The notes beneath the pieces were generated by a model, which saw only the letters and a list, made by a program, of their open reading frames with translations, was not told the origin of the DNA and ran no database searches. A stretch of 42,928 nucleotides of DNA, taken from NCBI GenBank assembly GCA_903857685.1, contig CAIOFO010000147.1, positions 1-42,928 of the forward strand, given 5' to 3'. The first letter of the stretch is position 1. Each line of letters opens with the position of its first letter. Shown here piece after piece: positions 1 to 42,928 of this stretch. The stretch is from an uncultured Alphaproteobacteria bacterium (lineage in GTDB: Bacteria > Pseudomonadota > Alphaproteobacteria > Micropepsales > Micropepsaceae). Position numbers and translations under genes: made by a program.

Positions 1-12
1 CGACTTCGCCAT
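1..12 (-). CDS. Possible first four codons of an integrase (runs off the window)
   Basis: On the minus strand an ATG at 12-10 opens a frame (Met-Ala-Lys-Ser) that leaves the window. It lies in the same direction as the tRNA-Val gene, 85 bases beyond the tRNA 3' end, and two direct repeats of GGACAGCAC precede it. This is the usual layout of a tyrosine recombinase gene of an element integrated at a tRNA 3' end. Only four codons are visible, so the identity is inferred from position, not from protein sequence. It could equally be a chance ATG. Confidence 0.2.
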
Positions 13-19
13 CCCAACG

Positions 20-39
20 GTGCTGTCCTAGTGCTGTCC
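20..39. repeat. Two 9-bp direct repeats, 11-bp period
   Basis: GTGCTGTCC occurs at 20-28 and again at 31-39 (GGACAGCAC on the minus strand). The 11-base period is about one helical turn, so both copies would lie on the same DNA face. Repeats of this kind next to a tRNA and ahead of an integrase start often bind excisionase or the integrase arm domain. That role is inference. Nothing else is recognisable between 40 and 97. Confidence 0.4.
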
Positions 40-97
40 CAAATTAAACTAAAATAGGTTTTGGAGGGCTGAAAACCAGCTAAGTCATTGAAAACAA

Positions 98-172
98 TGG
101 TGGGCGCGACAGGGATTGAACCTGTGACCCCTCCCGTGTGAAGGGAGTGCTCTCCCGCTGAGCTACGCGCCC
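98..172 (-). tRNA. tRNA-Val (anticodon CAC), CCA encoded
   Basis: The reverse complement folds as a standard cloverleaf. The acceptor is GGGCGCG paired with CGCGCCC, the D arm contains AGCTCAGCGGGAGAGC, and the anticodon stem CTCCC/GGGAG encloses loop TTCACAC, giving anticodon CAC (reads GUG valine codons). The T arm is ACAGG/CCTGT around TTCAATC. The 3' CCA is encoded at 100-98. The gene points to the left edge of the window and is a typical target site for integrating elements. Immediately upstream, 181-199 holds a small inverted repeat (GGATTTT/AAAATCC). Confidence 0.95.
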
Positions 173-295
173 GCCCTGCCGGATTTTAGCGGAAAATCCG
201 TGGCGGACGAGGGCTATAGGGGCGGGCCCAGGGGTCGTCAAGATGGGCCGTCAAGACGCCCGTTTTTGGGCCCCAGACGGGCTTTTTCCGGGGCG

Positions 296-1891
296 CTACG
301 CGGCCAGCGGCAAATCAATCCAGAACCTGGTCTGGCGGCCGGGAATGCTCTCAAAATCAATCCGCCCGCCCTGCCGTTCGACCAGCAGCTTGGCGATGGA
401 AAGTCCCAGCCCGGCGCCCGGCACATTGCGGCCGGCCTTGGTCCTGCTGAAGGGGCGGAACAGGGTTTCGCGCTCATGGCTCTGGATGCCGGGCCCGGCA
501 TTGGCGATCTCGATGCGGCCGAAACCATCGGCCAGGCGCCGGGCGCGGACATGGATAGGCGAGAAATTGTCGCCATACTTGTAGGCATTGGCGATCAGGT
601 TGTTGATGATCTGGGCCAGGCGCATGGGATCGGCGCTCACCGCCAGGCTGTCCTCCATCTCTTCCAGCAGCACCGGCTTGCCGCCCAGCGCGGTTTCCAG
701 CTTGAGGCCGCTGATGCACATCTCCAGCGTGCTGCGCACCTGGACCGGCCGGGACTGTATGGACAGCACGCCCGCCTCCGCCCGCGACAGGTCCAGCAGA
801 TCGTCATGCAGCCGCTGCAGCAACTCGCCGTTATGGCCGATGACATGGGCGAATTCATGGGCGCGGTCGAGCGGCAGGGTTCCGGATTCCAGCATGCCGG
901 AAAATCCGATGATCGCCGACAGCGGCCCGCGCACTTCATGGCTGACATGCGACAGCAGCTGGCTCTTGAAGCGCGATGCGCGCACCGCGTGCCGCCGCCG
1001 CCGCTCGATTATCGCGATATGCACATCGCGCTCGTTCAGCACCATGGCGGTCCGCACGCAGATCAGGCTGGTCACCGCCAGGAACAGTTGCAGCATCTCG
1101 AAATGAGGCACCGGATTGGCGGGGTCGAACGGCGCGGGCGTTTCCAGCGCGATGGCGCCGATGATGATCATCGCGGCGCCCGCGCCCATCAGGCGGAAGC
1201 GGGCCGTGGCCAGGATGGCCGCCGCCAGGACGAGAAAGCGCGCCGAAAAGGGCGAGTCGCGGAAGCCCAGCACCGACACCGCGCCCAGAAGCGCGAACAC
1301 CGCCAGCGCCTCGAAGAAGCGACGCTCCAGATTCAGCTTGCCGAACTGGCGCAGCGAGACCGTCATGCCGAACGGGAACAGGATGCAGACCCCCAGCACA
1401 TTGGAGAAGAACCAATCCAGCCCAGATTTCAGCGCGTCGCCGCCCGTGGCGCGGACCAGGGCATAGGACAGGACGGCGCCGATCAGGGCCGGGCTGATGG
1501 CGGCCGCCACGCCGAAACGCAGAGCCGATTTCATGGTGTTGAAGCGCGGCTGGGCCAGCTTGCGCACCGCCACCAGCCCCGCCAGCACGTCCAGCAGGTT
1601 GATCAGGCTGAAGCCGATCATGAGCGGTGGTATTGCCCCGCCCAGCCAGTTGGCGAGCAAACCGCCCGCCAGGACTGCCGCCAGCATCGCCAGATCGTCC
1701 GCCCGCGACCGCGACAGCCGCAGCAGCAGGCAGATACCGAAGGCCGTTGCCGGCCATACCGGCGATGCCTGATGGGCGTTGCCGCCCGCGATCTGGATGC
1801 CGCCATAGCCCAGCAGGAAGAAACCGGTGAACGTGATGACGAAAAGCGACACCAGCCGCGCCGCACCGCGGGGAGCGATTACAGAAGCCAT
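296..1891 (-). CDS. MASE1-domain membrane sensor histidine kinase
   Basis: A membrane-bound sensor kinase of about 531 residues. The first ~290 residues are a chain of hydrophobic helices with the character of a MASE1 sensor domain. A coupling helix rich in Arg follows, then a HisKA domain with the H box SHVSHEVRGPL (phosphoacceptor His near 318) and a HATPase_c domain with an N box (INNLIANAYKYG, near 429-440), G1 box NAGPGI and G2 box GAGLGLS. The final residues RFWIDLPLAA close the ATPase fold as usual. The open frame extends 12 codons further to a TTG at 1927. I prefer the ATG at 1891, which has a GAGTGGG tract upstream. The H box carries Arg where most kinases have Thr (HEVRGP instead of HELRTP). 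It is divergent from a single-domain response regulator, its likely partner. The input signal cannot be told from sequence. Confidence 0.88.
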   Translation of the reverse strand: MASVIAPRGAARLVSLFVITFTGFFLLGYGGIQIAGGNAHQASPVWPATAFGICLLLRLSRSRADDLAMLAAVLAGGLLANWLGGAIPPLMIGFSLINLLDVLAGLVAVRKLAQPRFNTMKSALRFGVAAAISPALIGAVLSYALVRATGGDALKSGLDWFFSNVLGVCILFPFGMTVSLRQFGKLNLERRFFEALAVFALLGAVSVLGFRDSPFSARFLVLAAAILATARFRLMGAGAAMIIIGAIALETPAPFDPANPVPHFEMLQLFLAVTSLICVRTAMVLNERDVHIAIIERRRRHAVRASRFKSQLLSHVSHEVRGPLSAIIGFSGMLESGTLPLDRAHEFAHVIGHNGELLQRLHDDLLDLSRAEAGVLSIQSRPVQVRSTLEMCISGLKLETALGGKPVLLEEMEDSLAVSADPMRLAQIINNLIANAYKYGDNFSPIHVRARRLADGFGRIEIANAGPGIQSHERETLFRPFSRTKAGRNVPGAGLGLSIAKLLVERQGGRIDFESIPGRQTRFWIDLPLAA

Positions 1892-2095
1892 GACCACAGT
1901 CCCACTCAAAAGAATGTCGAATCGCAAACATTTTACGCTGGAATATGCGGGAGTTGACAGGCACTTGCGCGCTCAGGTCGCATTAGCGGCAGGAATGTTT
2001 TTTTCTTGTCAGGACAAAATACCGGGACGAATTCCCTTTGGTGAAATGTTAAGTCCCGTGCCGCAGTCTGCCGGCCTTTATTCACCGGAGCCGCC

Positions 2096-2524
2096 ATGAA
2101 GCGCCGCATCGTCATTGCCGACGACGACCCCATTGTCATCAGCCTGGTCAGCCTGCGCCTGGAAATGGCGGATTATGAGGTGCTCGCCGCCAGGAATGGC
2201 GACGAGGCCCTGGCGCTGATTCGCAAGGCCGAACCGGTGGCCGCCATTCTGGACATGCAGATGCCGCGCAAGACCGGCATTGATGTGCTGGAAGCGATCA
2301 AGGCCGATGCCAAGACCGACAAATTGCCGGTCATGATGCTGACCGGCGAGCGCGACACCGGCATGGTGATGCAGGCCATGGGCGCGGGAGCCGCCGATTA
2401 CATGGTCAAGCCGTTTCAGCCCGACCGCCTGCTGGAGCGGGTCAACCGGCTGGTGCGCTCCAGCGCCATGGTGTGGAGCAAGCCTGCCCCGTCCGGAAAC
2501 AACAAAAGCGTCTGGGAATTATAA
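2096..2524 (+). CDS. Single-domain response regulator (CheY/DivK-like receiver)
   Basis: A 142-residue protein made of one receiver domain and a short tail. The acidic pocket is D9/D10 (ADDDP), the phosphoacceptor is D53 (LDMQMP), and the switch residues are T83 (MLTGE) and K105 (VKPF). No DNA-binding or enzymatic output domain follows, so it must act by protein contact or as a phosphorelay intermediate, like DivK or CheY. A CGGAG ribosome site lies just before the ATG. The tail from about residue 124 is polar and probably flexible. It is divergent from the sensor kinase, with about 200 bases between the two starts, which suggests a cognate pair. Its stop codon overlaps the stop of the convergent gph gene. 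Confidence 0.9.
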   Translation: MKRRIVIADDDPIVISLVSLRLEMADYEVLAARNGDEALALIRKAEPVAAILDMQMPRKTGIDVLEAIKADAKTDKLPVMMLTGERDTGMVMQAMGAGAADYMVKPFQPDRLLERVNRLVRSSAMVWSKPAPSGNNKSVWEL

Positions 2525-3202
2525 CAGCGCCATATTTTTCAGCGCCGTGGACAGTTGCGCGAATTCGTCCAGCACCAGGTCGCCGCCCAGATCCCGCGCC
2601 GGCACCGGGGTATAGCCATAGGACATCAATATGCAGGGTGCGCCGGCGGCCCGGGCGGTGGTCAGGTCGGTGATGGAATCGCCGATCATCACCGCCGGGC
2701 TTGCGCCCGCCTTTTCGGCATGCAGGTCGGCCACCACATCGTGAAAGATGCGCGGGTCCGGCTTGGTATAGCTTTTGCGGCCCGCGCCATAGACGGCGGC
2801 GAACAGGCCGCTCATTCCCAGCCGGTCCAGCAACAGCCCGGTCAGCTCCGCCGGCTTGTTGGTGAGAATGCCCAGTCTTGCGCCGCCGGCCTTCAGTTCC
2901 TTCAGCGTCTCTTCCACGCCGGGAAAGGGGCGGCTGAAATCGGCGATATGGGCCCGGTAATGCGCGATGAAAATCGCCACCAGGGCGGGCAGGTCGCCTG
3001 CCGCCACGGCGGGGCCGGTGGCCGCCATGGCCTGGGTGATCAGGGAGGCCGCGCCGAACCCCACCATATGGCGCAGCGAGGCCGGGTCTATGGGCACGCG
3101 CCCCTCCGCCGCCAGCACCGCATTGGTGGCGCCCAGAAGGTCGGGGGCGGTATCCACCAGGGTGCCGTCCAGGTCGAAAATCAGGGCAGGGGCAAGGGCC
3201 AT
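2519..3202 (-). CDS. gph: Phosphoglycolate phosphatase (HAD superfamily)
   Basis: A 227-residue HAD phosphatase predicted to hydrolyse 2-phosphoglycolate to glycolate, removing a damaging by-product of DNA repair and oxygenase chemistry. Motif I is FDLDGTLVDT (nucleophile D10, acid/base D12), motif II is ILTNKP, the motif III lysine is in YTKPDPRIF, and motif IV is IGDSITDLTTA. An alpha-helical cap lies between motifs I and II, with the family sequence PFPGVEETL. Length and motifs fit Gph of alphaproteobacteria, where it often neighbours glmU or rpiA, as here. Related HAD enzymes (PpaX, other sugar-phosphate phosphatases) share the motifs, so the exact substrate is inferred. Its last codon and stop share the hexamer TTATAA with the end of the response regulator. 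Confidence 0.85.
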   Translation of the reverse strand: MALAPALIFDLDGTLVDTAPDLLGATNAVLAAEGRVPIDPASLRHMVGFGAASLITQAMAATGPAVAAGDLPALVAIFIAHYRAHIADFSRPFPGVEETLKELKAGGARLGILTNKPAELTGLLLDRLGMSGLFAAVYGAGRKSYTKPDPRIFHDVVADLHAEKAGASPAVMIGDSITDLTTARAAGAPCILMSYGYTPVPARDLGGDLVLDEFAQLSTALKNMALL

Positions 3203-3291
3203 GAATTAGGGTATCCCATGCAGAATCGGCGCAATATAGAGTCGCAATTCGTTATTTCACCTTTTGGCCGCTGAGGCTTACCGAAAAACCC

Positions 3292-4638
3292 ATGTCCAAG
3301 GCAGGTATAATTCTGGCCGCCGGCCAGGGCACGCGGATGATGTCCGCGCTGCCCAAGGTGTTGCACAAGATCGCGGGCCTGCCGCTGCTGGGCCATGTCG
3401 TGGCCGCCATGCGTGGCGCCGGCGTCGAACGCATCGTGGTGGTGACGTCGCCGTCGGGGGATGCGGTGCGCGCCTATGCCGCCGGCCTGAAATGCGAAAG
3501 CGTGGTGCAGGACCGCCAGCTCGGCACCGGCCATGCCGCGGGCTCCGCGCAAAGCGCCCTGGCGGGGTTCGACGGCACGCTGGTGATCGCCAATGGCGAC
3601 ATGCCGCTGGTGACGCCGGAGGTAATTGGCGAATGCATGAAGGCGCAGGCGCGCACGGGATTGGCGATGCTGGCCTTCCAGGCCAGCGACCCCGCCCAGT
3701 ATGGCCGGGTGCTGCTGACCCCGGATGGCTTCCTCAACCGCATCGTCGAATACAAGGACGCCAGTGCCCCGGAACGCGCCATCACGCTGTGCAATGGCGG
3801 CTGCTATGCCGCCGACGCCCTGAAATTCTTCCGCTGGACCGCCGCCCTCAAGAACGACAATGCGCAAAAGGAATATTATCTCACCGATGTGCCCAGCATG
3901 GCGCGGGCCGAAGGCGTCAAATGCGCCGTCGCGCTGGCCGATGAAGTGTCGGTGCTGGGGGTCAACAGCCGCGCCGAGCTGGCGGAAGCGGAAGGCAAAT
4001 TTCAGGCCCGCATGCGCGCCCGGCTGCTGGCTGAAGGCGTCGGCATGAGCGCGCCGGAAACGGTCTTCTTCGCCCATGACACGATTGCCGGCCCGGATGT
4101 CGAGATCGAGCCCTTTGTGGTGTTCGGCCCCGGCGTTGTGCTGGGTCCCGGCGCCCGCATCCGCAGCCACAGCCATCTGGAAGGCGCGCCCAATCTTCCC
4201 GTTGAAGTGTCGCCGGGCGCGATTGTCGGCCCCTTCGCCCGCCTGCGTCCCGGCGCCAGGATCGGCGCCGGCGCCCATATCGGCAATTTCGTGGAAGTGA
4301 AAAACGCCGTGATCGACGCGGGCGCAAAAGCAAACCACCTTTCCTATCTCGGCGATGCCCATGTCGGGGCCGGCGCCAATATCGGTGCGGGCACCATCAC
4401 CTGCAATTACGACGGCTTCACCAAGGCGCTGACCGAGATCGGCGCCGGCGCCTTTATCGGCTCCAACACCGCGCTGGTGGCGCCGGTCACTGTGGGCGCG
4501 GGCGCCATCACCGCCGCCGGTTCAGTGATCACGAAGGACGTGGCGCCCGAAGCGCTGGCGATCGCGCGCGGCGCGCAGACCGAGAAGCCCGGCTGGGCAA
4601 AAGCCTTCCGGGAGCGCAAGCAGAAAGAGAAGAAGTAA
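3292..4638 (+). CDS. glmU: Bifunctional GlmU: GlcN-1-P acetyltransferase / GlcNAc-1-P uridyltransferase
   Basis: Makes UDP-GlcNAc, the precursor of peptidoglycan and lipid A, in two steps: acetylation of glucosamine-1-phosphate and then uridylyl transfer. The N-terminal pyrophosphorylase domain has LAAGQGTRM at 8-16 with K22 (LPKVLH) and the metal/UTP motif NGDMPLV. The C-terminal half is a left-handed beta helix of hexapeptide repeats and carries the acetyltransferase signatures RPGARIGAGAHIGNFVEVK, KANHLSYLGDA (catalytic His) and NYDGF. The 448 residues match the family length. Its stop and the glmS start share TAATG, so the two enzymes of the pathway are translationally coupled. It is divergent from gph. 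Confidence 0.97.
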   Translation: MSKAGIILAAGQGTRMMSALPKVLHKIAGLPLLGHVVAAMRGAGVERIVVVTSPSGDAVRAYAAGLKCESVVQDRQLGTGHAAGSAQSALAGFDGTLVIANGDMPLVTPEVIGECMKAQARTGLAMLAFQASDPAQYGRVLLTPDGFLNRIVEYKDASAPERAITLCNGGCYAADALKFFRWTAALKNDNAQKEYYLTDVPSMARAEGVKCAVALADEVSVLGVNSRAELAEAEGKFQARMRARLLAEGVGMSAPETVFFAHDTIAGPDVEIEPFVVFGPGVVLGPGARIRSHSHLEGAPNLPVEVSPGAIVGPFARLRPGARIGAGAHIGNFVEVKNAVIDAGAKANHLSYLGDAHVGAGANIGAGTITCNYDGFTKALTEIGAGAFIGSNTALVAPVTVGAGAITAAGSVITKDVAPEALAIARGAQTEKPGWAKAFRERKQKEKK

Positions 4639-6464
4639 TGTGCGGTATTGTCGGCATTGCGGGCAGCCAGGATGTCGCGCCGGTGATCCTGGAAGCGCTG
4701 CGGCGCCTGGAATATCGCGGCTATGACTCGGCGGGCATCGCCACGCTGGTAAATGGCAATATCGAACGCCGCCGCTCGCCGGGAAAATTGTCCAGGCTGG
4801 ACGCGGTGCTGCGGAAAGAACCGCTCACCGGCCATACCGGCATCGGCCATACCCGCTGGGCGACGCATGGCGCGCCCACCGAGATCAACGCTCATCCCCA
4901 TGCCACGGCGCGGGTGGCGATCGTCCATAACGGCATCATCGAGAATTTCCGCGAACTGCGCGACGAGCTGACGGCGCGGGGCCACATATTCGAATCCCAG
5001 ACCGACAGCGAAGTGGCTGCGCATCTGATCAGCGACAATATGGACAGAGGAATGTCGCCCGAAGCCGCCGCCAAGGCGGCAGTGGCGCGGCTGACCGGGG
5101 CCTATTCCATCGCTATGATCTTCAAGGATCATGAGGGCCTCCTGATCGGGGCGCGCAAGGGCGCGCCGCTGGCGGTGGGCTATGCCGAAAAGGAAGCCTA
5201 TCTCGGCTCCGACGCCTTTGCCTTGGCGCCTTTCACCAACCGCGTCGCCTATCTGGAAGACGGCGATGTCGTGGTGATCCGGGGCGCCGAGGTGGCGATT
5301 TACGACGACCAGGACCGTCCCGCCAACCGTGAAATCAAGCTCACCGCCGCCAGCGCCGCCCTGGTGGACAAGGCCGGCCACAGTCATTTCATGGCCAAGG
5401 AAATCCATGAGCAGCCCGAAGTGGTGGGCCATACCCTGGCGCATTATCTCGATCCGGCGGGGCCGGTGGTGCGGCGGCTGGGCAAGGGCCTGCGCGAAGC
5501 CCTGAAGACCGCGCCGCGCCTGACCATCTCGGCCTGCGGCACGGCCTATTATGCCGGCATGGTGGGCAAATACTGGTTCGAGAAACTGGCGCGTCTGCCG
5601 GTGGAAAGCGATGTCGCTTCCGAACTGCGCTACCGCAATCCCGTCTATCCCAAGGGCGGCGCGGCCCTGTTCATTTCCCAGTCGGGGGAGACCGCCGACA
5701 CGCTGGCGGCGCTGCGCGACGCCAAAAAGCACGGCCAGACCACCATCGCCATCGTCAATGTCGAGGAAAGCTCCATCGCCCGCGAAGCCGATATCGTGCT
5801 GCCCACCTATGCCGGCCCCGAAATCGGCGTCGCCTCGACCAAGGCCTTTACCTGCCAGCTGGCGGCGCTGGCCGCTTTCGCCATCGCGGCGGGCGAGGCG
5901 AGGGGCGTGCTGGATGCGGCGGACGAGAAACGGCTTTGCACCGCGCTCCTGGAAACGCCGCGCCACATCGCGGAGTTCTTGAAACAGGAAAGCAAGCTGA
6001 AAAGCCTGGGCGAGGAAATCGCCAGGGCCAGAGACGTGCTGTACATGGGGCGCGGCCCCAGCTTCCCCCTGGCGCTGGAAGGCGCCCTGAAGCTGAAGGA
6101 AATTTCCTATATCCATGCCGAAGGCTATGCCGCCGGCGAGATGAAACACGGTCCCATCGCCCTGATTGACGAGGCGGTGCCGATCATCGTCATCGCCCCG
6201 CATGACGAGCTGTACGAAAAGACCATCTCCAATACCCAGGAAGTGATGGCGCGGGGCGGCAAGGTGCTGCTGATTTCCGACGCGCGCGGCATCGCCGAGG
6301 CCGGGCCGGTCTGGGCCTCCATCACCGTGCCGGACGCCGATTCCTTCATCGCGCCATTGCTCTATGCCATTCCGGTGCAACTGCTGGCCTATCACGCGGC
6401 CCTGGCTAAGGGCACCGATGTGGATCAGCCCAGAAACTTGGCGAAATCCGTCACAGTTGAGTAG
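4638..6464 (+). CDS. glmS: Glutamine-fructose-6-phosphate aminotransferase (isomerizing)
   Basis: Converts fructose-6-phosphate and glutamine to glucosamine-6-phosphate, the committed step to amino sugars. It begins MCGIVGIAG, so Cys2 becomes the N-terminal nucleophile of the glutaminase domain, which also shows GHTRWATHG and the HNGIIENF motif. Two SIS sugar-binding domains follow (CGTAYYAG, SQSGETADT, STKAFTCQ, GRGPSFPLALEGALKLKEISYIHAE). The C-terminus ends NLAKSVTVE, the normal catalytic tail. The 608 residues are full length. The start overlaps the glmU stop by one base. I see no glmS ribozyme ahead of it, as expected in a proteobacterium where control is usually by small RNA or coupling. 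Confidence 0.97.
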   Translation: MCGIVGIAGSQDVAPVILEALRRLEYRGYDSAGIATLVNGNIERRRSPGKLSRLDAVLRKEPLTGHTGIGHTRWATHGAPTEINAHPHATARVAIVHNGIIENFRELRDELTARGHIFESQTDSEVAAHLISDNMDRGMSPEAAAKAAVARLTGAYSIAMIFKDHEGLLIGARKGAPLAVGYAEKEAYLGSDAFALAPFTNRVAYLEDGDVVVIRGAEVAIYDDQDRPANREIKLTAASAALVDKAGHSHFMAKEIHEQPEVVGHTLAHYLDPAGPVVRRLGKGLREALKTAPRLTISACGTAYYAGMVGKYWFEKLARLPVESDVASELRYRNPVYPKGGAALFISQSGETADTLAALRDAKKHGQTTIAIVNVEESSIAREADIVLPTYAGPEIGVASTKAFTCQLAALAAFAIAAGEARGVLDAADEKRLCTALLETPRHIAEFLKQESKLKSLGEEIARARDVLYMGRGPSFPLALEGALKLKEISYIHAEGYAAGEMKHGPIALIDEAVPIIVIAPHDELYEKTISNTQEVMARGGKVLLISDARGIAEAGPVWASITVPDADSFIAPLLYAIPVQLLAYHAALAKGTDVDQPRNLAKSVTVE

Positions 6465-6492
6465 GCCATGGCCGCCCTTTAAGGTCGCCGCC

Positions 6493-7194
6493 ATGACCGA
6501 CCAGAACGCCCTCAAACGCGCCGTCGCCGCCAAGGCCCTCGAATATGTCCAGGACGGCATGAAGCTGGGGCTTGGCTCCGGCTCGACCGCCGAGATTTTC
6601 GTGGAAATGCTGGCGCCGCGGGCGCGGGCGGGCCAGAAACTTCTCTGCGTACCGACCTCGGAACGCACCGCCGCCCTGGCGCGCAAGCTGGGGCTGACCC
6701 TGTCCACCCTGGACGAGCTGGCGCCGCTGGACCTGACCATTGACGGCGCCGACGAGGCCGACCGCAACCTCGACCTGATCAAGGGCGGCGGCGGCATGCA
6801 TTTGCGGGAAAAAATCGTCGCCGCCGCCTCCAAAAAAATGATCGTGATCGCCGATGAATCCAAGCTGGTGCCGCGGCTGGGCAAATTTCCGCTGCCCATC
6901 GAGGTCGTCGAGTTCGGCCACAAGGTCACCGCCCGCCATCTGGCCGAGACCTTCGCGTCCCTGGGCTATGGCCTTGTGCCGCTGCGGCTGCGGGAAAAGG
7001 ACGGCGCATTGTTCAAAACCGATAGCGGCAACCTGATCTATGACTGCGCTTTCGGCGCCATCCACAACGCGCCCAAGCTGGCCTCGGCGATCTCCGCCGT
7101 GCCCGGCATGGTGGAGCATGGCCTTTTCATCGGCATCGCCACCACGCTGTTGATCGCGGGGCCCGGCGAAGTCGAAGTCATCAATCGCGCATGA
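6493..7194 (+). CDS. rpiA: Ribose-5-phosphate isomerase A
   Basis: Interconverts ribose-5-phosphate and ribulose-5-phosphate in the non-oxidative pentose phosphate pathway. It has 233 residues from the ATG at 6493. The family motifs are GLGSGSTAE (26-34), TIDGADEAD (around 83-90) and KGGGG (97-101) followed by REK, whose Glu is the catalytic base. The frame is open for 43 codons upstream into the end of glmS, but that part is not RpiA-like. The ATG at 6493 matches the usual N-terminus, and only 28 bases separate it from the glmS stop. Its stop overlaps the start of gor as ATGA. Confidence 0.96.
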   Translation: MTDQNALKRAVAAKALEYVQDGMKLGLGSGSTAEIFVEMLAPRARAGQKLLCVPTSERTAALARKLGLTLSTLDELAPLDLTIDGADEADRNLDLIKGGGGMHLREKIVAAASKKMIVIADESKLVPRLGKFPLPIEVVEFGHKVTARHLAETFASLGYGLVPLRLREKDGALFKTDSGNLIYDCAFGAIHNAPKLASAISAVPGMVEHGLFIGIATTLLIAGPGEVEVINRA

Positions 7195-8579
7195 CCAGCT
7201 ACGATTATGATCTGTTCGTCATCGGCGGCGGCTCCGGCGGCGTGCGCGCCGCCCGCATGGCGGCGATGACCGGCGCTCGCGTGGCGCTGGCCGAGGAATA
7301 CCGCATGGGCGGCACCTGCGTCATTCGCGGCTGCGTTCCCAAGAAGCTCTTCGTTTATGCCAGCCAGTTTTCCGAAAATGTCATGGATTCCAAGGGCTAT
7401 GGCTGGGATTTCGGCGACGCCCGCTTCGATTGGCCGACCCTGATCGCCAACAAGGACAAGGAGATTGCCCGGTTGGAAGGCCTCTACACCAAGAATGTCC
7501 TGGCGGCGGGCGTCACAATCCTGCAGGACCGCGCCGTGTTCGAGGATGCCCATACGCTGCGGCTATTGAACAGCAACAAGACGGTGACGGCGGACAAGAT
7601 CCTCATCGCCACCGGCAACCGCCCCACCCGCGATATGGGCACGGTCCATGTCATTCCCGGCGGCGAGCTATGCATCACCTCGGATGAGGCCTTTCACCTG
7701 GAGAAATTGCCCAGGCGGATTCTCATCGCGGGCGGCGGCTATATCGCGCTCGAATTCGCCCATATCTTTCACGGGTTGGGCAGCCATGTTTCGCTGGTCT
7801 ATCGCGGCGACAAGCCGCTGCGCGGTTTCGACAATGACCTGCGCGATGCACTGGTGACCTCGATGCAGACGCGCGGGCTGGACGTTCTGCTGGGCTGCGA
7901 ATTCACCAAGGTGGAGAAGCGCGGGCAAAGCCTGCATGCTGAAACCAACAAGGGCGCCGTGATCGAATGCGACCAGATCATGCTGGCGATCGGCCGCATG
8001 CCCAACGCCATGGCGCTGCATGTCGAAAAGGCCGGCGTCGAGCTGGGCAAGAAAGGCGAAGTGAAGGTGGATGAATTCTCCCGCACCACAGCCGCCAACA
8101 TCTATGCCGTGGGCGATGTCACCGACCGGGTGCAGCTGACGCCCGTGGCGATCCATGAAGCGATGTGCTTTGTCGAAACCGCCTTCCGGAACAATCCCAC
8201 CAAACCGGACCACATGCATATTCCCAGCGCGGTCTTCACCACGCCGGAAATCGGCACGGTGGGATTGTCCGAGGAAAAGGCCCTGGCGATGGGCTTTTCC
8301 ATTGACGTCTACAAATCCAGTTTCCGCCCTTTGCTGCATACGCTGGGCGGCCGCGAAGTCCGCACCATGATGAAGCTGGTGGTGGATGCGAATACCGGCA
8401 AGGTGCTGGGCTGCCATATCTTCGGCGACCATGGCGCCGAGATCATCCAGGCGGTGGCCATTGCGGTGAAGATGGGCGCCACCAAGAAGGATTTCGACGA
8501 CACCATGGCGCTGCATCCCACCGCCGCCGAGGAACTGGTGACGATGCGGACGAAAAGCTATTCGAAAAATCCGGCCTGA
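7191..8579 (+). CDS. gor: Glutathione-disulfide reductase
   Basis: A 462-residue FAD-dependent disulfide reductase that regenerates reduced glutathione with NADPH. The FAD motif is IGGGSGGVRAA near the start. The redox pair is C43/C48 in GGTCVIRGCVPKK. The second nucleotide fold begins GGGYIALEFA (181-190). Arg205 and Arg211 in SLVYRGDKPLRGFD match the residues that bind the NADPH 2'-phosphate in known glutathione reductases. The dimer-interface ending HPTAAEELVTMR supplies the catalytic His/Glu (H442, E447). Together these favour Gor over lipoamide or mercuric reductase. Translation is coupled to rpiA by an ATGA overlap. Confidence 0.95.
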   Translation: MTSYDYDLFVIGGGSGGVRAARMAAMTGARVALAEEYRMGGTCVIRGCVPKKLFVYASQFSENVMDSKGYGWDFGDARFDWPTLIANKDKEIARLEGLYTKNVLAAGVTILQDRAVFEDAHTLRLLNSNKTVTADKILIATGNRPTRDMGTVHVIPGGELCITSDEAFHLEKLPRRILIAGGGYIALEFAHIFHGLGSHVSLVYRGDKPLRGFDNDLRDALVTSMQTRGLDVLLGCEFTKVEKRGQSLHAETNKGAVIECDQIMLAIGRMPNAMALHVEKAGVELGKKGEVKVDEFSRTTAANIYAVGDVTDRVQLTPVAIHEAMCFVETAFRNNPTKPDHMHIPSAVFTTPEIGTVGLSEEKALAMGFSIDVYKSSFRPLLHTLGGREVRTMMKLVVDANTGKVLGCHIFGDHGAEIIQAVAIAVKMGATKKDFDDTMALHPTAAEELVTMRTKSYSKNPA

Positions 8580-8582
8580 ACT

Positions 8583-9863
8583 TCAGACGCCTTCCTCGGA
8601 GATCTTGCGCCGGAACTGCGCGAAGATCGCCGCCAGCACGCAGCCCGCCACGATGCCGGTGGTCAGGTCGCGCAGCAGGGTCAGGCCGAAAGTGGCCAGC
8701 AGCACGATGGCGCTGGGCCAATTCTTCAGCAGGGCCAGGAATTCCCCCTTGTCCGCCATGTTCCAGCACACCACCACCAGCACGCCGGCCAGCGCCGCGA
8801 GCGGGATGAAGCTTGCCAGCGGCGCCGCCACCACCAGGAACAGCAGCACGAACAAAGCGTGCATCATGCCCGACAGCGGGCTGCTTGCGCCGGCGCGCAC
8901 ATTGGTGGCGGTGCGCGCGATGGTGCCGGTCACGGGAATGCCGCCGAACAGCGCCGAGGCGATATTGGCGATGCCCTGCGCCACCAGTTCCATGTTCGAG
9001 CGGTGGCGCCGGCCGGTCATGCTGTCGGCGACCTTGGCCGACAACAGGCTCTCCACCGCGCCCAGCAGGGTGAAGGAAAGCGCGGTCGGCAGGAGCTGCA
9101 GCACAAGCCCCAGCGTGACCGGCGGCAAGGCCGGCGCCGGCAAGCTGCGCGGCAGGTCGCCGAAGCGGCTGCCGATGGTGGCGACCGGCAAATGCAGCAG
9201 CCATGCCGCGATGGAAGCGGCAATCACGGCAAGCAGCATGCCGGGCCAGTTTGGCTTTACGCGCCGCTGCAGGAAAATAATCGCCACCACGGCGGCGGCA
9301 ATGCCAAACGCCGCCGGATTGAGGCTGGGAAGGGCGCCCGCCAGCACCACCAGCTTGGGCAGCAGCAGGCCAGGCTCGGCGGTGGTCAGCGTCAGTCCGC
9401 CCAGGTCCTTCAGCTGGCTTGCCAGGATGACGATGGCGATGCCGAACGTGAATCCCACCGTGACCGCGTGGGGGATGTGGCGGATCAGCGAGCCCAGCCG
9501 CGACAGGCCCAGAAAGGTCAGCATCACGCCGGAAAGCAGGACCGTCAGCAGCATTCCGGACAGGCCGAACTTGGCGACCGTGGCGGCGACCAGCACGATG
9601 AAGGCCCCCGCCGGTCCGCCGATCTGGTAACGGCTTCCGCCCAGGGCCGAGACCAGAAAGCCGCCGATGACGGCGGTATAAAGCCCGCGCTCCGGCGAAA
9701 CGCCGGAGGCAATGGCGAATGCCATGGAGAGGGGCAGGGCGACGATGGCCACGGTCAGCGCCGCCGGAAGATCCTTGCGGAATTGGGCAAGGTGGTAGCC
9801 TTCGCTGAGGGTGGTAATCAGCTTGGGACGGTAATAGGCGGCAGTACTGGTGCCATCAGGCAT
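8583..9863 (-). CDS. SulP-family inorganic anion transporter lacking a STAS domain
   Basis: An inner-membrane transporter of 426 residues with about ten to twelve hydrophobic helices. The N-terminal pattern (FRKDLPAALTVAIVALPLSMAFAIASG, then PERGLYTAVIGG and QIGGPAGAF) is characteristic of SulP permeases, which carry sulfate, bicarbonate or dicarboxylates. Most bacterial SulP proteins add a cytoplasmic STAS domain of ~100 residues. Here the chain ends shortly after the last helices (AIFAQFRRKISEEGV), so STAS is absent. I take the ATG at 9863 because GAGG sits five bases before it. The longer frame to 9914 has no such site and would run through a hairpin. The substrate is unknown. The gene is convergent with gor, leaving three bases between the stops. 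Confidence 0.85.
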   Translation of the reverse strand: MPDGTSTAAYYRPKLITTLSEGYHLAQFRKDLPAALTVAIVALPLSMAFAIASGVSPERGLYTAVIGGFLVSALGGSRYQIGGPAGAFIVLVAATVAKFGLSGMLLTVLLSGVMLTFLGLSRLGSLIRHIPHAVTVGFTFGIAIVILASQLKDLGGLTLTTAEPGLLLPKLVVLAGALPSLNPAAFGIAAAVVAIIFLQRRVKPNWPGMLLAVIAASIAAWLLHLPVATIGSRFGDLPRSLPAPALPPVTLGLVLQLLPTALSFTLLGAVESLLSAKVADSMTGRRHRSNMELVAQGIANIASALFGGIPVTGTIARTATNVRAGASSPLSGMMHALFVLLFLVVAAPLASFIPLAALAGVLVVVCWNMADKGEFLALLKNWPSAIVLLATFGLTLLRDLTTGIVAGCVLAAIFAQFRRKISEEGV

Positions 9864-9888
9864 GCGGACCTCGCGGAAAAGCGGAATT

Positions 9889-9904
9889 CCCGGCTTTTGC
9901 CGGG
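9889..9904 (-). other. Hairpin in the SulP leader
   Basis: CCCGGC and GCCGGG form a 6-bp stem around a TTTT loop (AAAA on the minus strand), 26 bases upstream of the preferred start at 9863. It is not followed by a U-tract, so it is not a normal terminator. It may be a leader structure or chance in a GC-rich region. Confidence 0.35.
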
Positions 9905-10075
9905 CCGGGAGCATTGGCTACCGCAAAGCATAGCCAGTCGCATTGATACGGCGCAATTCCGTCCAAGCCCTGCCCGGCCCGGCATTTCCCCGTTAACGCG
10001 CCATCCCCCCTTTGTCTGGTAAAAAGCAGGCGCTTCCCCTATATCCGGACCCATATTTCAAGGCAGGAGCAGACG

Positions 10076-11455
10076 GTGGCCCAGAGCTGGACCCCGCAAA
10101 GCTGGCAGGACAAGCCCATCCGTCAGGTCCCGGTCTATCCGGACCAGGCGGCGCTGGAAGCCGTGCTGGGCCGCCTGAGGACCCACCCGCCGCTGGTATT
10201 CGCGGGCGAGGCGCGCAACCTGATGACGGCGCTGGGCGAGGTGGCCAGGGGCAAGGCGTTCCTGCTCCAGGGCGGCGACTGCGCCGAAAGTTTCGCCGAA
10301 TTCCACCCCGACAATATCCGCGACATGTTCCGCGTGCTGCTGCAGATGGCGGTGGTGCTGACCTTTGCCGCCGGCGTGCCGGTGGTGAAAGTGGGCCGCA
10401 TCGCCGGCCAGTTCGCCAAGCCGCGCTCCGACGACACCGAAACCATCGGCGGCGTGACGCTGCCCTCCTATCGCGGCGACAATATCAACGGCAGCGAATT
10501 CACCGCCGAGGCGCGCATTCCCGATCCGCAGCGCCTGATCCAGGCCAATGCCCAGTCGGCGGGGACGCTGAACCTGCTGCGCGCCTTCGCGCAAGGCGGC
10601 TATGCCGACCTGCACAATGTCCACCGCTGGATGCTGGGCTTCATCGCGGACTCGCCGGCCGGCGAACAATATGAAGGTCTGGCGCAGCGTATTTCCGAAA
10701 CGCTCGAATTCATGGCGGCGTGCGGCATCACCTCGGACTCCGTGCCGCAATTGCGCGCCACCGATTTCTACACCAGCCACGAAGCGCTGCTGCTGTCCTA
10801 TGAACAGGCCATGACGCGGGTCGATTCCACCAGCGGCGACTGGTACGACACCTCGGCGCACATGCTGTGGATCGGCGACCGCACCCGCCAGCTCGACGGC
10901 GCCCATGTCGAATTCATGCGCGGCATCAAGAATCCCATCGGCCTGAAATGCGGCCCCTCCATCGGCGAGGACGAATTGCTGCGCCTCATCGCCGTGCTGA
11001 ACCCGCAGAATATTCCCGGCCGCCTCACCCTGATCGCCCGCTTCGGCGCCGACAAGATCGCCGAGAAGCTGCCGCCGCTGGTGCGGGCGGTGAAACGCGA
11101 GGGCGCCCAAATCGTCTGGTCGTCCGATCCCATGCACGGCAACACCATCAAGCTGAAATCGGGCTACAAGACCCGACCGGTGGACCGCATCCTGGAAGAA
11201 GTGAAGAGCTTTTTCGCCATTCACCGCGCCGAAGGCACCCATGCCGGCGGCGTGCATCTGGAGATGACGGGACAGGACGTCACCGAATGCCTGGGGGGCG
11301 CGCAGGCGATCAAGGAGCTGGATCTGGCCGAGCGCTACCAGACGGCCTGCGATCCGCGCCTCAATGCCAGCCAGGCGCTGGAACTGGCGTTCCTGATTGC
11401 CCAGGGCATCCGCGACGAGCGCATGAAGGATGCAGCCCTGGCCGCGTCGGCATAA
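10076..11455 (+). CDS. aroG: Class II 3-deoxy-7-phosphoheptulonate (DAHP) synthase
   Basis: Condenses phosphoenolpyruvate with erythrose-4-phosphate in the first step of the shikimate pathway for aromatic amino acids. The 459-residue chain has the class II (plant and actinobacterial type) pattern, not the AroFGH type: a start like [20 protein letters not shown], then [11 protein letters not shown] with metal-ligand Cys69, [22 protein letters not shown], and later [29 protein letters not shown] and [12 protein letters not shown]. The start is GTG at 10076, chosen because GGAG lies 8 bases upstream and the family N-terminus follows at once. Class II enzymes are common in alphaproteobacteria. 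The next gene begins 18 bases after the stop and may be co-transcribed. Confidence 0.95.
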
Positions 11456-11473
11456 GGCGCGGGCAATCAGACA

Positions 11474-12238
11474 ATGGGCTTTGCAAGACTGTTGGCAAAA
11501 AGCTGGGTGGTGTTTTGCCTTGTCGCGGGCGCCCATGCCCTGCGCATCCAGCTGAGCAGCGGCGTGCCGCTGGCAGCATCGGCTTTCACCGTCGGCATCT
11601 GCGTTGTGCTGTTCACGGCCATGGGCCTGCTGTTCGCCGGCGGTTTCGGCGCGGCGGGAAGCCCGCCGGGCACGCCGCTGATCGCCCGGCTGAAAACGGC
11701 GCATTTCATTCCCGGCTTCAATGAAATCATCTTCGTGGTTTTCCTGATCCTCAGTTTCGTCAACCAGGTGGTGTTCGCCCCTATGTCGTCGGACGGGGGA
11801 GCCATCGGCACGGGCGCCACCGGCGCGCTGGAATCGGCGATGTATTTCGCGGTGCCGGGGCAGCGGGCGCTGGTCTATTCCCTGGCGGTTTGCAGCATGG
11901 ATGGCGGGCGGGTGTTCGCGGCGGCCTTCACCTGGCTGCTCGCCATCATCTATCTGGGTTCGGCGGTGTCGCGCCTGAAACTGACCGCGGGCATCATGCG
12001 GCTGGAACGGGCCAAGCGGCCGGAGATATTGGGCCCGACCCTGCGCGCCTTCCTTTTGGGCATTGTCGCGGTGGTGGGCATCCAGTTCCTCTTTGTCGGC
12101 TCCTCCTATCCCTGGTTCCAGTGCAGCGCCTATACCGATATTACGGGCGCCCTGCTGATCGGGCTTTTCCCCCTGATGCTGGCCTATCTGATCGTGGCGG
12201 CTCTGGCTTCGCTGATGGCGGCATCTCCGGAAATCTGA
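11474..12238 (+). CDS. Unknown integral membrane protein, about six helices
   Basis: I do not recognise this 254-residue protein. Hydrophobic segments near residues 8-24, 36-57, 83-102, 146-165, 193-211 and 226-249 suggest six transmembrane helices. The polar stretch at about 102-143 (SSDGGAIGTGATG and AVCSMDGGRVFA) and the basic loop at 165-190 (RLKLTAGIMRLERAKRPE) lie between helices. Two Cys residues (C138 in the central loop and C217 near the last helix) stand out. It follows the DAHP synthase by 18 bases in the same direction, but nothing links it to aromatic synthesis. Codon use matches its neighbours. After it comes an AT-rich gap, a change from the surrounding GC-rich DNA. Confidence 0.75.
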   Translation: MGFARLLAKSWVVFCLVAGAHALRIQLSSGVPLAASAFTVGICVVLFTAMGLLFAGGFGAAGSPPGTPLIARLKTAHFIPGFNEIIFVVFLILSFVNQVVFAPMSSDGGAIGTGATGALESAMYFAVPGQRALVYSLAVCSMDGGRVFAAAFTWLLAIIYLGSAVSRLKLTAGIMRLERAKRPEILGPTLRAFLLGIVAVVGIQFLFVGSSYPWFQCSAYTDITGALLIGLFPLMLAYLIVAALASLMAASPEI

Positions 12239-12284
12239 ACTATTTCAATTATTTAATCATATTTGTAACACACCGAAATATCTT

Positions 12285-12347
12285 ATGAGTAGTGCTTTGC
12301 TGCACTGCGGTCCCTTATGGCATCCGGATTTTCGCCAAGGGGCCTGA
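12285..12347 (+). CDS. Possible 20-residue leader peptide
   Basis: ATG at 12285 opens a 20-codon frame (MSSALLHCGPLWHPDFRQGA) whose TGA at 12345-12347 ends one base before the proposed TTG start of the oxidoreductase. It follows an AT-rich tract at 12239-12284 that could hold a promoter. There is no clear ribosome site, and the peptide resembles no known leader. The arrangement would allow re-initiation coupling. It is weakly supported. Confidence 0.22.
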   Translation: MSSALLHCGPLWHPDFRQGA

Positions 12348-12348
12348 T

Positions 12349-13323
12349 TTGTTTTTACGCCGCCGCGTTCCGGAAAAAGGCCCCCTGAAAGCCGCCGTTA
12401 TCGGGGCTGGCGCCTTTGGCCGCCACCATTCCACCAAATACCGCGCCCTGGCCGAAGCCGGCCAGAATGTCGAGCTTTTCGCCATTGCCGATCCCAGCGC
12501 CGATGTGCGCCGCGCCGCCCCGCCGGGCGTGCTGGCGGTCGCCGACTGGCGGGAACTGCTGGGCAAGGTGGACCTTGTCAGCATCTGCTCGCCCGCCGTC
12601 ACCCATGCCGAGATCGTCCGCGCCTTCCTCAATGCCGGCGCCCATGTGCTGGTGGAAAAGCCCATCGCCACCACCATCGAGGAAGCCAATGATCTGGTGG
12701 CGCTGGCCGCCAAGACCGGGCTGGTTCTGACCGTCGGCCATCAGGAGCGGTTTGTCTTCGCCCGCACCGGGCTGCTCGACCAGGCCGAAACCCCGCTGGA
12801 AATCCAATGCTGGCGCCGCGGTCCCTGGACCGGGCGCGGCGATGACGTCAGCGCCGTGCTGGACCTGATGATCCACGATCTCGACCTGGTGCATACGCTG
12901 GTGGACAGCCCGGCGCTGGATGTCCAGGCCCGCGGCATCACCCAATATGGTCCGCATGCGGATGAAGTCTCCGCCATCCTCACCTTCGCCAACGGCACCG
13001 TGGCGCGGCTGGACACCAGCCGCATCGCCGAAACCCGCAAGCGGGGCCTGCGCGCCGTCTATGCCGATGGCGTGATCGAGATCGATTTCCTCACCCGCGC
13101 CGTCACCAATACCACGCCCCGCCCCCTGGCGGCGCTGGAAATGGGCGATCCGCTGGGCGAATCCGTGGCCAGCTTCGTCACCGCCGTCGCGGGCGGCGCG
13201 GCCCCGCTGGTGCTGGCCGAACAGGCCCGCCTGGCGCTCGCCACCGCCATCCGTATCGACGAGGCGGTGGAAGCCGCCATGCCGGCCGTCAGGCCCGCAG
13301 CCCACGGCCGCGCCGTCGCTTAA
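12349..13323 (+). CDS. Gfo/Idh/MocA-family NAD(P)-dependent oxidoreductase
   Basis: A soluble sugar-type dehydrogenase of about 324 residues. The N-terminal Rossmann fold has AAVIGAGAFGRHH (near 15-27), the middle carries VEKPIATT with the catalytic Lys near 104, and the C-terminal alpha/beta domain has LMIHDLDLVH with the second catalytic His near 176. The segment VGHQERF resembles that of UDP-GlcNAc 3-dehydrogenases (GnnA type) used for amide-linked lipid A, but no aminotransferase partner is nearby, so the substrate stays open. The start is uncertain. The frame is open from GTG 12292. I chose TTG 12349 because AAGGGG lies seven bases upstream and the stop of a small upstream frame abuts it. 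CTG or GTG starts are possible. Confidence 0.82.
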   Translation: MFLRRRVPEKGPLKAAVIGAGAFGRHHSTKYRALAEAGQNVELFAIADPSADVRRAAPPGVLAVADWRELLGKVDLVSICSPAVTHAEIVRAFLNAGAHVLVEKPIATTIEEANDLVALAAKTGLVLTVGHQERFVFARTGLLDQAETPLEIQCWRRGPWTGRGDDVSAVLDLMIHDLDLVHTLVDSPALDVQARGITQYGPHADEVSAILTFANGTVARLDTSRIAETRKRGLRAVYADGVIEIDFLTRAVTNTTPRPLAALEMGDPLGESVASFVTAVAGGAAPLVLAEQARLALATAIRIDEAVEAAMPAVRPAAHGRAVA

Positions 13324-13362
13324 GCGGTACTTTTTCCACTTCAAATCCTATAAACCACCGCA

Positions 13363-15024
13363 ATGACGGACCGTCTTCGCATTGCCCTGGCGCAGCTCAA
13401 TCCCGTGATGGGCGATATCGCGGGCAATTTGGCGCGCGCCCGCAAGGCGCACGGCGAAGCGGCAAAGCTGGGCGCCGACCTTGTGCTGTTCTCCGAACTT
13501 TTCATCACCGGCTATCCGCCGGAAGATCTGGTGCTGAAACCGGCGCTGCAGGCCGATGCCCGCGCCGCCGTGGAGGCGCTGGCGGGCGATACCGCCGGCG
13601 CTCCCGCCATCCTGATCGGCATGCCGCTGGCCGAGCGCGGCAAGCTGTTCAATGCCGTGCTGCTGCTGGAAGGCGGGCGGATCGCGGGCGCGACCCGCAA
13701 GGTGGACCTGCCCAATTACGGCGTGTTCGACGAAAAGCGCGTCTTTGCGGCGGGCCCGATCCCCGCGCCCTTCAGCATCAAGGGCGTCCGGATCGGCGTG
13801 CCGGTGTGCGAGGATATCTGGACCGACGCGGTGACGCGCCAGCTGGCGGAAGCCGGCGCCGAAATATTGGTGGTGCCCAACGGCTCGCCCTTCGAGGCCG
13901 GCAAGGAAGATGTGCGGCTGGAACTGGCCGCTGCCCGCGTGAAGGAAACCGGCCTGCCCCTCATTTATCTCAACCAGGTCGGCGGCCAGGACGAACTGGT
14001 GTTCGACGGCGCCAGTTTTGTCCTGAACGGCGACGGCAAACTCGCGGCCAGCCTGCCGGGCTGGCGCGAGGCGCTGGTGATCACCGACTGGTCGCGCGAT
14101 GGCAATGGCAAATGGGTCTGCGCGCCGGGCGAAATTGCGGCCGGCGAAATCCGCGCCGGCCAAGTTTATCACGCCATGATGCTGGGCCTGCGCGATTATG
14201 TGAACAAGAACCGCTTTCCCGGCGTGGTGCTGGGCCTGTCCGGCGGCATCGATTCCGCGCTGTCGGCGGCGGTGGCGGTGGATGCGCTGGGCGCATCCCG
14301 CGTGCGCTGCGTGATGCTGCCGTCGCGCTACACGTCTCGCACAAGCCTGGAAGATGCCGATGCCTGCGCCCTGGCGCTGGGCACGCCCTACGAGACCATC
14401 GAGATCGAGCGCGTCGTGGCGGCGATGGGCGAAACGCTGGCGCCCGCCTTTGCCGGCACGACAGCCGACACCACCGAGGAAAACATCCAGTCGCGGCTGC
14501 GCGGCGTCATCCTGATGGCGCTGTCCAACAAGTTCGGCCCCATGGTGCTGACCACCGGCAACAAGAGCGAGATGAGCGTGGGCTATGCCACCCTCTATGG
14601 CGATATGTGCGGCGGCTATAATGTGCTGAAGGATATCTACAAGACCGAGGTGTTCGCCCTGGCGCGCTGGCGCAACGAATTCTCGCCCCAAGGGGCGCTG
14701 GGCCCGGCCGGCCGCGTCATCCCCGAGCGCATTATCGAAAAGCCGCCCAGCGCCGAACTGAAACCGGACCAGACCGACCAGGATTCCCTGCCGCCTTACG
14801 ATATCCTGGACGGCATCCTGGAATGCCTGGTCGAGCACGAGATGAGCTTTGCCGACACGGTGGTGCGCGGTTTCGAACCCGCCACCGTCAAGCGCATCGA
14901 GCAGCTACTCTATGTCTCGGAATATAAGCGCCGCCAGGCGCCGCCCGGGGTCAAGATTTCGGCGCGCAATTTCGGCCGCGACCGGCGTTATCCCATCACC
15001 AACGCCTTCCGGGACGCGCGATAA
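13363..15024 (+). CDS. nadE: Glutamine-dependent NAD+ synthetase
   Basis: Amidates deamido-NAD+ to NAD+, the last step of NAD synthesis, using glutamine as ammonia donor. It has two domains in 553 residues. The N-terminal nitrilase-type glutaminase has the triad E45 (FSELF), K113 (TRKVDLPNYG) and C149 (PVCEDIW). The C-terminal synthetase has the PP-loop LSGGIDSAL (292-300) and TTGNKSEMSVGYATLYGDM. Length and order match alphaproteobacterial NadE. Its stop shares TAATG with the gltX start, so the two are coupled. The nadE-gltX pair is frequent in this class of bacteria. Confidence 0.97.
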   Translation: MTDRLRIALAQLNPVMGDIAGNLARARKAHGEAAKLGADLVLFSELFITGYPPEDLVLKPALQADARAAVEALAGDTAGAPAILIGMPLAERGKLFNAVLLLEGGRIAGATRKVDLPNYGVFDEKRVFAAGPIPAPFSIKGVRIGVPVCEDIWTDAVTRQLAEAGAEILVVPNGSPFEAGKEDVRLELAAARVKETGLPLIYLNQVGGQDELVFDGASFVLNGDGKLAASLPGWREALVITDWSRDGNGKWVCAPGEIAAGEIRAGQVYHAMMLGLRDYVNKNRFPGVVLGLSGGIDSALSAAVAVDALGASRVRCVMLPSRYTSRTSLEDADACALALGTPYETIEIERVVAAMGETLAPAFAGTTADTTEENIQSRLRGVILMALSNKFGPMVLTTGNKSEMSVGYATLYGDMCGGYNVLKDIYKTEVFALARWRNEFSPQGALGPAGRVIPERIIEKPPSAELKPDQTDQDSLPPYDILDGILECLVEHEMSFADTVVRGFEPATVKRIEQLLYVSEYKRRQAPPGVKISARNFGRDRRYPITNAFRDAR

Positions 15025-16349
15025 TGGAAAAAGTCATCGTCCGCTTTGCGCCATCGCCCACCGGCTTGCTGCATGTCGGCAATGCCCGCACCGCGCTTTT
15101 GAATTATCTCTTCGCCCGCAAGCTGGGTGGCAAGTTCCTGCTGCGCATCGACGATACCGATGCGGCGCGTTCCACCAGGGAATTCGAGGACGCCATCTAC
15201 CGCGACCTGGACTGGCTGGGCCTGCGCCACGATCTTACCGACCGCCAGTTCGGCCGCCTCAAAATCTATTCCACCGCTTTCTATCGCCTGCAGGCCGCCG
15301 GCCGGGTCTATCCCTGTTACGAGACCGAAGCCGAGCTGGAACGCCAGCGCGCGCTGCTCAAGCTGCGCAAGCTGCCGCCGATCTATGAGCGCGGCGCTCT
15401 CAAGCTGACCGAGGTGGAGCGCGCTGCTTTCGAGGCGGAAGGCCGCACGCCCCATTGGCGCTTCAAGCTGTCGCGTCAGAAAGTGCGCTGGACCGATCTG
15501 GTGCGCGGGCCGGTGGAGATCGACACCGCCACCATGTCCGATCCGGTGCTGGTGCGTGCCGACGGCGCCTTTCTCTACACGCTGCCGTCGGTGGCCGACG
15601 ATATTGATTTTGCCATCAGCCATGTGGTGCGCGGCGAAGACCATGTCACCAACACGGCGGCGCAGATCGAGATCTTCCAGGCGCTGGACGCCACGGTACC
15701 CGAATTCGCGCATTTTCCGCTGCTGGTGGGGGCGGGCGGCGAGGCGCTGTCCAAGCGGCTGGGCTCGCTGTCGCTGGCCGAACTGCGCGATGGCGGCATG
15801 GAGCCGCTGGCGGTTGCCGCCTATCTCGCCAAGATCGGCACCTCCGACGCGATCGAGCCGCGCCTGTCATTGGATGAACTGGCGCTGGAATTCGATTTTG
15901 CAAAAATCGGCCGGGCGCCCGCCCATTTCGATCCCGAGGAACTGGCGGCGCTGAACGCCAAAACCCTGCACCAGATGCCTTATGCGATGGTCGCTGGGCG
16001 GGTGAATATTCCCGAAGCCTTGTGGGAAGCGATCAAGCCCAACCTCACAAAATTGTCCGATGCCGAAACTTTGGCCCAGCTGGTGACCGGCCCGGTAACG
16101 CCGGTGATCGAGGACGCCGGCCTGACGGCAAAGGCCGCCGCCTTGCTGCCGCCGGAACCCTGGACCGAAGAGACCTGGGGGCTCTGGACCAAGGCCATTT
16201 CCGCCGAAACTGGGGCCAAGGGCCGGGGGCTTTTTCACCCCCTGCGGCTGGCCCTGACCAGTCGGGGCGATGGACCGGAACTCAAAAAACTGTTACCCCT
16301 GATCGGGCGGGCCAAGGCTCTGGCCCGGTTGGAAGGAAAAACCGCGTGA
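15024..16349 (+). CDS. gltX: Glutamyl-tRNA synthetase (short, second type)
   Basis: Class I aminoacyl-tRNA synthetase that charges glutamate. The nucleotide motif is SPTGLLHVGNAR, with HVGN at 17-20 (HIGH motif) and a KMSKS equivalent of ALSKRLG near 241-247. The chain has 441 residues and a short C-terminal anticodon domain, typical of the second GluRS (GltX2) found beside nadE in many alphaproteobacteria. In several species such paralogues charge tRNA-Gln with Glu for later amidation by GatCAB. Whether this copy does so cannot be read here. It is coupled to nadE by TAATG. A palindromic hairpin and ~108 bases separate it from cysS. Confidence 0.95.
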   Translation: MEKVIVRFAPSPTGLLHVGNARTALLNYLFARKLGGKFLLRIDDTDAARSTREFEDAIYRDLDWLGLRHDLTDRQFGRLKIYSTAFYRLQAAGRVYPCYETEAELERQRALLKLRKLPPIYERGALKLTEVERAAFEAEGRTPHWRFKLSRQKVRWTDLVRGPVEIDTATMSDPVLVRADGAFLYTLPSVADDIDFAISHVVRGEDHVTNTAAQIEIFQALDATVPEFAHFPLLVGAGGEALSKRLGSLSLAELRDGGMEPLAVAAYLAKIGTSDAIEPRLSLDELALEFDFAKIGRAPAHFDPEELAALNAKTLHQMPYAMVAGRVNIPEALWEAIKPNLTKLSDAETLAQLVTGPVTPVIEDAGLTAKAAALLPPEPWTEETWGLWTKAISAETGAKGRGLFHPLRLALTSRGDGPELKKLLPLIGRAKALARLEGKTA

Positions 16350-16379
16350 CGTCTTTTATCGTCATTATCCGGATTTCGA

Positions 16380-16399
16380 TTTGCAGCTAACGCTGCAAA
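16380..16399 (+). other. Intergenic hairpin between gltX and cysS
   Basis: TTTGCAGC and GCTGCAAA make a perfect 8-bp stem around loop TAAC, 30 bases after the gltX stop. No U-run follows on either strand, so it is at best a weak or Rho-assisted terminator, a processing site, or part of the cysS leader. Confidence 0.45.
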
Positions 16400-16457
16400 A
16401 CCCCTTCTGCTCGCCCCCATTATTTGCCACCTTCCCGCCGCCTTCCGGTGATTTTCC

Positions 16458-17768
16458 ATGACTCTGCGCCTGTTCAACAGCCTGACCAAGACCAAGGACG
16501 ATTTCGCGCCCATCGATGCGAAGAATGTCCGGATGTATGTCTGCGGCCCCACGGTTTACGACTTCGCCCATATCGGCAATGCCCGGCCCGCCATCGTCTT
16601 CGATGTGCTGTTCCGGCTGCTGCGCCATGCATTTGGCGATGTCCATGTCACCTATGTCCGCAACATCACCGACGTGGACGACAAGATCAATGCGCGCGCG
16701 GCGGAGCGCGGCATCTCCATCCGCGACCTGACCGAGGATACCGCGCGCATCTACAATGAAGACGTGGCGGCGCTGGGCTGCATGGCCCCCAGCATCAGTC
16801 CGCGCGCCACCGAGCATATCGCCCAGATGGTCGCCATGATCGAGCAATTGATTGCTTCCGGGAATGCCTATGCCGCGGAAGGCCATGTCCTGTTCGATGT
16901 CTCGTCCAAGCCCGATTACGGCAAGCTGTCGCGCCGCTCGCTGGATGAAATGATCGCGGGATCGCGGGTGGAAGTGGCGCCCTACAAAAAGAACCCGATG
17001 GATTTTGTGCTGTGGAAGCCGTCGGACGCGGCGACGCCCGGCTGGCCGTCACCCTGGGGCCGCGGCCGCCCCGGCTGGCATATCGAATGCTCCGCCATGG
17101 CGGGCCAGTATCTGGGCAAGACTTTCGACATCCATGGCGGCGGCATCGATCTGATGTTTCCGCATCATGAAAACGAGATCGCCCAGAGCGAATGCGCCCA
17201 TCACGGCGCCCCCATCGCCAATGTCTGGATGCATAACGGCTTCCTGCAGGTGGAAGGCGAGAAAATGTCCAAGTCGGCGGGAAATTTCTTCACCATCCGC
17301 GACCTCCTGGCCGACTGGCCTGGCGAGGTGCTGCGCTTCAACATGCTGCGCAGCCATTATCGCCAGCCGATTGATTTCACCCTGGCGGGAATCAAGGAAA
17401 GCTGGAAGACGCTGGAGCGCTGGTATGGCGTCACCGAGCCGCTGGCCAATCCGTCGCCCGATGCCGCTTTCTTCGCGGCGCTGGAAGACGACCTCAACAC
17501 GCCCGCCGCCATCGCCAGCCTGCACCAGGCAAGTGAATTGGGACTGGCGGGCGGTCTGGGCTTTCTGGGTTTCTCCAATGTGCAGATGAAGATCGCCGCC
17601 AAGGTTCAAACGGACAGTGTCGCCATCGCCGACGCCATCGCGGCCCGGCTGGCGGCGCGCAAGGCAAAGAACTTTGCCGAAAGCGACCGTATCCGCGACG
17701 ATCTGCTGGCCAAGGGCATTGTCCTGAAGGACGGTCCGGACGGCACGACCTGGGAGATAAAGCGGTGA
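16458..17768 (+). CDS. cysS: Cysteinyl-tRNA synthetase
   Basis: Class I synthetase that charges tRNA-Cys. [17 protein letters not shown] contains the zinc-ligand Cys29 and the HIGN motif at 38-41. The other zinc ligands lie in WHIECSAM and [10 protein letters not shown], and KMSKSAGNF is the second signature. [14 protein letters not shown] is diagnostic. The 436 residues are a little short of the E. coli enzyme, with a compact C-terminal helical domain. The last codons overlap the cimA start as GTGA, so cysS and cimA form a coupled pair, a common alphaproteobacterial arrangement. Confidence 0.97.
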
Positions 17769-19363
17769 AAAAAGAGCGCCTTTATCTCTTTGATACCACC
17801 CTGCGCGACGGGGCGCAGACGCAGGGCGTGGATTTCTCGGTGGAAGACAAGCGCCAGATCGCATTGGCCCTCGACAGCCTGGGGCTGGATTATGTCGAAG
17901 GCGGCTGGCCCGGCGCCAATCCCACCGACACCGCTTTCTTTTCCGAACGTCCGCCGCTGAAGAAGGCGCGCTTTACCGCTTTCGGCATGACCAAGCGCTC
18001 CGGCCGCAGCGCCGCCAACGATCCGTCGCTGGCGATGGTGCTGGATTCCTCGGCCGAGGCGATCTGCCTGGTGGGCAAAAGCTGGGACTATCAGGTGGAT
18101 GTGGCGCTGGAAATTCCGCGCGAAGAAAACATCGATAACATCGCCAAATCCATCGAGGCGGTGGCGGCCAGAAAGCGCGAACCTTTGTTCGACGCCGAAC
18201 ATTTCTTCGACGGCTACAAGGCCAATCCCGATTACGCGCTGGCCTGCATCACCGCGGCGCACGACGCGGGCGCAAGCTGGCTGGTGCTCTGCGACACCAA
18301 TGGCGGCACGCTGCCCGAAGACGCCTACCGCATTGTCAGCGAGGTGAAAGCCAAACTGCCCGCCGCCAGGCTGGGCATCCATGCCCACAACGACACCGAG
18401 CAGGCCGTGGCCGTGAGCCTTGCCGCCCTCAGCGCCGGCGTGCGCCAGATCCAGGGCACGCTCAACGGGCTGGGCGAACGCTGCGGCAACGCCAATCTCT
18501 GTTCCCTGATCCCCAATTTGATGCTGAAGGAGCCCTATAAAAGCCGCTTCGAGACCGGCGTCACGACCGAGGGTCTGGCCCGCATCACGCAAGTCTCGCG
18601 CCTGCTGGATGAAATCCTCAACCGCGCCCCCAACCGCTATGCCGCCTATGTCGGGGCCTCGGCCTTTACCCACAAAGGGGGGCTGCATGTCTCCGCCGTG
18701 GTCAAGAGTCCGCAGACCTATGAGCATGTGCCGCCGGAAGCGGTGGGCAACAAGCGCGTCATTCCGGTGTCGGACCAGTCGGGCCGCTCCAGTCTCATGG
18801 TGCGGCTGGCGGAAGCCGGCATCGACATTGACGCCAAGGATGCGCGGGTGTCGCGCCTGCTGGAAGATGTGAAACAGCGCGAATATCTGGGTTATGCCTA
18901 TGACGGCGCCGAAGCCTCGTTCGAGCTTCTTGCCCGCCGGGCGCTGGGCCAGGTGCCGGACTATTTCGTGGTGGAAAGCTTCCGCGTCACGGTCGAGCGC
19001 AAGAAAAACGCCAGGGGCGAATTGGTCACGACCTCCGAAGGGGTGGTGGATCTGAATGTCGCCGGCGCCGTGCTGCACAATGTCGGCACCGGCAACGGCC
19101 CGGTCAATGCGCTTGACGCGGCGCTGCGCAAGGATCTCGGCAAATACTCGTCCTTCCTCGCCGACCTCAAGCTGGTGGATTACAAGGTGCGCATCCTCAC
19201 CAGCGGCACCGAGGCCGTCACCCGCGTCATGGTGGAAAGCGCCGACGGGGCAGGCAACCGCTGGTCCACCGTGGGCGTTTCGGCCAATATCGTGGATGCC
19301 TCCTTCGAGGCGCTGACCGATTCCATCATCTACAAGCTCTACCGCGATGGCGTCAGGGCTTAG
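17765..19363 (+). CDS. cimA: Citramalate synthase
   Basis: A DRE-TIM metallolyase (LeuA/CimA family) of 532 residues that condenses pyruvate and acetyl-CoA to (R)-citramalate. With LeuCD and LeuB this gives 2-oxobutyrate for isoleucine without threonine deaminase. Visible motifs are [14 protein letters not shown] with metal ligand D10, [12 protein letters not shown], the His pair H206/H208 in [11 protein letters not shown] and [15 protein letters not shown]. The C-terminal third is the LeuA allosteric dimer domain. VEGGWPG and GAQTQG distinguish CimA from isopropylmalate synthase and homocitrate synthase. It starts with GTG overlapping the cysS stop. leuD and leuB are found about 7 kb downstream. 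Confidence 0.93.
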
Positions 19364-19406
19364 TATTTCCCTCTCCGCCTTCGCATCGCAAGCGCTGTTA
19401 CGGCAC

Positions 19407-19442
19407 CTCCCCCGTCAGCGCGCTTACGCGCGCACGGGGGAG
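19407..19442. other. Strong hairpin at the cimA / LOG convergent end
   Basis: CTCCCCCGT (19407-19415) pairs with ACGGGGGAG (19434-19442), and inside it GCGCGC (19418-19423) pairs with GCGCGC (19428-19433) around a TTAC loop. The total is about 15 bp of nearly pure GC stem with a two-base bulge. The stop codon of the LOG-family gene (TTA at 19424-19426 on plus) lies in the loop. Neither side has a U-run. It could end both converging transcripts with Rho, protect the 3' ends, or be a dispersed repeat element. Confidence 0.7.
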
Positions 19443-19996
19443 TTAAGCTTGCCCTCCAGTATCTGAAGCGCCGCCTGCGGCCCGTCGGCCAGATAGTAAA
19501 GCTTCAGCACCATGTCCCGGGCGAAGCCCGCCTCGATCATGCCATGCAGCATGCCGTCCAGCCCGTTGAAATAGCCGTCGACATTAACCACGATAATGGG
19601 CTTGGCGTGAACGCCGAGCTGGGCTTCGGTCGCCACCTCGAAAAATTCGTCGAAAGTGCCCAGGCCGCCCGGCAGCACGATGAAGGCGTCCGACATTTGC
19701 AGCATCAGCGCCTTGCGCTCCTGGATATGGGGCGTGACGATCAGCTTTTCCTCGGCCGACACGGGCGGTTCCAGGGCCTGCAGGAAGGCCGGGATGATGC
19801 CCTGCACGCTGGCGCCGCCTGCCAGCGCGGCAGAGGCCACGTCCCCCATCAGGCCCGCCCCGCCGCCGCCGAACACCAGGGAAAATCCCAGCCGGGCAAT
19901 GCCGTCGCCCACCGCCTGCGCCGCTTCGCGAAAGCGGGGGTTGTTGCCAAATGACGAGCCGCAAAAAACGCAGATTGCGGGCTTATTCTTGTCCAT
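19424..19996 (-). CDS. LOG-family protein (TIGR00730; nucleoside 5'-monophosphate phosphoribohydrolase type)
   Basis: A Rossmann-fold protein of 190 residues. It has the cytokinin-activating LOG motifs: IQERKALM with R94, and PGGLGTFDE at 109-117, whose Glu is catalytic. Other family pieces are CVFCGSS, FGGGGAGLMG and AKPIIVVN. Such enzymes hydrolyse adenosine (or other nucleoside) monophosphates to base and ribose-5-phosphate, and in plants and some bacteria release cytokinins. The role in this organism is unknown. The frame continues 20 codons upstream to 20056, but MDKNKPAICVFCGSS fits the family start. The stop sits in the loop of a strong hairpin. Confidence 0.88.
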   Translation of the reverse strand: MDKNKPAICVFCGSSFGNNPRFREAAQAVGDGIARLGFSLVFGGGGAGLMGDVASAALAGGASVQGIIPAFLQALEPPVSAEEKLIVTPHIQERKALMLQMSDAFIVLPGGLGTFDEFFEVATEAQLGVHAKPIIVVNVDGYFNGLDGMLHGMIEAGFARDMVLKLYYLADGPQAALQILEGKLNSPVRA

Positions 19997-20067
19997 GAGG
20001 CCTGAAGGGTTGCACGAATTGCGGCATCTTCCTAAACAGGTTCGGCATTCGGGCAAAGGACAAAATC

Positions 20068-20160
20068 GTGCGCCGCTGGCTGGTTGTTTTTATCGTGATT
20101 GCGCTGATCGCCCTGGCCGCCGGCTACCTCACCTTCGGCGGCGCCGATATGGGGCACTGA
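20068..20160 (+). CDS. 30-residue single-pass membrane peptide
   Basis: A GTG start with AGGA eight bases upstream opens a 30-residue frame: a basic start (MRRW), one hydrophobic helix at about 5-20 (LVVFIVIALIALAAGY), and a short tail ending GGADMGH. The stop is only three bases before the ATG of the Atm1-type exporter, so the two are almost certainly co-translated. It looks like a small membrane protein that could act as an accessory or stabilising subunit of the transporter. I know no named family for it. Its size means automated annotation may omit it. Confidence 0.6.
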   Translation: MRRWLVVFIVIALIALAAGYLTFGGADMGH

Positions 20161-20163
20161 CGC

Positions 20164-22023
20164 ATGGCGCATCCTGTCGAGGAAGGTGACGGCGCCCCGT
20201 CGCTGCGGCCGCTCTGGACGCTGCTGCCCTATCTCTGGCCCAACAATGCGGGCCTGCGCCTGCGGGTGATCGTCTCGCTGCTCTGCATGATGCTGGGGAT
20301 TGCGGCGACCTTCTATTTCCCGCTGCTCATGGGGCAGGTCACCGACCAACTGACTGTCAAGCCTGCCGCCGCCATTGCCATCGGCCTGACCCTGGCTTTG
20401 ATCGGCGCATATGCCATTTCCCGCATTCTGATGCAGGCTTTCGGCCAGCTGCGCGACGGCATCTTCGCCAAGGTGCTCTATCATGCCATGCGGGAAGTGG
20501 CGGTGCAGACCTTCGCGCATATTCATACCCTGTCGCTGCGTTTTCACTTGGAGCGCAAGACCGGCGGCCTGTCGCGGGTGATCGACCGCGGCATCAAGGG
20601 CATCGACAATTTGCTGTCCTTTGCCCTGTTCAGCATTTTCCCCACCATCTTCCAGCTTCTGGCCTTCGAAATATATATGGTGGTGAAGCTGGATTGGGTG
20701 ATCGCGGCGGTGACGCTGGCGATGGTGGTGGCCTACACTTGGTTCACCTTCGCCATCACCCGCTGGCGCATCGCCTTCCGCCGCGAAATGAACCAGAGCG
20801 ATACCGACGCCAACACCAAGGCGGTGGACTCCCTGCTCAATTTCGAAACGGTGAAATATTTCAACAATGAAGGGCATGAGACGCGCCGCTTCGACAAGAG
20901 CATGGAGAAATACTCCGCCGCCTCGATCCAGTCGCAGATCTCGCTGTCGGTGCTCAACACCGGCCAGGCCGCGATCATGGCGCTGGGCATGGGCGCGGTG
21001 ATGATCCTGACGGCGCTGGGGATCAAGGCTGGCCGCTTCACGGTGGGCGATTTCGTGATGGCCAACGCCATGCTGTTGCAGCTTTACCAGCCGCTCAATC
21101 TTTTGGGCACCGTCTACCGCGAAATCACTCAGGGGCTGGTGGACATGGACGCCATGTTCCGCCTCTTGCGCCGGCCGCAGGAAGTTACCGACAAGCCCGG
21201 CGCCAAACCGCTGGTGGTGACGGGCGGCGCCATCGCCTTCGACAATGTGGTGTTTTCCTATGACCCCGAGCGCATCGTTTTAAAGGGCATCAGCTTCACC
21301 GTGCCCGCCGGCAAGACGGTGGCGGTGGTGGGCCCGTCGGGGGCGGGCAAATCCACCATCAGCCGCATTCTCTACCGCTTCTATGACATCAAGAGCGGCA
21401 GCGTGACGATCGACGGCCAGGATATCCGCGACATAACGCAAGCCAGCTTGCGCGCCGCCATCGGCATCGTGCCGCAGGACACGGTGCTGTTCAACGACAC
21501 CGTCAAATACAACATCGCCTATGGCCGCATCGGCGCCAACGAGAACGAGATCAAGGAAGCCGCGCGCCTGGCGCAGATCGACAAGTTCATCGTGGAATTG
21601 CCGCTGGGTTATGAATCCATGGTGGGCGAGCGCGGCCTGAAATTGTCGGGCGGCGAAAAGCAGCGCGTCGCCATCGCCCGCACCATCCTGAAAAACCCAC
21701 CCATCCTGCTGCTGGACGAGGCCACCAGCGCGCTCGACACCGGTACCGAGCGCGAAATCCAGGGCGCGCTGAACCAGGTCTCCCGCGGCCGCACCACCCT
21801 GGTGATCGCCCACCGGCTGTCCACCGTGATCGACGCCGACGAGATATTGGTGCTGGACCATGGCCAGATCATCGAGCGCGGCCGCCATGGCGAATTGCTC
21901 GCCATGAACGGGCATTACGCCTCAATGTGGAACAAGCAGCGCGAAGCCGCCGCCGCGCGCGAAAAATTGAAAGAAGTGGAATCCGATCCCGACGTCGTTC
22001 CGGGAATCGCGCGCGCGACTTAA
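20164..22023 (+). CDS. Atm1/HMT1-type ABC exporter (fused membrane and ATPase domains)
   Basis: A 619-residue half-transporter with a six-helix ABC membrane domain (about 30-335) and a C-terminal ATPase: Walker A GPSGAGKS (390-397), Q-loop VPQDT, signature LSGGEKQ (494-500), Walker B ILLLDEA (514-520) and an H-loop in IAHRLST. The membrane part has the Atm1-specific motifs ERKTGGLSRVIDRGIKGI, NQSDTDANTKAVDSLLNFE and VKYFNNEGHE that line the glutathione-binding cavity in known structures. Relatives export glutathione polysulfide or metal-glutathione complexes, in mitochondria for cytosolic Fe-S assembly, in bacteria for heavy-metal tolerance. A 30-residue membrane peptide precedes it by three bases. 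The ends of this gene and the convergent cold-shock gene overlap by four bases. Confidence 0.93.
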   Translation: MAHPVEEGDGAPSLRPLWTLLPYLWPNNAGLRLRVIVSLLCMMLGIAATFYFPLLMGQVTDQLTVKPAAAIAIGLTLALIGAYAISRILMQAFGQLRDGIFAKVLYHAMREVAVQTFAHIHTLSLRFHLERKTGGLSRVIDRGIKGIDNLLSFALFSIFPTIFQLLAFEIYMVVKLDWVIAAVTLAMVVAYTWFTFAITRWRIAFRREMNQSDTDANTKAVDSLLNFETVKYFNNEGHETRRFDKSMEKYSAASIQSQISLSVLNTGQAAIMALGMGAVMILTALGIKAGRFTVGDFVMANAMLLQLYQPLNLLGTVYREITQGLVDMDAMFRLLRRPQEVTDKPGAKPLVVTGGAIAFDNVVFSYDPERIVLKGISFTVPAGKTVAVVGPSGAGKSTISRILYRFYDIKSGSVTIDGQDIRDITQASLRAAIGIVPQDTVLFNDTVKYNIAYGRIGANENEIKEAARLAQIDKFIVELPLGYESMVGERGLKLSGGEKQRVAIARTILKNPPILLLDEATSALDTGTEREIQGALNQVSRGRTTLVIAHRLSTVIDADEILVLDHGQIIERGRHGELLAMNGHYASMWNKQREAAAAREKLKEVESDPDVVPGIARAT

Positions 22024-22613
22024 ATCAATTCGACGCGATCGACCTCAACGCCCTTGTTGCCCTGGCGCGTGGAAAAGCGAATGCGCTGGTCCGGCTCGAC
22101 CGCCTGCACGCCTGAACGCCGCAGCGCGCTGGCATGCAGATAGATGTCGCCATTGCCGCTGTCGGGCATGACGAAGCCAAAGCCTTTCTGGTCATTGAAG
22201 AACTTGACCTTGCCTTCGCTCATGGGGCCAGCCGCTCCGCCATGAGCGCCGCCGCCATTATAGCCGCCGTTGAAACGGTCGCCGCCGCCATTGTAACGGT
22301 CGCCGCCGCCAAAACGGTCGCCGCCGCCGTTGAAATCGCGCTTCCGCGGGCCTGGCGCCTCGGCGGTGGAAAGATCGACACTATGGATCGCGACCACCTG
22401 CATGCCGCGCTGGGAATCCGCCAGATCGCAGACCAGGCTGGCGCCCGGCGGCAAATCCTGGTGTCCGGCTGCCGCCAGCACCGAGGCGTGGCAGAACGCG
22501 TCGCCGCCATTGTCCAGGGTCACGAAGCCGTAACCCTTGGTGCCGTTGAACCATTTGATTTTGCCTTTCGCAGAGGCCTGCGAAAGCGACTTGTCACCCT
22601 CGAATTGTCCCAT
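22020..22613 (-). CDS. Tandem two-domain cold-shock protein with Gly-rich linker
   Basis: A 197-residue RNA-binding protein with two cold-shock domains. Domain 1 (about 16-82) has IKWFNGTKGYGFV (RNP1) and DAFCHAS (RNP2-like). Domain 2 (about 131-197) has VKFFNDQKGFGFV and DIYLHAS. Between them, 94-130 is a glycine-rich linker with repeats of GGGDRF/GGGDRY/GGGDRF, reminiscent of RGG-type RNA-binding tails. Double-CSD proteins are common in alphaproteobacteria. The longer frame begins at a TTG (22649), and I prefer ATG 22613. Domain 2 starts with MSEGKVKFF, just like a stand-alone CspA, so it is probably a recent-looking fusion or duplication. It is divergent from a DEAD-box helicase. Confidence 0.9.
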   Translation of the reverse strand: MGQFEGDKSLSQASAKGKIKWFNGTKGYGFVTLDNGGDAFCHASVLAAAGHQDLPPGASLVCDLADSQRGMQVVAIHSVDLSTAEAPGPRKRDFNGGGDRFGGGDRYNGGGDRFNGGYNGGGAHGGAAGPMSEGKVKFFNDQKGFGFVMPDSGNGDIYLHASALRRSGVQAVEPDQRIRFSTRQGNKGVEVDRVELI

Positions 22614-23021
22614 GAACCGACGCCATACCCATGCCGGTTTGCTCCCCAAGGCGCCCCACGTCCGGCTGCGAGCGGGCGCTCTTTGATATGATGACTACAG
22701 AAACTAAGGGTTCGCAACGGGGGTTAGCGGCGGCAAAAGTCCGTAAAATCGTGCTGCAACGCAACAGATTTAAGTGTTTTGCGGCAGGCGCTTACCGAAA
22801 ATGCCGCGCAATCAAGGGGCTGGCCGTGGCGGCGAGGTGGTTGACTTCCGTCGCGAACACGCTGATAAGCCCGCATCCGCTGCGACCGCACGAAGGCCTT
22901 TTGGGCCGTCATCGCCGGATTTCATTGCAAACCTCCGTTCCCTCCAGTGTGCGTGGAAGACGGCAAACAGCCGTTGCTCCGTGCCTTTTCGGGCGCGTTC
23001 TCCCGGTTTTTAAGGACTTAA
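22614..23021. other. Long intergenic region between csp and RNA helicase
   Basis: About 400 bases with no convincing gene. It holds the leaders and promoters of two divergent RNA-handling genes. A sigma-70-like promoter for the helicase is listed separately (22841-22869). The 22700-22790 part is more AT-rich than its surroundings. Frames of 60-130 codons that cross this region show no known motif and are probably chance. I could not pick a firm promoter for the cold-shock gene. Confidence 0.6.
22841..22869 (+). promoter_or_regulatory. Sigma-70-like promoter for the DEAD-box helicase
   Basis: TTGACT (22841-22846, 5 of 6 to consensus), a 17-base spacer, then GATAAG (22864-22869, 4 of 6). Transcription would start near 22876, leaving a leader of roughly 146 bases before the GTG at 23022. 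Such long leaders are typical of cold-induced genes. Confidence 0.5.
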
Positions 23022-24314
23022 GTGACTGACATTACCTTTACGACGCTTGGCGTTGCCGAGCCGATCCTGCGCGCCCTGGCGGCAGAAAATTACACCGTGC
23101 CGACGCCGATCCAGGCCAAGGCCGTGCCGGCCCTGCTTGCCGGCCGTGACCTTCTGGGCATCGCCCAGACCGGTACCGGCAAGACGGCGGCGTTCGGCAT
23201 TCCGCTTTTGCAAAAGCTTTCCATCGGCCATGTGCCGCCAAAGCCCCGCGAAGCCAAAAGCCTGATCCTGGCGCCCACCCGCGAACTGGCGGTGCAGATC
23301 GAGCAGAGCCTTCGCACCTATGGCCGTTTCCTCAATCTCAAAATGGCGGTGATCCTGGGCGGCGTCAGCCAGAATTCCCAGATCAACGCCACCAAGCAGG
23401 GCGTCGACATTCTGGTGGCCACGCCCGGCCGTCTGCTCGACCTGGTCAACCAGCGCCATATCAAGCTGGACACGGTTTCGACCTTCATCGTGGACGAAGC
23501 CGACCGCATGCTGGACATGGGCTTCATCCGCGACGTGCGCAAGATCGTGGCGATGCTGCCGCGCCAGCGCCAGTCCATGCTGTTCTCGGCCACCATGCCC
23601 GACGACGTCGTCAAGCTGGTGGGCGACATGCTCAACCAGCCGGAACGCATCGAAGTGGCGCCGCAGGGCCGCACCGCCGACCGCGTCAGCCAGAAGCTTT
23701 ACTATGTGCCGGCGATGCAGAAGCGCCAGCTCCTGATCGAGCTGCTGAAAGACGCCGGCATGAACCGCGTCATCGTCTTCACCCGCACCAAGCACGGCGC
23801 CAACAAGGTGGCCGAGCATCTGCTGAAAAACGGCGTCCAGTCCGACGCCATTCACGGCAACAAGTCGCAGAATGCCCGCCAGCGGGCGCTGGATTCCTTC
23901 AAGGGCGGCAAGCTGCGGGTGCTGGTGGCCACTGATATCGCGGCGCGCGGCATTGACGTTGACGATGTCAGCCATGTGGTGAATTTCGAACTGCCCAATG
24001 AGCCGGAAAGCTATGTCCACCGCATCGGCCGCACCGCGCGCGCCGGTGCCGGCGGCGCGGCGATCAGCTTCTGCGACAGCTCCGAGCGCGCTTACTTGCG
24101 CGACATCGAAAGGCTGACGCGACTGAAGATCGAGGAAGTGGCGCATGATTTGCCGCCTCTGACCGAGGCGCAAAAGTCTGCCGCGGAAGAACCGCGCCGT
24201 CCCCAGGGCCATCGCCACGGCAAGCCGGGCGGCCATAACCACGCGCCCAAGAAGAATGGCTCGCGTCCGCATTGGCACCGCGATCGCGACAAGAAGCGCG
24301 GCGCTGCCGCGTAA
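23022..24314 (+). CDS. DEAD-box ATP-dependent RNA helicase (RhlE-like)
   Basis: A 430-residue RNA helicase. Motifs in order: Q motif PTPIQ (27-31), Walker A AQTGTGKT (48-55), PTRELA, GG, TPGRLLD, VDEADRMLDMGF (DEAD at 158-161), SAT (189-191), IVFTRTKHGAN, TDIAARGIDV and YVHRIGRTARAG. The C-terminal ~60 residues are basic and rich in His/Arg/Lys (GHRHGKPGGHNHAPKKNG), a likely RNA-binding tail. The start is GTG at 23022 behind AAGGA. It is divergent from the two-domain cold-shock protein. In many bacteria both gene types help ribosome assembly and mRNA unwinding in the cold. Confidence 0.95.
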   Translation: MTDITFTTLGVAEPILRALAAENYTVPTPIQAKAVPALLAGRDLLGIAQTGTGKTAAFGIPLLQKLSIGHVPPKPREAKSLILAPTRELAVQIEQSLRTYGRFLNLKMAVILGGVSQNSQINATKQGVDILVATPGRLLDLVNQRHIKLDTVSTFIVDEADRMLDMGFIRDVRKIVAMLPRQRQSMLFSATMPDDVVKLVGDMLNQPERIEVAPQGRTADRVSQKLYYVPAMQKRQLLIELLKDAGMNRVIVFTRTKHGANKVAEHLLKNGVQSDAIHGNKSQNARQRALDSFKGGKLRVLVATDIAARGIDVDDVSHVVNFELPNEPESYVHRIGRTARAGAGGAAISFCDSSERAYLRDIERLTRLKIEEVAHDLPPLTEAQKSAAEEPRRPQGHRHGKPGGHNHAPKKNGSRPHWHRDRDKKRGAAA

Positions 24315-24404
24315 CGAGCCAAGCATGTGGAGCATCGGCCAGGAAAAGTGCTGCGGCGGCGTGGAAACACAATGACGCAGCGGTTTTCCGAAGGCCGTGC
24401 GACC

Positions 24405-24866
24405 ATGATATACGTGGACGGCGATGCCTGTCCCGTAAAAGCGGAAGTCGAGAAGGTGGCGGCGCGGCATGGCCTCGCCGTCACCATCGTCTCCAATGGC
24501 GGCCTGCGTCCCTCGGCCAATCCGCTCTTGCGCCATGTGACGGTGCCGGAAGGCGCCGATGCCGCCGATGACTGGATTGTCGAGCACATCGCCGCCGGTG
24601 ATATCGCCGTCACCGCCGATATTCCCCTGGCGGCCCGCTGCCTGGACAAGGGCGCCCGGGTGCTGGGCCCAACCGGCAAGCCCTTTACGCAGGAAGGCAT
24701 CGGCATGGCGCTGGGCATGCGCGAACTCTCCCGCCACTTACGTGAGCTAAGTGGGCGCGAAGCCAACGGCGGGCAGACCTATAATGCCGGCTTCAGCAAG
24801 CAGGACCGTTCGCGGTTCCTCGGCGAACTGGAAAATTGCATCGCGGCGCTGAAACGGGGAAAATAG
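24405..24866 (+). CDS. YaiI/YqxD (DUF188) family protein
   Basis: A 153-residue member of the UPF0178/DUF188 family, a PIN-like fold of unknown biochemical role. Motifs are MIYVDGDACPVKAEVEKVAARHG at the start (acidic D5/D7), IVSNGG, ADDWIVEHIAAGDIAVTADIPLAARCLDKG and GKPFT followed by GMALGMRELSRHL. I begin it at ATG 24405, where homologues begin. The frame is open upstream, and ATG 24372 (with GGAAA nearby) or an earlier start at 24327 is possible. It lies four bases before selO and probably shares its transcript. Confidence 0.88.
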   Translation: MIYVDGDACPVKAEVEKVAARHGLAVTIVSNGGLRPSANPLLRHVTVPEGADAADDWIVEHIAAGDIAVTADIPLAARCLDKGARVLGPTGKPFTQEGIGMALGMRELSRHLRELSGREANGGQTYNAGFSKQDRSRFLGELENCIAALKRGK

Positions 24867-24870
24867 CGCC

Positions 24871-26337
24871 ATGGACAATGTCGTGGACCTTGGGTCCTTC
24901 GCCGCCGCCACGGAAAACGCCTTCGCGCTTCTGCCCGGCGATTTCTATACCAAAATGCCGCCCGAAGCGGTGGGCGTAAAACCCCGCTTGGTCCATGCCA
25001 ATGCCAAGGCGGCGGCCCTGATCGGGCTGGATCCCAAAAGTTTCAACGATCCCGTCTTCACCGAAATCTTTACCGGCCACCGGCCCTATCCCGGCGGCGA
25101 ACCGCTGGCGATGGTCTATTCCGGCCACCAGTTCGGCGCCTGGGCGGGACAGCTGGGCGACGGCCGCGCCCTTTTGCTGGCGCAGGTGCGAAACGCCGCC
25201 GGCGAATTGTGGGATGTGCAGCTCAAGGGCTCGGGCAAGACGCCTTATTCGCGCTTCGGCGATGGCCGCGCCGTGATGCGCTCCTCGATCCGCGAATATC
25301 TCTGCAGCGAGGCGATGGCGGGCCTCGGCATTTCCACCACAAGGGCGCTGGCCATCATCGCCACCAACGAACAGGTGCACCGCGAAACGCCGGAGCCTGG
25401 CGCGGTCATCACCCGTCTGGCGCGCAGCCATATCCGTTTCGGCCATTTCGAGCATTTCCATCACAATGGAAAACACGATCTTGTGCGCCTGCTGGCCGAT
25501 CATGTCATCACCGGGTACATGCCCGAATATAAAGACGATCACGCCGCCTGGTTCGGCGAGGTGGTGAGCCGCACCGCCCACCTGATCGCCGCCTGGCAGG
25601 CGGCGGGTTTCGCCCATGGCGTGATGAACACCGACAATATGTCCATCCTGGGCCTGACATTGGATTACGGCCCCTTCGGTTTTCTCGACGCTTATGAGCC
25701 CGGCCTGATCTGCAATCATTCCGACGATACCGGCCGTTATGCCTTCGACATGCAGCCGGCCATCGCGCACTGGAATCTGCGCGCCCTGGCATTGGCCCTG
25801 TCAAGCCTGATCCCCACCGACACGCTGATCAAGGCGCTGGATACTTATGAATCCATCTTCCGCAGCCGTTACCGCGCCCTGATGCGCGCCAAGCTGGGCA
25901 TGGTTGAAGACCGGACCCGCGATGACGACAAGCTGATCGCCGAATTGCTCACCTTGATGGACAGGGCCCGCGCCGACTACACGCTCACCTTCCGCGGCTT
26001 GTCCGATCCCGGCGAAGGCTCATTGATGACTTCTTGGCCGCTCCTGTTCGCCGCCGAGCATGTCGCGGCGGTGAATTGGCTGGCCCGCTACCGCGCCCGC
26101 ATGGAATCCGAGGGCGACCGGTGCCCAGCCATGGCGGCGGTCAATCCCAAATATGTCCTTCGCAACTGGGTGGCCGAAGTGGCCATCCGGGCGGTGGAAG
26201 ACCAGGGCGATCCCGGCCCGCTGGACCGCATCCTGCGCCTGCTGCAAAGCCCTTACGATCCGCACCCCGGCTTTGAGGCCTTCGCGGCGCCCCCGGCCCC
26301 CGAATTTGGCGGCCTTTGCGTCTCCTGCTCCTCGTAA
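24871..26337 (+). CDS. selO: Protein adenylyltransferase SelO (YdiU family)
   Basis: A 488-residue pseudokinase that transfers AMP from ATP to Ser/Thr/Tyr of target proteins; in E. coli targets include redox proteins such as glutaredoxin. Family sequences seen are [68 protein letters not shown] and [25 protein letters not shown], the last holding the metal and ATP residues. The protein ends CVSCSS: the Cys third from the end is the position of selenocysteine in animal SelO, and here it is an ordinary Cys codon. A redox switch near the C-terminus is known for the family. It starts four bases after DUF188 and is followed by leuD. Confidence 0.95.
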
Positions 26338-26405
26338 AAGCGCGGCTTTCCGCCCCAAAAAACGGGGTGGCACCGGGGCCAGCGGTCGATTATGGTCCCG
26401 CCGCC

Positions 26406-27011
26406 ATGGAACCCTTCAAGAAGCTCGACGGCATCGCCGCGCCCCTCAACATGATCAATGTCGACACCGACATGATCATCCCCAAGCAATTCCTCAAGAC
26501 CATTCACCGCACCGGGCTGGGCAAGGCCCTGTTCGATGAAATGCGTTTCAATCCCGACGGCAGCGAAAAGCCGGACTTCGTCCTCAACAAGCCGGCCTAC
26601 CGCAAGGCGCAGATTCTGGTGGCGGGGGAGAATTTCGGCTGCGGCTCGTCGCGCGAACACGCGCCCTGGGCGCTGCTGGATTTCGGCATACGCTGCGTCA
26701 TCGCCCCCAGCTTCGCAGATATTTTCTACAACAATTGTTTCAAGAACGGCATTTTGCCGATCACCCTGCCGCAGGCCGAGGTGGACAAGCTGATGGACGA
26801 TGCCGAGCGCGGCAGCAATGCCCGCATCAGCATCGACCTGGACGCCCAGGAAATTCGCGGCCCCGATGGCGGCATGATCAAGTTCGAGGTGGATGCCTTC
26901 CGCAAGCAATGCCTGATGAATGGCTGGGACGATATCGGCCTGACCCTGCGCAGCGAGGCCAAGATTTCCGCTTACGAAAAAGATCACAAAGCCCAAGCGC
27001 CCTGGATTTGA
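26406..27011 (+). CDS. leuD: 3-isopropylmalate dehydratase small subunit
   Basis: Swivel-domain subunit of isopropylmalate isomerase (201 residues), which works with LeuC (not in the window) to convert 2- to 3-isopropylmalate; the same complex can isomerise citramalate. Motifs are [16 protein letters not shown] and [17 protein letters not shown], then [17 protein letters not shown]. The ATG at 26406 fits the family start ([15 protein letters not shown]). The 30-codon upstream extension does not resemble LeuD. leuB begins two bases after its stop. The LeuC partner must be encoded elsewhere. Confidence 0.96.
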
Positions 27012-27013
27012 CC

Positions 27014-28114
27014 ATGTATAGAATTCTCACGCTGCCCGGTGACGGCATCGGCCCCGAAGTGATGGACGCAACGCTGCGGGTGCTGGGCTGGTTCGGCAAG
27101 CGCGGCTTTGCGTACCAGACCGAGGAAGCCCTGGTCGGCGGCATCGCCTATGAAAAACTGGGCCGTTCCGATCCCGATGAGACCATGGCCAAGGCCAAGG
27201 CCGCCGATGTCGTGCTGCTGGGCGCGGTGGGCGGGCCGCAATGGGACAATCTTCCCTTCCTGCAAAAACCGGAGCGCGGGCTTTTGCGCGCCCGTCAGGA
27301 CATGGCCGTCTTCGCCAATTTGCGCCCGGCCCTGTGCTTCGACGCCCTGAAGGATGCTTCGACCCTGAAACCGGAAATCGTTTCGGGCCTCGACATATTG
27401 ATCGTGCGCGAATTGATGGGCGGCGTCTATTTCGGCGAACCCAAGGAAACCACCGACCTGCCCGACGGCCAGAAGCGCGCCGTGGACACGCAAGTCTATA
27501 CCACCAGCGAAATCGACCGCATTTGCCGCGTCGCCTTCGAACTGGCGCGGGTGCGCGGCAAGAAGCTGCATTCGGCTGATAAATCCAATGTCATGGTGAC
27601 CGGCGTGCTGTGGCGCCAGGTGGTGACCGAGGTCGCCAAGGATTATCCCGACGTCCAGCTCATCCATATCCTGGCCGACAATGCCGCCATGCAGCTGGTG
27701 CGCAATCCCAAGCAGTTCGACGTGCTGGTGACCGACAATCTGTTCGGCGATGTCCTGTCCGACGAAGCCGCCCAGCTCACCGGCTCGATCGGAATGCTGC
27801 CCTCGGCTTCGCTGGGCGCCAGGCGCGCCGACGGCAAACAGCCGGCGCTCTATGAACCGATCCATGGCAGCGCCCCGGACATTGCCGGCAAGGATTTGGC
27901 CAATCCCATCGCCTCCATCCTCTCGCTGGGCATGGCCTTCCGCTATTCCTTCGGCCGCCCCGATGACGCCGCCCTGCTCGACAAGGCGGTGGACCGGGTG
28001 CTGGCCGACGGCTACCGCACCGGCGACATCATGCAGCCGGGCATGAACAAGGTCGGCACCAAAGCCATGACCGACGCCATCCTGGCGGCGCTGGACAAAG
28101 TGTCCGCCGGATGA
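27014..28114 (+). CDS. leuB: 3-isopropylmalate dehydrogenase
   Basis: NAD-dependent oxidative decarboxylase of the leucine pathway (366 residues). The N-terminus is [11 protein letters not shown]. Substrate-binding pieces are [16 protein letters not shown] and [11 protein letters not shown]. The catalytic Lys and Asp lie in DKSNVM and [29 protein letters not shown], and GSAPDIAGK binds NAD. Decarboxylation of 3-methylmalate by LeuB also serves the CimA route to isoleucine. It starts two bases after leuD, with coupling likely. Its last codons overlap the TPR gene as ATGA. Confidence 0.97.
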
Positions 28115-29007
28115 CCGTCCTCGACGACATGCGCGTGCACGCCGACAAGCTGTTCCGCGGCGGACAGTTCAATGAAGCGGTGATGGCCTATCGCAGCATC
28201 CTGAACGTGGTGCCCGCCGATTTCGACGCCCTCCACCGCATGGGCCAGGCCGCCATCCAGCTGGGCAAGCTGGAGGAAGCGCGCCAGTTGATTGAAGGCG
28301 CCCTCAACCTCAAGCCCGATCATGCCGAAGCCTGGCTGCATCACGGCATGGCGCTGCAGCATCTGGGTCAGACCGACAAGGCGGTGGCCAGCTATACCCA
28401 CGCCCTCAGCCTCCAGCCCGATTATGCCGAAGCCATTTTCTGCATGGCGGTGACGCAGAGGACGGCCGGCCGGACGCGCGATGCGCTGGCGAATTTCGAC
28501 CACTTTATCGCGCTGCGCGGCGATGTGCCCATGGCCTTCCTGCATCGCGGCGACCTGCTGCGCCTGAGCGGCAATGCCGCCGGCGCCCTGGCCGATTATG
28601 AATCGGCGCTGACCATCGCTCCCAATTTTTTCGACGGCTGGATGCATCGCGGCGCGCTGCTGTCGGAAGCCGGCCGCGGCACGGAAGCCCTGGCCAGTTA
28701 CGAAAAGGCCGCCGCATTGGCGCCGCAAAGCGGCGATGTCTGGTACAATCGCGCCGTGGCGCTGCAGGATATGGGCCGCGACGGCGAGGCGCTGGAAGCC
28801 TATGAGCAGGCGGTGAAGTTCGGCCCCGATTTCCCCGATGCCTGGAACAATCGCGGCACCCTGCTGCGCAAGGCCGGCAAGACCGAAGAGGCGCTGGCCA
28901 GTTTCGAGCGCGCCCTGACGATCAACCTCGCCCACCCGCAGGCGCTGAGCAACAAGGCCGAGGCGCAGGCCGCGCTCAGCCCCGCCCCGGGCGACGTCCA
29001 GCACTGA
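28111..29007 (+). CDS. TPR-repeat protein
   Basis: A 298-residue soluble protein built of about eight tetratricopeptide repeats (34 residues each) from residue 7 to 285. The typical [25 protein letters not shown] and [18 protein letters not shown] patterns recur. There is no signal peptide or other domain, so it is presumably a scaffold for protein contact. Its start overlaps the leuB stop (ATGA). Nothing in its sequence ties it to leucine synthesis. It ends 13 bases before the convergent maeB stop. Confidence 0.88.
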
Positions 29008-29020
29008 GCGCGCTGCCTGA

Positions 29021-31291
29021 CTAGGCCGTCTGCGCCGCCTGGGACGCCGCCAGCGCGGTCATGTTGACGACGCCGCGTGCCGTCACCGACGGCACCAGCA
29101 CATGGATGGGCTTGGACATGCCCAGCAGCATCGGCCCCACCAGCAGCGCCTCGGTCGCCGCCGACAATAATGTCAGCGCGATATTGGCGGCGTCCAGATT
29201 GGGCATGATCAGCAGATTGGCCGAGCCCTTGAGGGGGCTGCTGGAAACCAGCCGCGACCGCAGCGCCTCGCTCAGCGCCGCATCGGCATGCATTTCGCCG
29301 TCCACCTCCAGCTCGGGGGCGCGGGCGCGGATCAGGGGCAGGGCTTCGCGCATCTTGCGCGCCGAGGGCACATTGGAGGCGCCAAAGGTGGAATGCGACA
29401 GCAGCGCCGCCTTGGGCGTCAGCCCGAAGCGCCGCACCGCCTGCGCCGCCAGCACCGTCATTTCGGCGACCTGTTCGGCCGTCGGGTCCACGGTCAGATG
29501 GGTGTCGCAGAGAAACAGCACGCCGTTGGGCAGGATCAGGCTGGACAGCGAATAGGTGCGGCTGACGCCGGTGTGCGGAATGATGGGCACGATCTGCTGG
29601 TATTGCCGCAGCCAGTCGCCCACGCCGCCGCACAGCGCCGCATCGGCATGGCCGCTTTCCAGCAGGATCGCCGCAGCGATGGCCCGCCTTGTCCGCAGCC
29701 AGCGCGTCGCCGCGTCCGGCGTCACGCCGCGCCGCTCGACAATCTGCTGGTAGCGGGTGCGCAGCGGCGCGAAAATTTCCTCATCCGCCTCGGGATCGAG
29801 AATCGTGACCTGCTTTGTGAAATCCAGCCGCAGGCCCAGCTTGGCGGTTTTTTCCTGGATGACGGATTTGCGTCCCACCAGGATGGGCCGTGCCAGGCCT
29901 TCATCCACCACGGTTTGCACCGCGCGCAGCACGCGCTCTTCCTCGCCTTCGGCATAGGCGACGCGCTTCAGCGACCGCCGCGCAATCTCGAACACCGGCC
30001 GCATCAACTGGCCGGAGCGGTAGACGAACTTCTCCAATTCGCGCTCATAGGCGCCGAAATCGGCGATCGGCCGCCGCGCCACGCCCGAATCCATCGCCGC
30101 CCGCGCCACCGCGGGGGCGATGGACAGGATCAGGCGCGGGTCGAAGGGCTTGGGAATGATGTGTTCCGGCCCGAAGCCTGTCATGGCGCCGCCATAGGCC
30201 CGGGCCACCACATCGCTGCCCTCGGCGCGGGCCAGGGCGGCGATAGCCTCCACCGCCGCCACCTTCATCGGTTCATTGATGGTGATGGCATCCACGTCCA
30301 GCGCGCCGCGAAAGACGAACGGGAAACACAGCACATTGTTGACCTGGTTGACATAGTCCGAGCGTCCCGTCGCCATGATGGCGTCGGGCCGCGATGCCTT
30401 CACCAGTTCGGGCAGGATTTCGGGATCGGGATTGGCCAGCGCCAGGATCAGCGGCTTGTCCGCCATCTGCGGCAGCCATTCCTGTTTCAGCACATTGGGC
30501 GCCGACAGGCCCAGAAAGACATCCGCGCCCGCCAGCACTTCGCCCAACGTGCGGGCGTCGGTCTGCCTCGCATAGCGCGCCATGTTGGCCGGCATGTCCT
30601 TGTCGCGCCCGGCATAGACCACGCCCTTGATGTCGGTGAGGGTGACATTGCCAGCCGGCAGGCCCATCGCCACCAGCAGGTCGACGCAGGCCAGCGCCGC
30701 CGCGCCGGCGCCCGACGTCACCAGCTTGACCTCCGGCAGCGTCTTGCCTTGCAGCACCAAGCCGTTGCGGATGGCGGCGGCGCAGACAATGGCGGTGCCA
30801 TGCTGGTCGTCATGGAAGACGGGAATCTTCATCCGCTCGCGCAGGCGCTGCTCGATGATGAAACATTCCGGCGCCTTGATGTCTTCCAGGTTGATGCCGC
30901 CGAAGGTCGGCTCCAGCGACGCCACGATTTCCACGAAGCGGTCTATGTCGTTGCAGTCCACTTCCAGGTCGAAGACGTCGATGCCGGCGAATTTTTTGAA
31001 CAGCACCGCCTTGCCTTCCATCACCGGCTTGGCGGCCAGGGGTCCGATATTGCCCAGGCCCAGCACGGCGGTGCCGTTGGTGATCACCGCCACCAGATTG
31101 GCGCGTGCGGTCAGGTCGCGGGCGGCGGCCGGATCGGCGACAATGGCCTCGCAGGCGGCGGCGACGCCGGGGGAATAGGCCAGCGCCAGGTCGCGCTGGG
31201 TCGCCATGCGCTTGGTCGGTTGCACCGACAATTTTCCGGGCTGGGGGAGGCGGTGATAGTCCAGGGCCGCCTTGCGGAAACTGTCTTCCAT
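29021..31291 (-). CDS. maeB: NADP-dependent malic enzyme with PTA-like C-terminal domain
   Basis: A 756-residue enzyme that decarboxylates malate to pyruvate with reduction of NADP+. The N-terminal malic domain has PTKRMATQRDLALAYSPGVA (Tyr39), GNIGPLAAKPVMEGKAVLFK (Lys94) and the metal ligands in INLEDIKAPECF (E136, D137) and HDDQHGTA (D161/D162). The NAD(P) fold has SGAGAAALAC (193-202). From about 430 a phosphotransacetylase-like domain follows (SSLILPNGVLFLCDTHL, ASNVPSARKM), regulatory and catalytically inactive in known MaeB, usually sensing acetyl-CoA. Full length. It lies close to ppc on the same strand, so C3/C4 flux enzymes are clustered. Confidence 0.95.
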   Translation of the reverse strand: MEDSFRKAALDYHRLPQPGKLSVQPTKRMATQRDLALAYSPGVAAACEAIVADPAAARDLTARANLVAVITNGTAVLGLGNIGPLAAKPVMEGKAVLFKKFAGIDVFDLEVDCNDIDRFVEIVASLEPTFGGINLEDIKAPECFIIEQRLRERMKIPVFHDDQHGTAIVCAAAIRNGLVLQGKTLPEVKLVTSGAGAAALACVDLLVAMGLPAGNVTLTDIKGVVYAGRDKDMPANMARYARQTDARTLGEVLAGADVFLGLSAPNVLKQEWLPQMADKPLILALANPDPEILPELVKASRPDAIMATGRSDYVNQVNNVLCFPFVFRGALDVDAITINEPMKVAAVEAIAALARAEGSDVVARAYGGAMTGFGPEHIIPKPFDPRLILSIAPAVARAAMDSGVARRPIADFGAYERELEKFVYRSGQLMRPVFEIARRSLKRVAYAEGEEERVLRAVQTVVDEGLARPILVGRKSVIQEKTAKLGLRLDFTKQVTILDPEADEEIFAPLRTRYQQIVERRGVTPDAATRWLRTRRAIAAAILLESGHADAALCGGVGDWLRQYQQIVPIIPHTGVSRTYSLSSLILPNGVLFLCDTHLTVDPTAEQVAEMTVLAAQAVRRFGLTPKAALLSHSTFGASNVPSARKMREALPLIRARAPELEVDGEMHADAALSEALRSRLVSSSPLKGSANLLIMPNLDAANIALTLLSAATEALLVGPMLLGMSKPIHVLVPSVTARGVVNMTALAASQAAQTA

Positions 31292-31365
31292 GCTGATTCC
31301 AAGGGTATTTTAGCGACGATTACTCGTCTCACCGATCCGGTCCGGGCGCAAGTCTTTGCCGCAAA

Positions 31366-32043
31366 TCAGGACTTTGCCCAGCGCCGTATCAGGTTTTGCA
31401 CGGCAACTTCCATCCGCACCCGGCTGACCCAGTCTATTTTCAGGCCTTCCAGGGCCAGGATGTCCTTCAATTCAAACAGGGTATTGCGGTCATTCTCGTC
31501 GGGTACCTGGCTTTCGATGAAGGTGATGGCCACCAGGCGTTGGCCCGCCGTCACCGGCCGGACTTCATGCAGCAGGGTCGAGGGATAGACAAAGGCCTCG
31601 CCCGGCCGGCCCTTGATGGGCACCGGCCGGGTGCCGATATGCAGCATCAGCTCGCCGCCTTCATAGCTGCGCGGATCGCCCAGGAAGACGGTGCAGGAAA
31701 TGTCTGAGCGCAGTTCCACCCGAACACCGTCCTGCTGCGCCGACATGAAGGCCATATCGGCGTGCGGTCCATACTTCATGCCCGGCTCATAAAGGCTGAG
31801 CAGCGGCGGCGCGATCTTGCGCGGCATGGCGAAATCCTGGAACGGGCGGGAGCGGGCGAAGGCCGCCATCACGATGTTGCTGGCCTCGGTGTGACGGCTG
31901 TCGGTCACATCGGCCTGCAAATTCGCCTTGGTCGTGTTGTGCGGATTGGAAACCCGCCCATCGACGAATTTGATGCCCGCCGCAAGCTGGATCAGCCGCG
32001 CCACTTCGGCGGGGGTCAGGAAATCCGGCTGCTCCAGAAACAT
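31366..32043 (-). CDS. PKHD-type Fe(II)/2-oxoglutarate hydroxylase (PiuC/YbiX-like)
   Basis: A 225-residue 2-oxoglutarate dioxygenase. The iron facial triad is H94, D96 (YGPHADMAF) and H159 (STLLHEV), and R169 (GQRLVAITF) binds 2-oxoglutarate. FVDGRVSNP at the N-terminus and YEGGELML are PiuC/YbiX family traits. In other bacteria such genes accompany iron-uptake receptors, and the substrate is not established. No TonB receptor is visible in this window. A GAGAGAG tract precedes the ATG. It is followed by maeB 74 bases downstream. Confidence 0.9.
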   Translation of the reverse strand: MFLEQPDFLTPAEVARLIQLAAGIKFVDGRVSNPHNTTKANLQADVTDSRHTEASNIVMAAFARSRPFQDFAMPRKIAPPLLSLYEPGMKYGPHADMAFMSAQQDGVRVELRSDISCTVFLGDPRSYEGGELMLHIGTRPVPIKGRPGEAFVYPSTLLHEVRPVTAGQRLVAITFIESQVPDENDRNTLFELKDILALEGLKIDWVSRVRMEVAVQNLIRRWAKS

Positions 32044-32125
32044 GGCGCTCTCTCAGGAAAGGGCGGTGCCTTGCGGGAAAGCAGATATAGGATGCCTGGG
32101 GTTTGGCGGCAACGCCCGCTCCGCC

Positions 32126-32500
32126 CTATGCGGCCTTGCTGCCGGGCGCGCCCGTGATCCACAGGATGGCGATGAACAGCGCCTTGGCGCGCGGCAGGAT
32201 CGCAAGCGACAAGCCGGCGAACACGCAGGACCACAGCACCGCCGAGACCCAGCCTGGCAGCGTGGTGAAGGCGACCACCAGCAGCATCAGGGGAATGAAG
32301 ATATGGCCGACCAGGATGATGGTGAGCCAGGGCGCCGCGTCATCGGCGCGAATTTGGCCGAAAGACTCTCCGCACACTGAACAATTCTCGACCTGCTTGA
32401 GATAGGCGCGGAACAGCTTGCCTTCGCCGCAACAGGGGCAGCGACCCAGAACGGCCCGGCGGGCCGCCAGTTTCATGGGAACCTGGTTGGACATTTCCAT
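32126..32500 (-). CDS. DUF983 small membrane protein with zinc-ribbon-like N-terminus
   Basis: A 124-residue protein. The N-terminal cytoplasmic part has two Cys pairs, CPCC (C21/C24) and CSVC (C40/C43), likely one zinc ribbon, followed by two hydrophobic helices at about 58-78 and 84-105. The pattern RCPCCGEGKLFRAYL with two helices is DUF983, frequent in alphaproteobacteria and often near cytochrome oxidase genes, which is not the case here. The function is unknown. An alternative ATG lies two codons in. Confidence 0.85.
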   Translation of the reverse strand: MEMSNQVPMKLAARRAVLGRCPCCGEGKLFRAYLKQVENCSVCGESFGQIRADDAAPWLTIILVGHIFIPLMLLVVAFTTLPGWVSAVLWSCVFAGLSLAILPRAKALFIAILWITGAPGSKAA

Positions 32501-32584
32501 GACACAAATATAGGCCCGCAGACCTTACTTATGCGTGCGTCAAAGTGGCCGTGCGCGGCTATGGCGCGGCGGAAAAGGCGGTAT

Positions 32585-35263
32585 TCAGCCGCTATTTCTT
32601 AATCCCGCCGATACGCCGTTGATGGACATGTGAATGCCCTGGTGAATTTCCTCATTGGCGTCGCCGGCCCGCCGCCGCCGCAGCAAATCCACCTGCAGGT
32701 AGTTGAGGGCGTCCACATAGGGCAGCCGGCTCTGGATCGAGGCCTTGAGGCGCGGATCGGCCTCCAGCAGGCTTTTCTGTCCGCTGATCGCCAGCACCGC
32801 ATCCACCGTCGCCTGCCATTCCTGTTCGATGCGGGCGGTGACCTTTTGCGCCAGGGCGCGGTCCTCCACCAGCGCGGCGTAGCGCCGGGCGATGGGCATG
32901 GAGGATTTGGCCAGCACCATTTCCATGTTGGCGATGGTGGTGCGGAAGGACGCCGATGTCCTGTAAAGCGGGCGCAGCCTTTCGGCGCCGATGGTGGCAG
33001 CGGCGCTGCCGAAGCCGAACCAGCCCGGCAGCATGACGCGGGCCTGCGACCAGCTGAACACCCAGGGAATGGCGCGCAGGTCCTCGATGCGGCCCGACTG
33101 CTTGCGCGCCGCCGGGCGGCTGCCGATCTTCCGGTCGGCGATTTCCAGCAGCGGCGTCGCCTGCCGGAAATAGACCTCGAAACCCGGCGTCTCATACACC
33201 AGCCCGCGATAGGCCTTGAAGGCCGCCGCGCTGAAGGCCGCCAGCAGCGCGCCGCCTTCGCCGTCCGCGGCATCGGCTTCAGGCGACAATTCGGCCAGCA
33301 GCGAGGCGGCGACAATGGTCTCCAGGCTGGCGCGGCCGATTTCCGGATCGCCATATTTCGAGGCCACCACTTCGCCCTGCTCGGTGATGCGGATGCCGGA
33401 ATGCGAAGCGCCGCGGGGTAGGGCGCGGATGGCGTCGAAGCTGGAGCCGCCGCCGCGTCCCACCGCGCCGCCGCGGCCGTGGAAGAAGCGCATGCGGATG
33501 CCGTGCGAACGGCCCAGCGCCACCAGCCTTGCGATGCCGGCGCGGATTTCCCAGTTGGATGTGACATAGCCGCCATCCTTGTTGCTGTCGGAATAGCCGA
33601 TCATCACTTCCTGCAGATTGTCCTGGCCCAGGATCATGGCGCGCATCGCGGGCTGCTCGAAATAGTCTCCCATAACCTCGGCGCTGCGGCGCAAATCCTC
33701 AATCGTCTCGAACAGCGGCACGATGCGAAGCCCCGCCCTTGGGGTCTCGCCCGGCAGCAACAGCCCCGTTTCCTTCATCAGCAGCGCGGTTTCCAGCAGG
33801 TCGGATACGGTGGCGGCCTTGGAGATGACGTAATTGGCCACCGCGCCCTTGCCGAAACGTGCCTTCAGGGTCGCGGCGCGGTCGGCGATGGCAAGTTCGC
33901 GCGCCGTCTCGCCGGAATATTGCGCATAGGGCGAGCGCAGCGGCCTGGCATGGGACAATTCCGTCAGCAGCAGCCGGCTGCGGCCGGCTTCGTCCAGCGT
34001 CAGGTAATCCGCCTCGACTCCCGCGACCTTGAGCAGTTCCGCCACGGCCCGCTCATGGACATCGGAATTCTGCCGCACATCCATGGCGGCGAGATGAAAG
34101 CCGAACGCCGCCACCGCTTCGCGCAGATTCTGCAGGCGGCCATCGGCCAGGTCGGTATCGCCATTGTCCCTGAGCGACGCGGCGATAATGTCCAGGTCGG
34201 CGGAAAATTCCTCGGGCGTGGCATACGGCTCCGCCTGGTAGCGCGGCGGCCACGTCGGCCCGCGTCCCAAGAGGGCAGTGCGCGTCGCCGCCATGCGGGC
34301 GTAGCAGGCGACCAGGGCGCGGCGATAAGGCTCGTCGCCCTGGTGCACGGAAATATCGGTCGGCGAGGCGGCCAGCTTTTTCAGCGCATCACTGGTGGAA
34401 ACCAGCGTGTCCGACAGCGACAGCTCCGCACCCAGCGCGTGAATTTCACCCAGGTAATGATTGAGCGCCAACTCGGCCTGGTGGCGCACCGCATATTCCA
34501 GCGTTTCAGGCGAAACATTGGGATTGCCGTCGCGGTCGCCGCCGACCCAGGAACCGGGGCGCAGGAAAGCCAATATCGCGCTGTCCAGCCGGAACAGGCG
34601 CGACAGCCGGCGCTTGACGGCCGGAATCTGGGTCAGGAAGGTGCGCGAGAAAACAGACAGATTGTTGTCTATCTCGTCGCTGACCTGGATGCGTGTGTCG
34701 CGCAGCATGCGGGTCTGCCACAGGATGCGAATGGCGCGCTTGAGCTGGGCATCGGTCTCGCTCTGTTCGGCGGTCTGGGCGCTGGCGCTGTCGCGATGTT
34801 CCAGCAGGTCGCCGATCTCGGTCTCGCGGTCGAGGATGGATTTGCGCCGGACCTCGGTGGGATGGGCGGTGATCACCGGCACGAACAGGGCGTCTTCCAG
34901 GAAGGCTTTGACCCGCCTGGCGCCGAGCCCCGCCGACAATTCCATCCGCTGCATGGCGCCCGCGCCCAGCGCCTTGGTCTGGCGGCGCAGGATATGGTCG
35001 TCGGCGCTGTTGGCCAGCTGCGAGAAAATGGTGAAGGCGCGGATCAGGAGGATCATGTCGGGCCGAGGCAGGTCCAGCAGCAGCCGGTCCAGCGCGATCT
35101 CGCCCGATCCGGCGCGGTAATCGCCCACCGACTGGCGGCGGACATTTTCCACCAGGTCATAAGCCTTTGGCCCATGCTGCTCGCGGATCACCTCGCCCAG
35201 CAACCGCCCCAGCAGGCGTATGGCGGCGCGGTCGTCACCGATGGATTTCTGCGGCATGGTCAT
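32585..35263 (-). CDS. ppc: Phosphoenolpyruvate carboxylase
   Basis: Carboxylates PEP to oxaloacetate to refill the TCA cycle. The chain is 892 residues from the ATG at 35263, within the usual range. Catalytic motifs are VITAHPTEVRRKS (His134), GYSDSNKDGGYVTSNWE, FFHGRGGAVGRGGGSS and AIPWVFSWSQARVMLPGW. The C-terminus is NGVSAGLRNSG, where nearly all PEPCs end NTG. Thr to Ser is conservative and the terminal Gly is kept. The frame stays open 82 codons upstream into the region divergent from the protease gene, but that extension is not PEPC-like. Confidence 0.95.
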   Translation of the reverse strand: MTMPQKSIGDDRAAIRLLGRLLGEVIREQHGPKAYDLVENVRRQSVGDYRAGSGEIALDRLLLDLPRPDMILLIRAFTIFSQLANSADDHILRRQTKALGAGAMQRMELSAGLGARRVKAFLEDALFVPVITAHPTEVRRKSILDRETEIGDLLEHRDSASAQTAEQSETDAQLKRAIRILWQTRMLRDTRIQVSDEIDNNLSVFSRTFLTQIPAVKRRLSRLFRLDSAILAFLRPGSWVGGDRDGNPNVSPETLEYAVRHQAELALNHYLGEIHALGAELSLSDTLVSTSDALKKLAASPTDISVHQGDEPYRRALVACYARMAATRTALLGRGPTWPPRYQAEPYATPEEFSADLDIIAASLRDNGDTDLADGRLQNLREAVAAFGFHLAAMDVRQNSDVHERAVAELLKVAGVEADYLTLDEAGRSRLLLTELSHARPLRSPYAQYSGETARELAIADRAATLKARFGKGAVANYVISKAATVSDLLETALLMKETGLLLPGETPRAGLRIVPLFETIEDLRRSAEVMGDYFEQPAMRAMILGQDNLQEVMIGYSDSNKDGGYVTSNWEIRAGIARLVALGRSHGIRMRFFHGRGGAVGRGGGSSFDAIRALPRGASHSGIRITEQGEVVASKYGDPEIGRASLETIVAASLLAELSPEADAADGEGGALLAAFSAAAFKAYRGLVYETPGFEVYFRQATPLLEIADRKIGSRPAARKQSGRIEDLRAIPWVFSWSQARVMLPGWFGFGSAAATIGAERLRPLYRTSASFRTTIANMEMVLAKSSMPIARRYAALVEDRALAQKVTARIEQEWQATVDAVLAISGQKSLLEADPRLKASIQSRLPYVDALNYLQVDLLRRRRAGDANEEIHQGIHMSINGVSAGLRNSG

Positions 35264-35442
35264 GGCCGCATTATTACCACCGCGCCCGCAACTATCGAGC
35301 GCCGCCATGCCGCAAGGGCCCGTCACATGCCCGGCCGGCATGCGCATCTGCGGAAAAAAAGGGCAATCCTTGCCCGCTTCCCGGCTTTGCCTAACGCGAA
35401 AAGCTGGCGTAGGCTTTGCGGGCTCTATCGGCGGATTCCGGC

Positions 35443-36600
35443 ATGAAGCGCAAGGCCCTTTACAGCCGCGCCACGCGGCGGCGCCCCTTGGCGCCCGGCG
35501 GCACGGCATCCAACAGCGATGATGCGCTGCTGTGGCAGCCGGAAGATGACGCTCCGCGCCTGGCCACGCTGCTGTGGCAGAAAATCAAGGTCTTCAATGC
35601 CCGCCATGACCGCGCCGGGCCCGCCACGCTCGCCGTGCTGGCGACATTGGCGATCCTGGGCGGTTTTCGGCTCGCCCATCCCGGTCCCGTGACGCTGACG
35701 CAATTCGATATCGACAATGCCGTGAAATACACGCTCGGCCATACGCCGCAGCCGCCCGACAACACCACCATCGCCGCCGCCACCGTGATGCCGTCGGTGG
35801 TGCGGGTGGACGGCTTCTATTCGCCCGAGCATGCCGCGGAAATCGCCAAGGCAGAACTGGCCGAGGCCAAGAAGCTGCATATCAAGCCGCCGGAAGGGAT
35901 GAAGGATCCTACGCCGCATGACGCCAAGGGCAAGGATACCAAGCAGGCCCAGACCGTGCCGACCCTGCCGCATTATCCCGGCAAGCAGGCTCAGAACACG
36001 GCGCCCGGCAAGGAACCCTCGACCCAGACGCCCGACGGCAAGCCGCCCGAACAGCATCCCGACACCACCGGCAGCGGCGTGGTGATCGACGAGAAGGGCG
36101 ACATCATGACCAACCTGCATGTGATCTCGGCCACAGACCGCTGGGTGGTGACCTTCGCCGATGGCAGCAAGTCCGATGCGACCCTGGTGTCGTCGCAGCC
36201 CGAGAATGACCTGGCGGTGATCAAGGCCAAGGTCCAGCCCGATGACCTCAAGCCCGCCACCCTGGCCTCGACCCGCGACCTTTATCCCGGCGACACGGTG
36301 GTGGCGGTGGGCTTTCCGTTCGGCATCGGCCCCTCTGTGTCCTCCGGCGTGGTGGCCGGCCTCAAGCGCGAGTTCGAGGACCCGACGGACAAGGACAAGC
36401 CGAAAATGACCAACATGATCCAGTTCGACGCGGCGGTGAATCCGGGCAATTCCGGCGGTCCGCTGATCAACCGCGATGGCGAGGTCGTGGGCATCGTCAC
36501 CGCGATCTACAATCCCACCGGCCAGCATGTCTTTGCCGGCATGGCCTTCGCGGTACCGATCGAAAACGCCGCCAATGCGGTGGGACAAAATCCGTTATAA
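35443..36600 (+). CDS. Membrane-anchored trypsin-like (HtrA/DegP-type) serine protease without PDZ
   Basis: A 385-residue protein with a cytoplasmic basic start, one membrane helix (about 60-75), a low-complexity Lys/Pro/Gln-rich stretch (about 145-208), and an S1C protease domain in the periplasm. The triad is H226 (MTNLHVI), D256 (ENDLAVIK) and S337 (NPGNSGGPL). No PDZ domain follows, so it differs from DegP/DegQ/DegS. The frame could start earlier at 35416. I take ATG 35443 (MKRKALYSR). moxR begins 18 bases after its stop, so it seems to lead a four-gene operon with MoxR, DUF58 and VWA proteins. Confidence 0.88.
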   Translation: MKRKALYSRATRRRPLAPGGTASNSDDALLWQPEDDAPRLATLLWQKIKVFNARHDRAGPATLAVLATLAILGGFRLAHPGPVTLTQFDIDNAVKYTLGHTPQPPDNTTIAAATVMPSVVRVDGFYSPEHAAEIAKAELAEAKKLHIKPPEGMKDPTPHDAKGKDTKQAQTVPTLPHYPGKQAQNTAPGKEPSTQTPDGKPPEQHPDTTGSGVVIDEKGDIMTNLHVISATDRWVVTFADGSKSDATLVSSQPENDLAVIKAKVQPDDLKPATLASTRDLYPGDTVVAVGFPFGIGPSVSSGVVAGLKREFEDPTDKDKPKMTNMIQFDAAVNPGNSGGPLINRDGEVVGIVTAIYNPTGQHVFAGMAFAVPIENAANAVGQNPL

Positions 36601-36618
36601 CAAAAAGGGTATGGGGAC

Positions 36619-37611
36619 ATGGCCAGCGGCGCGCATGAAGGGCTTGAGCATCTCTTATATGAAGTGAAGAAAATCGTGGTCGGCCAGGATCATTTCCTGG
36701 AACGGGTCATGGTGGCGCTTCTGGCCGGCGGGCACCTGCTGGTCGAAGGCGTGCCGGGCCTGGCCAAGACCCTGACGGTCGCCACCCTGGCCCGCGCCAT
36801 GCGCGGCAGCTTCAAGCGCATCCAGTTCACCCCCGACCTGGTGCCGGCCGACCTGATCGGCACCCGCGTCTACAACCAGAAGAACAGCGAATTCGCCACC
36901 GTGCTGGGCCCGGTGTTCGCCAATCTGGTGCTGGCCGACGAAATCAACCGCGCCCCCGCCAAGGTGCAGAGCGCGCTGCTGGAAGTGATGCAGGAACGCC
37001 AGGTCACCATTGCCGGCGAGGCGCACCGCGTGCCGTCGCCCTTTGTGGTGATGGCGACGCAAAATCCCATCGAGACCGAAGGCACCTATGCCCTGCCGGA
37101 AGCGCAGGTGGACCGTTTCATGATGAAGGTGCTGGTCGACTATCCCAGCGAGGACGAGGAATTCGTCATCGTCCAGCGCGTCACCGGCAGCCCGATCGAC
37201 ATCGGCGCCGTCACCACCACCGAGGCGCTGCTGGTGATGCAGCAGGAATCCCGCAAGGTCTATGTCGATCCCTCGCTGGTGACCTATGCCGTCCGGCTGG
37301 TGGCGGCGACCCGCGATCCGCGCAAGGCGGGCCTGCCCGACCATGGCCGCTTTATTCTTTATGGCGCCAGCCCGCGCGCCACCATCGGCATGATCGAGGC
37401 GGGCCGGGCCCTGGCCTATCTGCGCGGCCGCGATTACGTCATTCCCGCCGATGTGGTGGACATCGCACCCGATGTGCTGCGCCATCGCGTGGTGCCGTCC
37501 TATGAGGCGCTGGCCGACGGCATCACCGCCGACAGGCTGGTGGCCGACATCATGCGGGCCGTGCCCGCGCCGGAGAAAGTGCTGGAGACCCGTGTCGCTG
37601 CGAACGCCTGA
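36619..37611 (+). CDS. MoxR-family AAA+ ATPase
   Basis: A 330-residue AAA+ ATPase, the chaperone-like partner of VWA proteins. Walker A is GVPGLAKT (44-51), Walker B is LVLADEINRAPAK (103-114), and QNPIETEGTYALPEAQVDRF is the MoxR sensor-1/arginine finger region. The C-terminal lid has GASPRA and LRHRVVPSYEA. GGGGAC lies just before the ATG. It overlaps the DUF58 gene by 20 bases. In studied cases MoxR and its VWA partner mature or assemble another protein complex, and the client here is unknown. Confidence 0.95.
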   Translation: MASGAHEGLEHLLYEVKKIVVGQDHFLERVMVALLAGGHLLVEGVPGLAKTLTVATLARAMRGSFKRIQFTPDLVPADLIGTRVYNQKNSEFATVLGPVFANLVLADEINRAPAKVQSALLEVMQERQVTIAGEAHRVPSPFVVMATQNPIETEGTYALPEAQVDRFMMKVLVDYPSEDEEFVIVQRVTGSPIDIGAVTTTEALLVMQQESRKVYVDPSLVTYAVRLVAATRDPRKAGLPDHGRFILYGASPRATIGMIEAGRALAYLRGRDYVIPADVVDIAPDVLRHRVVPSYEALADGITADRLVADIMRAVPAPEKVLETRVAANA

Positions 37612-38509
37612 GAGCGTCCTTGCCCGGCTGGACTTGAAGGTTGCGCGCCGGCTGGAAGGCTTGCTGCAGGGCGACCATCGCAGCGCGTTCCGGGGGCAGG
37701 GACTCGATCTGGCGGATTTGCGGGAATACCAGTATCACGACGATGTCCGCCATATCGACTGGAACGTCACGGCGCGGCTGAACATTCCCCATGTCCGCGA
37801 ATATCTGGAAGACCGCGAAATCACCGCCTGGTTCCTGCTGGACATGAGCCCCTCGATTGATTTTGAATCGGTGAGCGTCTCCAAGCGCACCGTGCTGGTG
37901 GAATTCACTGCCCTGGTCTGCCGCCTGCTGGCGGCCAAGGGCAATCGCACCGGCGCCATCCTGTTTTCCGAAAATATCGAGCGCACGCTTCCGGCGCGCG
38001 GCGGCCGCCAGCAATTGCTGGTGCTGCTCGACGCCCTGACCCGGCACCGCACCGAGATGCGCAAGAAGAAAAGGTTTCAGGCCACCGATCTCAAGCGGGT
38101 GCTGGCGGATGCGGCGGGCATCATCCGCCGCCGCTCGCTGATCTTCATCGTTTCCGATTTCATCACCGGGCCGGGCTGGGAAAAGCCGCTGGGCCAGCTC
38201 GCCAGCCGCCACGACGTGATCGCGGTGCGCCTCAGCGATCCCCTGGAAATGCAATTGCCGGATCTGGGCCTGCTCACCTTCCAGGACGCCGAGAGCGGCG
38301 AGCAGCTGTTCGTGGATACCCATGACCGCGGCTTCCGCGGCCGCTTCGCCGCTGCGGCGCAGGCGCGCGAAGACCAGCTGCGCAGCGCCTTCCAGAGCGC
38401 GGGAGTGGACACGCTGGAACTTTCCACCGAGGACGACATCACCGACGCGGTGCTGCGCTTTGCCGACATGCGCAAGCATCGCTTCGCCGGGCCCGCGGTG
38501 CCGGCATGA
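37592..38509 (+). CDS. DUF58 protein
   Basis: A 305-residue DUF58 protein, the usual companion of MoxR and VWA proteins. The diagnostic segment is REYQYHDDVRHIDWNVTAR. The rest resembles a degenerate von Willebrand A fold (WFLLDMSPSIDF and IFIVSDF). It lacks the membrane helices seen in longer DUF58 proteins. I place the start at GTG 37592, with GGAG five bases upstream. The frame is open earlier but that part overlaps moxR. Its stop overlaps the next ATG as ATGA. Confidence 0.9.
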   Translation: MSLRTPESVLARLDLKVARRLEGLLQGDHRSAFRGQGLDLADLREYQYHDDVRHIDWNVTARLNIPHVREYLEDREITAWFLLDMSPSIDFESVSVSKRTVLVEFTALVCRLLAAKGNRTGAILFSENIERTLPARGGRQQLLVLLDALTRHRTEMRKKKRFQATDLKRVLADAAGIIRRRSLIFIVSDFITGPGWEKPLGQLASRHDVIAVRLSDPLEMQLPDLGLLTFQDAESGEQLFVDTHDRGFRGRFAAAAQAREDQLRSAFQSAGVDTLELSTEDDITDAVLRFADMRKHRFAGPAVPA

Positions 38510-39666
38510 GCGCCATCAAGGCCTTCATCGCCCATCCGGACTGGAGCGTCTTCGCCGCTCTTGTCCCCCATATCGGCTTTCTGTGGCCGAGTTTCCTGTG
38601 GGGCCTGCTTTTCATACCGCTGATCGTCGCCGTCTATGTTCTGCTGCTGCGGCGGCGCAAGAAAGGCGCCCTCAGCTACGGCAATGTGGCGCTGGTCAAG
38701 CGCGCCATCGGCGTCACCGGCTGGCGCCGCCATGTTCCGCCCGCCCTGATGCTGGCGGCCCTCGCCATCCTGATCATCGCCATCGCCCGGCCCACCGCCG
38801 AGGTGAGCCTGCCGTCCACCCGCGCCACGGTGATCCTGGCGATGGACGTCTCGGGCAGCATGCGCGCCGCCGACGTCACCCCGTCGCGGATCGAGGCGGC
38901 CCAGATCGCCGCCAAGCAATATGTCAAGGACCAGCCCAAGGATGTGCAGATCGGCATTGTCGCCTTCGCCGCCACCGCCTTCCTGGTGCAGAATCCGACC
39001 ACCGACCGCACCAGCCTGAACGCGGCGATCGACCGGTTTGAACTGCAGCGCGGCACGGCGGTGGGCAGCGGCATATTGGTGTCGCTCTCCACCCTGTTCC
39101 CGCAGGATGATTTTCCCCTCAGCAATTTCAACGGCGGCGGCTTCGGGCGCGGCAATGGCGGCGCGGGCTTCGGCGGCGGCAATGATTTTGCCAGCCGCTT
39201 CGGCGGGCGGGCGCTGGGCGACACGCGCGGGCAGGCGGACAAAAAAAAGCACGTTCCGGTCGAGCCCGGTTCCTACAAGAATGCCGTGATCATCCTGCTC
39301 ACCGACGGCGCCACCAATGCCGGTTACGATCCGGTCGAGGCGGCGCGCATCGCTTCGGAATATGGCGTCAAGGTCTATACCGTGGGCTTCGGCACCGTGC
39401 GGGGCAATATTGTCGGCTTTGGCGGTTTCCAGATGCGCGCCCAGCTGGACGAGGATGCGCTCAAGAAGATTTCCGACATGACGCGCGGCCGCTATTTTCA
39501 CGCTGCCAGCGCCGAAGACCTCAAGGCGGTCTATAGCGTGCTGTCCAAGCAGCTGATCATGGAAACCAAGGAGATGGAGATCACCTCCTTCTTCGCCGCC
39601 GCGGCCGCCCTGCTGATGATGCTGTCGGCCGGCCTGTCGCTGGCCTGGTTCGGCCGCATCCTCTGA
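38506..39666 (+). CDS. BatA-like membrane protein with von Willebrand A domain
   Basis: A 386-residue membrane protein. Helices lie at about 25-48 and 79-95, a VWA domain at about 105-345, and a final helix near 362-383. The MIDAS metal site is AMDVSGSM (D114, S116, S118), a Thr in TTDRTS, and TDG at 266-268. A glycine-rich insertion (209-240, GGGFGRGNGGAGFGGG) splits the VWA fold and is unusual. The set MoxR-DUF58-BatA matches the Bat operon core, but BatB, BatC/BatD and BatE are not seen here. A strong terminator follows 14 bases after the stop. Confidence 0.93.
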   Translation: MSAIKAFIAHPDWSVFAALVPHIGFLWPSFLWGLLFIPLIVAVYVLLLRRRKKGALSYGNVALVKRAIGVTGWRRHVPPALMLAALAILIIAIARPTAEVSLPSTRATVILAMDVSGSMRAADVTPSRIEAAQIAAKQYVKDQPKDVQIGIVAFAATAFLVQNPTTDRTSLNAAIDRFELQRGTAVGSGILVSLSTLFPQDDFPLSNFNGGGFGRGNGGAGFGGGNDFASRFGGRALGDTRGQADKKKHVPVEPGSYKNAVIILLTDGATNAGYDPVEAARIASEYGVKVYTVGFGTVRGNIVGFGGFQMRAQLDEDALKKISDMTRGRYFHAASAEDLKAVYSVLSKQLIMETKEMEITSFFAAAAALLMMLSAGLSLAWFGRIL

Positions 39667-39680
39667 ACTGGCAAAAGACA

Positions 39681-39714
39681 AGCGCCGCTCCCGTTTCCGG
39701 AAGCGGCGCTTTTT
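39681..39714 (+). terminator. Rho-independent terminator after batA
   Basis: AGCGCCGCT (39681-39689) pairs with AGCGGCGCT (39702-39710) around a 12-base loop, followed by TTTT. It lies between the convergent batA-like and PRC-barrel genes. On the minus strand the stem is followed by TGTCTTTT, so it may work both ways. Confidence 0.9.
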
Positions 39715-39725
39715 GACGCGATGGC

Positions 39726-40097
39726 CTACTGCCAGTCGCGATTCACCTTGTAGTAGGAATAACTTTCGGCGCGGATGTCGCCCAGGCTGCCGTCATGCTT
39801 GGTGAGATCCTTCAGGTCGTAGGCCGGGGCGTTTTCCAGCCGGTCCTTGCTCAGCGGCACGACATAGCCGCCCTTGTCTTCACTGTAGTCGAGCATGGAC
39901 CACGGCACCGGGTAGTATTTCTCGCCGATACCGACAAAGCCGCCAAAGCCCAGCGCCGCGAACATGATCTGGTTGGACTGCTTGTCCAGCACGATATCCT
40001 CCACGGTTCCGATCTTGTCGCCCTTGTCATTGTAGACGCTGGTGCCTTTCACGCGGGAAGCGAGAATGGCGGTGGTGTGACCGCTGCTTGTCGTCAT
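39726..40097 (-). CDS. PRC-barrel domain protein
   Basis: A 123-residue soluble protein with one PRC-barrel: VKGTSVYNDKGDKIGTVEDIVLD is the opening strand-turn-strand pattern, followed by FGGFVGIGEKYYPVPWSMLDY. Small PRC-barrel proteins of this type are frequent members of the alphaproteobacterial general stress regulon; their molecular role is unclear. GGAGGA precedes the ATG. A perfect GGAAC-N16-CGTT element lies 30 bases upstream (listed separately), so control by EcfG is likely. Confidence 0.9.
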   Translation of the reverse strand: MTTSSGHTTAILASRVKGTSVYNDKGDKIGTVEDIVLDKQSNQIMFAALGFGGFVGIGEKYYPVPWSMLDYSEDKGGYVVPLSKDRLENAPAYDLKDLTKHDGSLGDIRAESYSYYKVNRDWQ

Positions 40098-40126
40098 GAT
40101 GTCCTCCGGTTGGGGTTCGTAACCGT

Positions 40127-40151
40127 AACGGCAACCTTGCCGCTTCGTTCC
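40127..40151 (-). promoter_or_regulatory. EcfG (general stress sigma) promoter of the PRC-barrel gene
   Basis: On the minus strand GGAAC (40151-40147), a 16-base spacer, then CGTT (40130-40127). This matches the published EcfG/SigT consensus GGAAC-N16/17-CGTT exactly. The distance to the ATG at 40097 leaves a short leader of roughly 20-25 bases with a clear GGAGGA ribosome site. Confidence 0.75.
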
Positions 40152-40247
40152 TGCGCGATGCGTTGTTCCACGAACGAAAAGCCTTTTGTTTCATTGCGGG
40201 GCGCAGCGTCCGTTTCCGCACGGGAACTCGGCGAAAAATATTTTGCC

Positions 40248-40273
40248 GGAACGCTGCCGGGCGCGCGCGGGTT
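40248..40273 (+). promoter_or_regulatory. EcfG-like promoter of the Gln/Asn-rich small protein
   Basis: GGAAC (40248-40252), a 17-base spacer, then GGTT (40270-40273): all five -35 bases and three of four -10 bases match the EcfG consensus. Transcription would start about 36 bases before the ATG at 40316. A second GGAAC at 40223-40227 has no matching -10. Confidence 0.5.
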
Positions 40274-40315
40274 ATCGCGGGGTGGGCTGGAAACACCAAC
40301 CGTAAGGAACTCAGC

Positions 40316-40504
40316 ATGACGAACCAGAACAACGACCAGAGCAAGAATCGGCCGGGACAGCAGAACCAGCCGCAGAACCAGCAGAAGAGCGGCCAGCAGG
40401 CCGGCCAGCAGCAGGGCCAGCACGGTCAGCAGAGCGGCGAAGCCAGTCGCAGTTCCAATCCGGACAAGAACAATCTGAACAAGGACCAGATCAACAAGCG
40501 CTAA
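40316..40504 (+). CDS. 62-residue Gln/Asn-rich disordered protein
   Basis: ATG at 40316 with AAGGA upstream opens a 62-residue protein. It is nearly all Gln, Asn, Lys, Gly, Ser and Asp (for example QQAGQQQGQHGQQSG) and ends NLNKDQINKR. There is no hydrophobic core, so it should be intrinsically disordered and very hydrophilic, like small stress or desiccation proteins. The frame is open 51 codons upstream, but that part lacks a ribosome site. A strong terminator begins 20 bases after the stop, and an EcfG-like promoter lies ahead, so it is its own transcription unit. Confidence 0.8.
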   Translation: MTNQNNDQSKNRPGQQNQPQNQQKSGQQAGQQQGQHGQQSGEASRSSNPDKNNLNKDQINKR

Positions 40505-40523
40505 GGCGCCGTTGGACGGTCGG

Positions 40524-40552
40524 GAGCCCGGCGCGAGCCGGGCTCTTTTTTT
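40524..40552 (+). terminator. Rho-independent terminator after the Gln-rich gene
   Basis: GAGCCCGGC (40524-40532) and GCCGGGCTC (40537-40545) form a perfect 9-bp stem with a GCGA tetraloop, followed by seven T. This is a textbook intrinsic terminator. Confidence 0.95.
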
Positions 40553-40658
40553 ATGGCCAAACCGCCTGACTTCAGCCGCCCCGCTTCCGTCCGTCACGCG
40601 CGCGGGGTACACCTTGCCGGGAACAAGCGCCGCCCACCGGGCGAACGGGGAGATCACC

Positions 40659-41348
40659 ATGCGTATTTCCACACTGACGGTAATGCTTCTGCTGACCGCG
40701 CCCGCCATTCTTGGCGTGCCAGCTTGGGCGCAAAATGCCGGTCCGCCCGCGCCGCCGGTGGCCGGGGTCATCCAGTCCTTTGACGGCAAGACCCTGACCC
40801 TGAAGGCCAATGACGGCAGCGTGGTCGCGGCCGCCCTGGCGCCGAATGCCCGCATCACCATGAGCGTCAAGAAGACCCTGGCCGACATCAAGCCGGGCGA
40901 TTTTATCGCTTCGGGCGGCACCCGCGGTCCCGACGGAAAAATTCACGCCAACGAGATCCGCATCTTCAGCGCGCCGGGCGGCGAGGGACAATTTCCCATG
41001 ACCCAGCCGGGCCAGGTGATGACCAACGCCACCGTGAAAGAAGTGATGACCGATGCCACGGTGAAACAGGTGGGCAGCAGTGGCGGTGTGCCGATCATCA
41101 AGCTCAGTTTCCACGGCGCAGGCGCTCCGGGCACGCCGGGCTGCACCGGCCGCGCCTCCGAGGCGCCGGGCGGCGACGGCAAGGGCTGCATCGGCGAGAC
41201 CGAATTCGACGTTCCCGCCAATGTGCCGGTGGTGGCCCAGCTTCCGGGTGATGTCTCGATGCTGAGGCCCGGCGCCAAGGCCAGCATGAATATCAACAAG
41301 GCCCCGGACGGCAGCAGCGCGGCGGCGCGGGTGACGATTTCCCAGTAA
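40659..41348 (+). CDS. Secreted protein of unknown function (DUF5666-like beta repeats)
   Basis: A 229-residue protein with a signal peptide (MRISTLTVMLLLTAPAILG, cleavage probably after AWA at 24). The mature part opens with VAGVIQSFDGKTLTLKANDGS, a beta pattern as in DUF5666/OB-like metal-tolerance or stress proteins, then IKPGDFIASGG. A short internal repeat (TNATVKEVM, TDATVKQVG) sits near the middle, and a Gly-rich segment has two Cys about 16 apart (GCTGRAS, GKGCIGE). GGGGAGA precedes the ATG. The function is not established. It follows a terminator and so has its own promoter. Confidence 0.78.
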   Translation: MRISTLTVMLLLTAPAILGVPAWAQNAGPPAPPVAGVIQSFDGKTLTLKANDGSVVAAALAPNARITMSVKKTLADIKPGDFIASGGTRGPDGKIHANEIRIFSAPGGEGQFPMTQPGQVMTNATVKEVMTDATVKQVGSSGGVPIIKLSFHGAGAPGTPGCTGRASEAPGGDGKGCIGETEFDVPANVPVVAQLPGDVSMLRPGAKASMNINKAPDGSSAAARVTISQ

Positions 41349-41351
41349 AGC

Positions 41352-41367
41352 CGGGGGGAAACCCCCG
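41352..41367 (+). other. GNRA hairpin after the secreted protein gene
   Basis: CGGGGG and CCCCCG form a 6-bp stem with a GAAA loop, three bases after the stop codon. No U-run follows, so this is a weak or Rho-assisted transcript end. The rest of the gap to 41562 shows no gene. Confidence 0.45.
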
Positions 41368-41529
41368 TGCCGCATGTTGACTTCCCAAAATGTTTAAAGT
41401 CTCTTTGCGGCTGGTAAGCGGCGCAAATTGCACAAGAATTGCCGCAACCGGCGCGAGGGAAAATACCGGGGCAGGGGGACGTCAAAGGCAATGTCGGCAA
41501 TCGCCAGGAATGACGAGCGGACGCGCCAG

Positions 41530-41562
41530 TGAAATTGCCATGAAATTGCCAGGAAATTTTCA
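41530..41562 (+). repeat. 11-base tandem repeat abutting a start codon
   Basis: TGAAATTGCCA occurs twice in tandem (41530-41540, 41541-41551), and a degenerate third copy (GGAAATTTTCA) runs to the GTG at 41563 and contains its ribosome site AGGAAA. Copy-number change could alter spacing or translation, but two copies is a small array and may be chance. Confidence 0.5.
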
Positions 41563-42414
41563 GTGACCCTGTTTCGCCGCATTCTGACCTACCGGCTGAC
41601 GCTGTATTATCTTGCCGCGCTGGTTGTGGCTTCCATCGCCCTGGCCTGGTACGGCATCGTGCGTCCGCTGCCGCTCAATATCGCCTTCTCGGTGGTGGTG
41701 GCGCTGGTCAGCTGCTTTGCCGCCAATGAAGCCTTCGCCCGCGTCTTTGGCGCCAGGTCCAACTGGGAATCGGTTTGCATCAGCGCCATGATCCTGACGC
41801 TGATCGTCACCCCTGCGGCGCCGACCGACCTCACCGCCACGGGCTTTCTGGTTTTCAGCTGCGCCTGGGCGATGGCGTCCAAATACATCCTGGCCACCGG
41901 CAAGAAGCACATCTTCAATCCCGCCGCCTTCGGCGTCGCGCTGGCGGGGCTGCTGCTCAAGGGTTCGGTCAGTTGGTGGGTGGGAGACAATTCCACCATC
42001 CTGCCGCTGATCATTCTGGGCGGCGTGCTGGTGCTGACGCGGCTGCATTATTACGAACTGCTGATCAGCTTCTCCGTGGTGGTGCTGGGCTTGACGGTGG
42101 CGAGCAATCCCTGGGCGCGGGCCGGCACATCGCTCACCATGATGACGGTCCATTCCGCTTTCTGCTTCTTCATCTTTGTCATGCTGACCGAGCCGCGCAC
42201 CGTGCCGCTCGGCCGCTGGCGCCAGGTCGCCTATGGCGCGCTGGTCGGGCTGCTGTATTTTCCCGACAGCCATGTCGGCGATTACTATTTCACGCCGGAA
42301 GTGGCGCTGCTGATCGGCAATGTTTTCACCTTCCTGTTTAACCGCAGGCGGTTGCAGCGCTGGACATCGGCATTGGGCATCAAGGATCGGCTGTCATCGG
42401 CAAAGGCCGGCTGA
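41563..42414 (+). CDS. RnfD/NqrB-family membrane protein, stand-alone
   Basis: A 283-residue integral membrane protein with about nine hydrophobic helices. KKHIFNPAAFGVALAG and MLTEPRTVP match the NqrB/RnfD family, whose members hold covalent or bound flavin in Na+- or H+-pumping quinone reductases. The Thr in the FMN-attachment motif (SGAT type) of true RnfD is not obvious here. No other rnf or nqr gene is present, so it probably works outside the full complex. It starts with GTG behind AGGAAA. A PQQ dehydrogenase starts 150 bases downstream. Confidence 0.8.
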   Translation: MTLFRRILTYRLTLYYLAALVVASIALAWYGIVRPLPLNIAFSVVVALVSCFAANEAFARVFGARSNWESVCISAMILTLIVTPAAPTDLTATGFLVFSCAWAMASKYILATGKKHIFNPAAFGVALAGLLLKGSVSWWVGDNSTILPLIILGGVLVLTRLHYYELLISFSVVVLGLTVASNPWARAGTSLTMMTVHSAFCFFIFVMLTEPRTVPLGRWRQVAYGALVGLLYFPDSHVGDYYFTPEVALLIGNVFTFLFNRRRLQRWTSALGIKDRLSSAKAG

Positions 42415-42562
42415 TCTGGTTGCGGTGCAGCATATTTTCAGGCAAGAAAATTTCTGAACAGCGCTATCCAGTCTTTGCAATTGCGACTAAAAGACGGCTG
42501 GGAACCCTAGGGCAAAACGTCCGGGGGTGGGGAAGCTGTCTACAAAATCAAGGATGAAACGC

Positions 42563-42928
42563 ATGTCGGGTTACAAGTTGTTGAAGCATGGACTGTTGTG
42601 CACGGCGCCGGTGGCACTGCTGCTCGGCGTGATCGCCGCTCCGGCGGGCGCGCAAACCGCGCCGTACGGCCAGCCTTCGACGGCCAAGGGCGACTGGCCC
42701 ATGTATTTCGCCGATCCGTCGGGATCGCGCTATCTGCCGTTCGACCAGATCAACGGCTCCAACTTCAACAAGCTGGAAGTGGCCTGGCAGTTCAAGACCG
42801 ACCAGATGGGCGCCCATCCGGAATACAAGCTGGAAGGCACCCCGATCGAGGTCAACGGCACCGTCTATACCACCGCCGGCTCGCGCCGCGACGTGGTGGC
42901 GCTGGACGCCAAGACCGGCGAACTGAAG
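42563..42928 (+). CDS. PQQ-dependent dehydrogenase, N-terminal part (runs off the window)
   Basis: The first 122 codons of a secreted quinoprotein. A signal peptide (LLCTAPVALLLGVIAAPAGA) is followed by DWPMYFADPSGSRYLPFDQI, NFNKLEVAWQF, GTPIEVNGTVYTTAGSRRDV and VALDAKTGELK, which are the first blades of the PQQ beta-propeller. Such periplasmic enzymes oxidise sugars or alcohols and pass electrons to quinone or cytochrome. I use ATG 42563, which has AAGGA eight bases upstream; ATG 42554 is three codons earlier but its ribosome site would be too close. The gene continues beyond the end, so substrate type (glucose, alcohol) is open. Confidence 0.85.
   Translation, partial: MSGYKLLKHGLLCTAPVALLLGVIAAPAGAQTAPYGQPSTAKGDWPMYFADPSGSRYLPFDQINGSNFNKLEVAWQFKTDQMGAHPEYKLEGTPIEVNGTVYTTAGSRRDVVALDAKTGELK

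Follow-up and report, generated by a model that had tools for sequence, protein, structure and literature searches.

The 218-base gap between a PRC-barrel gene and a small glutamine-rich (Gln-rich) gene of an uncultured alphaproteobacterium very probably carries two divergent promoters which are recognised by EcfG, the sigma factor of the general stress response. In the analysed stretch of 42,928 nucleotides (the window), this gap extends exactly over positions 40098-40315, from the start of the PRC-barrel gene (40097, minus strand) to the start of the Gln-rich gene (40316, plus strand). The preliminary description had claimed a perfect GGAAC-N16-CGTT driving the PRC-barrel gene and an opposite-facing GGAAC-N17-GGTT toward the Gln-rich gene, and both are present exactly as claimed (Table 1). 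These two sites, their conservation in related genomes and the occurrence of a linked ECF sigma gene together with phyR and nepR were directly observed, and they suggest that both genes would depend on EcfG and would be induced by stress.

Table 1. Features in and around the gap between the PRC-barrel gene and the Gln-rich gene (promoters and transcription starts are predicted).
Feature	Position	Strand	Remark
Terminator-like hairpin 3' of PRC-barrel gene	39680..39711	-	consensus match only
PRC-barrel gene, 123 aa	39726..40097	-	Pfam PF05239 PRC
Predicted transcription start, PRC-barrel gene	~40122-40119	-	
Putative EcfG-type promoter, PRC side	40151-40127	-	GGAAC-GAAGCGGCAAGGTTGC-CGTT, N16
-35 box, PRC side	40151-40147	-	GGAAC
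-10 box, PRC side	40130-40127	-	CGTT
Putative EcfG-type promoter, Gln side	40248-40273	+	GGAAC-GCTGCCGGGCGCGCGCG-GGTT, N17
-35 box, Gln side	40248-40252	+	GGAAC
-10 box, Gln side	40270-40273	+	GGTT
Predicted transcription start, Gln-rich gene	~40278-40281	+	
GGCTGG block in predicted Gln-rich leader, between -10 box and ribosome site	40285..40290	+	alignment
Gln-rich small gene, 62 aa	40316..40504	+	no match in Pfam or NCBIfam scans
Terminator-like hairpin 3' of Gln-rich gene	40522..40547	+	consensus match only

The PRC-side site combines a GGAAC -35 box and a CGTT -10 box with a spacer in the range of 16-17 bases known for EcfG and is located no more than about 100 bp from the start codon, at position -54. 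The Gln-side site, at position -68 from the start codon of the Gln-rich gene, comprises the same -35 box, a spacer within the same range and a known variant of the -10 box (GGTT; PMC7083833). Since a terminator-like hairpin ends each of the two genes, both are probably transcribed singly. A sigma-70-type promoter in the gap was rejected, as a consensus scan of positions 39650-40660 gave no match.

As bare strings the two sites cannot be regarded as significant, since GGAAC-N15-18-SGTT was observed twice in the window compared to 1.91 expected occurrences, and at least two copies were present in 59 of 100 shuffles. Both copies sit in one gap of 218 bases, face outward and lie at promoter distance, and it is this placement together with the conservation described below, not the bare strings, which makes both sites convincing as predicted promoters. 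In a scan of both strands of the window with a motif matrix, the PRC-side site was the top match with 18.2 bits, and the Gln-side site ranked fourth with 11.5 bits. The matrix was built from 52 hand-picked sites of relatives (24 upstream of PRC genes, 6 of Gln-rich genes and 22 of nepR), with the window sites excluded and the PRC sites of L014, L025 and L094, the Gln-gene sites of G079 and G011 and the remaining nepR sites left out. Since PRC and Gln-rich relatives were thus part of the training, the ranking does not constitute independent evidence beside the conservation. When the gap was shuffled 400 times, a match as good as the PRC-side site appeared in 4 shuffles and one as good as the Gln-side site in 25, while both strands carried a match at least equal to the Gln-side site in 2. 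On the evidence of the window by itself, the Gln-side site has less support than the PRC-side site.

The spacing of the two boxes was also determined for the whole genome. Pairs of GGAAC and CGTT showed a peak at N16, which accounts for 46 of the 82 places with N15-18 compared to an expected quarter (binomial P 2e-9). The total of 82 is lower than the 207 places of a reversed-pattern control, so most of these places need not be promoters. For GGAAC with GGTT, no N16/17 spacing peak was seen among the 37 GGTT places in the matches listed for the own genome, and the Gln-side site therefore needs comparative support.

For the PRC-barrel gene, the conservation could be followed across the genus. 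The protein contains a PRC domain (PF05239, E 1.3e-17, 64 bits compared to a cut-off of 21.2), and 34 of the 69 genomes of the genus, counting the own genome, have a match to it at E<=1e-40. Between -52 and -70, 28 of the 35 distinct PRC upstream regions contain the pattern G[GCA]AAC-N16/17-[CG]GTT; of these 35 regions, with the window counted, 32 come from the genus and three from other records. Excluded from this count were G074 and G069 (of the 34 PRC genomes), three duplicate loci and, from a second set of 20 loci, those overlapping the genus PRC loci as well as the distant L095. Compared to the 28 real sites, 200 shuffles searched between -75 and -45 with the wider pattern GNAAC-N16/17-NGTT averaged 0.2 sites and never exceeded 2. 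Among the 28 conserved sites, 14 have GGAAC as their -35 box, 11 have GCAAC and 3 have GAAAC; the -10 box of 27 sites is CGTT and that of the remaining one GGTT, and the spacer is N17 in three.

The other seven PRC upstream regions contain no site in the tested range (-75 to -45). Five of them (L114-L118) belong to sister genomes with a PRC protein of 84-86% identity. No G[GCA]AAC-N16/17-NGTT was found within 700 bases of the PRC gene in L114, L115, L117, L118 and L091, and in L116 and L092 the pattern lies farther away, at -140 and -146, respectively. The missing site mostly does not reflect a loss of the whole system, as NepR was found in five of the seven genomes: L114 (G081/G084), L116 (G075/G091), L117 (G085), L118 (G087) and L091 (G094), the match in the latter being barely above the cut-off. 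For L115 (G086) and L092 (G095), neither a NepR nor a PhyR match was found. By eye, a palindrome-like GC-rich element GAGCGGCG...GCCGGTT...CGCCGCTCTCG is visible immediately 5' of the PRC gene in L114, L115, L117 and L118, and a similar element is present in L116, in addition to the site at -140.

Other neighbours of the PRC gene were noted in several relatives. In L083, L088 and L089, another gene is divergent from the PRC gene, with GAAAC-N16-CGTT on the side of that gene; the same divergent gene occurs in L090 without that exact site, and its product presumably resembles a hemerythrin-type protein. L077 and L079 carry a second, distinct Gln/Asn-rich small gene, which is convergent to the PRC gene and preceded by GGAAC-N16-GGTT; in L079 this site is followed by a GGGCTGG block.

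The relatives of the Gln-rich gene are more difficult to recognise. A search with the single protein gave matches at E<=0.1 in 7 of 60 genomes including the own one, among which only G063 resembled a true relative, while an alignment of three rows (window, G063 and L082) detected the gene in 9 of 69 genomes, again including the own one. G063 and G105 (identical to L082) match this alignment by construction, and the other six matches range from E 4e-8 to 9e-6. Because of the low complexity of the proteins (53-62 aa in the eight that were read) and of the two matches by construction, the kinship of the six weaker relatives leans also on the shared promoter and leader and is a judgement. In all eight Gln-gene upstream regions with an ATG start, the window included and the starts in L110 and L112 set at an inner ATG, GGAAC-N16/17 followed by GGTT, CATT or TATT is located at -64 to -68, compared to an average of 0.08 and at most 2 in shuffles. 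With the strict pattern GGAAC-N16/17-SGTT, 6 of the 8 regions match (shuffles: mean 0.01, maximum 1). The -10 box is GGTT in these six, CATT in G105 and TATT in G079. The ninth gene, in L107, starts with TTG and shows GGAAC-N16-GGTT by eye.

In G105, the closest relative by identity of the PRC protein (91%), the PRC and Gln-rich genes are also divergent and the gap also comprises 218 bases. The other fetched Gln-gene loci, which cover flanks of up to about 1.5 kb, showed no PRC gene, so the promoter follows the Gln-rich gene and not the pair.

These data bear on the question whether EcfG reads the PRC-side site only, with the GGAAC-N17-GGTT on the plus strand being a coincidence in GC-rich DNA and the Gln-rich gene using another promoter. 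Such a coincidence would fit the fourth rank in the matrix scan, the equal matches in 25 of 400 gap shuffles, the missing spacing peak of GGAAC-GGTT among the 37 listed matches and the CATT of G105, the relative with the same gene order. It would leave unexplained why the site recurs at nearly the same distance in 8 of 8 regions, with GGTT in six of these and additionally in L107. Furthermore, GGTT and CATT are both named among the frequent EcfG -10 boxes in Sphingopyxis (PMC7083833), and a GGAAC-N17-GGTT precedes a PRC-barrel gene in Sphingomonas melonis (PMC6599016). Altogether, a coincidence at the Gln-side site is considered improbable, and a pair of EcfG promoters remains the preferred reading of the gap.

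The predicted leader of the Gln-rich gene is also conserved. Across the seven leaders that were aligned out of nine genes, the GCTGG columns of the GGCTGG block are invariant. The pattern including this block matches in 47 of 69 genomes, and Gln-rich-type genes were recognised at a few of these places. Upstream of the -35 box, a GGGAAC element was seen by eye in 6 of the 9 Gln-rich genes. In L109-L112 it lies about 20 bases 5' of the -35 box and is followed by an inverted GTTCC or TTCC (by eye), which in L109, L110, L111 and L112 could possibly constitute an operator. In the window, the GGGAAC at 40222-40227 is adjoined by an A/T-rich imperfect palindrome instead of the inverted GTTCC or TTCC. 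A limited literature search found no paper joining EcfG and the general stress response to a glutamine-rich protein. Tentatively, and with the chances rather against it, the Gln-rich proteins might be undescribed, lineage-specific, EcfG-induced disordered stress proteins, for which the GGCTGG leader and the GGGAAC element would add a second layer of control over EcfG, either by a regulator or by an RNA partner of the leader.

The genes for the regulators are present and linked in the own genome. Contig C19 (L009) carries an ECF sigma gene and nepR, with phyR divergent from both. The product of the sigma gene contains the domains Sigma70_r2 and r4_2, that of nepR matches PF18557, and the PhyR product shows PhyR_sigma2 and PhyR_sigma-like (PF22029, PF22233), Response_reg and an NCBIfam match to PRK09191 of 348 bits compared to a cut-off of 240. 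Since no sigma-specific NCBIfam model scored above its cut-off for the sigma gene on C19, it is called EcfG on account of its ECF domains and of the linkage to nepR and phyR. The gap between nepR and phyR contains GGAAC-N16-CGTT toward nepR and GGAAC-N16-AGTT toward phyR. Among the relatives, GGAAC-N16/17-CGTT was found 5' of nepR in all 35 rows in which nepR could be located by motif; five of the 40 rows tried were dropped because the gene was not located in this way, some of the 35 represent one genome twice, and 16 of the 46 NepR-positive genomes were left out of this reading, having no locus. On the same contig, a small gene follows phyR (L009 2688-3062), whose product we take to resemble a helical, membrane-anchored protein of the ElaB/DUF883 kind.

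NepR was found in 26 of 28 PRC-positive genomes compared to 20 of 32 PRC-negative ones (Fisher P 0.006), which is indicative only, as the genomes are related. In G065 the PRC site is kept though neither NepR nor PhyR was detected, and in G014 the Gln-gene site is present without a NepR match, while PhyR matches are present.

That transcription from one or both sites relies not on EcfG but on a different ECF sigma factor with a -35 box of the AAC type appears still less probable than a coincidence at the Gln-side site: the -35 box of the PRC genes is GCAAC in 11 of 28 and GAAAC in 3 of 28 cases compared to the GGAAC kept at the nepR promoters, and the sigma comparison in the own genome covered only the gene beside nepR, but the PRC site of the window is a canonical GGAAC-N16-CGTT, and GCAAC ranks among the top two -35 boxes, by frequency, of EcfG-dependent promoters in Sphingopyxis (PMC7083833) and is also contained in the S. 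melonis table (PMC6599016). GAAAC occurs in two rows of that table only, with scores of 4.68 and 11.3 and without the GTT end (PMC6599016).

For the two EcfG promoters preferred here, the course of events would be as follows. Under stress, a sensor kinase causes the phosphorylation of PhyR, and phosphorylated PhyR binds NepR, by which EcfG is freed. RNA polymerase containing EcfG would then transcribe the PRC-barrel gene leftwards from the minus-strand site and the Gln-rich gene rightwards from the plus-strand site. The suggestion of the preliminary description that both genes probably belong to the PhyR-NepR-EcfG regulon is well supported, judging by the presence of phyR, nepR and the sigma gene, the comparable sites upstream of nepR and phyR, the near-fixed distance of both sites upstream of related genes, and the PRC-barrel genes in published EcfG/RpoE2 regulons (PMC6599016, PMC6180224).

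With this, comparative evidence allows two genes of an uncultured alphaproteobacterial genus to be assigned to the general stress regulon, and the promoter type stays with each gene even where the pair of PRC and Gln-rich genes is broken up. The type of control is already well known, and the gap is a further instance of it. Two findings are less ordinary, namely a family of small Gln-rich genes whose leader contains a conserved block, and the fact that some of the sister PRC genes have lost the site. The Gln-rich family represents a small, testable candidate effector of the general stress response.

Among the known systems that resemble the present one most is S. melonis Fr1, where GGAAC ... 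GTT sites are enriched within 100 bp of the start and where PRC-barrel gene #1478, preceded by GGAAC-N17-GGTT, is among the top EcfG-dependent genes with a log2 ratio of -4.5 (PMC6599016). The dependence was measured there, whereas it is predicted from the sequence here, and the GGAAC-N17-GGTT of the PRC gene in S. melonis is found at the divergent Gln-rich gene in the window, where the PRC gene has N16-CGTT. In Sinorhizobium meliloti, the PRC-barrel gene SMb20522 is responsive to RpoE2, and the promoter listed for it contains GGAAC-N16-CGTT, as in the window; the gene differs in responding to RpoE6 too, and a divergent Gln-rich gene is not mentioned in the consulted parts of that paper (PMC6180224). 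Mesorhizobium loti has two PRC-barrel genes in a table of heat-induced genes (PMC3989490). The TATT variant of the -10 box in G079 has no counterpart in the consulted parts of PMC6599016, PMC6180224, PMC7083833 and PMC3989490. Sphingopyxis granuli TFA resembles the present case in that its EcfG1/EcfG2 promoters most often carry GGAAC or GCAAC as the -35 box, and promoters with CGTT, TGTT, CATT and GGTT as -10 boxes were chosen there as templates for in vitro transcription; it has two EcfG paralogs (PMC7083833), whereas the present analysis covered the sigma gene adjacent to nepR.
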